A program made the position numbers and the translations under genes. A stretch of DNA of 64,000 nt from Buchnera aphidicola (Cinara laricifoliae) (GTDB lineage: Bacteria; Pseudomonadota; Gammaproteobacteria; Enterobacterales; Enterobacteriaceae), in assembly GCF_900698945.1 (NCBI RefSeq), contig NZ_LR217717.1, positions 62,001 to 126,000 on the forward strand, given 5' to 3'. Shown piece after piece: positions 1 through 64,000 of the stretch (within the stretch, counting starts at the first letter, position 1; each line of letters begins with the position of its first letter). Below the pieces are notes generated by a model that was not told the origin of the DNA, ran no database searches, and saw only the letters and a list, made by a program, of their open reading frames with translations.

Positions 1-356
1 ATAAGCCGGGTTCTGTTTAAAACAGTCATTTATCTAGATTAATAATCACTTATTAATTCAAAGCAGTCTACCCGGAGTAGTTATGCGGGCCACATTCTCC
101 TTCTTGACCTTGCTCCTGATGGAAGTTTACCATGCCAAGATTGTTACCAATTTTGCGGTGCGCTTTTACCGCACCATTTCACCTTTTCCTATTAAAATAT
201 TATGATAATACATATTTTTTTTATATAGGTAGTTTATTTTCTGTTGCACTAGTCGTAAGATTACTCTTCCCAGGTGTTACCTGGCACCGTACCCTATGGA
301 GCCCGGACTTTCCTCTGTCAATAAAATTATATTACAGTGACTGTTCAATCAACTTC
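1..356 (-). ncRNA. rnpB: RNase P RNA (M1 RNA), 3' end truncated by window edge
   Basis: Catalytic RNA subunit of RNase P, which trims the 5' leaders of tRNA precursors together with the RnpA protein. Read on the minus strand, the 5' end resembles E. coli M1 RNA (GAAGUUGAUU... at 356). The conserved block GAGGAAAGUCCGGGCUCC (about 315-298), the GGUGCCAGGUAA block (about 290-275) and the 3'-proximal ACAGAACCCGGCUUA block (about 16-1) are all present. By comparison with E. coli about 15 nucleotides at the 3' end lie outside the window. The specificity-domain region (about 200-260) is A+T-rich and diverged. Its 5' end overlaps the rsmI stop codon by two bases, so its promoter must lie inside rsmI or it is processed from a joint transcript. 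An ORF of 80 codons on the opposite strand here is spurious. Confidence 0.96.
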
Positions 357-1212
357 ATAAAATATTTTCTTTAATAATTTTATTATAAAGAACATTTTTA
401 TTAAGTCCACATATTTTTTTGGTAATTTTTATTGCTGTAGTATTATTAGTTTCTTTTTTTATTATATTAAATATTTTTAATGCTTGTGAAGATATAGTTT
501 TTGTATTATTTTTTTTATCTCCTTCAATAATAATAGTTATTTCTCCTTTTTTCCAGTATATATCATTACTAATTATTAATAATAATTGTTCAGCTGTTCC
601 TCTCTGTATATTTTCCCATTTTTTAGTTATTTCTTTAGAAATTGTAATCTTTCGTGTAGCACCTATAATTTTTTTTATTAATTGTACTGTATGTATTAAT
701 CGTTTTGGAGATTCATATAAAATTATTGTTCGTTTTTCTTTTCGTAAAGAATATATTTTTTTTTCACATTTTTTTTTTTTATTTGGTAAAAATCCTTCAT
801 AACAAAATTGATTAGCTTTTAATCCTGAAGCACAGAGAGCTGTAATTGCTGCACATGCTCCAGGTAGTGGTACTACACGAATATTATTATAATATGCATG
901 CTTGACTAATATATATCCGGGATCATTAATAATTGGAGTTCCGGCTTTAGATACAATTGCAATATTATTACCATTTTTTAATATATTAATATATTGATTA
1001 GTTTTTTTTTTTTCGTTAATAGTATTTAAAGATAATAATTTATTTATAATAGAAAATTGATTCAATAAAATTGATGTATGTTTAATATTTTCAGTTATAA
1101 TAAAATCTACTTTTTTTAGAATATTGACGGATCGATATGTTATATCTAATAAGTTTCCTATGGGTGTTGGTACAATATATAATAAACCGATATTATTTTT
1201 TTTTTTATACAT
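355..1212 (-). CDS. rsmI: 16S rRNA (cytidine-1402 2'-O)-methyltransferase RsmI
   Basis: Tetrapyrrole-methylase-fold enzyme that 2'-O-methylates C1402 of 16S rRNA in the decoding centre, using S-adenosylmethionine. The 285-residue product matches the usual RsmI length. It shows the N-terminal PTPIGNL motif (residues 15-21), a central SKAGTPIINDPG segment, the VPLPGACAAITAL segment and the LYESPKR motif. It is followed directly by rnpB on the same strand with a two-base overlap. The gene is intact but carries three long homopolymer tracts: T12 at 769-780, T12 at 1002-1013 and T11 at 1196-1206 on the plus strand, which are poly-A in the mRNA. These would be expected to cause slippage in a fraction of transcripts. 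Identification is secure; expression efficiency is an inference. Confidence 0.95.
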   Translation of the reverse strand: MYKKKNNIGLLYIVPTPIGNLLDITYRSVNILKKVDFIITENIKHTSILLNQFSIINKLLSLNTINEKKKTNQYINILKNGNNIAIVSKAGTPIINDPGYILVKHAYYNNIRVVPLPGACAAITALCASGLKANQFCYEGFLPNKKKKCEKKIYSLRKEKRTIILYESPKRLIHTVQLIKKIIGATRKITISKEITKKWENIQRGTAEQLLLIISNDIYWKKGEITIIIEGDKKNNTKTISSQALKIFNIIKKETNNTTAIKITKKICGLNKNVLYNKIIKENIL

Positions 1213-1435
1213 AAAAATTAATGATTCCTTATATTATTAATGATATTTAATGTAAAATAAATGTTATTTAATAATTTCTAGTAAATAATTTATTAATTTA
1301 TAAATAAAAATTTTTATAATTAAATTATATAATAATTATTATATATAATAATTATTTGATATTTTAAATTATATTATAATATAAAAATAAGTATTCTAAT
1401 ACATTGATTGAGTGTTTTGTTAAGGATAACAATAA

Positions 1436-2680
1436 TTGAAAAGAATCGTTATTACTGGTTTTGGAATTGTTTCAAGTATAGGTACTACTGAAAAAAATAT
1501 TGTAAAATTATTAAAAGAAGGTATTTCAGGAATAATTTTTTCAAAAAAAATGAAAAAATATGGTTTACATAGTACTGTATGGGGAAAAATATCTTCTAGA
1601 AAAATGAATCAAATACCTAAAAAGTTTTTACGATTTATGAATTTTGCATCGATATATTCTTATTTATCCTTACAAGATGCTATTAAAGATAGTAAATTAT
1701 ATCCTGAAATATATATGAAGAATCCTAGAGTAGGTATTATTATGGGATCTGGTAGTGGATCTTTTAAATTAAATACATATTGGTGTAATAAAAAAAAAAA
1801 TAATGTTAATAAAATTAGTCCATATGTTGCTATTAAAAATATGACTTCTTCTATATCAGCCTGTTTAGGTACTTTTTTTAAAATTTATGGAATTAATTAT
1901 TCTATCAGTTCTGCTTGTTCTACTTCCGCACATTGTATTGGTAATGCGTATGAGTTAATTTCTTTAGGTAAACAAGATATTATTTTTGCTGGTGGTGGAG
2001 AAGAATTGAGTGTAGAGTTAGCATGTCAATTTGATGCCATGAGAATATTATCTGTACGATTTAATAAAACGCCTGAACGTTCTTCTCGAGCATTTGATGA
2101 AAATCGCGATGGATTTGTTATTTCGGGAGGTAGTGGTGTTGTTGTTTTAGAAGAATTAAATTTTGCTTTATCTAGAAATGCTAAGATATATGCAGAAGTA
2201 ATTGGTTATGGAGCTACTTGTGATGGTTACGATATTGTACATCCGTCAGGAGATGGTTTTGTTCGTTGTATGAATTATGCTACTAAAAATATTAAACATT
2301 CTGTTGATTATATTAATGCTCATGGTACTTCTACTAAAATTGGTGATATGAAAGAATTAGATGCCATAAAAAAGGTTTTTAGTGGTTTTCGTATTCCTTA
2401 TATATCATCTACTAAATCGATTACTGGTCATTCATTAGGAGCTTCTGGAGTTCAAGAGATTATTTATACTATGTTAATGATTAAATATAATTTTATTGCT
2501 CCTAGTATCAATATAGATTTTTTAGATCCTATAGGTTATAACATGAATATTGTTACAAAATCAATAAATACAACGATAAATGTTGCTATTTCTAATAGTT
2601 TTGGTTTTGGTGGTACTAACGCTAGTTTAGCGATACAAAAATATTATAAAATAGATAATTACTTTAAATCTTTTATTTAA
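1436..2680 (+). CDS. fabB: 3-oxoacyl-[acyl-carrier-protein] synthase I (FabB)
   Basis: Condensing enzyme that elongates acyl-ACP with malonyl-ACP in fatty acid synthesis and can elongate unsaturated intermediates. The 414-residue thiolase-fold protein keeps the Cys-His-His triad: Cys161 in SACSTS, His296 in NAHGTST and His332 in ITGHSLGASG, very close to the E. coli positions 163, 298 and 333. The C-terminal NSFGFGGTNASL glycine-rich loop is also present. The start is a TTG codon; the product then begins MKRIVITGFG as in E. coli, and an AAGGAT ribosome binding site lies about eight bases upstream. No in-frame ATG fits the family N-terminus. It stands alone between rsmI (divergent) and talA. 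Confidence 0.96.
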   Translation: MKRIVITGFGIVSSIGTTEKNIVKLLKEGISGIIFSKKMKKYGLHSTVWGKISSRKMNQIPKKFLRFMNFASIYSYLSLQDAIKDSKLYPEIYMKNPRVGIIMGSGSGSFKLNTYWCNKKKNNVNKISPYVAIKNMTSSISACLGTFFKIYGINYSISSACSTSAHCIGNAYELISLGKQDIIFAGGGEELSVELACQFDAMRILSVRFNKTPERSSRAFDENRDGFVISGGSGVVVLEELNFALSRNAKIYAEVIGYGATCDGYDIVHPSGDGFVRCMNYATKNIKHSVDYINAHGTSTKIGDMKELDAIKKVFSGFRIPYISSTKSITGHSLGASGVQEIIYTMLMIKYNFIAPSINIDFLDPIGYNMNIVTKSINTTINVAISNSFGFGGTNASLAIQKYYKIDNYFKSFI

Positions 2681-2899
2681 AGTTTATATAAATTATTATA
2701 TATATTTATAATTGATTTTTAATAATTTTATATATCTTGAATAGTATTTATGAATTGGTTATATTTATATTATTTTAAATATTTTTTATGATATATTTTT
2801 AAGTATAATAGTAAAAATTATATTTATGAATTGTTAATATTGTTAAATATAGTATATGTAATTTTATTTTTTAATATTTTATATTATAAGGTTTGATAT

Positions 2900-3856
2900 A
2901 TGAATCAATTAGAACGATTAAAAAAATATACAACTGTAGTAGTTGATAGTGGAGATATAGAATGCATTACTAAATACAAACCTCAAGATGCTACTACTAA
3001 TCCAACATTAATCTTAAAAAGTGCTTTATCAAAAAAATATGAGTTTATTATTAATAATGCTATTCAATATGCAAAAAAAATAGGTGGTTCAACATCCCAA
3101 AAAATACAAAATGCTAGTGATATGGTATCTGTGGGATTTGGTATAGAAATTTTAAAGCATATTCCTGGATATATTTCTACTGAGATTGATGCAAGATTAT
3201 CTTTTAATACTGAAGAATGCATAAAAAAATCAATCAAAATAATTGATTTATATCGTAATAATGGAGTTGATGTTTCTCGTGTACTTATTAAGTTAGCAGC
3301 AACATGGGAATGTATTCAAGCAGCTTATCAATTAAATGAATTAGGTATTTTATGTAATTTAACTTTGTTATTTTCTTTTGCTCAAGCTCGTGCATGTGCA
3401 GATTCTAATGTATTTTTAATTTCTCCGTTTGTTGGACGAATTTATGATTGGCATCAAAAGTTTTGTTCAAATTCTTCATATGATTCTATTACTGATCCAG
3501 GTATTTTAGCAGTAAAAAAAATTTTTGTTTATTATAAAAAGTACATGTATCAAACTATTATTATGGGTGCAAGTTTTAGACGAGTAGAACAGATTTTAGA
3601 GCTAGCAGGATGTGATCGTATTACTATATCTCCTGATTTATTAGAACAATTGAAAAAGCAAACTTTTAGTTTCACAAAAAAATTAGATTCTACAAAAATT
3701 AATACTTTATCAAATAAACCGATTCCGTTATCAGAACCAGAATTTAGATTTTTACATAATCAAGATGCTATGGCTGTTGAAAAATTATCTGAAGGAATTC
3801 GGCAATTTAGTTATGATCAAATAGAACTAGAAAAATTTTTATTAAATTCTTTATAA
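2900..3856 (+). CDS. talA: Transaldolase
   Basis: Cytosolic pentose-phosphate enzyme that transfers a dihydroxyacetone unit between sedoheptulose-7-phosphate and glyceraldehyde-3-phosphate, giving erythrose-4-phosphate and fructose-6-phosphate. The 318-residue length matches TalA/TalB of E. coli. The Schiff-base lysine is Lys131 in [10 protein letters not shown], and the [11 protein letters not shown] motif near residue 30 and the GASFRR motif near residue 226 are present. It sits 69 bases upstream of tktB, as in the E. coli talA-tktB pair, so the talA symbol is favoured over talB. Erythrose-4-phosphate made here feeds AroH, encoded later in the window. The AAGG before the ATG is a fair ribosome binding site. 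Confidence 0.96.
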
Positions 3857-3925
3857 TTTAAAAAATTATACTTTAATAATGAATTTTTAATATTTTAAAA
3901 GAATTATTTTACTAAAGGAATATAC

Positions 3926-5920
3926 ATGTTGTTTCGACGAGAGTTATCTAATGCTGTCCGAATGTTGAGTATTGATGCTATTCAAAAAGCACAATCAGGT
4001 CATCCTGGAGCTCCTATGGGTATGGCAGATATTGCTGAAGTATTATGGCGTGATTTTTTAAAACATAATCCTAATAATCCATTATGGCAGAATAGAGATA
4101 GGTTTGTTTTATCTAATGGTCATGCTTCTATGTTATTATATAGTTTATTACATTTATCAGGATATGATATATCTATAGATGATTTAAAAAATTTTCGACA
4201 ATGTTTTTCTAAAACTCCTGGTCATCCTGAAGTAGGTTGTACTTCTGGAGTAGAAATTACTACTGGTCCTTTAGGTCAAGGGTTAGCTTCTGGTGTTGGT
4301 ATGGCAATGGCTGAAAAATTATTATCGCAATCTTTTAATAGAAATAATTTTAAAATAGTTGACCATTATACATGGGTATTTGCCGGTGATGGATGTTTAA
4401 TGGAAGGTATTTCGCATGAAGTATGTTCATTAGCAGGTACTTGGAATTTGGGTAAATTGATTGTTTTTTATGATAAGAATGGTATTTCTATTGACGGTGA
4501 AATATCTGGATGGTTTACCGATGATACTAAGAAACGGTTTTTATCATATAATTGGCATGTAATAGAAATAAATGGTCACAACTCAGAAGAAATAATTTGC
4601 GCTATAAAGATAGCTAAAAATAATTTAACTCAACCATCATTAATAATGTGCAATACAGTTATTGGGTTTGGTTCTCCTAATAAATCTGGTAAATCAAGTG
4701 TTCATGGAGCACCTTTAGGTGATATAGAAGTTTCTTTGACCCGTAAACAATTAAACTGGAATTATCCTCCGTTTTTTGTTCCTGCTCATATATATTCTGC
4801 ATGGAATGCTGTTCGTGCAGGACGGTTAGCAGAATCTTCATGGAAAAGTTTATTTGAAAGATATTCTGTAAAATATCCAGAATTATCTTCAGAATATATA
4901 CGTCGATTTAAACAACAATTACCTAACGGATTATATAGTGGATTACAAAAATTTTTATTGAAATCAAATAGTTTACTTAAAGATATTTCAACACGCGAAG
5001 CTTCACAAAATATTTTAGAAGAATTTGGATCATTATTACCTGAGTTAATTGGTGGTTCTGCTGATTTAGCGCCTAGTAATTTAACTATTTGGTCCGGATC
5101 TAAATCTATAAATAAACATGAATCTGGTAATTATATTCATTATGGAGTAAGAGAATTTGGGATGACAGCAATAGCAAACGGAATATATCATCATGGAGGT
5201 TTTATTCCGTACACTGCTACTTTTTTAGTTTTTGTGGACTATGCTCGTAATGCTATACGGATGGCCGCACTAATGAAAACACGACAAATTTTTATTTATA
5301 CACATGATTCTATTGGTTTAGGAGAAGATGGTCCGACTCATCAACCTATTGAACATATTTCTACATTAAGATATATACCTAATTTAAGTGTCTGGAGACC
5401 ATGTGATGCTATTGAAACCGCGATATCTTGGTTTTATGGACTTAATAGAAAAAATGGTCCTACATCTTTAATATTATCTCGACAAAATATAGTTCAATTT
5501 TCTAGAACAGATGATCAAATACAAAATATTTATAAAGGTGGATATATTTTAAGAGAGTATGGGAAAATAATTAATATCATTATTATTGCAACTGGATCAG
5601 AAGTTCCATTAGCTATTAGTGTTGCTAAAGAATTATATAAATTAGGCTATTACACTAGAGTAGTGTCTATGGTTTCTGCTGATTGTTTTGACAATCAAGA
5701 TAAAATATATCGTGAATCTGTTTTACCTGTAAAAATTACCAATCGAATATCTATTGAAGCAGGTATTAGTGAATATTGGTATAAATATGTAGGTCTTAAT
5801 GGTTTAAGAATTGGTATTGATACTTTTGGTGAATCTGGACCTGGAAAAAATTTATTTGAAATATTTGGTTTTACTGTAAATAAAATAATAACTCGTATTA
5901 AAAAATGTTTTTTTAGTTAA
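3926..5920 (+). CDS. tktB: Transketolase
   Basis: Thiamine-diphosphate enzyme of the non-oxidative pentose phosphate pathway; it transfers two-carbon units and links ribose-5-phosphate, erythrose-4-phosphate and glycolysis. The 664 residues match the family. The first domain carries the conserved [11 protein letters not shown] motif near residue 25 and the TPP/metal motif [12 protein letters not shown]...[13 protein letters not shown]. The pyrimidine domain contains [11 protein letters not shown] and the [15 protein letters not shown] loop. The AAAGGA at 3914-3919 precedes the ATG. Following talA it corresponds to E. coli tktB rather than tktA by position. With a single transketolase likely in such a genome, it probably supplies nucleotides, histidine (via PRPP) and aromatic amino acids. 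Confidence 0.96.
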
Positions 5921-6029
5921 TTAAAATAAATAATTTTTTATTATATATATTTTATTATTTTGTATGTTTTTAAAATTATTTTAAGAATATTATTATTCTT
6001 GATTATATAAAATAATATTAAGGTATTAT

Positions 6030-7160
6030 ATGTATACCGAAGTAGTAAATTTAACACGAAAATTGATTAATATACCATCAATTAGTCCAAAAGATTTTGG
6101 TTGTCAGGAAATTTTAATAGAAAGATTAAAAGCGTGTGGTTTTTTTATTGAAAGAATAAATTTTAATGATACAAATAATTTTTGGGCATGGCGGGGATAT
6201 GGAAAAACTATTATTTTTGTAGGACATACTGATGTAGTACCGGCAGGTAATATTATTGATTGGAAAACACCACCGTTTTTATCTACCATAAAAAATGGGT
6301 TTTTATTCGGTAGAGGTGCAGCGGATATGAAAGGTTCATTATCTGCTATGGTAGTAGCTGTAGAGAATTTTATTAAACAAAATCCGAATCATAATGGTCG
6401 TATATCTTTTTTAATTACTTCAGATGAAGAATCGACAGGAAAAAATGGCACTAAAAAAGTAGTTTCTTTTTTAAAAAAGCGTCAAGAAATAATTGATTAT
6501 TGTTTGGTTGGAGAACCGACAAGTGAAAAAAATTTAGGTGATTGTATTAAAACTGGTCGTCGAGGTTCATTGTCAGTTTTTTTAAAAATATACGGTAAAC
6601 AAGGACATGCAGCATATCCAGATTTAGCTGTGAATCCTATTCATAAATCTATACCGTTTTTAACGGAATTGTCTACTTTATCTTTTGATAATGGCAATAA
6701 TTTTTTTATACCAACTAAATTACAAATTTTAAAAATATCTTCAGGAAAAAATTATGTAACTAACATGATTCCTGGAGATTTAAGTGTTTCCTTGAATGTG
6801 AGATTTAGTTCTTTGTCAAAAAAAAAAAATATTATACAGATAATCAATAATTTGCTAAAAAAATATTCTATACGACATTCTATTCATTGGACATGTCACG
6901 CTAAACCATTTTTTTCTTCTCCTAATAATTTTTGTAATATTATAACTAATAGTATATATCGTTTTACTAATATTAATCCTGTTATTAAAACAAATGGTGG
7001 TACTTCTGACGGTCGATTTATGGTAGGAATAGCTAATCAAATAGTAGAATTTGGTTTACTGAATTCTACTATTCATCAGGTGAATGAATGTATTAATATT
7101 TTAGATTTGTTTAAATTACAAAATATTTATTTTAATATATTAAATGAATTATTTTTATAA
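6030..7160 (+). CDS. dapE: Succinyl-diaminopimelate desuccinylase
   Basis: Dinuclear zinc hydrolase that removes succinate from N-succinyl-LL-diaminopimelate, on the route to lysine and peptidoglycan precursors. The 376-residue product matches E. coli DapE (375). Metal ligands and catalytic residues of the M20 peptidase family are visible: the His in VGHTDVVPAG, the Asp in GRGAADMKGS, the Glu-Glu pair in TSDEESTG, the Glu in VGEPTS and the C-terminal His in NSTIHQVNE. The lid/dimerisation domain lies between about residues 180 and 290. AAGG precedes the ATG. It is convergent with dapA, and the intergenic region holds strong hairpins. Together with dapA and dapB in this window it covers three steps of lysine synthesis. 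Confidence 0.96.
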   Translation: MYTEVVNLTRKLINIPSISPKDFGCQEILIERLKACGFFIERINFNDTNNFWAWRGYGKTIIFVGHTDVVPAGNIIDWKTPPFLSTIKNGFLFGRGAADMKGSLSAMVVAVENFIKQNPNHNGRISFLITSDEESTGKNGTKKVVSFLKKRQEIIDYCLVGEPTSEKNLGDCIKTGRRGSLSVFLKIYGKQGHAAYPDLAVNPIHKSIPFLTELSTLSFDNGNNFFIPTKLQILKISSGKNYVTNMIPGDLSVSLNVRFSSLSKKKNIIQIINNLLKKYSIRHSIHWTCHAKPFFSSPNNFCNIITNSIYRFTNINPVIKTNGGTSDGRFMVGIANQIVEFGLLNSTIHQVNECINILDLFKLQNIYFNILNELFL

Positions 7161-7247
7161 TTTTTATATAAAAATATATTTTAAAAATTAATACGATTTT
7201 AGTAAATAATTTTAATTTATTTAACATTATTATTCTATATAATATTT

Positions 7248-7279
7248 ATGCAATGATAATATTAATTTTATCATTGCAT
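7248..7279. terminator. Perfect 12-bp hairpin between convergent dapE and dapA
   Basis: ATGCAATGATAA at 7248-7259 is the exact reverse complement of TTATCATTGCAT at 7268-7279, with an 8-base loop. It lies 88 bases after the dapE stop. A second 6-bp hairpin (TAGTAT/ATACTA, 7286-7300) follows. Neither has a clean U-run directly after it, so function as a rho-independent terminator or as a 3' end stabiliser is inferred from position between converging genes. Confidence 0.55.
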
Positions 7280-7401
7280 GAAGTATAGTATAGCATACTA
7301 CTATTGTTTAGTTATATGTTATAAGGTTTTATGAATAATTTATATATAATTCTATATTTATATGAGGATAAGATTTTTTTTAAAACTACACTATAATATA
7401 G

Positions 7402-7423
7402 TATACTCTATGTATTGAGTATA
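7402..7423 (-). terminator. Hairpin abutting the dapA stop codon
   Basis: TATACTC (7402-7408) and GAGTATA (7417-7423) form a 7-bp stem with an 8-base loop immediately after the dapA stop codon on the minus strand. The downstream sequence has only a weak U-rich stretch. It may end or stabilise the dapA transcript; in such A+T-rich DNA a short stem of this kind could also arise by chance. Confidence 0.35.
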
Positions 7424-8299
7424 TTATAAATTAATAGAATTAATAACTTTTTTTAAAATATCTTGATTTTTTTGTAATAACGGTGTCATAGGTAATCTTA
7501 ATTTATTTGATTCGATTAAACCAATATATTTAGCTGCCCATTTTATAGGTATTGGATTTGTTTCTTTAAATAAAAGATGATGTAAAATATTTAATTTTTG
7601 ATTTATTTTTCTAGCTTTATTAAAGTCTCCTTTTAATGCTAATTTACACATCTTTGTCATATAATTTGCTGCAATATTTGCTGTTACAGAAATAACTCCG
7701 ATTCCTCCTAATTGTATAAAATCTAAAGCCGTCGTATCATCTCCGCTAATTAAAAGAAAATCATTTTCTACTAATTGTTTAATTTTATGGATTCGAGATA
7801 AATCCCCCGAAGCATCTTTTAATCCTATTATATTTTTATATTTAGATAACTGGGCAATTGTTTCGGGTAATAAATCACATCCTGTACGATTAGGTACATT
7901 ATATAATATTTGTGGTAAACAAGTACTTTCAGAAATCGCTTTAAAATGAAGATATAATCCTTGTTGTGTAGGTCGATTATAATAAGGAGTAACATTTAAA
8001 CATCCTGAAATACCGGATTTTTCAAGTTTTTTAGTTAATATGATACTTTCAGAAGTAGCATTAGATCCCGTACCAGCTATTACAGGTATTTTTTCATCGA
8101 CGAACTCTAAAGTGTTCATAATTACATTTGTGTGTTCTTGTTTTGTTAATGTGGCTGACTCTCCGGTCGTTCCTACAGAAACTATTGCGTTGGTTTTATT
8201 ATTAATATGATAATTAATTATTTTTTTTAAACTTTTTTTGCAAATATTTCCTTTATCATCCATCGGTGTAATAAGAGCAACCATACTTCCTTTAAACAT
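7424..8299 (-). CDS. dapA: 4-hydroxy-tetrahydrodipicolinate synthase
   Basis: First committed step of lysine/diaminopimelate synthesis: condenses pyruvate with aspartate semialdehyde. The TIM-barrel protein has 291 residues from the chosen start. It has the Schiff-base Lys161 (in GLKDASGD), Tyr133 (in YNVPNRTG) and the TTGES motif (residues 44-48), at the same numbering as E. coli. A longer reading frame begins at 8344. The start at 8299 is preferred because [13 protein letters not shown] matches the family N-terminus and an AAGGAACC ribosome binding site lies just upstream. The extra 15 residues have no family counterpart. It is convergent with dapE. Confidence 0.95.
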
Positions 8300-8688
8300 T
8301 TTTTGGTTCCTTGTGAAAACAAGAATATATGTATTGAAATACAATTAATATTTTTGAATAATTTAAATTATTATTTGAGATAAATCATTGTCTTTTTAAT
8401 ATAATAAATATTATATATGTTTATGTATATATATTAAAAATAAAAGGAATTTTGATTTATTTGGTGATAATATTTTATATATTATTGATAATATATTTTT
8501 TATAAAGGTTAATTTTTAAAATTTTTATTATATTTTTTTAATATATTATATGATATGTTGTTTATAAATTTTATTTTTATGTATATAGTATTATTTAATT
8601 ATAACAATTTTAATATATAAAAGTATAATTTTATTCGATTTAATAAGTAAATATTTAAAATCTATATTTCATAGCTATATAAATGTTA
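8300..8688. other. Intergenic region between dapA and aroC (389 bp)
   Basis: This stretch holds the dapA ribosome binding site (AAGGAACC on the minus strand at about 8304-8312) and presumably its promoter. The remainder is A+T-rich with scattered TATAAT-like words. I see no conserved reading frame, tRNA, riboswitch-like structure or strong hairpin. Confidence 0.6.
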
Positions 8689-9747
8689 TTATCCACATTG
8701 AGCTCGAAAACGTAAAACATGATCCATTAATGTTATTGCTAACATAGCCTCTGCTATTGGAACAGCTCTTATACCAACACAAGGATCATGTCTTCCTTTT
8801 GTGATTATGCAAGTTTCTTTTCCATATTTATTAATTGTTTTTCCTGGTATTTTAATGCTAGATGTTGGTTTAAAAGCTGCATGTATAATTATTTTTTCTC
8901 CATTACTAATACCACCTAAAATTCCTCCTGAATGATTACTAGAAAATCCGGTGGGTAAAATTTCATCTCGATGTACATCTCCTGTTTGTTCTACTACATT
9001 GATTCCATCACCGATTTCAACAGATTTAGCGGCATTAATACTCATTATTGCGTGAGCGATATCTGCATCTAATCTATCAAACACTGGTTCTCCTAGTCCA
9101 ATAGGAACATTTTTTGCAATTATAGTAATTTTAGCTCCAATAGAATTACCGGATTTTTTTAATTTTTTCATATATTGAATTATTTGGTTAACTTTGTCTA
9201 GATCACTACAAAAAAATGGATTATTTTCTACTTCTTTCCATGATTTAAAAGGACATTTTATAGGTCCTAATTGTGAAAGATATCCTCTAATAATTATATT
9301 ATGTTTCATCTTTAAATATTTTTTAGCAATTGCTCCAGCTGCTACTCGTATAGCAGTTTCTCTTGCAGAAGATCTTCCTCCGCCTCTATAATCTCTAATT
9401 CCATATTTTTTATCATATGTAAAATCAGCATGATTAGGACGATATATATTTTTAATATCAGAATAGTCTTGCGATCTTGTATCTGTATTTTTAATGTTTA
9501 TTCCTATACTAGTTCCAGTTGTTATTCCTTTAAATATACCAGAAAAAATTTCAATAACATCTTCTTCTCTTCGGGCTGTAGTAAATGGAGAAAAACCAGG
9601 TCTTCTCCTATTTAATTCGTGTTGTATATCGCTATTCTTTAAAGAAAATCCTGGAGGTACTCCATCAATAATTCCTGATAACATTGGTCCATGTGATTCT
9701 CCACATGTTGTTACTTTAAATATTTTTCCAATAGTGTTTCCTGACAT
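8689..9747 (-). CDS. aroC: Chorismate synthase
   Basis: Last enzyme of the shikimate pathway; it converts 5-enolpyruvylshikimate-3-phosphate to chorismate using reduced FMN, the precursor of Phe, Tyr and Trp. Signature motifs are present: GESHG near residue 15, the GRSSARET segment (about 123-131) and the [17 protein letters not shown] segment near the C-terminus. The chosen start gives 352 residues against 361 in E. coli and the N-terminus [14 protein letters not shown], matching MAGNTIGQ of E. coli, with GAGG about five bases upstream. An upstream in-frame ATG at 9789 would add 14 non-homologous residues. It is divergent from smrB. Confidence 0.95.
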
Positions 9748-10045
9748 GTAAACCTCATGTGTAAAATAATTAACATATATTTTAATCAATCATTATAATT
9801 CTTATTATAATATTTTATTTATTTAAAATAAATATATATATTAGTTATATTTGTATAGATAAAATCTATATATTTCTATTTTATAGAAAATTATTTACTA
9901 AAATATAAAATAAATTAGTATTTTTAAAATACTATATATTTTACATTTTTTATATGTTTTATTGTTAAATAATAAAATTATTTAAAAATGTTATTATTTA
10001 TAAAAAATTTTATCATTATAATTAAATATTATGGAAAATCTATTT

Positions 10046-10585
10046 ATGAAAAAAAATAATTTAATGAACTTAAGTCAAAAAGAAACTTTTTTATATCATA
10101 TGAAAGGAGTAAAACAAATTACACAGGATAAAATTTATCATATGAGTATTAAAGATATTAATAAATGTAGTGTATATAATAAAGATATTTATACACAAGA
10201 AGCACATAGTCACTACTTTAGAGATATAGTGGATGAACATCCTCACTCTTTCAAGGATAATCCTATTTGTTTTGTTCGTAATGTACGTTATAATTTTAAT
10301 CTTAAAAAATTAAAAAGAGGAGAATACATACCAGAAATTGTTTTAGATTTGCATGGTGTGAATTTGTATCAAGCACGAAAAGAGTTAGGAAAATTGATTA
10401 CAATTTGTCATCAAGAAAACTTTTTTTGTGCTAGCATTCTTCATGGACATGGTAAAAAAATACTAAAAAGATATATTCCATTTTGGTTATCAAAACATCC
10501 GGATATTTTAGCATTTCATCAAGCTCCTAAAATATTTGGTTATGATGCAGCTATTCTGGTTGTTATAAAAAATAATAATATATGA
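10046..10585 (+). CDS. smrB: Smr-domain endonuclease SmrB (YfcN)
   Basis: Member of the Smr family; in E. coli SmrB is recruited to collided ribosomes and cuts the mRNA between them, starting ribosome rescue. The product has about 179 residues against 183 in E. coli. The N-terminal helix region aligns with the ribosome-recruiting part (KQITQDKIYH). The C-terminal Smr domain has the catalytic DLHG motif (in VLDLHGVN) and the HGHGKKILK motif, followed by AFHQAPKIFGYDAA. The start at 10046 fits the E. coli N-terminus (MKKK...) and has GGA nine bases upstream; an in-frame ATG at 10031 would add five residues and has no ribosome binding site. Retention of a collision-rescue nuclease in so reduced a genome is notable. 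Confidence 0.9.
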   Translation: MKKNNLMNLSQKETFLYHMKGVKQITQDKIYHMSIKDINKCSVYNKDIYTQEAHSHYFRDIVDEHPHSFKDNPICFVRNVRYNFNLKKLKRGEYIPEIVLDLHGVNLYQARKELGKLITICHQENFFCASILHGHGKKILKRYIPFWLSKHPDILAFHQAPKIFGYDAAILVVIKNNNI

Positions 10586-11050
10586 TAAATATTATTTTTT
10601 GTGAATTAATTATATTAATTATTAGATCTTAATAATATTAAATATAAATATATATTATTTTTTTGATTTTTTTTTAAAAATAATTTATTCTTTATTTAAA
10701 GAATATTATATGTTTAACATAGATGAAATATATTTATGTTTTGATTAGTATATATATATTTATTAGTTATTAAATATGTTGTATGTAGACATAAAATTTA
10801 TTTATTTTCAGTGTTAATAATGATATATTAATTGTATTATTAATATAATTTTAATATATATATATAAATATAAATAATATTAATTTATTTGTAACATATA
10901 AATATACTCAATATATATTAAAATTTAATAATGTTTGATTAATAATTAATTATTAAAATTATTTTATATAAATTTATTAATTATGATATATAGTGTATAT
11001 TACTATTTTAATTTGAAAAAGATTTTTATTTTGTATAATATTTAAGATTA
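10586..11050. other. Intergenic region upstream of the his operon (465 bp)
   Basis: A+T-rich spacer between smrB and hisG. A histidine-rich leader peptide and classical attenuator hairpin as in E. coli hisL were looked for and not seen. A possible sigma-70 promoter lies just before hisG (TTGAAA at 11013-11018, TATAAT at 11034-11039), but its 15-base spacer is short. I see nothing else in this stretch. Confidence 0.55.
11013..11039 (+). promoter_or_regulatory. Possible sigma-70 promoter of the his operon
   Basis: TTGAAA (11013-11018) and TATAAT (11034-11039) are near-consensus -35 and -10 words with a 15-base spacer, two bases below the usual minimum. Transcription from here would leave only a few bases before the ATG at 11051, or about 20 before the alternative ATG at 11066. 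A+T-rich DNA makes such matches common, so this is weak. Confidence 0.3.
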
Positions 11051-11971
11051 ATGATAAATAAGGCAATGAAATTGAATAAAAATCGTGTACGTTTAGCTAT
11101 ACAAAAATCCGGTAGATTAAATTATGATTCGCAAAAATTATTAAAAAGTTGCGGTATAAAAATTAACTTACAAAAATCTAGTTTAATTGCATTTGCTGAA
11201 AATATGCCGATTGACGTGATGTTAGTTAGAGATGATGATATTCCTGGTTTAATCATGGATGGAGTAGTAGAATTAGGTATTATTGGTTCTAATGTTTTAG
11301 AAGAAAAATGTTTAACGAGATTATTGACTGAAGAATCTGTTTCATATACTATTTTACAAAATCTTGATTTTGGAATTTGTCGACTATCTCTATCAGTTCC
11401 TTTAGATATGAATTATTCTGGAATATTATGTTTAAAAAATTCTCGTATTGCTACATCGTATCCTAATTTATTGAAACGATATTTTGATGAAAAAAATATT
11501 TCTTTTAAACCATTTGTATTAAATGGTTCTGTAGAAGTAGCATATAATTCTGGGTTAGCTGATGCGATATGTGACTTGGTTTCTACAGGGGCTACTTTGG
11601 ATGCTAATGGTTTAAGAGAAGTAGAAACTATTTATAATTCTCGTGCATGTCTGATTTCTCGTAAAATTAAACATTTAATTCCAGAAAAAAGAATATTTAT
11701 TAAAAAATTATTAAATCGTATTCAAGGTGTTATTAAAGCAAGAGAATCTAAATATATTATGTTGCATATTTCAAAAGATAAGTTAAATGCAGTTACTGAT
11801 TTATTAAAAGGTGCAGAACAACCAACTATTTTAGAATTATTTGGAAACAAAAATAAAGTAGCTCTCCACATGGTTAGTAGTGAAACTATTTTCTGGGAAA
11901 CCATGGAACAATTAAAATTATTAGGAGCAAGTTCTATATTAGTTTTACCCATAGAAAAAATGATGGAATAA
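11051..11971 (+). CDS. hisG: ATP phosphoribosyltransferase
   Basis: First step of histidine synthesis: joins ATP and PRPP to give phosphoribosyl-ATP; in E. coli it is feedback-inhibited by histidine. The long-form enzyme has two periplasmic-binding-protein-like catalytic domains (to about residue 230) and a C-terminal ACT-like regulatory domain, ending [13 protein letters not shown] exactly as in E. coli. Conserved blocks include [22 protein letters not shown] and [10 protein letters not shown]. The C-terminal domain is retained, so allosteric control may persist. An alternative ATG at 11066 would give [13 protein letters not shown], closer to the E. coli N-terminus; neither has a good ribosome binding site. 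It heads the his operon, one base upstream of hisD. Confidence 0.96.
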
Positions 11972-11972
11972 A

Positions 11973-13304
11973 ATGATTATGTTAAATTTAAATAAAAATA
12001 TTTTTTATTGGAATAGTTTAACGAAAGAAGAACAAATAAATATATTGTTAAGGCCTCGTATTAATATTAATAAGGATATAAAATCATCTGTTTCAAAAAT
12101 TATTAATAAGGTTAAACAATATGGAGATGCTGCTTTACATACTTATAATTTAAAATTTGATAAAATAAAATTGGATTCTTTTTATGTTACTCAAGAAAAA
12201 ATTAATTTGTCTGATACATTGGTTTCTGAATCATTTAAGGAATCTGTATTAATAGCAAGAAAAAATATTATTTCATTTCATTCTAAACAAATAATTTCTG
12301 GTTTAAAAGTAGAAACATATCCTGGAACATATTGTCAACAAATTATACGACCAATACATTCGGTCGGTTTATATATTCCTAAAGGAAAATATCCATTAGT
12401 TTCAACTGCTTTAATGTTATCTATTCCTGCAAAATTAGCAGGATGTTCAAATATTATTTTATGTTCTCCGCCGCCCGTTAGTAATGAAATATTATATATT
12501 GCAAAAGTGTCTGGAATTAAACAAGTAATTCAATTAGGAGGAGCTCATGCTATTGCTGCTCTTGCATTAGGCACTAAAAGTATACAACGGGTAGATAAAA
12601 TTTTTGGACCGGGAAATATATTTGTAACAGAGGCTAAATTACAAATTAATCAGTTAGTTTCTGGAGTATCTATTGATATGCCAGCAGGTCCTTCAGAAAT
12701 GTTAATTATTGCTGATAAATATTCTAATCCTAATTTTGTTGCTGCTGATTTATTAGCTCAATTAGAGCACGATAATAACTCACAAGTAATTCTATTAAGC
12801 ACAAGTACAAAGTTATCGAAAAATGTAGTTATTGCTATTAATAATCAAATATCATTTTTAACAAAAAAAGATATTATATTGTGTTCATTAAAAAATAGTA
12901 GAATTATTATTACTCAATCTTTATTAGATTGTTTTAACATATCAAATTTATATTCTCCTGAACACTTAACTTTACATATAAACGATTCTATAAATTTTTT
13001 ATCACATATAAAAAATGCGGGATCAGTTTTTTTAGGAAAATGGACACCTGGATCTGCAGGTGATTATATTACTGGAGCAAATCATGTTTTACCCACATAT
13101 GGATACTCTAATACTTACTCTTCTTTACAAGTTTCCGATTTTCAGAAAATAATTACAGTTCAAAAAATGACAAAACAATCCTTAATGAATTTATCTAACA
13201 GTATTATTGAATTATCTAAAATAGAAGGAATGGATGCTCATAGTAAATCGATAACAATAAGAACAAATTTTTTAAAAAAATATTTCCGTTGTGATGTGAG
13301 CTAA
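11973..13304 (+). CDS. hisD: Histidinol dehydrogenase
   Basis: Last enzyme of the histidine pathway: NAD- and zinc-dependent oxidation of histidinol to histidine in two steps. The 443-residue product compares with 434 in E. coli. Zinc-ligand and active-site regions are visible: LAQLEHDNNS (ligand Gln and His), SAGDYITGANHVLPT with the ligand Asp, and EGMDAHSKSI with the C-terminal ligand His. The IPKGKYPLVST and GPGNIFVTEAK segments form the NAD site. It begins one base after the hisG stop, and GGA within the hisG terminus serves as ribosome binding site, so the two are translationally coupled. Confidence 0.96.
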   Translation: MIMLNLNKNIFYWNSLTKEEQINILLRPRININKDIKSSVSKIINKVKQYGDAALHTYNLKFDKIKLDSFYVTQEKINLSDTLVSESFKESVLIARKNIISFHSKQIISGLKVETYPGTYCQQIIRPIHSVGLYIPKGKYPLVSTALMLSIPAKLAGCSNIILCSPPPVSNEILYIAKVSGIKQVIQLGGAHAIAALALGTKSIQRVDKIFGPGNIFVTEAKLQINQLVSGVSIDMPAGPSEMLIIADKYSNPNFVAADLLAQLEHDNNSQVILLSTSTKLSKNVVIAINNQISFLTKKDIILCSLKNSRIIITQSLLDCFNISNLYSPEHLTLHINDSINFLSHIKNAGSVFLGKWTPGSAGDYITGANHVLPTYGYSNTYSSLQVSDFQKIITVQKMTKQSLMNLSNSIIELSKIEGMDAHSKSITIRTNFLKKYFRCDVS

Positions 13305-13310
13305 TATAAT

Positions 13311-14375
13311 ATGAAACGTTTAATTCCACAGCATATATATACATTAACACCGTATCAGTCAGCACGTCGTATTGGTTTAATAGGTAGAACTTATTTAAAT
13401 GCTAATGAATCTCCTTGGATAAAAACTGTTAAATATAAACATAATAATTTAAATCGATATCCTGATTTTCAACCGCATAAATTATTAGAAAAATATTCTA
13501 AGTATTCTTGTGTTCGAAAAGAAAATATTTTAATTACTCGAGGTGCTGATGAAGGAATAGAAATACTTATACGTGCTTTTTGTATACCAAAACATGATAA
13601 AATTATGTTTTTTCCTCCTACGTATGATATGTATGCTGTGAATGCAGATATTTTTAATATAAAAAAGATAATAATTCCAATTTTATCAAACTTTCAACTA
13701 GATTTAATCAATATTAAAAAAAATATTTGTAATGTTAAATTAATTTATATATGTAATCCTAATAATCCAACTGGAAATTTTTTTTTGCGAAAAGATATTA
13801 TCAGTATTCTTGAATTTATTCCAAGAAATACCTTATTAGTTATTGACGAAGCTTATATTGAATATTCTTTAGATAATAGTTTTATTTATGAATTAAATAA
13901 ATATACTAATTTAATTATACTTCGGACTTTGTCAAAAGCTTTTGGTCTTGCATCTCTAAGATGTGGTTTTGTGTTATCAAATATATATATTATTAATATT
14001 TTAAAAAAAGTATTGGCTCCTTATCCTATTGCTACTCCTGTATCAGATATTGCTGTGCAATCATTAAAATCAGATAATATTAAATACGTACAAAAAAATA
14101 TATTAAATATTTTACATAATAAAGAATTTTTAATTAAAAAATTAAATTGTTTATCATGTATAAAAAATATTTTTCCGAGTAAAACCAATTTTATTCTTAT
14201 TCAATTTTTTCAATCTAAAGATATTTTTCAATACTTTATATCACATGGGATAATTGTTCGTGATCAATCTCATAAACTAGGTTTAAAAAATTGTTTAAGA
14301 ATATCAATTGGAACAATGGATGAATGTCAAGATTTAATTGCGGTTTTATATATGTTCGAAGGAAAAAAACTATAA
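13311..14375 (+). CDS. hisC: Histidinol-phosphate aminotransferase
   Basis: PLP-dependent class I/II aminotransferase that converts imidazole-acetol phosphate to histidinol phosphate with glutamate as donor. The 354 residues match E. coli HisC (356). The PLP lysine lies in LRTLSKAFGLAS, with the arginine of LRCGF following. The cofactor-binding region shows CNPNNPTGN and VIDEAYIEY. It starts six bases after hisD and ends one base before hisB. In minimal symbiont genomes HisC can also substitute for other missing transaminases; whether that holds here cannot be seen from sequence. Confidence 0.96.
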   Translation: MKRLIPQHIYTLTPYQSARRIGLIGRTYLNANESPWIKTVKYKHNNLNRYPDFQPHKLLEKYSKYSCVRKENILITRGADEGIEILIRAFCIPKHDKIMFFPPTYDMYAVNADIFNIKKIIIPILSNFQLDLINIKKNICNVKLIYICNPNNPTGNFFLRKDIISILEFIPRNTLLVIDEAYIEYSLDNSFIYELNKYTNLIILRTLSKAFGLASLRCGFVLSNIYIINILKKVLAPYPIATPVSDIAVQSLKSDNIKYVQKNILNILHNKEFLIKKLNCLSCIKNIFPSKTNFILIQFFQSKDIFQYFISHGIIVRDQSHKLGLKNCLRISIGTMDECQDLIAVLYMFEGKKL

Positions 14376-14376
14376 G

Positions 14377-15444
14377 ATGAAAAAAAAATTTTTATTTATT
14401 GATCGTGATGGTACATTAATTCAAGAACCTAAAAAAAATTTTCAAGTTGATAGTTATAGTAAATTTTTTTTAGAAAAAGATGTAATTATTTCGTTGTTAC
14501 AATTAATTGAATTAGGATATCAATTAATTATTATAACTAACCAAGATGGTTTAGGAAGTAAATCTTTTCCTATTCATAAATTTAATAAAATACATAATTT
14601 AATGTTAAATATTTTTTCTTCACAAAAAATTTTTTTTAAAAGTATTTTAATTTGCCCACATTTTATTCATGAACGGTGTAAGTGTCGAAAACCAAATACT
14701 TCATTAGTAAAATATTGGATAACAAGTAATAAATTAGATAAAAAAAATAGTTATGTTATTGGAGATAGAAATACAGATGTTCAATTAGCTCATAATATGG
14801 GTATTAAAAGTTTTTTATATCATCCTCAGTTTTTTTCATGGAAAAATATTGTTACGCAATTAACATATCCTAATCGATTATCAGAAATTTCTAGAAATAC
14901 TTTAGAAACCAAAATATTCATTAGGATTAGCTTAGATATCCCTATTGCTTGTTATATTAATACTGGTATTAGTTTTTTAAACCATATGTTAGATCAAATT
15001 AGAATACATAGTGGTGTTTTTATGTATGTTGATGTGATTGGAGATTTATCTATTGATGATCATCATACAGTTGAAGATATAGGAATAACATTAGGATCTG
15101 CTTTAAAGCATGCTTTAGGAAATAAAATAGGAATATCGAGATATGGTTTTACTTTACCTATGGATGAAAGTATTTGTTCATGTATTCTCGATATATCTGG
15201 TCGTTCTTTTTTATCATTTTATGCAAATTTTAAAAATAAATATGTTGGTGATCTAAGTACATGTATGATAGAGCATTTTTTTTATTCATTAAGTCAGTCT
15301 ATGAAAATTACTCTTCATTTACATGCTTACGGTAATAATGATCATCATTGTGCTGAAAGTTTATTTAAAGCATTTGGACGTACATTAAAACAAGCTATTT
15401 ATTTGCAAGGGAATATTTTACCTACATCGAAAGGTTTTTTATAA
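14377..15444 (+). CDS. hisB: Bifunctional histidinol-phosphatase / imidazoleglycerol-phosphate dehydratase
   Basis: A two-domain enzyme catalysing two steps of histidine synthesis. The N-terminal HAD-type histidinol-phosphatase domain (about residues 1-165) carries the catalytic DRDGT motif at the start, a TNQDGLG segment and zinc-binding cysteines/histidines around CPHFIHERCKCRKP. The C-terminal dehydratase domain (about 167-355) shows the manganese-binding histidine motifs DDHHTVED and NDHHCAESLFKAFG. The 355-residue length from this start equals E. coli HisB. An upstream in-frame ATG at 14338 lies within hisC and is rejected because the family begins directly before FLFIDRDGT. GAAGGA lies about 14 bases upstream. 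It overlaps hisH by one base (TAATG). Confidence 0.96.
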   Translation: MKKKFLFIDRDGTLIQEPKKNFQVDSYSKFFLEKDVIISLLQLIELGYQLIIITNQDGLGSKSFPIHKFNKIHNLMLNIFSSQKIFFKSILICPHFIHERCKCRKPNTSLVKYWITSNKLDKKNSYVIGDRNTDVQLAHNMGIKSFLYHPQFFSWKNIVTQLTYPNRLSEISRNTLETKIFIRISLDIPIACYINTGISFLNHMLDQIRIHSGVFMYVDVIGDLSIDDHHTVEDIGITLGSALKHALGNKIGISRYGFTLPMDESICSCILDISGRSFLSFYANFKNKYVGDLSTCMIEHFFYSLSQSMKITLHLHAYGNNDHHCAESLFKAFGRTLKQAIYLQGNILPTSKGFL

Positions 15445-16034
15445 TGTCCATTGTTATTATTAATACAGGTTGTTCCAATTTATATTCGATTAAAAGATCT
15501 ATACAACGGTTAGGATATCAAGTAAGTGTTACTGATTCAATTTATGATATCAAAATAGCTAATAAAATATTTTTACCTGGCGTAGGTACTGCTTCTGCTG
15601 TAATGGATATTTTAAAAAATAAAAATTTATTATCGTTTATAACATGTACTACACAGCCTATTTTAGGTATTTGTTTAGGTATGCAATTATTAGGTACTTA
15701 TAGCAATGAAGGAAATAAATGTATTTTGTTGAATAAAATATCTTATTCAATTAAAAAATTACCTAATATTAATTGTACTATTCCACACATAGGTTGGAAT
15801 ACTGTAACTTATACTGGAAGTCATTTTTTATTTAAATATATTGATAATAATACTCGGTTTTATTTTTTACATAGTTATTATATGAATGTAAATCAATACA
15901 CTATTGCTGTTTCTACACATGGTATACAATTTTGTGCTGCGATAGCAGTAAAAAATTTTTTTGGCGTACAGTTTCATCCAGAGAAATCAGGTCATTCTGG
16001 CGAACAGTTAATTAAAAATTTTTTAGAGATATAA
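15444..16034 (+). CDS. hisH: Imidazole glycerol phosphate synthase, glutaminase subunit
   Basis: Class I glutamine amidotransferase that passes ammonia to HisF for closure of the imidazole ring and release of AICAR. At 196 residues it has the family length. The nucleophilic cysteine is in ILGICLGMQLLG, and the His-Glu pair lies in GVQFHPEKSG near the C-terminus. It shares one base with the hisB stop codon and is four bases from hisA. HisH and HisF act as a heterodimer, so both must be retained; here both appear intact. Confidence 0.96.
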   Translation: MSIVIINTGCSNLYSIKRSIQRLGYQVSVTDSIYDIKIANKIFLPGVGTASAVMDILKNKNLLSFITCTTQPILGICLGMQLLGTYSNEGNKCILLNKISYSIKKLPNINCTIPHIGWNTVTYTGSHFLFKYIDNNTRFYFLHSYYMNVNQYTIAVSTHGIQFCAAIAVKNFFGVQFHPEKSGHSGEQLIKNFLEI

Positions 16035-16038
16035 ATAT

Positions 16039-16776
16039 ATGATTATTCCGTCATTAGATTTTATTCAAGGTAAAATGGTGCGATTATATCAAGGAAACTA
16101 TAATCGTAAAATATGTTATAATATTGATATTTTTAAACAAATAGATAATTATATTTGTAATGGAGCTACTTGTATACATTTAGTAGATTTAGATGGATGT
16201 AATAATCCTTTATATCGTCAAAAAAATATTTTATCAATTATTTCTCGTTATAAGAATATTGCTTTTCAAGTTGGTGGAGGTATACGTACGCAAAATGATA
16301 TAGAGGATTTATTAAATCTTGGTGTTGATAAAGTCGTTATTGGTACTTCTGCTATTTTATATCCAGATCAATTTAAACAATGGTTAAATAAGTATGGTGG
16401 TGATAAATTAATATTAGCAGTTGATATTAAAATAAACAATAAAAATGAAAAAAAAATTGCTATTAATGGATGGAAAACAGTAACTAATATAAATATCGAG
16501 AAAATTATTAATAATTTTATTCCTTATGGATTAAAAAATATTTTATGTACTGATATATTACGCGATGGAACATTTTTAGGTCCCAATATTATACTATATA
16601 AATATTTAAAGAAAAAATTTCCAAAAATTATATTACAATCTTCAGGTGGTGTTTGTTCTCTTACAGATATACGTCTTTTAATCAAAAATAATATAGAACA
16701 TGTAATTGTTGGGCGCGCTTTGTTAGAAAAAAAATTTACTTTTTTGGAGGCTTGGCGATGTTGGCAAAAAGAATAA
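16039..16776 (+). CDS. hisA: Phosphoribosylformimino-5-aminoimidazole carboxamide ribotide isomerase
   Basis: TIM-barrel isomerase performing an Amadori rearrangement of ProFAR to PRFAR. The 245-residue product has the family length. The N-terminal catalytic Asp is in [10 protein letters not shown], and the phosphate-binding loops are QVGGGIRT and SSGGVCSL. The catalytic Asp/Thr segment of the second half ([15 protein letters not shown]) is present. It overlaps hisF by 19 bases, like the E. coli arrangement, and the hisF ribosome binding site (GGAGG) lies inside hisA. Confidence 0.96.
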
Positions 16777-17534
16777 TTGCTTGTTTAGATGTTAAAAATG
16801 GAATGGTAGTGAAAGGTATTCAATTTAATAATCATGTTATTATTGGTAAAATAATTGAATTAGCTCAATATTATTCTCAAGAAGGTATTGATGAATTAGT
16901 GTTCTATGATATTGCAGCATCACCTGAAAAAAAATTGTTAGATATACAATGGATTGTTAGTATTGCTGAAATGATTAATATTCCTTTTTCAGTAGCAGGA
17001 GGTATTTCATCTATTCGTGATGCACAAGAAATTTTATCATTGGGAGCTGATAAAATTTCTATTAATTCACCTGCATTAAAAAATCCGTATTTAATTAGTA
17101 AATTAGCGGATCGTTTTGGAGTTCAATGTATTGTAGTAGGAGTAGATTCATGGTACGATAAAGTAAGTAAAACATATCAAGTATTTCAATATACTGGAAA
17201 TCAAAATAAATCACGTGTTACAAACTGGAAAACTGTTGATTGGATAAAAAAAATCCAAAAATTAGGAGCTGGTGAAATTGTATTAAATACAATGAATACT
17301 GATGGAATGCAGAATGGATATGATATTCAACAGTTAAAAAAAATACGTAAATTTTGTTCAGTTCCGTTAGTTGCTTCTGGAGGTGCTGGTAGTATGTATG
17401 ATTTTTTAGATGTATTTAAAATTTCTAAAGTTGATGGTGCATTAGCAGCATCAATATTTCATAATAAAAGTATTTCTATTTTAGATTTAAAAAATTTTTT
17501 GTTTAATCATGGAGTAACGGTCCGTCAATGTTAA
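16758..17534 (+). CDS. hisF: Imidazole glycerol phosphate synthase, cyclase subunit
   Basis: TIM-barrel cyclase that uses ammonia from HisH to convert PRFAR to imidazole glycerol phosphate and AICAR. From the chosen ATG it is 258 residues, identical in length to E. coli, and begins [15 protein letters not shown]. Catalytic Asp residues lie in CLDVKNG and in [13 protein letters not shown], and phosphate loops in VAGGISSI and ASGGAG. GGAGG is seven bases upstream of this start. A frame opening at 16752 would add only Met-Ala and lacks suitable spacing. It overlaps hisA by 19 and hisI by 7 bases. Confidence 0.96.
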
Positions 17535-18142
17535 CTTACAAAAATATTAAAAATTTAAATTGGAATAAATTAAAAAATATGATTCCTGCAATTGCTCAAC
17601 ATTATATTTCGGGAGAAATATTGATGTTTGGATATATGAATCCAGAAGCATATATTAGTACTATTGAAAAAAAATTATTTACTCTATATTCTCGACAAAA
17701 AAAAAAATTATGGGTTAAAGGAGAAACATCAAAAAATTTTTTATATGTTAAAAAAATTACTACAGATTGTGATTGTGATGTTATTTTAGTACATGTTCGT
17801 CCTGCTGGAAACACTTGTCATCTTAATAGATTTAGTTGTTTTGAGTCTTCTCAACCTGTTTATTCTTTTTTATTACAGTTAGAAAATATTATTAAGTTAA
17901 GAAAAAAAGAAAAATTAAATAAATCATATATTAGTAATTTATTTGCTCAAGGAAGTTCTAGAATTGCTCAGAAAGTAGGAGAAGAAGCAGTAGAAACTGT
18001 CATAGCTTTTTTAGAAAAAAATTCGATCAATATTATTAATGAATCATCCGATTTGTTATTTCATTTATTAATTTTATTACAATCTACAAATATAAATTTT
18101 GAATTAATTATTAATAACTTAAAAAATCGTATGTATAAATAA
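17528..18142 (+). CDS. hisI: Bifunctional phosphoribosyl-AMP cyclohydrolase / phosphoribosyl-ATP pyrophosphatase
   Basis: Two-domain enzyme (HisIE) performing the second and third steps of histidine synthesis. The N-terminal cyclohydrolase domain (about 1-115) shows [10 protein letters not shown], the [10 protein letters not shown] loop and zinc-binding CDCD plus the downstream NTCH cysteine. The C-terminal MazG-like pyrophosphatase domain (about 116-204) contains [12 protein letters not shown] and [12 protein letters not shown]. The length of 204 residues matches E. coli (203). It is the last gene of the operon, which ends about 80 bases before gnd, as in E. coli where gnd is also nearby. 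No clear terminator is seen after it. Confidence 0.96.
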
Positions 18143-18228
18143 TATATTTTTTTATTTAGTTTATATCAATAGTTGATTTTTATTTTTTATAATATTTTTT
18201 AAAATATTTATTTTCATTAAGGATGTAT

Positions 18229-19641
18229 ATGTCAAATCATGATATTGGTATTATTGGTATGGGAGTTATGGGAAAAAATTTAGCATGTAATATTGCTAAT
18301 ACTGGATATAAAGTATCAGTTTTTAATCGATCACATAACCAAATAATGAAAATATTATTTAAAAAACCAATTGAGAGATTATTTCCGTATCTTTCTATAA
18401 AAAAATTTATTAATTCATTACGTAAACCTCGTTGTGTTATGTTAATGATACAATCAGGTATTCCGGTTGATGAATTAATTCAAACTTTGTTACCTTATTT
18501 ATGTTCTGGTGATTTAATAATAGATGGTGGTAATTCATTTTATGAAGATACGATTAAACGATTTAATTTTTTACAAAAAAAATCTATTCAATTTCTTGGG
18601 GTAGGAATATCAGGTGGGTCAGAAGGTGCATTAAAAGGTCCTTCTATTATGCCTGGCGGAACTATTGAAGCATATGAATTAGTAGCTCCTATTTTTAAAA
18701 ATATTTCAGCTAAATATCATAAAGAAGAATGTGTAGAATATATAGGTTCTGATGGATCTGGACATTATGTTAAAATGGTACATAACGGTATTGAATATAG
18801 TGATATGCAATTAATTGCAGAAACATATTCTTTATTAAAAAATTTAGTCGGTATAGATAATATAGGATTATCGGATATTTTTAAGAATTGGAATAAAGGT
18901 GAGTTATGCAGTTATTTAATAGAAATTACTGGAAATATTTTATGTAAACAAGACGAAGATGGTAATTTTATTATAGATTATATTTTAGATTCTGCATCTA
19001 ACAAAGGTACTGGGATGTGGACAGCTAAAAGCGGATTAGATTTGTATACGCCTTGTTCTGTAATTACAGAGTCTGTTTTTGCACGATATTTATCTTCTTA
19101 TAAAGCTAATAGAATGATTGCATCTACAATATTATCTGGTCCACAAATATCTAAAATTAGTGATTGTGATAAAGAAAAATTTATTAAAGATATTAGAAAA
19201 GCTTTATTTTTAGGAAAAATTATTTCATACGCGCAAGGTTTTAGTTTAATGAAGAGAGCATCTGCTCGTTATTCTTGGAATTTATCTTTTTCTAAAATTG
19301 CTAAAATTTTTCGAGCTGGATGTATTATTCGGGCAAATCTTTTGAATGATATTTCTGCAGCTTATTCTGAAAATAATGATTTAATTGATCTATTATTTGC
19401 TCCGATATTTAGAGATATTGTTAACAGCTATCATTTTTCTTTACGTAATATTGTTAGTATAGCTGTATCTAACGGAATTTCTGTTCCAGTTTTTTCTGCT
19501 ACTTTATCATATTATGATGCATATCGTACTGTAAATTCTTCTGCTAATTTAATACAAGCGCAACGAGATTATTTTGGATCTCATACATACCATAGAATTG
19601 ATCGATCAGGTATATTTCATACTGATTGGTTAGACAAATAA
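18229..19641 (+). CDS. gnd: 6-phosphogluconate dehydrogenase, decarboxylating
   Basis: Oxidative pentose-phosphate enzyme that yields ribulose-5-phosphate, CO2 and NADPH. The 470-residue product has the Rossmann motif GMGVMG near residue 9, the SGGSEGALKGPSIMPGG substrate loop, the catalytic lysine in HYVKMVHNGIEY, and the C-terminal IQAQRDYFG and YHRIDRSGIFHTDW signature. The start at 18229 is chosen because AAGGAT (18219-18224) is correctly spaced and MSNHDIGIIG matches the family; the ATG at 18223 overlaps that ribosome binding site. It provides NADPH for biosynthesis and ribose-5-phosphate for PRPP and histidine. Confidence 0.96.
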   Translation: MSNHDIGIIGMGVMGKNLACNIANTGYKVSVFNRSHNQIMKILFKKPIERLFPYLSIKKFINSLRKPRCVMLMIQSGIPVDELIQTLLPYLCSGDLIIDGGNSFYEDTIKRFNFLQKKSIQFLGVGISGGSEGALKGPSIMPGGTIEAYELVAPIFKNISAKYHKEECVEYIGSDGSGHYVKMVHNGIEYSDMQLIAETYSLLKNLVGIDNIGLSDIFKNWNKGELCSYLIEITGNILCKQDEDGNFIIDYILDSASNKGTGMWTAKSGLDLYTPCSVITESVFARYLSSYKANRMIASTILSGPQISKISDCDKEKFIKDIRKALFLGKIISYAQGFSLMKRASARYSWNLSFSKIAKIFRAGCIIRANLLNDISAAYSENNDLIDLLFAPIFRDIVNSYHFSLRNIVSIAVSNGISVPVFSATLSYYDAYRTVNSSANLIQAQRDYFGSHTYHRIDRSGIFHTDWLDK

Positions 19642-19793
19642 AACAATTTTATTAAAATGTATATATAGATATAACCAATAAATACTTAATAATATTGTTA
19701 TTTTAAAATATAAAAAATTATTTTAAATTTAATTTATTATATTTTATATATATAATTTTTTTTTATTTTTATTTTTTATAATTATGGTTTTTT

Positions 19794-21434
19794 ATGAAAC
19801 ATTCTATGTATAAAAGTTTAGTAACATGTGCTTTTCCTTATGCTAATGGAGAGATACATTTAGGTCATTTATTAGAGCAAGTACAAGCTGATATTTGGGT
19901 ACGATATTTTCGGTTAAAAGGTCGTTCGGTACTTTTTTTATGTGCAGATGATGCACATGGAACAGCTGTTATGTTAAAAGCTAAAAAAATGAATATTAAT
20001 TCCAATCAATTAATTGATTATATGCAAAAACAACATAAAAATATTTTTTTGCAATTTTCTATTCATCATGATCATTATTCATCTACACACAGTAAAACTA
20101 ATAAAAAATTATGTAATAAAATATTTAATATTATATTAAAAAAAAATTTTTTGAAAGAAAAAAAAATTGCTCAATTATATGATACTAAATTAAATATGTT
20201 TTTATCGGATCGATTTGTTAAAGGTACTTGCCCACAGTGTAAATCAGACAATCAATATGGTGATAATTGTGATTTTTGTGGAGCTATTTATGATGCAACA
20301 GAATTACTAAATATTACTTCTGAATTATCAAATTCATCACCTACGATAAAATTTTCTAATCATATATTTTTTAAATTATCTATTTTTTCAAATTTTTTAA
20401 AAAAATGGGTTAATTCCGGTGTATTACAAACATCTGTATTAAACAAGATAAATGAGTGGTTAACTAGTAATTTACATTCTTGGAATATTTCTAGAGATCA
20501 ACCATATTTTGGTTTTAAAATTCCCGGTTATACCGATAAATTTTTTTATGTATGGTTAGATGCGCCTATTGGATATATTAGTTGTTTTAAAGAATTATGT
20601 GATCTTAGAAAAGATATTGATTTTGATGAATTTTGGTCAAAAGATTCCAAAAATAATTTATACCATTTTATTGGTAAGGATATTATTTATTTTCATGCTT
20701 TATTTTGGCCATCTATTCTTGAAGGGTGTAGTTATCGAAAACCTACAAAAATATTTGCTCATGGTTATTTAACTTTTAAAGGAATTAAGTTATCTAAATC
20801 TAAAGGATCAATGATATCAGCTAGTCAATGGTTATCATCTTTCGATTCTGATTCTTTGCGATATTATTTTGCATCAAAATTATCTAATACTATTGAAGAT
20901 ATAGATATGAATTTATATGATTATGCATATAAAATTAATGCAGATATTGTTAATAATATAGTTAATTTAGCATCACGGAATGCTTCTTTTTTAGAAAAAT
21001 ATTTTGACAATACTTTATCAGGTCATTTGATAGAAACGGTTTTTTATAAAAAATTTGTTAATGAATCTATAGAAGTTGAAGTTTTTTTTGAAGATAGAAA
21101 ATTTTCTTTGGTTGTCCAAAAAATTAGAAATTTAGCAGATATTGCTAATAAATATATTAGTGATAAACAACCATGGATATTAATAAAAAATATTTCTAAT
21201 AAAAATAAAGTACATAATATCTGTTCGGTAGGTATTAATTTATTTAAGATTTTAATGATTTTATTAAAACCGATTATGCCAGTATTGGTATCTAACGCAG
21301 AGTTATTCTTAAATACATCATTAATGTGGAAACATATTTCAATGCCTCTTTTGAATCATAAAATTAATCATTTTTCTTGTTTATATAAACGTATCAATAT
21401 CAGTAATATTGATACGTTTATAGGAAAAATATAA
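19794..21434 (+). CDS. metG: Methionyl-tRNA synthetase, C-terminally truncated form
   Basis: Class I synthetase charging initiator and elongator tRNA-Met. The catalytic domain shows the HIGH-type motif HLGH (residues 22-25), the KMSKS-type motif KLSKS (332-336) and a zinc knuckle with Cys146, 149, 159 and 162, followed by the alpha-helical anticodon-binding domain (from about 390). At 546 residues it lacks the roughly 130-residue C-terminal tRNA-binding and dimerisation domain of E. coli MetG (677). It should therefore act as a monomer, as the truncated E. coli enzyme does. The last codons lie inside a 17-bp perfect hairpin. An alternative ATG at 19806 would remove four residues; no clear ribosome binding site decides. 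Convergent with tilS. Confidence 0.94.
   Translation: MKHSMYKSLVTCAFPYANGEIHLGHLLEQVQADIWVRYFRLKGRSVLFLCADDAHGTAVMLKAKKMNINSNQLIDYMQKQHKNIFLQFSIHHDHYSSTHSKTNKKLCNKIFNIILKKNFLKEKKIAQLYDTKLNMFLSDRFVKGTCPQCKSDNQYGDNCDFCGAIYDATELLNITSELSNSSPTIKFSNHIFFKLSIFSNFLKKWVNSGVLQTSVLNKINEWLTSNLHSWNISRDQPYFGFKIPGYTDKFFYVWLDAPIGYISCFKELCDLRKDIDFDEFWSKDSKNNLYHFIGKDIIYFHALFWPSILEGCSYRKPTKIFAHGYLTFKGIKLSKSKGSMISASQWLSSFDSDSLRYYFASKLSNTIEDIDMNLYDYAYKINADIVNNIVNLASRNASFLEKYFDNTLSGHLIETVFYKKFVNESIEVEVFFEDRKFSLVVQKIRNLADIANKYISDKQPWILIKNISNKNKVHNICSVGINLFKILMILLKPIMPVLVSNAELFLNTSLMWKHISMPLLNHKINHFSCLYKRINISNIDTFIGKI
21384..21422. terminator. 17-bp perfect hairpin inside the 3' end of metG
   Basis: TATAAACGTATCAATAT (21384-21400) is exactly reverse-complementary to 21406-21422 with a five-base loop (CAGTA). 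It encodes part of the last 17 codons of metG, ending 12 bases before the end of the CDS. A run of six T follows at about 21435, just after the stop. It separates the convergent metG and tilS genes. Termination or 3' end protection of the metG message is inferred; the structure itself is directly seen. Confidence 0.7.
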
Positions 21435-21441
21435 TTTTTTA

Positions 21442-22767
21442 TTATATTTGATTTATCCATTTAATTGATAAGTAATTATTATTATTTATATATTTATTAT
21501 TTGTAACAAATAAACCAATACCAGATATTAATTTTTTATCATAAAATAATAAAGGAATAGAGTTTCTTAACCAAGGCGGTATGTTATATTTTTGCCATAT
21601 TTTTTTTATATAGATAGTTTTATTGGTATCAATATATTTTTTATTAATATGAAAATGAATATTAACTAGTGTATTTTTTTTAGGATATGGAATTTTATAA
21701 ATTGATGTATTTTTTTTATTTTTATAAATTTTCTTTTCAGGAATTAATATTCCTAATTTATATGGTAAAATTAAAGTTTTGAGAGTATTTTTCCAATTTA
21801 TGACTGTGTTTTTAATATTATTTGGTTGGGGAATAAAACAATATATAGTATTTTTAAACCTTCTAATTTCTCGATTATTAAAAATTATTTTTTTATTATA
21901 ATAATTTTTATTGATAATAATTTCATTATATATTCTTATTAATATATTATATGTCGGAATTTTATAATTTTTTGTTAACCATATTTTTAAAATATTTAAT
22001 TTTACTTCTTTTGTTAATTTATTAAATTTTATTAAAGATAGCGATTTATCTGAAAATGTATTTTTTTTTAAAAAATTTAATATAAAAAAATTTAATGATT
22101 TTTGATCATTTGAAAGTATCTTCATACTTTTAGTACAATTTTTTAAAAAACTAGGCCATCTTTTATATATTTTGTAAAGAATCTTATTTCTTAAAAAATT
22201 TCTATCATATTTAATGTTTTTATTTGATTCATCTTCTATCCAAGTTAGTTTATGAGATTTAGCCCATGATATAATTTTTTTTTTTTGTGTATAAATTAAT
22301 GGACGTACGATTTGCATACCGTTATATGTAGAATTATAGGATATGCCTGATAAACCAGATATTCCACTCTTTCTTTTTAGGGATAAAAAAATATTTTCAC
22401 ATTGATCATTAAGATTATGAGCTATTAATAATATTTCTGTTGACAGTATATGATATTTAAAAATTTTTAGTCTTTCAATTCTTGCATAACCTTCTACACC
22501 GTATTTATTTTTTTTGGGAATAATTATATTATCAATAATAATTGGTATATTTTTTTTTTTACATATTTCTTCACAATATTTTTGTGATTTAGCGGAGTGT
22601 AAATTTAAATGATGATTAATATGTATAACTCTAAATTTAATATTTTTAATTTTTTTTTTATAAATTATTAATTGATTAAATAGTACGGTAGAATCTACAC
22701 CACCGCTTAGAGCAAGTAAAAAATATTTTTGATTAGGATACTTTAAAAATAATTTTTTTATAAACAT
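21442..22767 (-). CDS. tilS: tRNA(Ile)-lysidine synthase
   Basis: ATP-dependent enzyme that converts C34 of tRNA-Ile(CAU) to lysidine, switching it from methionine to isoleucine identity; it is essential in bacteria using this tRNA. The 441-residue protein has the PP-loop SGGVDS (residues 21-26) in an N-type ATP pyrophosphatase domain. Next come the AHNLNDQCENIFLSLKR segment typical of TilS and a C-terminal region with the HPPWLRNSIPLLF-like IPPWLRNSIPLLFYDKKL motif. It is rich in lysine, asparagine and isoleucine. It lies 23 bases downstream of tRNA-Val on the same strand with no ribosome binding site visible, so it may be cotranscribed with the tRNA. Convergent with metG. Confidence 0.93.
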   Translation of the reverse strand: MFIKKLFLKYPNQKYFLLALSGGVDSTVLFNQLIIYKKKIKNIKFRVIHINHHLNLHSAKSQKYCEEICKKKNIPIIIDNIIIPKKNKYGVEGYARIERLKIFKYHILSTEILLIAHNLNDQCENIFLSLKRKSGISGLSGISYNSTYNGMQIVRPLIYTQKKKIISWAKSHKLTWIEDESNKNIKYDRNFLRNKILYKIYKRWPSFLKNCTKSMKILSNDQKSLNFFILNFLKKNTFSDKSLSLIKFNKLTKEVKLNILKIWLTKNYKIPTYNILIRIYNEIIINKNYYNKKIIFNNREIRRFKNTIYCFIPQPNNIKNTVINWKNTLKTLILPYKLGILIPEKKIYKNKKNTSIYKIPYPKKNTLVNIHFHINKKYIDTNKTIYIKKIWQKYNIPPWLRNSIPLLFYDKKLISGIGLFVTNNKYINNNNYLSIKWINQI

Positions 22768-22790
22768 AATATTTTTAATTCTTTATATTG

Positions 22791-22863
22791 TACGTTCGAG
22801 TGGATTTGAACCACTAACTTCTACTATGTCATAGTAGCACTCTAACCATTGAGTTACGAACGT
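22791..22863 (-). tRNA. tRNA-Val (anticodon GAC)
   Basis: On the minus strand the sequence folds as a 73-base cloverleaf. The acceptor stem is ACGTTCG/CGAACGT, the D arm is ACTC/GAGT, and the anticodon stem is CTACT/AGTAG with loop ATGACAT. The variable loop is five bases, the T arm is AGTGG/CCACT with loop TTCAAAT, and the discriminator is A. U33 precedes anticodon GAC, and the anticodon loop and T arm closely match E. coli tRNA-Val(GAC). CCA is not encoded. It reads valine codons GUC and GUU. It is the only tRNA I found in the window. Confidence 0.93.
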
Positions 22864-23013
22864 GTATAATATATATTATACTATATATTATAATTTATCA
22901 ATAATATTATATATAATAATAATTTTGAATCAAATATAACTAAATTTTAGTTTTCTTTAAATTACAAAAATATATACTTTTGTATAATTTTTTAAATATT
23001 TTTATAATTAAAT

Positions 23014-23646
23014 ATGGATAAAAATACGCGTATTCAAATTTTAGAACGTCTTGAAAAGTATTTTTTAACATCAAAAATTAAATTAAATTATTGTTCTTTA
23101 TTTGAATTATTGATTTTTATTATGTTATCTGCAAAATCATCTGATATTCAAGTGATTAAAGTTACTAAAAAATTATTTCTACATGTATCAAAACCATCAG
23201 ATATATTGAAATTAGGTTTTGCAAAATTAAGGAATATTATTCGTTCACTTGGATTATTTAATAAAAAATCTATATTTATTTTTAATACTTGTCGGATTTT
23301 AATAGATTTATATGATGAAAAAATACCTATGAATATGACTCAATTATTACAGTTACCTGGTGTTGGTAGAAAAACTGCTAATTTATTTTTAAATATTGCA
23401 TTAGAAAAAAATTTTATTGCAGTTGATACACACGTATTTAGAGTATCTAATCGTATTGGTTTTGCAATAGGCTCTTCTACATATCAGGTAGAAAAAAAAT
23501 TGTTTCAAGTTGTTCCAGTTAAATTTCAATCTCGTATTCATACTTGGTTTGGATTACATGGACGTTATTTTTGTAAATCTATATCCCCAAAATGTTCAGT
23601 ATGTATAATAAATATATGGTGTCAATATTTTAATAAAGAAAAATAA
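23014..23646 (+). CDS. nth: Endonuclease III (DNA glycosylase / AP lyase)
   Basis: Base-excision repair enzyme that removes oxidised pyrimidines and cleaves AP sites. The 210-residue protein has the helix-hairpin-helix LPGVGRKTA, with catalytic Lys120 and Asp138 at the E. coli positions. The [4Fe-4S] ligands are Cys187, 194, 197 and 203, identical in spacing to E. coli. One difference is that the E. coli Gln41, which fills the gap left by the flipped base, is Lys41 here (LSAKSSD for LSAQATD). In E. coli nth follows the rnf/rsx genes; here those genes are missing and tRNA-Val and tilS precede it. With nfo, also in this window, it could form a minimal base-excision pathway. Confidence 0.95.
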   Translation: MDKNTRIQILERLEKYFLTSKIKLNYCSLFELLIFIMLSAKSSDIQVIKVTKKLFLHVSKPSDILKLGFAKLRNIIRSLGLFNKKSIFIFNTCRILIDLYDEKIPMNMTQLLQLPGVGRKTANLFLNIALEKNFIAVDTHVFRVSNRIGFAIGSSTYQVEKKLFQVVPVKFQSRIHTWFGLHGRYFCKSISPKCSVCIINIWCQYFNKEK

Positions 23647-23818
23647 ATTATATACATATGAATATATATTTATAAGTATAATAATTTAATTATTATATAT
23701 AGTTATATTAAATATAATTTAAATATTAACTTTTAAAGTTAAAATATAATTCTAATATTTAATAGATTATATGTAATTATTTATTTTGACTAATTTATAA
23801 TACTGATAGGTTATTAGA

Positions 23819-25105
23819 ATGATTAAAGAGATTAATATTTTAGATTTTTTAGATAAAAAAGGTTTTTTTTATCAAATTCATAATAAATTGAATTTATACA
23901 AATATATAAAAAATAAAAATATTTTTTTATATTGTGGTTTTGACCCTACGGAAAGTAGTTTGCATGTAGGTCATTTACTACCAATTTTATGTTTAAAACA
24001 TTTCCAAAATTTTGGTCATACTCCTATTATTTTAGTTGGGGGAGCAACTAGTTTAGTGGGAGATCCAAGTTTTAGGATACATGAAAGACCAAAAAATTCA
24101 TTAGATATTTTACGATATAATCAAAGTTGTTTAGAAAAACAACTATCGTTCTTTTTTAAAGATAACAATCATATTAAAAATAAAGCAATTATATTGAATA
24201 ATTATTCTTGGTTTAAAGATATTTCAATATTATCATTTCTGATAAAAATAGGAACATTTTTTTCCGTAAATAATATGATTCATAAAGAATCAGTAAAAAA
24301 AAGATTAATAGAACAAAAAAACGGTATGTCATTTACAGAATTTTCCTATAGTTTATTACAGGCTTATGATTTTGCATTTTTATATAAAAAATATGGTGTT
24401 AAATTACAAATTGGTGGATCTGATCAATGGGGTAATATTTTATCTGGTATTCGGTTAACTAGAAAGTTATATCAAGAAGAAGTATTCGGTATTACTAATC
24501 CGTTATTGACTATGCCAAATGGAGAAAAGTTTGGTAAAACTGGAAATAAAACAATATGGTTAGATGCTAAGAGAACTAGTCCATATAAATTTTATCAATT
24601 CTGGATTAATACATTGGATAGTGATGTAGATAATTTTATTCAATTATTTACGTTAAGTAATATTAAATTAATTAATTTTCAATTTAACAGTATTAATATG
24701 ACAGATAATTATATAAATAAAAAAGTTTTTCTAGCAGAATTTTTAACGAAATTTGTGCATGGAAAACAAGCTTTAGATTCTGTTAAACGTATTGTATTTT
24801 TTTTATTTGGTCGTGGATCTGTACATGATGTTAAAGAAGAAGATTTTATACAATTAATTCAAGATGGAATTCCATCTATTACTTGTCATAATTATTTTGA
24901 TTTACCTAATACATTGGTGAGGACAAGATTATCTGATTCTTTAAATCAAGCTCGTAACATGATAATTTCTGGAGCAATTCGTATTAATGGCAGAGTACAA
25001 ACTAAAAAAGAATATTATTTTGATAAATCTGATTTATTATTTGATAAATATACATTATTATGTAGAGGTAAAAAACATTATGTATTAATTTTTTGGAAAA
25101 TATAA
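23819..25105 (+). CDS. tyrS: Tyrosyl-tRNA synthetase
   Basis: Class Ic synthetase charging tRNA-Tyr. At 428 residues it is close to E. coli TyrS (424). It shows the HIGH-type motif HVGHL near residue 48, the GGSDQWGN tyrosine-binding segment, the KMSKS-type motif KFGKTG near residue 237 and a C-terminal S4-like RNA-binding domain (LNQARNMIISGAIRINGRVQ). Downstream, the minus-strand sufA gene converges with it, 26 bases away. The ribosome binding site is weak (AGG about nine bases upstream). Confidence 0.95.
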   Translation: MIKEINILDFLDKKGFFYQIHNKLNLYKYIKNKNIFLYCGFDPTESSLHVGHLLPILCLKHFQNFGHTPIILVGGATSLVGDPSFRIHERPKNSLDILRYNQSCLEKQLSFFFKDNNHIKNKAIILNNYSWFKDISILSFLIKIGTFFSVNNMIHKESVKKRLIEQKNGMSFTEFSYSLLQAYDFAFLYKKYGVKLQIGGSDQWGNILSGIRLTRKLYQEEVFGITNPLLTMPNGEKFGKTGNKTIWLDAKRTSPYKFYQFWINTLDSDVDNFIQLFTLSNIKLINFQFNSINMTDNYINKKVFLAEFLTKFVHGKQALDSVKRIVFFLFGRGSVHDVKEEDFIQLIQDGIPSITCHNYFDLPNTLVRTRLSDSLNQARNMIISGAIRINGRVQTKKEYYFDKSDLLFDKYTLLCRGKKHYVLIFWKI

Positions 25106-25131
25106 ATCCTATTATAAATATTTTAAATTTA

Positions 25132-25506
25132 TTAAGTTTCAATATTTTTTATATTGAAACTTTCTCCACAACCGCAAATAGCAGTGTGTTTAGTATTAAC
25201 AAATGTAAAAGAAGTATTTAATCCTGCTTGAATAAAATCTATTGTAGTAGTATATAATTGAGAGATTAAATTTTTTGGAATAATAAATTTAATAGATTTT
25301 ATTATAAATATATAATCTGAATTTTTTATTTTTTTTTCTGTTTTTAATATATATTTATATCCAGCACATCCTGATTTTTTTAATATTATTTTAATGCCTT
25401 GATTCTTTTTATCTTTTTTTAACAAAAATAATATTTGTTTTGCTGCTTTTTTAGTAATTTGAATAGGTATAGTTTGATTTATTTTATTTTTTAGTTTTAT
25501 TTTCAT
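25132..25506 (-). CDS. sufA: A-type iron-sulfur carrier protein, SufA-like
   Basis: Small scaffold/carrier that passes Fe-S clusters to apoproteins. The 124-residue protein has the HesB/IscA fold with the three conserved cysteines: one in KKSGCAGYKY and two in the C-terminal CGCGESF. The C-terminal region (AGLNTSFTFVNTKHTAICGCGESF) resembles E. coli SufA more than IscA or ErpA. The N-terminus is lysine-rich and longer than in IscA. Client proteins nearby include Nth and the many clusters of the Nuo complex. Assignment among SufA, IscA and ErpA is by motif similarity only. No other suf genes are adjacent. Confidence 0.82.
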   Translation of the reverse strand: MKIKLKNKINQTIPIQITKKAAKQILFLLKKDKKNQGIKIILKKSGCAGYKYILKTEKKIKNSDYIFIIKSIKFIIPKNLISQLYTTTIDFIQAGLNTSFTFVNTKHTAICGCGESFNIKNIET

Positions 25507-26159
25507 AATTGTATTATATTTAATTTATAAATTTAATAAAAATGATTATTTTTTTTTTGGTATAATAAATATTATTTTAATTATACGTTTTTTTTATTGG
25601 AATGTAAATGTGAGTTATACTTAACAAAATCTTCAACTTTAAAATATAAATTATTTTATTTTTCATGTGTAATGAATTTATAGTTATTTTTTTTAAAATT
25701 AATTATAAATATGATGATAATTATTTATATAAACAGTTAAAATTTTTTATTTATCAAACTACAAATATTTTTTTAAATAATATTTAATATTTCTTTAATT
25801 TTAAAATACAATGATTTTTTCTTAATATAACTATAAAATAGATATAAATATTATTAATAGTATTTTTTTGTATTAAATTTTTAATATATAGTAATTATAT
25901 TTATTAGTTAATTATATAGTGTGAATTAATTTTATTAATTTTTTCTTACATGATTTGAATATGGTATTATATATTATATGTTGATAAATAGTTTTTTATT
26001 AATAATTGTTTATTAATAATATTTATTTTGATTTATTTTATTAAATTTAATTTGTTTTATAATAATACATATTATGTATATAATGTTTTATTATATTAGA
26101 AATAAATTATTGATTATTTTAAATGTAAAATTTTTTTATTTAATTATATAGAGAATAAA
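25507..26159. other. Large intergenic region between sufA and aroH (653 bp)
   Basis: This is the largest spacer in the window. It is strongly A+T-rich, has stop codons in all frames at short intervals, and shows no tRNA, strong hairpin or recognisable protein fragment. It must contain the promoters of sufA (minus) and aroH (plus). It may be the eroded remains of a lost gene; I cannot recognise which. Confidence 0.55.
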
Positions 26160-27209
26160 ATGAAAAAAATTGATGAATTAGTTAATATTCAGAATAGTGA
26201 TTTATTAATAACTCCAAAGAAGTTATCTGATCGTTATTCTATTACATCTGATGTATACGATTTAATTAAAGTTACTCGTAATAATATAGAAAATATTTTA
26301 TTAGGTCGCGATAAAAGATTATTAGTTATTATTGGTCCTTGTTCTATTCATGATCCTATTGCAGCAATAGAATATGCTGAAAAAATAAAAATATTACGTA
26401 ATAAATATTCTGATTGTTTAGAAATCGTTATGCGTACATATTTTGAAAAACCTCGTACTGTTTTAGGTTGGACTGGTTTAATTTCAGATCCTTTTTTAGA
26501 TGGTAGTTTAAATGTGAATCACGGTTTATCTGTTGCAAGAAAATTATTATTAAAAATAAATAAACTAGGTGTTCCAACTGCAACGGAATTTTTAGATTCT
26601 ATCGTAAGTCAATTTATTTTTGATTTAATTAGTTGGGGCGCTATTGGAGCTCGTACTACGGAAAGTCAAGTTCATAGAGAATTAGCTTCTTATTTACCTT
26701 GTCCTATAGGGTTTAAAAATGGAACAGATGGAAATATTTTAATTGCAATTGATGCTATTCGTGCTGCACAAGCTAGTCATTTATTTTTATCACCCAATGA
26801 AAATGGACAGATTAAAATTCATAATACTATTGGAAATAATTGTGCTCATATGATTATGCGAGGTGGTAAATTACCTAATTATCATAAAGTAGATATTGAT
26901 GCTGCAATTCAAAAATTAAAAATTTTTAACTTATCGGAACATTTGATTGTTGATTTTAGTCATGCTAACTCTTTAAAAGATTATAAAAAACAATTAGAAG
27001 TTGCATACTCCATTTATAATCAAATTTATAATGGATCTACTGCTATTTCAGGAGTTATGATTGAAAGTTTTTTAAAAGAAGGATCACAAAATATGACTGA
27101 TATTAATAATCTAGTTTTTGGTCAATCTATTACAGATTCTTGTTTAGGTTGGGAAGATAGTGTATCAATATTACAAGATTTATCAAAAGTAGTTAAAGTT
27201 CGGTTTTAA
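26160..27209 (+). CDS. aroH: 3-deoxy-D-arabino-heptulosonate 7-phosphate (DAHP) synthase, AroH type
   Basis: First enzyme of the shikimate pathway: condenses phosphoenolpyruvate with erythrose-4-phosphate. The 349-residue protein aligns over its full length with E. coli AroH (348). Shared blocks include LLVIIGPCSIHD, MRTYFEKPRT, GARTTESQVHRE, PIGFKNGTDGN, IMRGGK and a C-terminal TDSCLGWEDS. The metal-binding Cys in GPCSIHD and the catalytic segments are intact. By position next to thrS and by similarity it is the tryptophan-sensitive isoenzyme; whether feedback inhibition remains cannot be judged by eye. Its substrate erythrose-4-phosphate comes from TalA and TktB, and its pathway ends at AroC. 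Confidence 0.95.
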   Translation: MKKIDELVNIQNSDLLITPKKLSDRYSITSDVYDLIKVTRNNIENILLGRDKRLLVIIGPCSIHDPIAAIEYAEKIKILRNKYSDCLEIVMRTYFEKPRTVLGWTGLISDPFLDGSLNVNHGLSVARKLLLKINKLGVPTATEFLDSIVSQFIFDLISWGAIGARTTESQVHRELASYLPCPIGFKNGTDGNILIAIDAIRAAQASHLFLSPNENGQIKIHNTIGNNCAHMIMRGGKLPNYHKVDIDAAIQKLKIFNLSEHLIVDFSHANSLKDYKKQLEVAYSIYNQIYNGSTAISGVMIESFLKEGSQNMTDINNLVFGQSITDSCLGWEDSVSILQDLSKVVKVRF

Positions 27210-27258
27210 TTTTTTATATTTTATAATTATATTTTTAATATATTTTTAAGGATTAGAT

Positions 27259-29193
27259 ATGCCGATTATTATGTCGTGCAATGGAGTTAATAAGATTTAT
27301 GCAAATGCAGTTACTCTTAAAGATATTTTTAGGGATATGTTTCCCGGCCATAAGTCAAATTTTATAGCTGGTTTAGTAAATAATCAGTTATTTGATTTAG
27401 ATACATTAATTTATAAAGATGCAGATGTTGTAATGATTGATGAAAATAACCAAAAATTTATACAACAAGTTAGACGTTCTTGTATGCAATTATTAAATCG
27501 AGTATTAAAGAATATGTGGTCAGATACCAAAATAGCTGGTGGATCTATCACTGAATCTGGATTTTATTGTGATATTGATATGTCATATATGCTAACAAAG
27601 AAAGATTTGAATAAAATTTCTAAAAAAATGTTAGAGAAGGTTTTTAGTTCATATAATATATGTACTAAAAGTATTGTTAAGTCAGATTTTTTAGATTTTT
27701 TAAATAAGGAAGGTGAAATTTATCAAATTAATATAATACAAGAACAGTCTGTTAATAATAAGATAATTAATATTTGTTGTCATGAAGACTATTGTGAATT
27801 TTATGATCATTCTCAAGTATCTAATATTAAATTTTGTCAATATTTTTTATTAAAAGATGTATCAGGAGCATATTGGAATAATGATAAACATAATAAAATG
27901 TTACAACGAATTCATGTTATAGCATGGATTTCAAAAAATCAATTATTAAATTTTATAGCTAAATCAAGAGAGTTAGAGAAACGTGATCATCGTAAAATTT
28001 CAAAATTATTAAATTTGTATCATATTCAAAAAGAATCACCTGGAATGATATTTTGGCATAACAACGGATATATTATTGTTAGACAACTAAAAAAATTTAT
28101 TCGTACATTTTTAATTAAGAATAATTATTTAGAAGTTAAAAGCCCTATTATTATTGATAAATCTTTATGGGAAAAAAGTGGTCATTGGAAATATTATAAT
28201 TCATCTATTTTTATTACTAAATCAGAAAATAGAGAATATTGCATTAAACCTATGAATTGTCCTGCGCATGTTTTAATTTTTAAGCATGGATTAAAGTCTT
28301 ATAAAGATTTACCTATACGTATTGCTGAATTCGGAAGTTGTCATAGACAAGAATCATCTGGTTCATTGCATGGATTAATGCGTGTGCGCGGATTTATTCA
28401 AGATGACGCTCATATTTTTTGTACAAAAAAACAAATTAAGTCAGAATTACATCACTGTATTAATTTATTGTTTGATTTATATAAAACATTTGGTTTTAAA
28501 AAAATTATTATTAATTTTTCTACTCGTCCTAAAAATAGGATTGGTGACGATAAAATATGGAATCAAGCGGAAAAAGATTTAGAAACTGTTTTAAATGAAA
28601 ATAGTTTATCGTTTCAATACCAATTAGGTGAAGGAGCATTTTATGGCCCTAAAATTGAAATTTCTTTAGAAGATAATTTACAACGAATATGGCAATGTGG
28701 CACTATTCAATTAGATTTTTATTTAGCGAAACGATTAAATGCATTTTATTTTAATAAAGAAGGTATTAAGAAATATCCTATTATTATTCATAGAGCATTA
28801 TTAGGTTCTATTGAAAGATTTATAGGTATTCTGATTGAAGAATATAATGGTAATTTACCATTATGGTTATGTCCTATCCAAGTAGCTATACTTAGTATTA
28901 CTAATTTACATATATCATTTGTACAAAAAATAATACATAAACTATTAGTTTATAATATTCGAGTAATTTCTGATATTACAAACAATAGTTTAAGCTTTAA
29001 AATTCATTCTTATGTTAAACAAAAAATACCATATATTTTAGTATGTGGTGATAAAGAAATGAAATTGAATTATGTTACAGTAAGAAATCGATTTAATCAC
29101 AAACAATATCAACAGAGTATAGATGTTTTTATTAAAAATATTTTAAATAATATTAAAAATTATACTATAAAAGATGTCAACATGGAGGGTTAG
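27259..29193 (+). CDS. thrS: Threonyl-tRNA synthetase with a degenerate editing site
   Basis: Class II synthetase charging tRNA-Thr. The 644 residues align nearly gap-free with E. coli ThrS (642). The order is TGS domain (1-60), editing domain N2 (about 62-224), catalytic core (about 242-535, with zinc ligands in MNCPAHV, the IQDDAHIF His and the IIHRALLG His) and the anticodon-binding domain. The catalytic core is well preserved. In the editing domain every residue known from E. coli is replaced: His73 to Arg, His77 to Gln, Lys156 to Gln, Asp180 to Glu, Cys182 to Tyr and His186 to Gln. Removal of mischarged serine should be lost. AAGGAT precedes the ATG. The stop codon lies four bases before the infC start. 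Confidence 0.96.
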   Translation: MPIIMSCNGVNKIYANAVTLKDIFRDMFPGHKSNFIAGLVNNQLFDLDTLIYKDADVVMIDENNQKFIQQVRRSCMQLLNRVLKNMWSDTKIAGGSITESGFYCDIDMSYMLTKKDLNKISKKMLEKVFSSYNICTKSIVKSDFLDFLNKEGEIYQINIIQEQSVNNKIINICCHEDYCEFYDHSQVSNIKFCQYFLLKDVSGAYWNNDKHNKMLQRIHVIAWISKNQLLNFIAKSRELEKRDHRKISKLLNLYHIQKESPGMIFWHNNGYIIVRQLKKFIRTFLIKNNYLEVKSPIIIDKSLWEKSGHWKYYNSSIFITKSENREYCIKPMNCPAHVLIFKHGLKSYKDLPIRIAEFGSCHRQESSGSLHGLMRVRGFIQDDAHIFCTKKQIKSELHHCINLLFDLYKTFGFKKIIINFSTRPKNRIGDDKIWNQAEKDLETVLNENSLSFQYQLGEGAFYGPKIEISLEDNLQRIWQCGTIQLDFYLAKRLNAFYFNKEGIKKYPIIIHRALLGSIERFIGILIEEYNGNLPLWLCPIQVAILSITNLHISFVQKIIHKLLVYNIRVISDITNNSLSFKIHSYVKQKIPYILVCGDKEMKLNYVTVRNRFNHKQYQQSIDVFIKNILNNIKNYTIKDVNMEG

Positions 29194-29196
29194 AGT

Positions 29197-29733
29197 ATTA
29201 AAGTCGGAAAAAAAAATCAATTATCTCGTTCTTATCGTGTTAATCGCGAAATTCGTTCGGTTGAAGTGCGATTAATGGGCTTAAAGGGTGAGCAACTCGG
29301 TATTGTTAGTATTAATAAAGCATTAGAGCAAGCAGAAATATATGGTTTTGATTTAGTAGAAATTAGCCCTAATTCTAAACCTCCAGTATGTCGTATTATG
29401 AATTATGGTAAATTTTTATATGAAAAAAGTAAAGCACTTAAAAAACAGAAAAAAAAGCAAAAGATTATCCAAATTAAGGAAATAAAATTTCGACCAAATA
29501 CAGATGAAGGAGATTATCAGGTTAAATTAAGAAATTTAATACGATTTTTAAAAGATGGCAATAAAGTAAAAATTACTTTGCGGTTTAGAGGTCGAGAAAT
29601 GGCGCATCAGGATATTGGAATTAATATGTTAAATCGATTAAAAGATGACTTATCCAATTTAACTTGTGTTGAATATTTTCCCAAACGAATTGAAGGTCGA
29701 CAAATGATTATGATGTTATCTCCAAAAAAATAA
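29197..29733 (+). CDS. infC: Translation initiation factor IF-3 (AUU start)
   Basis: Binds the 30S subunit, checks the start codon and prevents premature 50S joining. The reading frame extends upstream of the first ATG (29266) to an ATT at 29197, giving [20 protein letters not shown] and a total of 178 residues, against 180 in E. coli. A strong GGAGGG (29184-29189) sits eight bases before it. E. coli infC also starts with AUU, which lets IF-3 repress its own synthesis by discriminating against non-canonical starts. The N-domain, lysine-rich linker ([11 protein letters not shown]) and C-domain ([18 protein letters not shown]) are all present. It heads infC-rpmI-rplT. Confidence 0.95.
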
Positions 29734-29798
29734 AATTTACTTCTAATTATTATAGACATAATTAATATATAGAAATATATATCTATTCTGGAGTATTT

Positions 29799-29996
29799 AT
29801 GCCAAAAATTAAAACTTTACGTAGTGCTGCAAAGAGATTTAAAAAAACTGCTTCTGGTCATTTTAAACGTAAACAAGCTAATTTACGCCATATTTTAACT
29901 AAAAAAAATACAAATTATAAACGTAATCTTCGTAAAAAAATTATTCTTTCTGCATCGGATCATCATAAAGTGTCTATTTTTCTTCCTTATTTTTGA
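29799..29996 (+). CDS. rpmI: 50S ribosomal protein L35
   Basis: Small basic protein of the large ribosomal subunit. At 65 residues it matches E. coli L35 (64) across the conserved [20 protein letters not shown]-terminus and the [10 protein letters not shown] core. TGGAG lies about eight bases upstream of the ATG. It sits between infC and rplT, where in E. coli L20 represses translation of rpmI and rplT; a corresponding pseudoknot could not be confirmed by eye. Confidence 0.96.
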
Positions 29997-30043
29997 TTTT
30001 ATCAAGTAATTTATATATTACAATATTTTATAGGAGGTTTTTA

Positions 30044-30403
30044 ATGGCACGTGTAAAAAGAGGTGTTACAGCACATGCTCGTCATAAAAAAATAATTAAG
30101 TTAGCAAAAGGATATCGTGGAGCACGATCTAGAGTATATCGTGTTGCAAATCAAGCTGTTATTAAAGCAGGTCAATATGCTTACAGAGATAGACGTAATA
30201 AAAAAAGAAATTTTCGAAAATTATGGATTATTAGAATTAATGCTGCAGTTAAAAGTCATAATTTATCATATAGTCAATTTATACATGGTTTAAAAATTTT
30301 ATCGATTAATATTAATCGGAAAATGTTAGCTGAAACAGCAGTATATGATAAAATTGCGTTTAGCATGTTAATAGAACGTTCTAAAAATGCTGTAATTATT
30401 TAA
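30044..30403 (+). CDS. rplT: 50S ribosomal protein L20
   Basis: RNA-binding assembly protein of the large subunit. From the chosen start it has 119 residues (E. coli 118) and begins [16 protein letters not shown], the family N-terminus. A strong AGGAGG lies about seven bases upstream. A longer frame from 29993 overlaps the rpmI end and adds 17 unrelated residues, so it is rejected. Conserved KGYRGARSR and [15 protein letters not shown] segments are present. It may autoregulate rpmI-rplT, as in E. coli. A hairpin lies 32 bases downstream, before pheS. Confidence 0.96.
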
Positions 30404-30434
30404 TACATTAAAAAATTTTTATAAATTTTATCAC

Positions 30435-30456
30435 AGGGAGAATAGATAGTCTCCCT
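30435..30456 (+). terminator. Hairpin between rplT and pheS
   Basis: AGGGAGA (30435-30441) and TCTCCCT (30450-30456) form a 7-bp stem, unusually G+C-rich for this genome, with an 8-base loop; two further pairs are possible past a mismatch. It occupies the place of the pheST attenuator terminator of E. coli. The poly-U is weak (AAAAAGTTTTT about 15 bases later), and no convincing phenylalanine-rich leader peptide precedes it. A partial terminator is likely; attenuation by Phe is not supported. Confidence 0.5.
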
Positions 30457-30518
30457 ATGTATATTAAAAAGTTTTTGTAATATATATAATTTTATAAAGT
30501 GAATATATTGGTGTACAT

Positions 30519-31523
30519 GTGAAATTAAGAAAAGAAATATATAAGTCTATAAAAAAAACTTTTATATCTGCTATACAGGAAATAAAAAAAATAGATAATA
30601 ATACATCACTTAACAATTTTCAATCAAAATATTTAGGGAAAAATAGTATTTTATATTTTTATTTTAGTAAATTAACTACATTGAATATTTCTGAACGTAT
30701 ACAATGTAGTACTATTTTAAATAATTTTAAAAAAAAAATTAAAAATAAGATTAATGATAAAAAAATAGAACTAAAAGATAATAGATTAATTAATCAAAAA
30801 AATAAGTATTTTATAGATTATACATTACCAGGTAGAAAGATTGAATGTGGTAGCTTACATCCTATTACAATTGTTATTCAGGAAATTAAAAAAATTTTTA
30901 GTTATTTAGGTTTTAATACGTACTATGGTCCTGAATTAGAGAGTACATATTATAATTTTGATGCTTTAAATATACCTCATAATCATCCTGCTAGAAATAT
31001 TAGTGATACTTTTTGGTTGAATTCAAATTATGTATTACGAACTCAAACGTCTGGTATGCAAATTAGAATTTTAGAAAAAAATCCTGGTCCTATTAGAGCA
31101 ATTATTCCAGGAAAGGTGTATCGTAGGGATTATGATCATACACATACCCCTATGTTTCATCAAATTGAAGGTTTAATAGTAGATACATCAATTTCTTTTG
31201 CGAATCTAAAGTGGATTTTAGAAAATTTTATTATTCAGATTTTAAAAAAAAATACAAAAATACGTTTTCGTAGTTCATATTTTCCTTTTACTTGTCCTTC
31301 TGCTGAAATGGATATTCAGGATAAAAATGGTAATTGGTTAGAAGTATTAGGATGTGGTATGGTGCATCCAAATGTTTTGAAAAATTGTAATATTGATCGT
31401 GATATTTATTCAGCTTGTGCATTTGGAATTGGTGTAGAAAGGCTAGCTATGTTGAAATATTCAGTATCTGATATTCGTTGTTTTTTTGAAAACGATATAC
31501 GATTTTTAAAACAATTTGTTTAA
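30519..31523 (+). CDS. pheS: Phenylalanyl-tRNA synthetase alpha subunit
   Basis: Catalytic subunit of the alpha2-beta2 class II enzyme charging tRNA-Phe. The 334-residue product (E. coli 327) has an N-terminal coiled-coil tRNA-binding region rich in lysine and isoleucine. The catalytic domain shows LPGRKIECGSLHP, LRTQTSGMQIR, the motif 2 region VYRRDYDHTHTPMFHQIEG, and the motif 3 GIGVERLAMLKY. The start is GTG at 30519: the ATG two bases earlier reads directly into a stop, and no other in-frame ATG precedes the conserved part. It is 15 bases upstream of pheT. Confidence 0.95.
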   Translation: MKLRKEIYKSIKKTFISAIQEIKKIDNNTSLNNFQSKYLGKNSILYFYFSKLTTLNISERIQCSTILNNFKKKIKNKINDKKIELKDNRLINQKNKYFIDYTLPGRKIECGSLHPITIVIQEIKKIFSYLGFNTYYGPELESTYYNFDALNIPHNHPARNISDTFWLNSNYVLRTQTSGMQIRILEKNPGPIRAIIPGKVYRRDYDHTHTPMFHQIEGLIVDTSISFANLKWILENFIIQILKKNTKIRFRSSYFPFTCPSAEMDIQDKNGNWLEVLGCGMVHPNVLKNCNIDRDIYSACAFGIGVERLAMLKYSVSDIRCFFENDIRFLKQFV

Positions 31524-31538
31524 TAGCGAGAAATAGTG

Positions 31539-33929
31539 ATGAAGTTTGGAGAAGAATGGTTGCGTCAGTGGATTAATCCGCCTATTTCAAGTAAACAGCT
31601 GTGTGAACAATTGACGAATTTTGGTTGTGAAGCAGAATGTATTAAAGAAAATAATTTGTATGTACAGAATACAGTTATTGGAGAAATTATTTTTAAAAAA
31701 CCATTTAATATAATTAAAAAATTATTTATATATACAGTTCGTATATATAATAATCAAAAAATTTTTATTCTATTTATAGATAAAGAGTATTTGATAAAAG
31801 GTACAAAAGTACCGATTATATTAACTAATAATATTTTAGAAAAAAAAACTCATGTATTAACAGAAAATTTTTTTAAAAATAGTGATAATAAGTTTGGTTC
31901 TTATCATTTATTAGGAATAGATAAGAATAATCATGAAATTATTGTTCTTGAATATAATGCTATAGTTGGATTAAATTTTAATAATCATAGACATATAAAT
32001 AGATATATAATGAAATTTTTTATTCCATTTAATAGAGTAGATTTACGTTCTATTTGGGGTTTATCACGAGAAATTGCATTATTAAATAAGTTACCATTAC
32101 CTCAAATTAAACATAAACATTTTTTATATTCAAAAATTTTTATTAAAAATAGAGTGGCTATTAGTATTAAAAATAATTTTATTCAATATATTTTTTGTGA
32201 ATTCTATAATTTAGATACTAAATCTATTTTACCGTTTTATATGCAAGAACGATTAATACAATCTGATATGTTTACAAATAATATTATAAAAAATATTATT
32301 AATTATGTATTTATTGAAACTGGACATTGGTTTCATATATTTGATTTAGATTATTTAGATAAAAAATTATATATATCTAGTTTGAAGCAAGAAAAATTGA
32401 TTCGAGATAAAAACGATAAAAAATTTATTTTACCAAAAGATACAATTATTTTACATAATTATAAAAAAATTTTATCTTTTGAAGATATGGAGTATTCTGA
32501 ATATTCTAAAGTTAGTAATCTTACTAAAAATTTATTTTTAGGCTCTATTTGTTTTGATCCTGTTTTTATACAAACGCGATATTTATCGCGACCTATTTTA
32601 AATCAAAATATGGATTATATGAAATATAATATATATCCTATTTTACAAAAAAATATTTTTAAATATATACAGACATTAATAAAAAAAATATGTAGTGGAG
32701 ATTTTTCTATTTTAAAAATATATAAAATGGATATAAATATATTTGTTCCTATTGTTTTGTTATTAACAATTGAAAAATTAAATAAAATTACTGGAATTAA
32801 ATTTATTAAAAGAGACGTAATCACTATTTTAAAAGATTGTCATTTTATATTTTTTGAAAAAAATAATATTTTTTATGTTACACCACCATATTGGCGTTCT
32901 GATATTAGAATTATTGAAGATTTAATTAGCGAAATAATTCGAATATACGGTTATGAAAAAATTGTTTCTCAATCGCCTTATGAGCATGTAAATAAATTTT
33001 TAAATAAAAAAAATAAAATATCATTATCACGAATTAAATTATTTCTTTCTGATCGCGGATATTTTGAAATTATTTCATATAGTTTTGTAAATTCTACTAT
33101 ACAGAAATATTTTAAGATGCGCGAAGAAAGTTTAAAAATAAAAAATCCTATTTCAAGTGATATGTCTGAAATGAGATTATCGTTATGGATTGGTTTATTG
33201 AGCTGTATTGCATATAATCAAAAACGACAAAAAGAATCTATTCGTCTTTTTGAAACTGGGTTATGTTTTTTTTCACCTCAAGATCGTTGTTCTCCAATTA
33301 TTCAAAATGAATATTTATCCGGTGCTATTAGTGGATTAATTGGACGTCGTGAATGGTATTTAAAAAATAGAAAATTAGATTTTTATGATTTAAAAGGTGA
33401 TATCGAGTTTATTTTAAATATTTGTGGAAAATTAGGTGATGTAGAATTTATTTCAGAAAAATATGTAGGTTTATGTGCTGAACAAAGTGTAGGGATTTAT
33501 TTACATAATCAATTAATTGGTAGAATTGGAGTATTAGATTCTTCTTTTCACGATATTTTTGATTTAAAAGATTCTGTAATTTTATTTGAAATTATGTGGA
33601 AAAAAATTTGTTATCGATCTGTAAACAATATTAAACATATATCTTTATTACCGAATAGTAAAAGAGATATTTCGATTATAGTTTTAGATACTGTATTAAG
33701 TAAAGATATTTTAAACTTATGTACTAATAATATTAGTATAAAAAATACTGATATACATATATATGATATATATACGGGGCATAATATTCCGATAGGAAAA
33801 AAGAGTATATCTATTTCTTTTATTTTCAATAGTTCGGTTAGTACTTTAAAAGAATCTGATATTAACTTAAACATTTTACAATGTATTACTGCACTAAAAA
33901 ATAAATTTGGAGCAATTTTAAGAGATTAA
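31539..33929 (+). CDS. pheT: Phenylalanyl-tRNA synthetase beta subunit with degenerate editing domain
   Basis: Beta subunit of PheRS, normally responsible for tRNA recognition, structural support of the active site and hydrolysis of Tyr-tRNA-Phe. At 796 residues it matches E. coli (795), and the C-terminal half is well conserved ([26 protein letters not shown]). The N-terminal half is not. The HPNADKL signature of the OB-fold domain is lost. In the B3/B4 editing domain His265 is kept, but the counterparts of Gly318, Glu334, Thr354 and Ala356 are Tyr319, Gly335, Asn355 and Asn357. The ATG at 31539 is preferred over a GTG one codon earlier. It is followed four bases later by ihfA. Confidence 0.94.
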
Positions 33930-33933
33930 ATTT

Positions 33934-34251
33934 ATGGTATTGACTAAAGCGGAAATTTCAGATTATTTATTTAAAAAATTAACATTAAATAAACAAGAAG
34001 TAAAAGATTTAGTAGATATTTTTTTTGAAGAAGTTCGTAAATCTTTGGAAATAGGAGAAGAAGTTAAATTATCTGGTTTTGGTAATTTTTGTTTAAGAAA
34101 TAAAAAACAAAGACTAGGTAGAAACCCAAAAACTGGTGAGTGTGTTGCAATCACTGCTCGTAGAGTAGTAGTATTTAAAGCTGGTCAGAAATTGCGAAGT
34201 CGTATAGAATCTTTACAAAATATTCATTTAAAAAAAAAAATTGTCATATAA
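33934..34251 (+). CDS. ihfA: Integration host factor alpha subunit
   Basis: Sequence-specific DNA-bending protein, normally a heterodimer with IhfB; it shapes the nucleoid and promoters. The 105-residue product (E. coli 99) shows the HU/IHF fold: N-terminal helices ([14 protein letters not shown]), the [14 protein letters not shown] strand, and the minor-groove-inserting arm with GRNPKTGE and its conserved proline. The tail is slightly extended and lysine-rich. It lies four bases after pheT, as in the E. coli pheST-ihfA operon. ihfB is not in the window, so whether it forms a homo- or heterodimer is unknown. Confidence 0.94.
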
Positions 34252-34658
34252 TTTATATTTATAAGATATAAAAATATTTAATTTTATAAATATGTTATTT
34301 AATAAATATTAAATTTATATCTTTTTATATAAAATTTTAATTTTATCAATCAAATATTAATTATACTGTATTTTTATAAAACGATTTTATATAAGTTAAA
34401 TAAATTTATTTTATTTATATATTTTATATATATAATTTTTATAAATATAATTTGTATTTTTATAAAATAAACTTAATATTAATTATATTAGTAATATCGT
34501 AATAGTATTATTGATACAGTATAATATTTTAGTAGTTTTTATTGTGATTATTATAAAAGATGTATAATATATATAATTATCTATAAATAAATATATCTAT
34601 ATTTATTTAATATATTATCATGGAATATATTTATTGATATAAATAAAAAAATTAATTT
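34252..34658. other. Intergenic region between convergent ihfA and glyS (407 bp)
   Basis: A+T-rich spacer lying downstream of both flanking genes, so no promoter is required here. I see no gene, RNA or strong hairpin. Repeated TTTATAAATAT-like words are what the base composition would give. It may be the residue of deleted genes. Confidence 0.55.
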
Positions 34659-36740
34659 TTATAAGTAAGAAAAATCAGTTATATATAAAAATATTTTTTT
34701 AATTTTTTTTAATATACATATACGATATGAACATATTTCTATTTTAGGATCATGTATAAAAGATTTTTTAAAAAATATTTCTATTGGTTCACATAATTGG
34801 TATATTTTTATTAATATATTTAAGTAATTTATTTTATTGAATTGATCTGTTTTTTTTTCAATTTTTTTGATTTTTATAAGTAATTGATTTTCATGTAATA
34901 GAAAATTTTTTCTATAATACGTATCATCTAAATTTATTTTTATTAATTTTAATTTTTTTACAGTTTTTAAAATAATATTATTGATTCTTTTATATATAAT
35001 AATGATATTATTTATGTTATAGTTTTTTTTAAAATCTGTAAGTGCATCTATACGTTTATTAATATCAAGAATGTTTATTAATTTTAAAGATAAAACAGAT
35101 TGTATAATTTTTTTATTATATTTTTTTGAGTACAATGATATATATTTTGAAAAAATAAAATCTAAAATTAATTTTATTATTTCTTTTTTTTGTTTTATGT
35201 GATGATATAAATTAATTGATTTTTTAATTATTTTATATAAATTAATATTTATTTTTTTTTCAACTATTATTCGAATGATTCCGATACTTGCTCGACGTAA
35301 AGCGAATGGATCTTTATGATTAGTTGGTTTTTTATTAATACTAAAAATTCCTACAATTGTATCTATTTTATCTGCAACACTTAATGCGCATGATATTTTT
35401 TGTGTCGGTAAATCTGATTGTGAAAAATTAGGTAGATAGTGTTCTTTAATAGCTAAAGATACTTTCTTATTTTCTTGATGATTTAACGCATAATGCATAC
35501 CAATTATTCCTTGTAGAGCTGTACATTCTGTTATTATATTGGTTGTTAAATCACATTTAGATAAAATAGCTGATTTTTTTGTTAATTTTATATTTGTTTT
35601 TATTTTTTTTGCAATATATTGGCTTAATTTTTTTATTCTTAAAGTTTTATCATACATAGATCCAAGATTTTTTTGAAAAGATATATTTTTTAATAAAATT
35701 AATCTATCAGAAAATTTTATTGTTTGATCTTTATTTATAAAAAAATTTATATTGCTTAGTTTTGAATGTAATACCTGTTCGTGTTCTCGGATAATTTTTT
35801 TTTTATTGACAGTATTGATATTACTGATAAGTATAAAGTAATTTGTTATTGTATTTTTTTTTATATTATATAATGGAAAATATTTTTGATTATTTTCCAT
35901 AGTATATATCAATAGTTCTTGAGGTATTTTTAGATATTTTTTTTTGAATTGACCTAAATGCGCTATTGGCCATTCTACAGATGCTGTAGTTTCTTCCAAT
36001 AAATTTTTATTAATATGAATTGATTTATTTATTTTTTTTGATAAATAATTTAATTGTATAAGTATATTTTTTTTTCTTTCTTTATAATCTATTATAACAT
36101 ATTTTTTTTTAAATAAATCAGAAGTATATTGATCAGCATGTGTAAAAATTATTTTTTCAGGAGCCATTAAAAAATGTCCATAAGAAATATTTTTATAAGT
36201 AATTTCCGGTATATTTAAAGAAATAATTTTATCATTTAATAATATCATTATATTAAGTATTGGTCTAGAAAATCGTATGGAATTGGTATTCCATAGCATA
36301 GATTTTTTTGATGGTATTTTTTTTATTATTTTTGATAAAATATCTATTAAATTTTTTTTTAATGAGGGAGCTTTTTCTTTACTTATATAAGTAAGATATT
36401 TTTTTTTATTAATATTTATTATTTCTGTATTTTTAATAGAGATATGATGTGTTTTTAACCATAATTTTGTTAATTTATTTATTTCATGGTTATTATTAAA
36501 TGCTTTTTCTATTGGTGGACCTATTTTTCTAATATATTTATTTTTTTGAACATATGATAAACAAAAAATTTTTAATGCTATTCTTTTAGAAGTATAAAAT
36601 AAAAGTATAGATTGATATTGAATATTATAATTATTTAACTCTTTTCTTGTAGATGAATAGAAAAATTCTGCTATATTTTTTAGTTCCTTACTTGGTAGAT
36701 CTTCAGTTTGTATTTCTATAATGAAAGTTTTGTGTTTCAT
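34659..36740 (-). CDS. glyS: Glycyl-tRNA synthetase beta subunit
   Basis: Beta subunit of the bacterial alpha2-beta2 class II enzyme charging tRNA-Gly; it supplies tRNA-binding and HD-like domains. The 693 residues match E. coli GlyS (689). Conserved segments include IEIQTEDLPSKEL at the N-terminus, VEWPIAHLGQFKKKYL, MENNQKYFPLYN, and the helical C-terminal part with KKPTNHKDPFALRRASIGIIRI. The central and C-terminal parts are strongly enriched in lysine, isoleucine and asparagine from A+T bias. It starts three bases after the glyQ stop, a coupled pair as in E. coli. Confidence 0.95.
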   Translation of the reverse strand: MKHKTFIIEIQTEDLPSKELKNIAEFFYSSTRKELNNYNIQYQSILLFYTSKRIALKIFCLSYVQKNKYIRKIGPPIEKAFNNNHEINKLTKLWLKTHHISIKNTEIININKKKYLTYISKEKAPSLKKNLIDILSKIIKKIPSKKSMLWNTNSIRFSRPILNIMILLNDKIISLNIPEITYKNISYGHFLMAPEKIIFTHADQYTSDLFKKKYVIIDYKERKKNILIQLNYLSKKINKSIHINKNLLEETTASVEWPIAHLGQFKKKYLKIPQELLIYTMENNQKYFPLYNIKKNTITNYFILISNINTVNKKKIIREHEQVLHSKLSNINFFINKDQTIKFSDRLILLKNISFQKNLGSMYDKTLRIKKLSQYIAKKIKTNIKLTKKSAILSKCDLTTNIITECTALQGIIGMHYALNHQENKKVSLAIKEHYLPNFSQSDLPTQKISCALSVADKIDTIVGIFSINKKPTNHKDPFALRRASIGIIRIIVEKKININLYKIIKKSINLYHHIKQKKEIIKLILDFIFSKYISLYSKKYNKKIIQSVLSLKLINILDINKRIDALTDFKKNYNINNIIIIYKRINNIILKTVKKLKLIKINLDDTYYRKNFLLHENQLLIKIKKIEKKTDQFNKINYLNILIKIYQLCEPIEIFFKKSFIHDPKIEICSYRICILKKIKKIFLYITDFSYL

Positions 36741-36743
36741 TTT

Positions 36744-37625
36744 TTACTCTTTATTTTGATTAAATATATATTGTTTAGCAATTTTTTTAATTTTTTTTCG
36801 TATATTTAAGATGTGATCTGTTCTATCAGTAGTTGATAAAACTTTTTTACAGTCTAATAAGTTAAAATAATGAATAGCATGAAGCATATGTTCATATGCT
36901 GGAATAGATACTGGATTAACAAGTTTAGTTAATCGTGTTGCTTCTTGTATATGTAATTGAAATAATTGTAATATGCATTGAGTATTTGATAATTCAAAAT
37001 TATAATATGAATTTTCTTTTTCATGATCCAGGAATATATCAGAATATTTGATTTTTTTTATGGAATGTATATCCCATACTATATCATAAATATTATTTAT
37101 ATTTTGTATATGCATGGCAATTCTTTCTAGCCCATATGTTATTTCAACAGTTGGTTCGTTACAATTAATTCCACCCATTTGCTGAAAATATGTAATTTGT
37201 GTTATTTCCATTCCATTTAACCATATTTCCCATCCTAATCCAGAAGCTCCTAGTGTAGGGTTTTCCCAATTATCTTCTACAAATCTAATGTCATTATTTT
37301 TTATATCAATTCCAATTTTTTTTAAAGAAGATAAGTATATTTTTTGAACATTATTAAGAGTAGGTTTTATAATTACTTGGAATTGATAATAATGTTGTAA
37401 TCGATTAGGGTTATTAGTGTAACGACCATCAGATGGTCGTCTAGATGGTTGTAAATAAGCTATAGAAGTAGGTTTTTTTTTTAGGATATTAAAAAAAGTA
37501 TGATGATGAAAAGTTCCTGCTCCTATAGAAATATCTAATGGTTTTAATATAAAACATTTTTTTTGATGCCAAAAATTTTTTAATTTTTGTATTATTTCAT
37601 AGAATGTATAAGTATGCGTTGACAT
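36744..37625 (-). CDS. glyQ: Glycyl-tRNA synthetase alpha subunit
   Basis: Catalytic subunit of tetrameric glycyl-tRNA synthetase. At 293 residues it is near E. coli GlyQ (303). Class II features and family blocks are present: AGTFHHHTFF, the motif 2 region AYLQPSRRPSDGRY, YQFQVIIKP, GWEIWLNGMEITQFTYFQQ-like sequence (here ITYFQQMGG) and the TYGLERIAM motif 3. It is first in a two-gene unit with glyS and is divergent from nfo across a 260-base A+T-rich spacer. Confidence 0.96.
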   Translation of the reverse strand: MSTHTYTFYEIIQKLKNFWHQKKCFILKPLDISIGAGTFHHHTFFNILKKKPTSIAYLQPSRRPSDGRYTNNPNRLQHYYQFQVIIKPTLNNVQKIYLSSLKKIGIDIKNNDIRFVEDNWENPTLGASGLGWEIWLNGMEITQITYFQQMGGINCNEPTVEITYGLERIAMHIQNINNIYDIVWDIHSIKKIKYSDIFLDHEKENSYYNFELSNTQCILQLFQLHIQEATRLTKLVNPVSIPAYEHMLHAIHYFNLLDCKKVLSTTDRTDHILNIRKKIKKIAKQYIFNQNKE

Positions 37626-37885
37626 AATTTTATTTCGTTGATTTATAATATTTTGAAATTATTCAATATATTAATATTGTTAAAATTAAATTTATTTGTA
37701 TATATATAATTTTGATAAAATTTTTTATTAAAATTTTTAATAGATTTTATTGTTATTTTAATAAACTTTATTAAAAATAATGATATTAATATTAGCATTA
37801 TTATTGTATATAAACTAGTATATCTACACTAGATTTATTTTTTATTATTGTAAAATATTATTTTTAACAGGAATAATCAACTTTA

Positions 37886-38755
37886 ATGAAATATATAGGT
37901 GCACATGTTAGTTCTCAGGGAGGATTAGATAAATCTGTATTACGGGCATATCAATTAAATGCAACGGCTTTTTCGTTATTTTTAAATAATCCATTGCGAT
38001 GGAAAAGTCCTCCTTTAGCTAAAAATATAGTTAATAATTTTCGTACAAATTGTAAAAAATATTGTTATTCTTCTTTACAGATTTTGCCGCATAGTAGTTT
38101 TTTAATAAATTTAGGTCACCCTAATAAAGAAATGAATAAAAAATCATGTTATGCTTTTATTTATGAAATAGATTGTTGTTATCAATTAGGTTTAACGATG
38201 ATTAATATTCATCCTGGTAGTTATTTGTATCAAATTACAGAAAGAAGATGTTTAGAAATTATTTCTAATTCTATAAATTTCGTGTTGAATAAGACGCGTA
38301 AAATAGTAGTTGTTTTAGAAAACACCGCAGGTCAAGGAAGTAATTTGGGATATTGTTTTGAACATTTAGCGTTTATTATTAATAAAATTGAAGATAAATC
38401 TAGAATTGGTATATGTTTAGATATTTGTCATTTGTTTGCTTCGGGATATCAATTGAATGATTTTTCTATTTTTAATGAGACATTTGAAAAATTTAATACT
38501 GTAATAGGATTACAATACTTATACGGAATTCATATGAATGATTCTAAAGGAAAATGTAATAGTCGGTTAGATCGTCATGATAATTTAGGTTTTGGAAAAA
38601 TAAATAAAAATGTTTTTTCTAGAATTGTTCAAATTACTGAATTTCAAAATATTCCTATTATTTTAGAAACAAAAGATGCAACAATGTGGAAAAATGAAAT
38701 ATGCTGGTTAAAACAACAATCTTTATTATATCGTAGAAGTATTTTAAAAAAATAA
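37886..38755 (+). CDS. nfo: Endonuclease IV (AP endonuclease)
   Basis: Zinc-dependent AP endonuclease of base-excision repair that cuts 5' to abasic sites and trims blocked 3' ends. The 289 residues match E. coli Nfo (285). The TIM-barrel metal-site segments are visible: GAHVSSQGGL at the N-terminus, LPHSSFLINLG, INIHPGSYL, VLENTAGQGSNLG, GICLDICHLFASGY, and HMNDSKG...RHDNLGFG near the C-terminus. It is complementary to Nth, whose AP-lyase products leave blocked 3' ends that Nfo can clean. Ribosome binding site CAGGA lies about 12 bases upstream. Confidence 0.96.
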   Translation: MKYIGAHVSSQGGLDKSVLRAYQLNATAFSLFLNNPLRWKSPPLAKNIVNNFRTNCKKYCYSSLQILPHSSFLINLGHPNKEMNKKSCYAFIYEIDCCYQLGLTMINIHPGSYLYQITERRCLEIISNSINFVLNKTRKIVVVLENTAGQGSNLGYCFEHLAFIINKIEDKSRIGICLDICHLFASGYQLNDFSIFNETFEKFNTVIGLQYLYGIHMNDSKGKCNSRLDRHDNLGFGKINKNVFSRIVQITEFQNIPIILETKDATMWKNEICWLKQQSLLYRRSILKK

Positions 38756-38894
38756 AAAATTATTTTTAATATATCAATAATATATATTATATAACTAATA
38801 AATTTAATTAATTTTTTAGATATATATGATTAATAAATTGTTTACTAATCTATATTAGTAGCATTTTTATTATTTTTAATAAAGGATATTATAC

Positions 38895-39200
38895 ATGATA
38901 AAATTAAATGCTATTTATCGTAATAAAAAAGGTACTAGTAATAGTCGTTATGTACGTAAAGTACACCATAAAATTCCAGGAATAATATATGGTAAAAAAT
39001 TTTTAGAACAAGAATTATTAATTTTGTTAGAACATGATGTAATTTTTAATTTACAGAAAAATAGTAATTTTTTTTCTAATACTTTATCGATTTTTTTAGA
39101 AAAAAAAAAGTTTTTTGTTATTCTTAAAGATATTCAATATCATGCGTTTAGATCTCTTGTATTACATATAGATTTTTTATGTATTAACAATATTATATAA
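38895..39200 (+). CDS. rplY: 50S ribosomal protein L25
   Basis: 5S rRNA-binding protein of the large subunit. The 101-residue product (E. coli 94) aligns over its length: NAIYRNKKGTSNSRYVR at the N-terminus, PGIIYGKK, ELLILLEHDVIF, and VILKDIQYHAFRSLVLHIDFL matching the E. coli AQDVQRHPYKPKLQHIDF end. AAAGGA precedes the ATG with good spacing. It is a short stand-alone gene followed by a 645-base spacer. Confidence 0.94.
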   Translation: MIKLNAIYRNKKGTSNSRYVRKVHHKIPGIIYGKKFLEQELLILLEHDVIFNLQKNSNFFSNTLSIFLEKKKFFVILKDIQYHAFRSLVLHIDFLCINNII

Positions 39201-39845
39201 AATAATAGTTTTATTTTTTTATATTTTATTAATTTGTATAAATATTTTTATTTTTGTTTCTATAGTTTAATTATATGTATTGAATATTATTATCGGCACG
39301 TATTTTTTAAAAATTAAATTATAAAATTATTTTTTTAAAAAATTTTCGTGCCGATTATTTTAAATATTAAAAATATAATTAATATTTAATAATATTATAA
39401 TTTATATTACGGTAATATTGATATGAGATAAATATTGTAATAATTCTTTAATTTTAAGTTAATTTTTAACTAAGTATGATATTACTATAATTAATAATTA
39501 ATTTAATAATATAGAATTTTATTCTATAATTTTTATAGATATTATTTTAATAGTAGAAATTAATTTTTATGTATAGATTTAATCGAAATTTTTTTATTAA
39601 TAAATTATTTTATCAAAATGAACTAATAAATAGATAAAAATATAAGATATCGTGTATGTAACATATATAATAGAGATAAAAATTAATAATTTAATAGGAT
39701 GAATTAATTTTTTAAAAATATTACTGTAGAAATATAGTACTATATTGTTTATAGAATTTATTGATTATATTATTAATTTTTAATTTTATTTTTAATACAA
39801 TAATTTTTTTAATATAAACAAAACAAATATTTATCAGGTATCCTA
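39201..39845. other. Intergenic region between rplY and ksgA (645 bp)
   Basis: No open frame of note. The one outstanding element is a G+C-rich inverted repeat at 39292-39355. The rest is A+T-rich, with promoter-like words that cannot be separated from background. In larger Buchnera genomes I recall further genes between rplY and ksgA (a surA-type gene among them), so this may be a decayed remnant; no fragment is recognisable. Confidence 0.5.
39292..39355 (+). repeat. G+C-rich inverted repeat, ATCGGCACG / CGTGCCGAT
   Basis: ATCGGCACG (39292-39300) is exactly complementary to CGTGCCGAT (39347-39355). Inner TTTTTT (39303-39308) and AAAAAA (39337-39342) could continue the stem past mismatches, leaving an A+T-rich loop. 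A T-rich segment (ATTATTTT) follows at 39357. It lies 91 bases after rplY. It could be a terminator with an unusually long stem-loop, or a structured small RNA. The G+C content of the arms stands out in this background. Confidence 0.5.
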
Positions 39846-40667
39846 ATGAATAGATTTATATATAAAAAACATATCCCTGTAAAAAGATTTGGTCAAAATT
39901 TTTTAAAAAATAAAACTATTATTAATAAAATTATACAAAAAATATATTTAAATAAAGTTGATAATTTTATTGAAATTGGTCCAGGTTTAGGGGCATTAAC
40001 ATTTCCAATTTGTAATATCGTTAATACAATTACAGTATTAGAAATAGATGAAAATATTATATCTTTTTTATTGCAAAGTAAGTATAGTAAAAAAATAAAA
40101 ATTATTTTAACTGATGTTATGAAATTTGATTTTCAATATTTTTTTTCTTTGAATAAAAATATTTTATATCGATTAGTAGGTAATTTACCATATAGTATTT
40201 CTACTTGTTTATTAATTGAATTAATTCAATATAATTCGTATATTTTTGATATGAATTTTATGTTTCAAAAAGAAGTAGCATGTAGATTATTGGCAACACC
40301 TAGTAGTAAAGAATATGGAAAATTAAGTGTTCTTGCGCAATATTTTTATAAAATTATTCCCATTTGTAGTATAGATAAATATAATTTTTTTCCGAATCCT
40401 AAAATAGATTCTATGTTTTTACGATTTATCCCGTATCGCGTACATAATCAAAATCAAATAAATCGATATTTTTTTGCATTAGAAAAAATTACTCGCGTAG
40501 CATTTCAGCATCGACGTAAATTTTTGATTAAAAATTTATTTAAATTATTTTCTCAGAAGACATTATTAAAATTTAATATTAGTCCATTTTCTCGTGCAGA
40601 AGATGTTTCAGTACATCAGTATTCTTTACTTGCAAAAAATTTTTTAAAATTATATGATTCATTTTGA
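39846..40667 (+). CDS. ksgA: 16S rRNA dimethyladenosine transferase (KsgA)
   Basis: Dimethylates A1518 and A1519 in helix 45 of 16S rRNA and acts as a checkpoint in 30S assembly. The 273 residues match E. coli KsgA. The N-terminal KRFGQNFLKN motif, the SAM-binding FIEIGPGLGALT, the acidic VLEID, the catalytic NLPYSIST motif and the C-terminal FQHRRKFLIKNLFKLF segment are intact. The ATG is preceded by CAGG. Together with rsmI this window keeps two decoding-region rRNA methyltransferases. Confidence 0.96.
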   Translation: MNRFIYKKHIPVKRFGQNFLKNKTIINKIIQKIYLNKVDNFIEIGPGLGALTFPICNIVNTITVLEIDENIISFLLQSKYSKKIKIILTDVMKFDFQYFFSLNKNILYRLVGNLPYSISTCLLIELIQYNSYIFDMNFMFQKEVACRLLATPSSKEYGKLSVLAQYFYKIIPICSIDKYNFFPNPKIDSMFLRFIPYRVHNQNQINRYFFALEKITRVAFQHRRKFLIKNLFKLFSQKTLLKFNISPFSRAEDVSVHQYSLLAKNFLKLYDSF

Positions 40668-41038
40668 ATGGTATGTATTAATAAGTTATTTTATATAATT
40701 TTATTATATAATATCTTATATTTATATGAATTGATATATAATCAATTATATTTAATAATATCTTATTAATAAATTTTTAATGTTTTTTATTTAAAATAAA
40801 TAATTTTTTATAAATATTTCTCTTTAAATAAACATGATATATATATATTATATTTAATTAGAATTGTAATATATACATCACATTTATTTAATAAATACGT
40901 TTACTTTTAATAAAAATAGATTTTGATTTTATAATAAAGATACATATAAATTTATATTTATATAAAATAAAATATTTATAGTAATTATACTACTAATTAT
41001 AAATTATTAAATAACATAAATATTATTATATTATATTT
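40668..41038. other. Intergenic region between convergent ksgA and carB (371 bp)
   Basis: A+T-rich spacer downstream of both ksgA and carB. apaG/apaH, which follow ksgA in E. coli, are not present. No gene, RNA or strong hairpin is visible; no U-run terminator stands out at either end. Confidence 0.55.
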
Positions 41039-44000
41039 TTAATATAAATTATTTCGGTGTATGTTTTGTAAGCATAATATTGGATATTTTCCAATGTGTT
41101 GTAAAGCAGAAATAGTAGCAAAAGCTCCATTTAACGTAGAATCATAATGTATTTTATAATTTAGAGCTGTTTTTCGTATTTCGCGAGTTTCTTTATTTTT
41201 TTTATTATCTATTGATGTGTTTATTATATAAATATATTTTTTATTTTTAATAAAATCTTGTATATTGGGTCTTCCTTCATAAATTTTATTAACTAATTTT
41301 ACTGGAATTCCTTGATTTTTTATTTTTAAATAAGTTCCCAACGTTGCTTCTAATTTAAATTTCAATTTTTTTAATTTCATAGCAATATCAATAACTAAAT
41401 TTTTATCTTGATCTTTTACAGATAATAAAACTATTCCATTATTTTTAAGATTTACGGATATTCCGAGCATCGCTTTATAAAAAGCTAATGAAAAACTTTT
41501 ACCGATACCCATCACTTCTCCTGTAGATCGCATTTCTGGTCCTAAAAAAGGATTAGATTCTGGAAATTTATTAAATGGTAACACAACTTCTTTGACAAAA
41601 AAATATTTTGGTTTGATTGTTCGAATATAGTTTTGTTGTAATAAACTTATTCCACAAATTACACGCATTGCTATTTTTGCTAATGGTGCTCCAATAGATT
41701 TTGATACGAAAGGAATAGATCTAGATGCTCGTGGATTTACTTCTAAAATAAATATTTTTCTATCTTTAACGGCAAATTGAATATTAATTAATCCTAATAC
41801 ATGTAAATTAAGAGCTAAAATTTTTGTTTGATTTTTTATTTTTTTTTCTATTTTTTTGTCTAATGTATAAACGGGTAAAGTACATGCAGAATCTCCTGAA
41901 TGTATTCCTGCTGGTTCTATGTGTTCCATAATCCCGCCAATAAAGACATTTTTTTGATCACAGATAGCATCTACATCTATTTCAATAGCATTATCTAGAT
42001 ATTGATCTAATAAAATGGTTTGGTTTTTTGATTTTTGATCACGATTTAAAAAATATTTTTTGAGATGATTATCATTATAGATTATCTCCATATCTCGCCC
42101 ACCTAGTACATATGAAGGACGTGCAATTATTGGATATCCTATATAATTAGATTTTTTTAATGCTTCTTGTATATTATTTGCAGTATCATTCTTAGGTTGT
42201 TGTAATTTTAGTGAATGAATTATTTTTTGAAATTTTTTTCTATTTTCGGCTATATCAATATATTTTGGTTGTGTTCCTAAGATATTGATTTTTTCTTTTT
42301 TAAAATGTTTTGCTAATTTTAATGGTGTTTGACCTCCGTATTGAATTACAATTCCCATTGGTTTTTCTATACGTATAATTTCCAATATTTCTTCTAATGT
42401 AATGGGTTCAAAGTATAACCTATCAGATATATCATAATCTGTAGATACTGTTTCAGGATTACAATTAATCATAATTGTTTCATATTTATCTTTTTTTAAT
42501 ATTTTTGATGCATGTACACAACAATAATCAAATTCGATACCTTGGCCAATTCTATTTGGTCCACTACCGAGAATTATGATTTTTTTTGGATTTTTAGTAG
42601 GTAAAGATTCACATTCATCTTCCCAAGTAGAATACATATAAGCAGTTTCTGTAGAAAATTCAGCTGCGCAGGTGTCTATACGTTTATATGTAGGATGTAA
42701 TTTTAACTTATATCTTTTTTTACGTATATCACTTTCTTGGACATTTATTAGTTGAGAAATACGTAGATCTGAAAATCCTTTTGATTTTAAATATTTTAGT
42801 TGTTTATAATTTAAATCAGATAATTTATTATTTTTTATTTTTTCTTCTATACAGATTAGATTTTGAATTTGTTGTAAAAACCATTTATCTATAAATGTTA
42901 GTTCATATATTTTTTTTATCGTCCATTGTAATCTAAATGCTTCTCCTATGTACCATAATCGTTCTGGACCAGCTTCTTTTAATTCATATTTGATTTTTTT
43001 TTCATCTATTGAAGTATTATTGTGGTTTATTTGATTAATATTTAGATCAAATCCTGTAGATCCGATTTCTAGGCTTCTAATAGCTTTTTGTAACGATTCT
43101 TGAAATGTACGACCAATAGCCATTACTTCACCTATTGATTTCATTTGAGTAGTTAAGCGATCGTTACATTTATGAAATTTTTTAAAATCAAATCTAGGTA
43201 TTTTAGTTACAACATAATCAATAGAAGGTTCAAAAGCTGCTGGTGTATTATGTCCTGTAATATCATTTTTTAATTCATCTAAAGTATAACCTATAGATAA
43301 TTTTGTAGAAATTCGTGCAATAGGAAAACCAGTAGCTTTTGAAGCTAAAGCTGATGATCGAGATACTCTAGGATTCATTTCAATAACTATCATTTTTCCA
43401 GTTTTTGGATTTATTGCAAATTGTACATTAGATCCTCCGTTCGTAACACCAATCTCTTTGAGAATCATTATTGCAGCATTTCGCATATTTTGATATTCTC
43501 GATCACTTAATGTTTGAGCAGGAGCAATAGTTATAGAATCTCCGGTATGTATACCCATAGGGTCTAAGTTTTCTATAGTACAAACAACAATAAAATTATT
43601 TAATTTATCTCTTATTACTTCTAATTCATATTCTTTCCAGCCGATTAATGACTCATCAATTAATAGTTCGGATATCGGTGATAATTCTAAACCTTGTACA
43701 CAAATTCTTTTAAATTCTTCATAATTATATGCAATACCACCACCGGTACCTCCCATAGTAAATGATGGTCGTATGATACAAGGAAAACCAATAGATTTAA
43801 TTATTATGTTTGCTTCTTTTATGTTATGAGCGATTCCGCATTTTGCTGTTTTTAGATTAATATTATTCATTGATTTTTCGAATAAAGATCTATTTTCAGC
43901 TTTTTGAATAGATTTAATTGTAGCACCTATTAATTCTACGTTATATTGTTTTAATATGCCTGATTGATGTAATTGCAACACACAATTTAAAGCTGTTTGT

Positions 44001-44275
44001 CCTCCCATAGTAGGTAAAATGGCATTTGGTTTTTCTTTTTTAATAATTTCTTTTATAATTTTTATATTGATAGGCTCAATATATGTTTTATCAGCAATTT
44101 CAGGATCTGTCATGATAGTAGCTGGATTAGAATTAATTAATATAACTTTATATCCTTCTTCTTTTAATGCTGTACAAGCTTGGACTCCTGAGTAATCAAA
44201 TTCACAGGCTTGTCCAATTATAATAGGTCCGGATCCTATTATTAATATAGAATTTATATCATTTCTTTTGGGCAT
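41039..44275 (-). CDS. carB: Carbamoyl-phosphate synthase large subunit
   Basis: Makes carbamoyl phosphate from ammonia, bicarbonate and two ATP for arginine and pyrimidine synthesis. The 1078 residues match E. coli CarB (1073). The two homologous ATP-grasp halves are both present: first half with [18 protein letters not shown] and [11 protein letters not shown], second half with [18 protein letters not shown] and [12 protein letters not shown]. The C-terminal MGS-like allosteric domain (from about residue 940) is retained. It overlaps carA by 17 bases; the carA message runs directly into it. Confidence 0.96.
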
Positions 44276-45386
44276 TTAAAATTTCCTTTTTATACATATT
44301 ATTAATAAATGTATCAAATAATTGTTGAATATCATGAGTACCTGGGTTAGATTCAGGGTGTCCTTGAAAACTAAAATATGGATGGTTTTTTAATGTGATT
44401 CCTTGAATCGTTTTATCAAATAAAGATATATGTGTAACAATAATATTTTTTTTTATTGATTTTTTATCAATAGTAAAATTATGATTTTGGGTAGTAATAA
44501 ATACACGTTTTGTATATATATTTTGAACAGGATGATTAGATCCATGATGTCCGAATTTCATCTTAATAATTTTTGCTCCTAATGATAATGCTAAAATTTG
44601 ATGTCCGAGACAAATTCCAAAAACAGGAATTGAAAATTTTAATATTTTTTTTATATTTTTAATAGATGTTAAATATGATCGTGGATCACCAGGTCCATTT
44701 GATAATAAAATCCCAGAAGGTTGTAAAGATAATATATTTTCTACAGAAGTATTTGATGGAATTAAAGTAATTTTACATCCTTTTTTTTGTAAAATTCTTA
44801 ATATACTGTTTTTAACACCGAAATCATATACAACAACATGAAATTTTTTTTTATTACATGTATTTTTATATTTTTCAATATTCCATTTTTTAATTTTTTT
44901 TACTCCAGTAGATATAGTTATATTTTTTTTATTTTTATAACTGTTAATTTTATGAATAGCATTTTTTATATTCATATATTTTTCAGATTGTATACATCCA
45001 TATAAAGATCCGATATTTCGTAAAATATGAGTTAGTTTTCTTGTGTCAATGTTTGATATAGCTATAATTCGGTGTTTTTGTATATATTTAGATAAATTTT
45101 GTGTACTACGAAAATTACTGTCGAGAGATGATATAGATCGAGTAATGATGCCATTAGCATGAATTTTTTTAGATTCTTCATCTAATTGATTTGTTCCGAC
45201 ATTACCGATATGCGGACTAGTAAATGAAATAATTTGTCCTAAATATGAAGGATCTGTTAAAATTTCTTGATATCCTGTCATAGCGGTATTAAATACTATT
45301 TCTCCAATTGTTTCACCTTCTATTCCTACGGAGATTCCTTGAAAAATAGTACCATTTTCTAATATTAAATGTGCTAATTTTTTCAA
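44259..45386 (-). CDS. carA: Carbamoyl-phosphate synthase small (glutaminase) subunit
   Basis: Hydrolyses glutamine and channels ammonia to CarB. The 375-residue protein has the N-terminal CarA-specific domain ([26 protein letters not shown]) and a class I glutamine amidotransferase domain with nucleophilic Cys in [10 protein letters not shown] and the His-Glu pair in [18 protein letters not shown] lies about 10 bases upstream of the ATG. No clear ARG boxes were seen upstream, so regulation by ArgR is not supported by what is visible. It overlaps carB by 17 bases. Confidence 0.96.
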
Positions 45387-45476
45387 AATATTTCCTCTAA
45401 TATATAATTTTTATAAATATATGTAAATTATTTATTACATTTTAATTAATAATATATTTTATATATGTTGATATTT

Positions 45477-46310
45477 TTACAAAATAGAGATGTTGTGAAG
45501 AACATCAGACATATTATATAAGCCTTTTTTTTTATTATGTATCCAAATAGCTGCTTTAAGAGCTCCTTTTGCAAAAACTGATCGATTTATAGCTTTATGT
45601 TTAATAGAAATTTTTTCGTGTTCATTAGAAAATAATATGGTATGTTCACCAATTGTATTTCCTTCCCTGATAGTGGAAAAACCAATTGTATGGTTTTTTC
45701 GTGTTCCGATATTTCCATATCGTGAAAATATAGCTGATTCATTAAAATTCCAATTCATTGATTTTGAAATAATTTTTCCTAACTGTAATGCAGTTCCTGA
45801 AGGCGCATCTATTTTATTTCTATGATGAGATTCAATAATTTCAATATCAGAATTATTACCCAATATATTTGAGATATATTGTATTATTTTGTGTATTACG
45901 TTAATACCAATGCTAAAATTAGGAGAATATAATATTGGAATTATTTTAGATGCTTTCTTAATTATATTTATTTGTATAGGATTAAATCCTGTTGTTCCTA
46001 TAATCATTTTTTTTTTATATTTAATGCAGTATTCTATCATTTTTATTGTAGTACATGGTGTACTAAAATCAATTAATGTATCGAATGATGAAATATTTTT
46101 ATTTTTTTTAAGAATACTTAATGTAGTAAGAAATTTTTTTTTATTTAAAAAATATTTTTTATCATTATTACAATGATTTTTAATTTGTGTATTTGGAACT
46201 AATCCATATATTAATTTAATACATTTATTTTTTTTAATTTCTTTAATCAAAATTTTTCCCATACGACCAAGTGCACCGGAAATAGCTATCTTAGTTTTTA
46301 TATTTTTCAT
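45477..46310 (-). CDS. dapB: 4-hydroxy-tetrahydrodipicolinate reductase
   Basis: NAD(P)H-dependent second step of the diaminopimelate/lysine branch, acting on the DapA product. The 277 residues compare with 273 in E. coli. The nucleotide-binding GALGRMG motif lies near residue 12, with IGTTGF in the middle. The catalytic HH-K signature is ESHHRNKIDAPSGTAL. It has an insertion of lysine- and asparagine-rich sequence around residues 60-75. It is 90 bases upstream of carA, the E. coli gene order, and 138 bases downstream of ileS, where ispH and lspA would be expected in larger relatives. Confidence 0.95.
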   Translation of the reverse strand: MKNIKTKIAISGALGRMGKILIKEIKKNKCIKLIYGLVPNTQIKNHCNNDKKYFLNKKKFLTTLSILKKNKNISSFDTLIDFSTPCTTIKMIEYCIKYKKKMIIGTTGFNPIQINIIKKASKIIPILYSPNFSIGINVIHKIIQYISNILGNNSDIEIIESHHRNKIDAPSGTALQLGKIISKSMNWNFNESAIFSRYGNIGTRKNHTIGFSTIREGNTIGEHTILFSNEHEKISIKHKAINRSVFAKGALKAAIWIHNKKKGLYNMSDVLHNISIL

Positions 46311-46448
46311 ATTTAAGTATCCTTATATACAAATTTTATTTTATTATTGAGACAAATATATTATAGATTTTATTTATTTTAAACGAATATATTAATATTT
46401 ATTGTTATCTATTTTTATAGGTAATATTTAGTTCTATTAATAAATATT

Positions 46449-49286
46449 TTATAGAAAAATATGTTTTTTTCCTGTTTGATTGATATTGATAAGGCATTTA
46501 TAACAAATATTTGTATTATTTTTTATAAAATTGATTTTTTTTGAATAATGCCAACACCTTGGGCATTTAATTTTATTGCTTTTTTTAATTATTACTTTTA
46601 AATTTTTAATATTTTTATTGCAATAAGCTATTGTAGGTGCAGAGGAATATCGACGTAATTGTGTTTCAGATACTAAGAAAATATATTTTAATTCATTATT
46701 AAAAGATAAAAGTAATTTAAATAATTTTTTATCCACATATAACGTTAGTACTATTTCTAATGAATTACGTATATATTTACTTTTTTTTGCTTGTTCAATA
46801 TATTTATTAATTTCATACCTAATAATAAATATTTTTTTCCAAAAAAATGTATTATAGGGAACGTTTTTTGGAAGTGGTTTAATTTTTTTAAACCATCTTT
46901 TAGTAAATATAGATTCTTTTTGTTTGAAATTAAAATAATTCCATGCTTCTTCTGCAGTAAATGATAATATAGGAGCAATCCATCGTATAAGGGTATTTAA
47001 TATATAAAATATTGTTGTTTGACTGCTCCGTCTTTCTATACTATTACTATTTGTAGTATATAATCGATCTTTAATTAACTCTAAATAACAAGATCCTAAT
47101 TTAATAGAGCAAAAATTAATAATTTTTTGTACTACTTCATGAAAATTATAATTTGAATAATTTTTGATAATTTTTTTTTGATATCTATAGGTTACATCTA
47201 GCATCCATTGGTCTAACAGTAACATTTTTTCATATTTTATGATATGAGTATTTTTTTTAAAATCAAAAATATTAGAGAATAAAAACCTTATTGTATTTCT
47301 AATTCTTCTATAATGATCAGAAATTTGGTGCAATATTTTTTCAGAAATAGATATATCATTAGTATAATTTGTATAAGCTACCCATAGTCTTAAAATATCT
47401 GCTCCCCATTTTTGGACAATATCTTTAGGTTTTTTGTTATTATCTAATGATTTAGACATTTTTTGACCAAGTTCATTAATAACAAATCCATGTGTTAATA
47501 CTGATTGATATGGAGCATGATTTTTAGTAATTACTGATGTAATTAGTGATGACATAAACCAACCACGATGTTGATCTGATCCTTCTAAATATAAATTGGC
47601 TGTATAATTTGGTATATTACTGATATTATGTTTATATATTTTAAGTTGATGATTTGATCCTGATTCAAACCATACATCAAGTATGTCGTCAATTTTTTTA
47701 TACATATCAGCATTTTTTTTTAACCAAGTATCTGTATTAGATTCCCACCATATTGTATAACCGTATATTTGAATCTTTTTTGCTATTTTTTTCATAATAG
47801 AAACAGTATCAGGATGTAGTTGACCGGTATATTTATGTATAAAAAATGGAATTGGAATACCCCAAGTTCTTTGTCGAGATATACACCAATCAGGTCTATT
47901 TTTTAACATAATTTTCATTTTATTTTTTCCCCATTCAGGAATCCATAAAACTTTTTTGATTTCTTTTAATATATTATCTTTCAGTAAAGGATCAGATAGT
48001 CTGATAAACCATTGTGGTGTAGTTCGTAAAATAACAGGTTTTTTATGACGCCAACAGTGTGGATAAGAGTGTTGGATATTTTCTAAAAAAAATATTTTAT
48101 CATTATTATTTAATAATTTTAAAATTATATTTTCTATATCAAAAATATGCATATTATTTAATGGATAAAATTTTGGTAGATCATAAAATCCGTATGAATT
48201 AACTATTTGAGTAGGTCTTATGTTATATTTTTTACAGGCTAAAAAATCTTCGTATCCGTGATCTGGAGACATATGTACTGCTCCAGTTCCTAGTTCATTA
48301 GATACATGTAAGGATAATATAATAGGGATAGAAATATTTAAAAATGGATGTGTACATTTTAAGTTTTCTAATTTTTTTCCATTTATATAACCAATAATTT
48401 TATATTTTTTGATATTATTTTTTTTAATTATTTCTTTTGTTAACTTTTTTTCACAAATATAATATTTTTTTTTAATTTTTATTAATTGATATTGTAGATT
48501 TGGATTAACAGCAATGGCTTGACATGTTGGTAATGTCCAAGGTGTAGTAGTAAAAACAATAATTGAAACATTAATAATAGTATTTATTTTTTCTTGGATT
48601 GGTTTTTTAGATTTTATTTTTAATAAATTATGATTTTTTATCATAAATAAAATATAAAGAGATAGTGAACTTTTTTTTTGATATTCTATTTCAGCTTCAG
48701 CTAAGGAAGATTGACAATGAAAACACCAATGAATAGGTCTAAGATCACGATAAATATATCCTTTTTCAACAATTTTGGCTAATACATTTATGGTATTAGC
48801 TTGATTCATGTAATCTATAGTTAAGTTTATATTGTCCCAATCTGCTAAGATACCTAATCTTATAAAATCTTTTTTTTGTTTATCAACTTGTTTTAATACA
48901 TATTTATGACATATTTTGCGAAATTGATTTTTATTGATATTATTTATTTTTTTTTTAAGTATTTGTTCTATTTTTTGTTCAATAGGTAATCCATGACAAT
49001 CCCAACAAGGAATATAAGGTGCAAAAAATCCAGACATACGTTTAAATTTTAATATTATATCTTTTAATATTTTATTAACAGCATGGCCAATATGAATATC
49101 TCCATTAGCATAGGGTGGTCCGTCATGTAAAGAGAAAATTTTTTTTTTTTTATTGTGTAGATGTAAGTTATCGTATAATTTATTCTTTTCCCAAATTTTC
49201 AATATTTCTATTTCTTTTACAGCTAAATTTGCTTTCATAGGAAATTTAGTTTTAGGTAAATTTAAGGATTGTTTAATCGTTTTCAT
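46449..49286 (-). CDS. ileS: Isoleucyl-tRNA synthetase
   Basis: Class Ia synthetase charging tRNA-Ile. The 945 residues match E. coli IleS (938). Motifs are HIGH (65-68), KMSKS (in GQKMSKSLDN) and a C-terminal zinc finger with two Cys pairs (CPRC and CYKC). The CP1 editing domain keeps the threonine cluster (Thr246-248) and the GTGAVHMSPDHGYEDF segment with its conserved Asp. The residue matching E. coli Asn250, reported as needed for editing, is Cys255 (TTPWTLPTC). Partial loss of valine proofreading is possible but not certain. It lies between dapB and a spacer at the position of ribF. Confidence 0.95.
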   Translation of the reverse strand: MKTIKQSLNLPKTKFPMKANLAVKEIEILKIWEKNKLYDNLHLHNKKKKIFSLHDGPPYANGDIHIGHAVNKILKDIILKFKRMSGFFAPYIPCWDCHGLPIEQKIEQILKKKINNINKNQFRKICHKYVLKQVDKQKKDFIRLGILADWDNINLTIDYMNQANTINVLAKIVEKGYIYRDLRPIHWCFHCQSSLAEAEIEYQKKSSLSLYILFMIKNHNLLKIKSKKPIQEKINTIINVSIIVFTTTPWTLPTCQAIAVNPNLQYQLIKIKKKYYICEKKLTKEIIKKNNIKKYKIIGYINGKKLENLKCTHPFLNISIPIILSLHVSNELGTGAVHMSPDHGYEDFLACKKYNIRPTQIVNSYGFYDLPKFYPLNNMHIFDIENIILKLLNNNDKIFFLENIQHSYPHCWRHKKPVILRTTPQWFIRLSDPLLKDNILKEIKKVLWIPEWGKNKMKIMLKNRPDWCISRQRTWGIPIPFFIHKYTGQLHPDTVSIMKKIAKKIQIYGYTIWWESNTDTWLKKNADMYKKIDDILDVWFESGSNHQLKIYKHNISNIPNYTANLYLEGSDQHRGWFMSSLITSVITKNHAPYQSVLTHGFVINELGQKMSKSLDNNKKPKDIVQKWGADILRLWVAYTNYTNDISISEKILHQISDHYRRIRNTIRFLFSNIFDFKKNTHIIKYEKMLLLDQWMLDVTYRYQKKIIKNYSNYNFHEVVQKIINFCSIKLGSCYLELIKDRLYTTNSNSIERRSSQTTIFYILNTLIRWIAPILSFTAEEAWNYFNFKQKESIFTKRWFKKIKPLPKNVPYNTFFWKKIFIIRYEINKYIEQAKKSKYIRNSLEIVLTLYVDKKLFKLLLSFNNELKYIFLVSETQLRRYSSAPTIAYCNKNIKNLKVIIKKSNKIKCPRCWHYSKKINFIKNNTNICYKCLININQTGKKHIFL

Positions 49287-49729
49287 ATGTAACTCATATT
49301 AAATTAATAGATATATTATTATTAAAAATCATAAAAATTATATTCATTACTAATGAATATTTATTTTTTAAAAAAATAATTTATGAAAAAAAATATTTTT
49401 AAAAAAAATATTAATTATTAATAATAATATATATATTTATTCTTATTAGTATTTACGTTTATATATTATTTTTATAATAAATATTATTAATTTATAATAT
49501 GTTTTTATTTTTTATAATTAATGTTATTGTATATATAATATAATTTTTATTATATTAACATGAATAATATTATTTATAATATATATATATATTTTATACA
49601 TTATAAATATAAAATATATATATTCTATTCATTTAATTTATATAAAAATTTATATTTTAAATATTATAAATATTTTATAATATAAATAATTTTTTATTAA
49701 TAATATTCATTTATGAGGTTGTAACTATT
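49287..49729. other. Intergenic region between divergent ileS and rpsT (443 bp)
   Basis: Very A+T-rich, with long TATATA-type stretches. In E. coli and, as I recall, in larger Buchnera genomes ribF lies between ileS and rpsT; no fragment of it can be recognised here. Promoters for both flanking genes must lie within this stretch but cannot be told from background. Confidence 0.55.
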
Positions 49730-49993
49730 ATGGCAAATATCAAATCATCTAAAAAACATGCAATTGTTTCTAAAAAAAGAAGAGAATTTAATTCTAGTAA
49801 ACGATCTACTATTAAAACTTTTATAAAGAAGGTGTATTTTTTTATTAAACAAAAAGATAAAGAAAAAGCGAATCAAGCATTTTCTACATTACAGTCTATC
49901 ATTGATAGATATGTTGTAAAAAGAATTTTGCATGCAAATAAGGCTGCTAGACACAAATCTATATTAATTAAACATATCAAGCAGATTTCTTGA
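49730..49993 (+). CDS. rpsT: 30S ribosomal protein S20
   Basis: Helical protein that binds 16S rRNA at the base of the 30S body. The 87 residues equal E. coli S20 in length. The ANIKSSKKHAIVSKKRREFN N-terminus and the HANKAARHKSILIKHI C-terminal helix are conserved. GAGG lies about 10 bases before the ATG; E. coli rpsT uses a UUG start, so the ATG here differs. It is convergent with dnaJ, with a hairpin in between. Confidence 0.95.
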   Translation: MANIKSSKKHAIVSKKRREFNSSKRSTIKTFIKKVYFFIKQKDKEKANQAFSTLQSIIDRYVVKRILHANKAARHKSILIKHIKQIS

Positions 49994-50016
49994 TATATAT
50001 CAGATATATTATTTAA

Positions 50017-50055
50017 GTATTGCGTCTATTTTTATTGCTATATAGATAGCAATAC
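50017..50055. terminator. Hairpin between convergent rpsT and dnaJ
   Basis: GTATTGC (50017-50023) pairs with GCAATAC (50049-50055), and an inner TCTAT (50025-50029) pairs with ATAGA (50042-50046), giving a two-part stem. It sits 24 bases after the rpsT stop and 18 bases beyond the dnaJ end. CTTCTCTT follows on the plus strand. A bidirectional terminator is likely from its position. Confidence 0.55.
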
Positions 50056-50073
50056 CTTCTCTTAATTATATTT

Positions 50074-51213
50074 TTATTGTGTAAGATTATCAAAAAATCT
50101 TTTAACGCTATCAAAAAATCTTTTAGATTGGGGACTATGGTTTTCTCCTTTAACTTCACCAAAACTTTTTCCTAGTTTTTGTAATAGATTTTTTTGAAAA
50201 GTATTTAATTTTACAGGTGTCTCTACTATTATTTTGCACAATAAATCTCCTACATATCCTTTTCGTACTGATTTTACTCCTTTACCCCTTATTCTAAATA
50301 ATTTACCTGATTGTGTTTCAGATGGTATTTTTAGTTTTATTCTTCCTGTTAATGTTGGTACTTCAATTTCTCCACCTAAAGCAGCAATTACAAAATTAAT
50401 AGGAACATTACAATGAAGATTATTATCTTCTCTAATAAAAATAGGATGTTTTTTTACTGTAATTTGTATATATAAATCTCCTGATTGTGCACCACATTGG
50501 CCTGCTTCACCTTCATGATTTAGTCTAATACGATCATTAGTATCAACACCTGCTGGAATTTTAATAGATAATTTTTTAGATGCTTTAATACGACCTTGTC
50601 CATAACATATTTTACATGGATTTTTAATAACTGTTCCATTTCCCTGGCAAGTAGAGCATGTTTGTTGGACACTAAAAAATCCTTTTCTCATTTGTATGTG
50701 TCCATGACCATTACAAGATGTACATGTTTGTGGTTGTGCACCATATGCAGATCCTTGTCCAGAACATGATTTACATATATTTAATGTTGGTATCTTGATT
50801 TCTTTTGTAGTTCCCCGTACAGCTTCTTCTAATGTAAGATTAATATTATATTGTAAATCAGATCCTTTTTTTTTAGTATTGTTTCTATTACTTCCAAAAA
50901 TATCACCAAAAACATCACCAAATATGTCATTTAAATCGGATGTTGATGTTGTAAAGCTACTATGAAACCCGCTAGTATTATGATTTTGTTCAAATGCTGC
51001 ATGTCCATATTCATCATATGCGTTTCGTTTTTTTGAATCACTGAGAATTTCATATGCTTGTTTAATTTTTTTAAATTTTTCTTCTGCTGTTTTGTTTCCT
51101 TGATTACGATCAGGATGATATTTTATAGCGAGTTTTTTATAAGCTCTTTTTATTTCACGTTCATTAGCAGTATTAGAAACTCCTAGTATTTTATAGTAAT
51201 CTTGTTGTGTCAT
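50074..51213 (-). CDS. dnaJ: Chaperone DnaJ (Hsp40)
   Basis: Co-chaperone that delivers unfolded substrates to DnaK and stimulates its ATPase. The 379 residues match E. coli DnaJ (376). The J domain (1-70) has the HPD motif in YHPDRNQGN, followed by a Gly/Phe linker region. The zinc-binding domain has four CXXCXGXG repeats ([32 protein letters not shown]), and the C-terminal substrate-binding domain is complete. It lies 141 bases downstream of dnaK with an intervening hairpin, and probably shares the dnaK heat-shock promoter. Confidence 0.96.
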
Positions 51214-51251
51214 GATTTATTATAATTCCTAATATTATATATATAAAAATG

Positions 51252-51277
51252 GGGTGTAGATAAAATTTTCTACACCC
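51252..51277 (-). terminator. 9-bp hairpin between dnaK and dnaJ
   Basis: GGGTGTAGA (51252-51260) and TCTACACCC (51269-51277) form a perfect 9-bp stem with an 8-base A+T loop. Read on the minus strand it is followed by CATTTTTATAT, a short U-run. It lies downstream of dnaK and upstream of dnaJ, so it would act as a partial terminator or 3' end stabiliser, lowering dnaJ relative to dnaK. The plus-strand side also has TTTT. Confidence 0.7.
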
Positions 51278-51354
51278 TTTTGATATAGAGTTAGATTTTT
51301 TACGATAACTTTGTTATGTACATGATTAAATATTTTAATTACATATATTCTTAA

Positions 51355-53274
51355 TTATTTATTTTTATCTTTTTCTTTAATTTCTTCAAATTCTGCATCT
51401 ACTACATTTTCTTTTGGTTTGTTTAAATCTTCTTTTTCGTTAGTGGTATTATTTGTATTTTTATTTTTTAGTAATTCTGTTAATTTTAAACTTAATTGTA
51501 ATACTTTTTGTATATGTGTATCAATTTCTTCTTTGTTTTCGCCTTTAAGAGCAAGATCTAATTCTTGTAAAGATTTTTCAATATCTGATTTTGTCGTTGA
51601 GTCAATTGTTTTTTCACATTCAGATAATTGTTTTCTTGTATTGTGAGAAATTTGATCACCTTGATTTCTAACTTTTATTAATTCTTCAAATTGTAAGTCT
51701 TTTTCAGAATTTTCTTGTGCATCATCAATCATTTTTTTAATTTCATCTTTGTTTAGTCCAGATGAAGATTGTATGGTTATTTTTTGTTCTTTTCCTGTTG
51801 TTTTATCTTTTGCAGAGACATGTAAAATACCATCAGCATCAATATCAAAAGTAACTTCTATTTGTGGAATTCCGCGTGGAGCTGCTTGAATACCATCTAA
51901 ATTAAATTGTCCTAAAGATTTGTTGTCTAAAGCTCTTTTTCTTTCTCCTTGTAATATATGTATTGTTACAGCAGATTGATTATCTTCCGCTGTAGAAAAT
52001 GTTTGACTATGTTTAGTAGGTATAGTTGTGTTTTTATTAATTAATGGTGTCATTACTCCACCCATCGTTTCAATTCCTAATGATAATGGAGTTACATCTA
52101 ATAATAATACATCTTTAACTGTACCGGATAATACTCCACCTTGAACAGCAGCACCTATAGCAACAGCTTCATCGGGATTGACATCTTTTCTTGGTTTTTT
52201 TCCAAAAAATTCTGCTACTTTTTTTTGTACTAATGGCATTCTAGTTTGACCACCTACTAAAATAATATCATTAATATCTGATATTTGTAATTTAGCATCT
52301 TTTAATGCTACTTCTAATGGTTTAATAGATTTAATAATTAGGTCTTCTACTAATGATTCTAATTTTGCTCGTGTTACTCTAATATTTAAATGTTTAGGAC
52401 CTGTAGCATTAGCTGTAATATAAGGTAGATTTACATCAGTTTGTTGTGCTGCAGAAAGTTCAATTTTTGCTTTTTCAGCTGCTTCTTTTAATCTTTGCAT
52501 TGCTAATGAATCATTACTTAAATCCATTCCTTGTTCTTTTTTGAATTCTGATACTAAAAAATGAATTAATCGGTTATCAAAATCTTCTCCACCTAGATGG
52601 GTATCTCCGTTTGTAGAAAGAACTTCAAATGTTTTTTCTTTGTCAACATCATCAATTTCAATGATTGAAATATCAAATGTTCCGCCACCTAAATCATATA
52701 CTGCAATTGTTCGGTTACCTGTACCTTTATCTAAACCATATGCTAGTGCTGCTGCTGTAGGTTCATTAATGATCCTTTTAACTTCTAGTCCTGCTATTTT
52801 GCCTGCATCTTTAGTTGCTTGTCTTTGAGCATCATTAAAGTATGCTGGTACTGTAATTACAGCTTCAGTAACTTTTTCTCCTAAATAATCTTCAGCAGTT
52901 TTTTTCATTTTTTTTAGAATTTCAGCAGAAATTTGAGGAGGTGCTATATTATCTTGTTTTATTTTTAACCAAGCATCACCATTTTTTGATGGGACTATAT
53001 CATATGGCATGATCTTAATATCTCTTTGTACTTCTTCGTCTTTGAACTTTCTTCCCATTAAACGTTTGATTGCAAAAAGTGTATTTTTTGGATTAGTAAT
53101 AGATTGTCTTTTTGCTGGTTGTCCTACTAAAATTTCATTTTCTTTAGTATAAGCGATAATAGAAGGTGTAGTACGCTCTCCTTCTGCATTTTCTAGTACC
53201 TTAGCTTTATTATTATCCATGATAGCTACGCAAGAATTAGTAGTACCTAAATCTATCCCAATAATTGATCCCAT
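51355..53274 (-). CDS. dnaK: Chaperone DnaK (Hsp70)
   Basis: Central ATP-dependent chaperone, working with DnaJ and GrpE. The 639 residues match E. coli DnaK (638). The ATPase domain (to about residue 385) carries [12 protein letters not shown] at the N-terminus, YDLGGGTFD and [10 protein letters not shown]. The [14 protein letters not shown] linker region, the substrate-binding domain and the helical lid follow. The tail ends [16 protein letters not shown], the typical enterobacterial acidic end. The sequence is more conserved than its neighbours and uses fewer A+T-driven substitutions. It is driven by a recognisable sigma-32 promoter about 115 bases upstream. Confidence 0.97.
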
Positions 53275-53662
53275 TTTTAGTAATCTCCTAATTTATAATT
53301 TATATATATATTAAAAAACATTTTTAATAATTATAAAAAATATTATTTTTATAATTATTAAAGATTTTATTAAATAGATAATATTAATTAAATGGGGTCA
53401 GTTTATGCAGCATCAAGGGTAAAGAAAAAATATAATTGTATTTATTTGAAAATAATATGTTAATAATAATTTTTAATCACTTTAGTGTATTTAATAATTA
53501 AATTTGTTATAGTAAAATTATAACTTTTTTTTTTATAAGATGATATAATTAATTAATAAAATAAATAAATTATTTATATAGATAAGTGAATATTATTAAT
53601 TATATTTTTTAATGATTTTATATAATTAGCGTTAATTAACATTATTGAGTTTATAAATATTT
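53275..53662. other. Divergent promoter region between dnaK and nuoA (388 bp)
   Basis: Contains the dnaK ribosome binding site (AGGAG type, at about 53282-53290 on the minus strand) and its heat-shock promoter (53390-53417). The portion nearer nuoA is A+T-rich and should hold the nuo operon promoter, which I cannot pinpoint. No small gene is seen. Confidence 0.6.
53390..53417 (-). promoter_or_regulatory. Sigma-32 (heat-shock) promoter of dnaK
   Basis: Read on the minus strand, CTTGATG (53417-53411) and CCCCATTT (53397-53390) are separated by 13 bases. This matches the RpoH consensus CTTGAA-N13-17-CCCCAT and is nearly identical in both boxes to E. coli dnaK P1 (CTTGATG ... CCCCATTT). The four-cytosine box stands out in this A+T-rich background. 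Transcription would start about 110 bases before the dnaK ATG. Confidence 0.85.
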
Positions 53663-54034
53663 ATGGATATAAGTTATCAGCATCTATGTTTTATTTTTTT
53701 TATATTTGGTGGTTTTACACTGTGTTTTGTGATGTTATTATGTGGTTATACATTAGGTAGTAGATCATATTTTCAAAAATCTCCAGATCCGTTTGAATCT
53801 GGTATTGTTTCAGTAGGATTTGCTCGAGTACAAATACCTATTAAATTTTCTTTAATTGCAATTTTATTTGTTTTATTTGATGTAGAAATATTATATTTAT
53901 ATTTTTGGTCTTTGTGTGTAAGAGAATCTGGATGGATAGGTGTCTTAAATATTATTTTTTTTATTCATATTTTATTTATGACATTATTTTATTTAATAAA
54001 AAATAACATATTAGAGTGGGTGATATTAAAATAA
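53663..54034 (+). CDS. nuoA: NADH-quinone oxidoreductase subunit A
   Basis: Small membrane subunit of complex I, near the quinone cavity. The 123-residue protein has three transmembrane segments (about 9-30, 62-82, 92-114). Between the first two lies the conserved loop with PFESGI (here PFESGIVSVGFARVQ), and the second carries FDVEILYLY. It is shorter than E. coli NuoA (147) at both ends; the core is complete. It is the first gene of the nuo operon. Confidence 0.95.
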   Translation: MDISYQHLCFIFFIFGGFTLCFVMLLCGYTLGSRSYFQKSPDPFESGIVSVGFARVQIPIKFSLIAILFVLFDVEILYLYFWSLCVRESGWIGVLNIIFFIHILFMTLFYLIKNNILEWVILK

Positions 54035-54166
54035 ATATATATTTTTATTTTAATTTTCAGTAAATTACATAAATTATATATCAATTAGTTACTGAAATTT
54101 TATTGCAAATTTAATTTTTTAATTAAATAATAATAATATTATGTAATGATGAGAGGATTTTTAAAT

Positions 54167-54844
54167 ATGAAATATACTTTAACACGAGTTAATAGAAATA
54201 AAAATATATCTGAAAAATATCCATTAAATACAGTCAAGACTGTATCGGATCCTGTCATAACACAAATACGAAATAATGTTTTTTTTGGAAAAATTTCTAA
54301 ATTTTTCCATAATATTGTAAATTGGGGTCGTAAAAATTCTTTATGGCCTTATAATTTTGGTTTATCGTGTTGTTATGTAGAAATGGTAACTGCGTTTACA
54401 TCTGTTCATGATGTTTCTCGTTTTGGTTCTGAAGTTCTACGTACGTCTCCTAGACAAGCTGATTTTATGGTTATTGCGGGAACACCTTTTATTAAGATGG
54501 CTCCTGTTATACAAAGATTATATGATCAAATGTTAGAACCTAAATGGGTTATTTCTATGGGTGCATGTGCGAATTCTGGTGGGATGTATGATGTATATTC
54601 TGTTGTACAAGGAGTAGATAAGTTTCTTCCAGTAGATATTTATATACCTGGATGTCCTCCTAGACCAGAAGCATATATTCATGCTTTAACATTATTACAA
54701 AAATCTATTTCTAAAGAACGTCGACCATTATCATGGATAGTAGGTGACCAAGGAGTTTACAAACCACAAATGTCATCTGAAAAAGAAAAACATAATAATA
54801 AAAGAATTTCGATTGTAAATATTGATTCTGATGATAGTTTTTAA
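54167..54844 (+). CDS. nuoB: NADH-quinone oxidoreductase subunit B
   Basis: Carries the terminal [4Fe-4S] cluster N2 that reduces quinone. The 225 residues compare with 220 in E. coli. Cluster ligands are visible as the paired cysteines in [10 protein letters not shown], the Cys in MGACANSGG and the Cys in [10 protein letters not shown]. The chosen ATG gives [11 protein letters not shown], matching E. coli MDYTLTRID, with GAGG about 10 bases upstream; an upstream ATG at 54146 would add seven residues that include this ribosome binding site. The C-terminal tail is charged and divergent, as in relatives. Confidence 0.95.
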
Positions 54845-54934
54845 TTTTTTTTAAATTTCAAAAATTTAATTATTTATTTTAATTAATAGATCGTATTTAA
54901 TATATATATGTAATTTACTTATAGGAATAAAATC

Positions 54935-56744
54935 ATGTCCGATATTTCTTTAGAAAAAAATTTTTTTTTTAAATAATACTACTAGAAAAATTTTTGATAA
55001 TAATCCTATTATCGGTTCTTTATTTAAGATATTTGGAAAAAAAAATTTTTTTATTCAAAATACTTGTTTTCAATATCCAGTTTTATGGATTAATAGTAAA
55101 ATTTTAATACAGGTTGTTAAGTTTATAAAAAAAAATGATATTTGTTCATATGATATGTTGTTTGATTTACATGGTATAGATGAACGTTTACGAAAAAATA
55201 TTGATAATATACCGAATACTGATTTTACAGTGTTTTATCATTTTTTATCAATTACTCATAATTGTGATCTTATTTTAAAGGTAGCTTTATTAGAAAATAA
55301 GTTACAATTACCTACAATTACTTCAATTTTTTTAAATTCAAATTGGTATGAACGTGAAACATGGGAAATGTTTGGTATAACATTTATTGGACATCCTTGT
55401 TTAATTCGTATTTTAATGCCTAAAAATTGGATTGGACATCCTTTGCGAAAAGATTATGCATCTCATGCAACTGAATTAGATAGTTTTTTTTTTACAAAGC
55501 AGAAAGAAGATGTAGCAATGGAAGCATTACGTTTTTGTCCTGAATCGTGGGGTTTAAAACATATTAAATCTAATAATTTAAAATATATGTTTTTAAATTT
55601 TGGACCTAATCATCCTTCTTCACATGGAGCTTTTCGAATAATACTTCAATTACACGGAGAAAAAATAGTAAATTGTATTCCTGATATTGGTTATCACCAT
55701 CGTGGCGCAGAAAAGATCGCTGAACGACAATCTTGGCATAATTATATACCTTATACGGATCGAATAGAATATTTAGGTGGTTGTATAAATGAAATGCCTT
55801 ATATATTAGCGATAGAAAAATTAGCAGATATTATTGTACCAGATCGTGTTCAAGTAATTAGAATTTTATTATCTGAGCTATTTAGAATTAATAGTCATTT
55901 ATTATTTATTTCTACGTTCATCCAAGATGTAGGTAGTATGAGCACAGTGTTTTTAGCTTTTACTGATCGTCAAAAAATATATGATATAATTGAGCATATT
56001 ACTGGTGCTCGTATGCATCCTGCTTGGTTTCGTATTGGTGGAGTAGCAAAAGATTTACCAGTTAATTGGCATCATTTTTTAAAAGAATTTTTGATCTGGA
56101 TGCCGAAACGTTTAGATTTTTATGTAAAAGTAGCGTTAAAAAATAGTATTCTTATTTCTCGATCTGTTGGTATAGCATCTTATGAAAGACAAGAAGCGTT
56201 GTCTTGGGGAGTTACAGGTGCAGGATTGAGAGCAACTGGTGTGAATTTTGATGTTAGAAAACAACGTCCCTATTCAGGTTATCAAAATTTTGATTTTGAT
56301 ATTCCGATTGGAGATAGAGTTAGTGATGCTTATACGAGAGTATTATTAAAAGTTGAAGAAATTCGACAAAGTTTAAAAATATTAAAACAATGTTTGTTAA
56401 ATATGCCGAATGGTTCTTTTAAGTCTGATCACCCATTAACCACTCCTCCAAATAAAAAAAATTCTTTATTTAATATTGAAACTATGATTACTCATTTTTT
56501 ACAATCATCTTGGGGTCCGATAATGCCTGTAAACGAAAGTTTTCAAATGATTGAAGCAACTAAAGGAATTAATAGTTACTATTTAATTAGTGACGGTAAT
56601 TCAACTAGTTACCGAACTCGTATTCGTACTCCTAGTTTTGCGCATTTACAACAAATTCCATCTGTTATATGTGGACAGTTAATTTCAGATTTAATTGTTT
56701 ATCTTGGTAGTATTGATTTTGTTATGTCAGATGTCGATCGTTAA
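54935..56744 (+). CDS. nuoCD: NADH-quinone oxidoreductase fused subunit CD, with frameshift at a homopolymer tract
   Basis: Fused peripheral subunits C and D of complex I, which form the quinone-binding site with NuoB. The ATG at 54935 (with AGGA upstream) opens MSDISLEKN, then the frame hits a stop at 54974 just after an A7-T10 tract (54954-54970). Removing one base from this tract joins it to the frame continuing to 56744 and gives 602 residues, close to E. coli NuoCD (about 600). The joined region ([16 protein letters not shown]) aligns with the E. coli N-terminus. The first ATG of the downstream frame (55155) corresponds to the middle of the NuoC domain (MLFDLHG), so it is not a natural start. 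The D domain is intact ([24 protein letters not shown]-terminal FVMSDVDR). Probably functional through transcriptional slippage. Confidence 0.9.
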
Positions 56745-56775
56745 ATATTTTTATAAATTATAATAAGGAAAATAT

Positions 56776-57246
56776 GTGTTTCACTTAAGTTCACTTGAAA
56801 TTTCTGAAATTTTACTAAAAAAAAAATGTTACCGTGATTCACGGGCAGCGTGTATTGATGCTTTAAAAATTGTACAAAAATATAGAAGGTGGGTTTGTAA
56901 TAATTCTATTATAGCGATTTCTAAAATTTTATCTATTCCAGTATGTGAAGTAGAAGGTGTTGCGACTTTTTATTGTCATATTTTTAGAAAACCAGTAGGT
57001 TTTCATGTAATTCGTTATTGTGATAGTGTGGTATGTTTTATTAATGGTTATCGTAAGATTGAAAATCAATTAATATCTAGTTTAGGTATACAGCCAGGAG
57101 GAACTACATCTGATAATCGATTTACATTGTTGCCAACTTGTTGTTTAGGTGCGTGTGATAAAGGTCCTGTGTTGTTAATTGATGAAATTTTATATACTAA
57201 TCTTACTTCTTCAAAAGTATTAAAGTTATTGGATAAATATAAATGA
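56776..57246 (+). CDS. nuoE: NADH-quinone oxidoreductase subunit E
   Basis: Thioredoxin-fold subunit carrying the [2Fe-2S] cluster N1a next to NuoF in the NADH-oxidising module. The 156-residue product (E. coli 166) keeps the ligands: Cys in RYCDSVVC (two) and Cys in [11 protein letters not shown] (two). The [17 protein letters not shown] segment is conserved. The start is GTG at 56776; the ATG two bases earlier is out of frame and stops after four codons. AAGGA lies about seven bases upstream. It overlaps nuoF by four bases (ATGA). Confidence 0.94.
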
Positions 57247-58565
57247 AATATATACTTAAAAATCCAGAAACGCATCCATTAACATGGCGTTTAAATGAAC
57301 CTTGTAAAACAGTTAAAATGGCAGAGTACTGTAATACTAACGGTTATCAAGCTTTAAAAAAATGTTTAAAAAATATGAATTATAAAGAAATAATATCTTT
57401 GGTAAAAAAATCTGGTTTAAAAGGTAGGGGAGGTGCTGGATTTCCAACTGGTATTAAATGGAGTTTAATGTCAACAAGTTCTATTACAAATACTAGATAT
57501 TTAATTTGTAATGCTGATGAAATGGAACCTGGAACATATAAAGATAGATTTTTAATAGAATATTTACCACATCAATTAATTGAAGGAATCATTATAAGTG
57601 CTTTTGCTTTACAAGCTAAATGTGGATATATTTTTTTGAGAGGTGATTATTATTTATCAGAAAAAATTTTAATACAAGCTATTAATGATTCATATCAAGC
57701 TGGATTTTTAGGTAAAAATATTTTAAATAGTGGTTTTACTTTTAATTTATTTTTACATACTGGTGCTGGTCGCTATATTTGTGGAGAAGAAACTGCATTA
57801 ATTAATTCATTAGAAGGTAAACGCGCGAATCCGCGGTATAAACCTCCTTTTCCTGCTAATTTTGGACTTTGGGGTAAACCTACATGTATTAATAACGTTG
57901 AAACATTATCCAATATTCCAGCAATTATTTTATATGGATCAGATTGGTATTTAAATTTATCTAAGAGTATAGATTCAGGTACTAAGTTATTAGGTTTTTC
58001 GGGTCGAGTAAAAAAACCAGGTTTATGGGAGTTACCACTTGGTATTACAGCAAGAGAGCTTTTAGAAGATTATGCTGGCGGAATGCAGAAAAATTTAACT
58101 TTACAGGCTTGGCAACCTGGTGGAGCAGGAACTAGTTTATTATCATATGATAATATTGATATAAAAATGGATTTTATTAGTTTACAAAAAATAGGTAGTC
58201 GATTAGGAACAGGAATTGCGATGGCTATAGACAATACAGTTAATATCATATCTTTATTGGTAAATATTGAGACATTTTTTTCTCGAGAATCGTGTGGATT
58301 TTGTACTCCATGTAGAGAAGGATTGCCATGGATTGTTAAAATATTACAATCTTTAGAAAAAAAAAACGGATGTACTAATGATATTCTAATTTTAGAAAAA
58401 TTATGTTCTCATTTAGAATCAGGAAAAACATTTTGTGCGCATGCTCCAGGAGCGATCTCTCCGTTAAAAAGCGCAATAAAACTTTTCCGTAATCATTTTA
58501 AGCGAGGAATTAATTTATACAAAAAAACACAGAATAATATAGATGTTATTTCTTTATGTGAATAG
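57243..58565 (+). CDS. nuoF: NADH-quinone oxidoreductase subunit F
   Basis: NADH-oxidising subunit with FMN and [4Fe-4S] cluster N3. The 440 residues match E. coli NuoF (445). Visible motifs are the NADH/FMN site [13 protein letters not shown] and [14 protein letters not shown], the [12 protein letters not shown] segment, and the N3 ligands in [11 protein letters not shown] (three Cys) with the fourth in [10 protein letters not shown]. It is translationally coupled to nuoE by a four-base overlap. A 111-base spacer separates it from nuoG. Confidence 0.96.
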
Positions 58566-58676
58566 TTGATAAAATAAAATAGTATTTATGATGTATATGA
58601 ATAATATATTAGTAAATTTTTAACATAAAATTTATATATAGCTATATATTCGATATTTTAAAGTGAGTATTTTATA

Positions 58677-61418
58677 ATGGTTAAAATTTATATTGATAAA
58701 AAAATTTTTTTTGTTAAATCATCTTATAATCTTTTGCAAGCTTGTTTATCTGTTGGTATAAATATACCTTTTTTCTGTTGGCATCCTGCATTAGGTAGTG
58801 TTGGTTCTTGTCGGCAATGTGCAGTTAAATTATATAGGAATGATGATGATCAGATCGGAACGATCGTTATGGCATGTATGTTAGAAATTAAAAAAGATAT
58901 GAGGGTATCAACTACACACTCAGATGTAACAAGTTTTCAAAAAAATATTATTGAATTAATGATGTTAAATCATCCGCATGATTGCCCTATTTGTTCTGAA
59001 GGTGGTAGTTGTCATTTACAAGATATGACTGTTTTAAACAAACATCATATTCGACGTTATAAATTTCAAAAGCGTGTATATAATAATCAATATTTAGGTC
59101 CATTTATTTCGCATTCTATGAATAGATGTATTACATGTTATCGTTGTACTCGATATTATAATGATTATTCTGGCGGACAAGATTTTGGGGTATACGGTTC
59201 AAGTAATAAAATTTATTTTGGTCGTTTTGAAAATGGTATTTTAGAAAGCGAATATTCTGGAAATTTAATTGATGTATGCCCGACAGGTGTTTTTACTGAT
59301 AAAAGTAATATTAATAATTTTTATCGTAAATGGGATTTACAGTATTCTCCTAGTATATGCCATAATTGTAGTATTGGATGTAATATTAGTTTAGGAGAAC
59401 GTTTAGGAAAATTATGTCGTGTTGATAATAGATATAATAAACATTTGAATCGATATTTTTTATGTGATTTAGGTAAATTTGGTTGTAATTATGTAAACTT
59501 CAATGTTATTTCAAAACCATTTAAATTTAAAAATAATATTGTTAAGTTTTTGAATTATTCAACGGTCATTAATTTAATTTCTAATATTTTACAAAATTCT
59601 TCAAATAGGATTTTAGGAATAGGTTCTTCACGAGCTAGTGTTGAAAGTAATATGGCGTTATTTAATTTAGTTGGAGAAAAGAATTTTTCTAATGGGGTAT
59701 TACCAGAATTAAACCAATGTATTAATTTAATTACTGATATTTTACAAAATGGAGATATACATATTCCTTCTATTTCCGAAATTGAAGAGTATGATGTAAT
59801 TTTAATTATAGGTGAAGATATTACGCAAACTGCGGCATTAGCAGCATTATCAGTACGTCAAGCAATACAACGAGGTTTTTATTCATCTATTTCAGAAAAA
59901 CATAATATACCAATATGGCATATTAATGCCATAAAAAATATTGCTCAAAATAAAAAAAATTTATTGTTTGTTATTAATGGAAGTGAAACTAAGTTAGATG
60001 ATATAAGTAAGATTAGTTATTATGGTTCTATAGAACAACAATTACAGTTTAGTATTTCAATATTGGATTGTATTAATAATAATATACAATATGTAAAGGA
60101 TAATCATAAAAATATATTTGATCAGGTTAATACAATTGCTGAAGCATTGTGTCATTCTAAAAAACCGTTAATTATTTCAGGTACGTCATATAAAAATATT
60201 GATTTTATTAAAATTTCCTTTAATATTGCTAAATCATTACAAAAAAAAGGATTGCCTGTTGGTTTGGCATTATTTCCGCCTTCAGCTAATAGTATAGGTG
60301 TTTCTTTAATTCCAAATATTTCTTTAAATGTTATGTTTGATATAATTTATTCAGAAAAAATAGATGTTTTAATTATTTTAGAAAATGATTTATATCGATT
60401 ATATGAATCGAATTTTATAGATAATATTTTAAAAAATATTAATACCATTATAGTAATAGACCATCAGAATAATAAAATGGTAAGAAATTCTCATATTTTT
60501 TTACCATGTACTAATTTTTTTGAAAGTTCTGGAAATATTATCAATTATGAGGCTCGGTTACAGCGATTTTTTAGAACACATAATCCTAATTTCTATAATA
60601 AAAAAATATATAAATTAGATAGTTGGCGATGGATACATGCTATTCAATATAGCATTAATTCTTTTGATTTAATTCAATCATTTACTCTTGATAAAATGAT
60701 GAAATTATGTGCTTCACGGAATTCTTTTTTTAAAAAATTAAAAGATTCTGCTCCATCTGCAGATTTTAAAATTTATGGTCAAAAAATTGCTAGATCATCT
60801 TTACGATTTAGTGGTCGTTCTTCTATGTTTGCTGATAAAAATATACATGAACCTATTTCTCCGAAAGATCCAGATAGTATGTTTTCTTTTTCTATGGAAG
60901 GAAATCAACAAACAGAAAATGGTTTTTCTCATATTCCATTTTCATGGTCTCCTAATTGGAATTCTCATCAATCATTATATAAATCATCTAATCGTTTAAA
61001 CAATAAATTTACTTCATTATACGAAGGTATATTATTATTTAAAGATTATAAAAAGAAATTTTTATCGAATTTTTTTATTAAAAAAATTGATAAAAATATA
61101 ACAAAAAATTTATTGGATTTTCAAATTATTCCATATTATAAATTATTAGGTAGTGAAGAAATGAGTCAAAATTATTTTATGAAAATAATGAAAATAAATT
61201 TTATTTATGCTCAATTAAATTATTCTGATGCTTCTAAATTAAAAATTAATGACGGTGATATATTACAATTTCAGATAAATAATTTATTTTTTAGATTTCC
61301 AGTGTGTTTGTCTGAACATATAAGTTTATTTCATATTGGATTACCAATAGGTTGTGGTAAATTACCATCTATTTTTTTTAATAAAGTTGCTATGAATTTA
61401 ACAAAGTTAAATAAGTAA
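58677..61418 (+). CDS. nuoG: NADH-quinone oxidoreductase subunit G
   Basis: Largest peripheral subunit, carrying the electron chain from N3 towards NuoI. The 913 residues match E. coli NuoG (908). The N-terminal ferredoxin-like [2Fe-2S] site (FFCWHPALGSVGSCRQCAVK and MACM) is followed by the His-Cys3 site (HPHDCPICSEGGSCHLQD). The [4Fe-4S] motif CITCYRCTRYY with a distant DVCPTGVF comes next, and then the extra N7 motif SICHNCSIGCN with a fourth Cys. The molybdopterin-oxidoreductase-like C-terminal half is diverged and rich in Asn, Ile and Lys but uninterrupted. Confidence 0.95.
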   Translation: MVKIYIDKKIFFVKSSYNLLQACLSVGINIPFFCWHPALGSVGSCRQCAVKLYRNDDDQIGTIVMACMLEIKKDMRVSTTHSDVTSFQKNIIELMMLNHPHDCPICSEGGSCHLQDMTVLNKHHIRRYKFQKRVYNNQYLGPFISHSMNRCITCYRCTRYYNDYSGGQDFGVYGSSNKIYFGRFENGILESEYSGNLIDVCPTGVFTDKSNINNFYRKWDLQYSPSICHNCSIGCNISLGERLGKLCRVDNRYNKHLNRYFLCDLGKFGCNYVNFNVISKPFKFKNNIVKFLNYSTVINLISNILQNSSNRILGIGSSRASVESNMALFNLVGEKNFSNGVLPELNQCINLITDILQNGDIHIPSISEIEEYDVILIIGEDITQTAALAALSVRQAIQRGFYSSISEKHNIPIWHINAIKNIAQNKKNLLFVINGSETKLDDISKISYYGSIEQQLQFSISILDCINNNIQYVKDNHKNIFDQVNTIAEALCHSKKPLIISGTSYKNIDFIKISFNIAKSLQKKGLPVGLALFPPSANSIGVSLIPNISLNVMFDIIYSEKIDVLIILENDLYRLYESNFIDNILKNINTIIVIDHQNNKMVRNSHIFLPCTNFFESSGNIINYEARLQRFFRTHNPNFYNKKIYKLDSWRWIHAIQYSINSFDLIQSFTLDKMMKLCASRNSFFKKLKDSAPSADFKIYGQKIARSSLRFSGRSSMFADKNIHEPISPKDPDSMFSFSMEGNQQTENGFSHIPFSWSPNWNSHQSLYKSSNRLNNKFTSLYEGILLFKDYKKKFLSNFFIKKIDKNITKNLLDFQIIPYYKLLGSEEMSQNYFMKIMKINFIYAQLNYSDASKLKINDGDILQFQINNLFFRFPVCLSEHISLFHIGLPIGCGKLPSIFFNKVAMNLTKLNK

Positions 61419-61445
61419 ATATTTTATTGAATTAGGTACAATATC

Positions 61446-62384
61446 ATGAAAAATAAATTTTTTTTTGCTATTAGTTTTTTAATGTTAATTATATTTAATG
61501 CTAGTTTGTTAAGTATAGTAGAAAGAAAGATATTGGGATTATTGCAAAATCGATATGGACCGAATAGAGTTGGTTGGGGTGGTTGTATGCAAGTATGTGC
61601 TGATGGTATTAAATTACTTTTTAAAGAAGATTGGCTACCTCCTTTTTGTGATAAATCTTTATTTATTTTAGCACCTATAATTTCTTTTATGTCTTTTTTA
61701 TGTGTATTATCTAGTATTCCTATTACTGATAATTATATTATTATTAGTCTAGATATTGGATTATTATTTTTTTTTATGATGTCATCTATATCTGTATATG
61801 GAGTTTTATTAGCTGGTTGGTCTAGTAATAATAAATATGCTTTATTAGGAGCAATTAGAGCAGTAGCGCAAATGTTGAGTTATGAAGTTTTTTTAGGTAT
61901 TTCTTCTTTAGGGACTGTTATGCAATGCGGTTCTTTCAATTTAGTAGATATTGTATATTCACAACAAAGAATATGGAATGTTATTCCGCAATTTTTTGGT
62001 TTTATTATTTTTTTTATAGCATGTATTGCAGTTTGTCATAGACATCCTTTTGATCAACCAGAATCTGAACAAGAATTAGCTGATGGATATCATATTGAAT
62101 ATTCTGGTATGAAATTTGGAATGTTTTTTATCGGCGAATATATTTCTATTATGACTGTTTCTGCATTGATAGTTTGTTTATTTTTTGGAGGTTGGCTTGG
62201 TCCTTGGTTTCCATCAATAATTTGGTTTTTATTAAAGTTTTTTTTATTTATTTTTTTATTTATTTTAATAAGAGCATCTTTACCTAGACCAAGATATGAT
62301 CATGTTATGTTTTTTGCATGGAAATTTTTTTTTCCATTATCGTTATTAAATTTAATTTATACATCTTTAAAAATTTTATTATAA
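61446..62384 (+). CDS. nuoH: NADH-quinone oxidoreductase subunit H
   Basis: Membrane subunit linking the quinone cavity to the proton-pumping arm. The 312 residues (E. coli 325) form about eight transmembrane segments. Conserved features are [21 protein letters not shown] in the first loop, the acidic [11 protein letters not shown] segment, [13 protein letters not shown], the [25 protein letters not shown] loop, and [10 protein letters not shown] near the end. It begins 27 bases after nuoG. Confidence 0.95.
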
Positions 62385-62403
62385 TTGTGAGGTTTTATAA
62401 TGT

Positions 62404-62949
62404 ATGAATATAAAAAATATTATTTTTAGTATTTTTAGCTATATACGTAGTATATTTTTAATATTTAGTAATATTTTTGCATCACGTGAAACACGATTAT
62501 ATCCAGAACAACCATTAAATTTATCATTACGATATAGAGGTCGTATTATTTTAACTCGGGATCCTAATGGTTTAGAAAGATGTGTTGCTTGTAATTTATG
62601 TTCTGCTGTATGTCCTGTTAATTGTATTTCGTTAAAAAAATCGGAAAATTCAGATGGTCGTTGGTATGCTAAATTTTTTAGAATAAATTTATCACGTTGT
62701 ATTTTTTGTGGTTTATGCGAAGAAGCTTGCCCTACTGCAGCGATTCAATTAATTCCGGATATAGAATTAAGTGAATTTAAACGAAAAAAATTAATTTATG
62801 AAAAAAAAGATTTACTAATTTCGGGACCTGGAAAGTTTCCAGAATATAATTTTTATTCTGTTTCAGGTGTGAAAAATAATATTGAATCACATGATATTGA
62901 TTCAAAAAAGATATTAAATTGTGTTGATGTGACGTCTTTATTGCCGTAG
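62404..62949 (+). CDS. nuoI: NADH-quinone oxidoreductase subunit I
   Basis: Ferredoxin-like subunit with two [4Fe-4S] clusters (N6a, N6b) just before N2. The 181 residues match E. coli NuoI (180). Both CXXCXXCXXXCP motifs are present: [12 protein letters not shown] and [21 protein letters not shown] and [13 protein letters not shown] are conserved, and the end VDVTSLLP matches the family. The ATG at 62404 is in frame, whereas the ATG four bases earlier is not. GTGAGG lies upstream. Confidence 0.95.
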
Positions 62950-62959
62950 GGATAATTTT

Positions 62960-63445
62960 ATGGTTTTTTTATTTTATTTATTTAGTTTTTTATCTGTTTT
63001 TTTTTCTTTATTAATCGTAATAAGTAGTAATCCAATTTATTCTTTGCTTTATTTAATTTTTTTAATATGTTCTATTTCTGGTATTTTTTTTACTTTAGGA
63101 GTAGTTTTTATAGGAGCATTAGAAGTAATTATTTATGCTGGGGCTATTATGGTTTTATTTGTTTTTGTGGTAATGTTAATAAATAATAATTTATTAAAAA
63201 AATGTAATAGATTAAATCGATCGATAAATTTTTATGAAATTTTATCTTTTATATGTTTGATTATTATTTTATTAATTTTATCGATTCAATTTATTAGAGA
63301 AAAAAATAAAATTTTAATTTTTAATGATATTGCAATGAAACAAGTTAGTATTTGTTTATTTAATAAATATGGATTTTTGGTAGAATTTACTTCTTTATTG
63401 CTGTTATCTGCATTGCTTGTAATATGTATAGTTTTTAAAAAATAG
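62960..63445 (+). CDS. nuoJ: NADH-quinone oxidoreductase subunit J
   Basis: Membrane subunit of complex I with five transmembrane segments, including the pi-bulge helix GALEVIIYAGAIMVLFVFVVM, whose Glu lies on the proton path. At 161 residues it is shorter than E. coli NuoJ (184), mainly through loss of the C-terminal tail. Phenylalanine and isoleucine are heavily enriched. It is ten bases after nuoI with AGGG upstream. Confidence 0.93.
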   Translation: MVFLFYLFSFLSVFFSLLIVISSNPIYSLLYLIFLICSISGIFFTLGVVFIGALEVIIYAGAIMVLFVFVVMLINNNLLKKCNRLNRSINFYEILSFICLIIILLILSIQFIREKNKILIFNDIAMKQVSICLFNKYGFLVEFTSLLLLSALLVICIVFKK

Positions 63446-63485
63446 AGTTTATTTTTTTATTTTTATAAGGATAATATACAAGATT

Positions 63486-63788
63486 ATGTTGTCATTAAAT
63501 CACGGAATTATTGTATCGATACTAATTTTTATGATTGGTCTAATTTCTTTATTCAAACATAAAAATCTAATATTTATATTAATTAGTTTAGAATTACTTA
63601 CTAATGCAATTGCTTTAGCAATGGTATTGGTGGGATATTACTGGAATCAAACAGATGGTCAAATTATGTATGTATTCATTATTACTACAGCAGCAGCAGA
63701 AGTTAGTGTAATGTTAGCATTTTTTTTAAAAATATATCAGCAGTATAATACATTAGATATATTTAAGTTGAGCGAGATTTATAAATGA
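63486..63788 (+). CDS. nuoK: NADH-quinone oxidoreductase subunit K
   Basis: MrpC-like membrane subunit with three transmembrane helices. It is exactly 100 residues, as in E. coli. The two buried glutamates needed for proton transfer are present, in ISLELLTNA and AAAEVSVML. The N-terminal LNHGIIVSILIF and the TDGQIMYVFIITTAAAE segment match the family. It overlaps nuoL by four bases (ATGA). Confidence 0.95.
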   Translation: MLSLNHGIIVSILIFMIGLISLFKHKNLIFILISLELLTNAIALAMVLVGYYWNQTDGQIMYVFIITTAAAEVSVMLAFFLKIYQQYNTLDIFKLSEIYK

Positions 63789-64000
63789 ATTTAATTTATT
63801 ATGTAGTTATATTTCCTTTATTAAGTTGTTTTTTATTAATATTACTGCAACAGTTTTTGTCAAAAAAATATGTTGCGTTGATTAGTATTTCTTCAATTTT
63901 TATTTCTTTATTATTTTTTTTATATGTGGTATATGATTATTATAAAAAAATAAATATATCAAAAATTTTTTTTATACCATTATTACATTGGATAACTGTA
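63785..64000 (+). CDS. nuoL: NADH-quinone oxidoreductase subunit L, 5' part only
   Basis: Proton-pumping Mrp-antiporter-like subunit. Only the first 72 codons lie in the window. They begin MNLIYYVVIFPLLSCFLLIL, run through a second hydrophobic segment, and reach PLLHWITV, aligning with the E. coli NuoL N-terminus (MNMLALTIILPLIG ... PLWTWMSV). The ATG overlaps the nuoK stop by four bases, so the two are translationally coupled. The frame is open to the window edge. Confidence 0.92.
   Translation, partial: MNLIYYVVIFPLLSCFLLILLQQFLSKKYVALISISSIFISLLFFLYVVYDYYKKINISKIFFIPLLHWITV

Follow-up and report, generated by a model that had tools for sequence, protein, structure and literature searches.

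How can a subunit of complex I be supplied by a gene whose start codon and reading frame do not match? The question is raised by nuoCD of Buchnera aphidicola (Cinara laricifoliae), which lies within a stretch of 64,000 nucleotides (contig NZ_LR217717.1, positions 62,001 to 126,000 of the forward strand; referred to here as the window) from a genome of 445,591 bases in three contigs, 99.21% complete. The GC content across the window is 19-28% in 4-kb windows; the nuo and rsmI names were assigned from the sequence, the nuo names also from gene order. On the plus strand, a Shine-Dalgarno-like AGGA at 54923..54926 is positioned 8 nt upstream of the nuoCD ATG (54935-54937), and GGA- or GAG-like sequences, read by eye, are found at similar spacing in the relatives. 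From this ATG a zero-frame ORF of 13 codons extends to a TAA at 54974-54976 (54935..54976, plus strand), running through the tract A7-T10 (54954..54970, plus strand), which consists of A7 at 54954-54960 and T10 at 54961-54970, the latter constituting the frame break according to both the sequence and the comparison with relatives. The NuoCD body frame, by contrast, is open from 54954 to its stop at 56742-56744, with 590 codons after the tract plus the stop (54972..56744, plus strand), an assignment based on the ORF list, the relatives and dN/dS. The same frame is closed upstream by a TAG at 54951..54953 (plus strand), immediately before the tract, which leaves the body of this genome's nuoCD without a usable start between ATG and tract. 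Between 54954 and 55155, the body frame of the window's genome contains no ATG, GTG or TTG; the first such codon, at 55155..55157 (plus strand), corresponds by ORF reading to residue 74 of the full protein. Joining leader to body requires one nucleotide fewer in the message, or two more. The preliminary description of this locus had reported the split at the tract, which we find as described, and had counted 602 residues for the product with one base fewer, a figure that the arithmetic bears out; its statement that the remainder of the operon is intact also holds, the neighbouring nuo ORFs (nuoA, nuoB, nuoE, nuoF, nuoG and on) all being open in the window. In the body frame, 66 nt past the T10, there is an additional tract, A9-T7 (55037-55052), which could pair in the RNA with A7-T10 to give a predicted hairpin of nearly all A-U pairs.

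A survey of the genus, with one genome per species and with the caveat that the relatives may share laboratories and methods, located nuoCD in all 16 genomes compared. The comparison of tract lengths among relatives, proposed in the preliminary description as a check, gave a clear outcome: 11 of the 16 (L007-L017) share the same ATG, the same T10 and the same frame offset. The A-run that precedes the T10 varies among these genomes, from the usual A7 to A5 in L016 and A6G in L017, and the first stop in the zero frame is encountered after 13-16 codons. The start ATG itself is kept in 12/16 genomes, the twelfth being G009 (L018), where it is followed by A14 and is again out of frame, with a different offset that calls for one nucleotide more or two fewer. 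A protein tree based on 36 genes, with its root at G014 and G008, places G009 as the sister of the 11. The four other genomes of the genus (L019-L022) have a shorter NuoCD N-terminus and a later in-frame ATG. As judged from the divergence of its carriers, the break is old, because the lowest pairwise DNA identity among the 11 genomes is 0.727 and the length of their tree amounts to 2.26 substitutions per site. Outside the genus, a family search covered 295 genomes, four of them from this genus, and returned a match in 270; starts were read in 26 newly found loci, and all 26 have a body-frame ATG, GTG or TTG ahead of the segment that aligns with residue 74. From these loci, the break appears to date from within this genus.

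The constancy of the tract was assessed in 50 orthologous genes, aligned across the syntenic region (64-66 kb) that the 11 genomes share. In the window's genome these genes hold 59 listed A/T tracts of at least 9 nt (57 distinct, two being listed twice in overlapping genes), and only two of them, the nuoCD T10 and an A9 at 35945, are of equal length in all 10 relatives. When the set is narrowed to the genome's own tracts of at least 10 nt, the T10 alone out of 20 has the same length in 10/10 relatives, the next best reaching 8/10. Its columns require zero parsimony changes over the 11 genomes, while neighbouring sites do change. Indel turnover was gauged roughly in three sister pairs, taken from nine ordered pairs run, with a non-coding set that is small and less certain in its pairing. 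Non-coding tracts of at least 8 nt had kept their length in 6/26 cases, as compared to 305/317 for tracts in open frames. Taken together, the invariance of the T10 and the different turnover of non-coding and open-frame tracts suggest that its length is kept as though a reading frame relied on it.

Along these lines, selection on the protein was evaluated on either side of residue 74. Past this residue, dN/dS is 0.05 between the window's genome and its nearest relative, G015, and 0.111 over all pairs of the 11 genomes; between the tract and residue 74 it amounts to 0.422 (11 genomes). The dN to G001 is 0.040 for the window's genome and 0.045 for G015, that is, the window's own lineage is unrelaxed. 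The stretch from the tract to residue 74 is free of body-frame stops in 11/11 genomes, and the other two frames contain stops in 11/11, those of G003 numbering 4 and 7; no stop interrupts the 590 body codons of the window's gene. Judged by these ratios, NuoCD is under purifying selection, and the dN/dS comparison of the 11 genomes gave no sign of relaxation or of additional decay. The leader of 26 nt ahead of the tract is too short to be tested at the codon level; counted by eye, it displays no clear codon-position signal in the ATG frame.

The explanation to which we lean, with somewhat better than even confidence, is that nuoCD carries an old frame break which is bypassed by RNA polymerase slippage on the T10. 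The break would be old and fixed, and would reside in a weakly constrained N-terminal tail of NuoCD. Ribosomes would start at the conserved ATG at 54935 and, on a message of genomic length, would read 13 codons before the stop. Slippage of RNA polymerase on the T10 would shorten some of the messages by one U (or lengthen them by two) and so join the N-terminal tail to the NuoCD body, and it is this corrected fraction that would supply the complex I subunit. Slippage itself, its direction, its efficiency and the full-length product are all four what we infer. One should add that, as the start codons read, slippage is not forced in 9/11 genomes of the clade, because there a body-frame start is possible between the conserved ATG and the tract; it is forced only in the window's genome, in G012 and, outside the 11, in G009. 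One study describes deletion-type rescue by E. coli RNA polymerase that reached 10% on T8 and was not seen with the A runs under study (PMC6260861), behaviour that would suit a T10. Loss of one U is, however, the rarer direction when set against transcript data from Buchnera, in which 151/157 insertions but only 16/57 deletions were located in homopolymers, the deletions there increasing with run length (PMC5574713). Since insertions prevail there, the corrected share of nuoCD messages may be small. For other genes of Buchnera and Blochmannia, a review quotes mixed pools of messages in which slippage has corrected 12-50% of the transcripts (PMC5009743).

A second case was encountered in the same window at rsmI (355..1212, minus strand), which begins with ATG-TAT-A11, the A11 occupying 1206-1196, and which is in frame here. 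In all 15 other genomes of the genus the rsmI start is out of frame with the body, such that the window's genome is the sole in-frame case of 16. The run is A10 in 13 of the 15, A9 in G010, and A13 behind a GTG in G012. Fourteen of the 15 broken genes need one extra nucleotide, and G010 needs one fewer (or two more); one extra A is the usual direction on poly(A) and fits these 14 relatives. A body-frame TTG is present in G004, G002, G011 and G012, and in 11/15 broken genes no ATG, GTG or TTG occurs in the body frame from the opening of the frame to 20 codons past a conserved anchor. The dN/dS of rsmI ranges from 0.169 to 0.236 in five pairs; its body is interrupted further on in G010 and G013. 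Outside the genus, rsmI was found in 38 of the 44 small-genome relatives searched, and 29 of the 30 loci read have an in-frame start codon near the N-terminus. The exception, L212 (G236, another genus), lacks a standard in-frame start and has, as read by eye, an A-run beside an upstream ATG; possibly it represents an independent case. The in-frame rsmI of the window is possibly a reversion. For rsmI, an explanation that dispenses with slippage (or with a ribosomal -1 shift) is harder to find than for nuoCD, and the occurrence of two conserved start-proximal breaks among 50 genes suggests that the phenomenon is not a one-off.

The competing explanations of the nuoCD locus differ considerably in weight. 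A sequencing or assembly error, with a true length of T9, would be the obvious suspect, as homopolymers are the classic place for such errors and the genomes may come from shared laboratories and methods; it is nevertheless extremely improbable, given that 11 separate genomes whose flanking sequences have diverged share the T10 and its offset, that open-frame tracts agree between sister genomes (the 305/317 of equal length given above), and that the sister lineage G009 is broken at another tract. An equally small chance is given to the idea that nuoCD is dead or dying. A break near the start, in a reduced genome in which decay is common, would be in keeping with a pseudogene, yet the low dN/dS of the body (both against G015 and over the 11 genomes), an own branch that is not relaxed, 590 codons free of stops, a break common to 11 species and the open nuo ORFs next to it all speak against decay, and the preliminary description's view of nuoCD as a surviving gene is upheld. 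Ribosomal frameshifting by +1 or -2 on the U10 of an unaltered message is regarded as improbable, if less so than error or decay. On a run of U, tRNA-Phe can pair again in whichever register, and the protein product would be identical to that of slippage; furthermore, rsmI would need a -1 shift on its A-run, and -1 is a common kind of ribosomal shift. The shift required at nuoCD is not this common one, and features of a prfB-like +1 site or of a slippery heptamer for -1 are not found at nuoCD. No G-rich internal Shine-Dalgarno-like element was seen by eye before the tract, and no fixed stop marks the slip site, the zero-frame product ranging from 13 to 16 codons. Nor was strong RNA structure detected downstream of the tract: of the 23 predicted pairs nearly all are A-U or G-U and only two show changes on both sides, the covariation term being -0.11.

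The most substantial competitor is an alternative start, according to which translation begins in the body frame and the tract needs no slippage at all. In most relatives a second start codon would be located just past the conserved ATG, in the window's genome a non-standard codon such as the ATT at 54960 or 54990 would take its place, and the tract length would be kept since it is in frame for that start. On the whole we hold this to be unlikely for nuoCD, though it deserves a close look. An ATG, GTG or TTG in the body frame before the tract, followed by no stop, is present in 9/11 clade genomes, to be compared with 150/495 gene-genomes for 48 other genes, and body-frame stops within the first 26 nt are met in 2/11 for nuoCD against 393/495 gene-genomes. 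An alternative start would also explain directly why the T10 never turns into T9, and the four genomes of the genus with a later start do without the tail. The excess is modest, however, as 6/48 other genes show such a start in at least nine species, and the candidate codons vary in kind and place from species to species, in contrast to the ATG with its Shine-Dalgarno-like sequence, which is kept in 12/12. Such a codon is missing from the window's genome (owing to the TAG at 54951), from G012 and from G009, and the window's gene, which has no standard start before residue 74, is still unrelaxed. The same explanation fails for rsmI in 11/15 broken genomes. Polymerase slippage is ranked first for the window, and across the clade the second start has to be taken seriously as its rival.

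It is instructive to place the slippage reading of nuoCD beside what has been described for other endosymbionts. Slippage-rescued frameshifts in poly(A) tracts of Buchnera and Blochmannia were reportedly the subject of Tamas et al. 2008 (PNAS), whose title names poly(A) tracts. The likeness is that a long A/T homopolymer breaks the frame of a gene which is conserved in other respects, in an endosymbiont with a reduced genome. Two differences stand out: the nuoCD run is T on the coding strand, such that one U has to be lost from the message (or two gained), and the evidence comes from corrected transcripts there and from sequence comparison here. Wernegreen, Kauppinen and Degnan 2010 (MBE) is said, by its title, to hold that selection keeps ancient frameshifts in homopolymers, which is the same claim as is made here for nuoCD; for nuoCD, the tract is kept at identical length in eleven species, and a sister lineage is broken in another register. 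In Blochmannia vafer, poly(A) or poly(T) tracts carry short indels in eight genes that are considered functional, and two genes, erfK and ytfM, show signs of independent events or reversion (PMC3017870). In this respect they resemble rsmI and the nuoCD of G009; the differences are another symbiont, other genes, and three genomes in place of a long series of species on one tract (PMC3017870). Shigella spa13 and other genes with programmed slippage share with nuoCD a homopolymer that shifts the frame of a fraction of the messages, and they differ in that the ratio of products there has a known function (PMC5009743), as opposed to a 13-residue product of nuoCD without known use.

As in slippage-rescued homopolymer genes of endosymbionts, a single break in a long A/T run was found in nuoCD, in a gene otherwise open, with purifying selection past the break and conservation of the break between species. 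The usual pattern of a poly(A) run corrected by insertion is not what nuoCD displays; this pattern is not essential, poly(T) tracts being named as well in PMC3017870. Events like the nuoCD break are known from endosymbionts, and this one is unusually well conserved. Among the titles and abstract openings surveyed, none mentions a comparable break in nuoCD or rsmI, and in the main text of a Cinara symbiont genome paper (PMC6908640) the terms slippage, nuo, complex I and homopolymer do not appear. Frame breaks in symbiont homopolymers are often read as errors or as first steps of decay; nuoCD and rsmI together make it possible to test clearly whether polymerase slippage is merely tolerated in reduced genomes or put to use. 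They also warn annotators not to call such genes dead or trim them to a later ATG.

A shortening of the tract to T9 would place the nuoCD ATG in frame, and tracts of this type mutate readily, yet none of the 11 lineages shows it, which plain rescue leaves unexplained. By contrast, rsmI appears to have come into frame in the window's own lineage, while nuoCD stayed broken. Either there is a preference for the broken nuoCD, or the T10 is needed by a second start, or nothing is gained by T9. A bolder proposal, which is speculative and in our estimate doubtful, would regard the T10 as a maintained slippage switch and not as a scar that is put up with: selection would preserve the break at exactly this length so that only a set share of messages yields the subunit. 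The start-proximal homopolymers, T10 of nuoCD and A10 of rsmI, might on this proposal form a genus-wide class of output-setting elements, in which poly(T) would lend itself to deletion and poly(A) to insertion.

The search for further breaks combined several scans. A tblastn comparison of 2,066 stop-to-stop ORFs with 16 regions was based on pieces of at least 20 residues and is for this reason blind to short leaders like that of nuoCD. Among the clusters supported by two or more query genomes, those seen from at least eight were located in G010 (six) and G013 (two); weaker ones, from 2-6 query genomes, are present in most other genomes, several of them at recurring spots at ~22-25 kb, at ~32 kb and near the beginnings of the regions. 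The frame-profile scan of the 50 gene alignments showed shifts solely within ~100 columns of the ends. A survey of starts flagged 8/50 genes among the matches listed: nuoCD and rsmI in many genomes, and six others in one genome each. G010 (L173-L176) has six gene breaks over 66 kb, with late in-frame starts in nuoB, nuoE and nuoG, and its breaks represent either sequencing errors or real decay. Finally, Rfam places an RNase P RNA, cut by the window edge, at 1-356 and a tRNA at 22791-22863, both on the minus strand.
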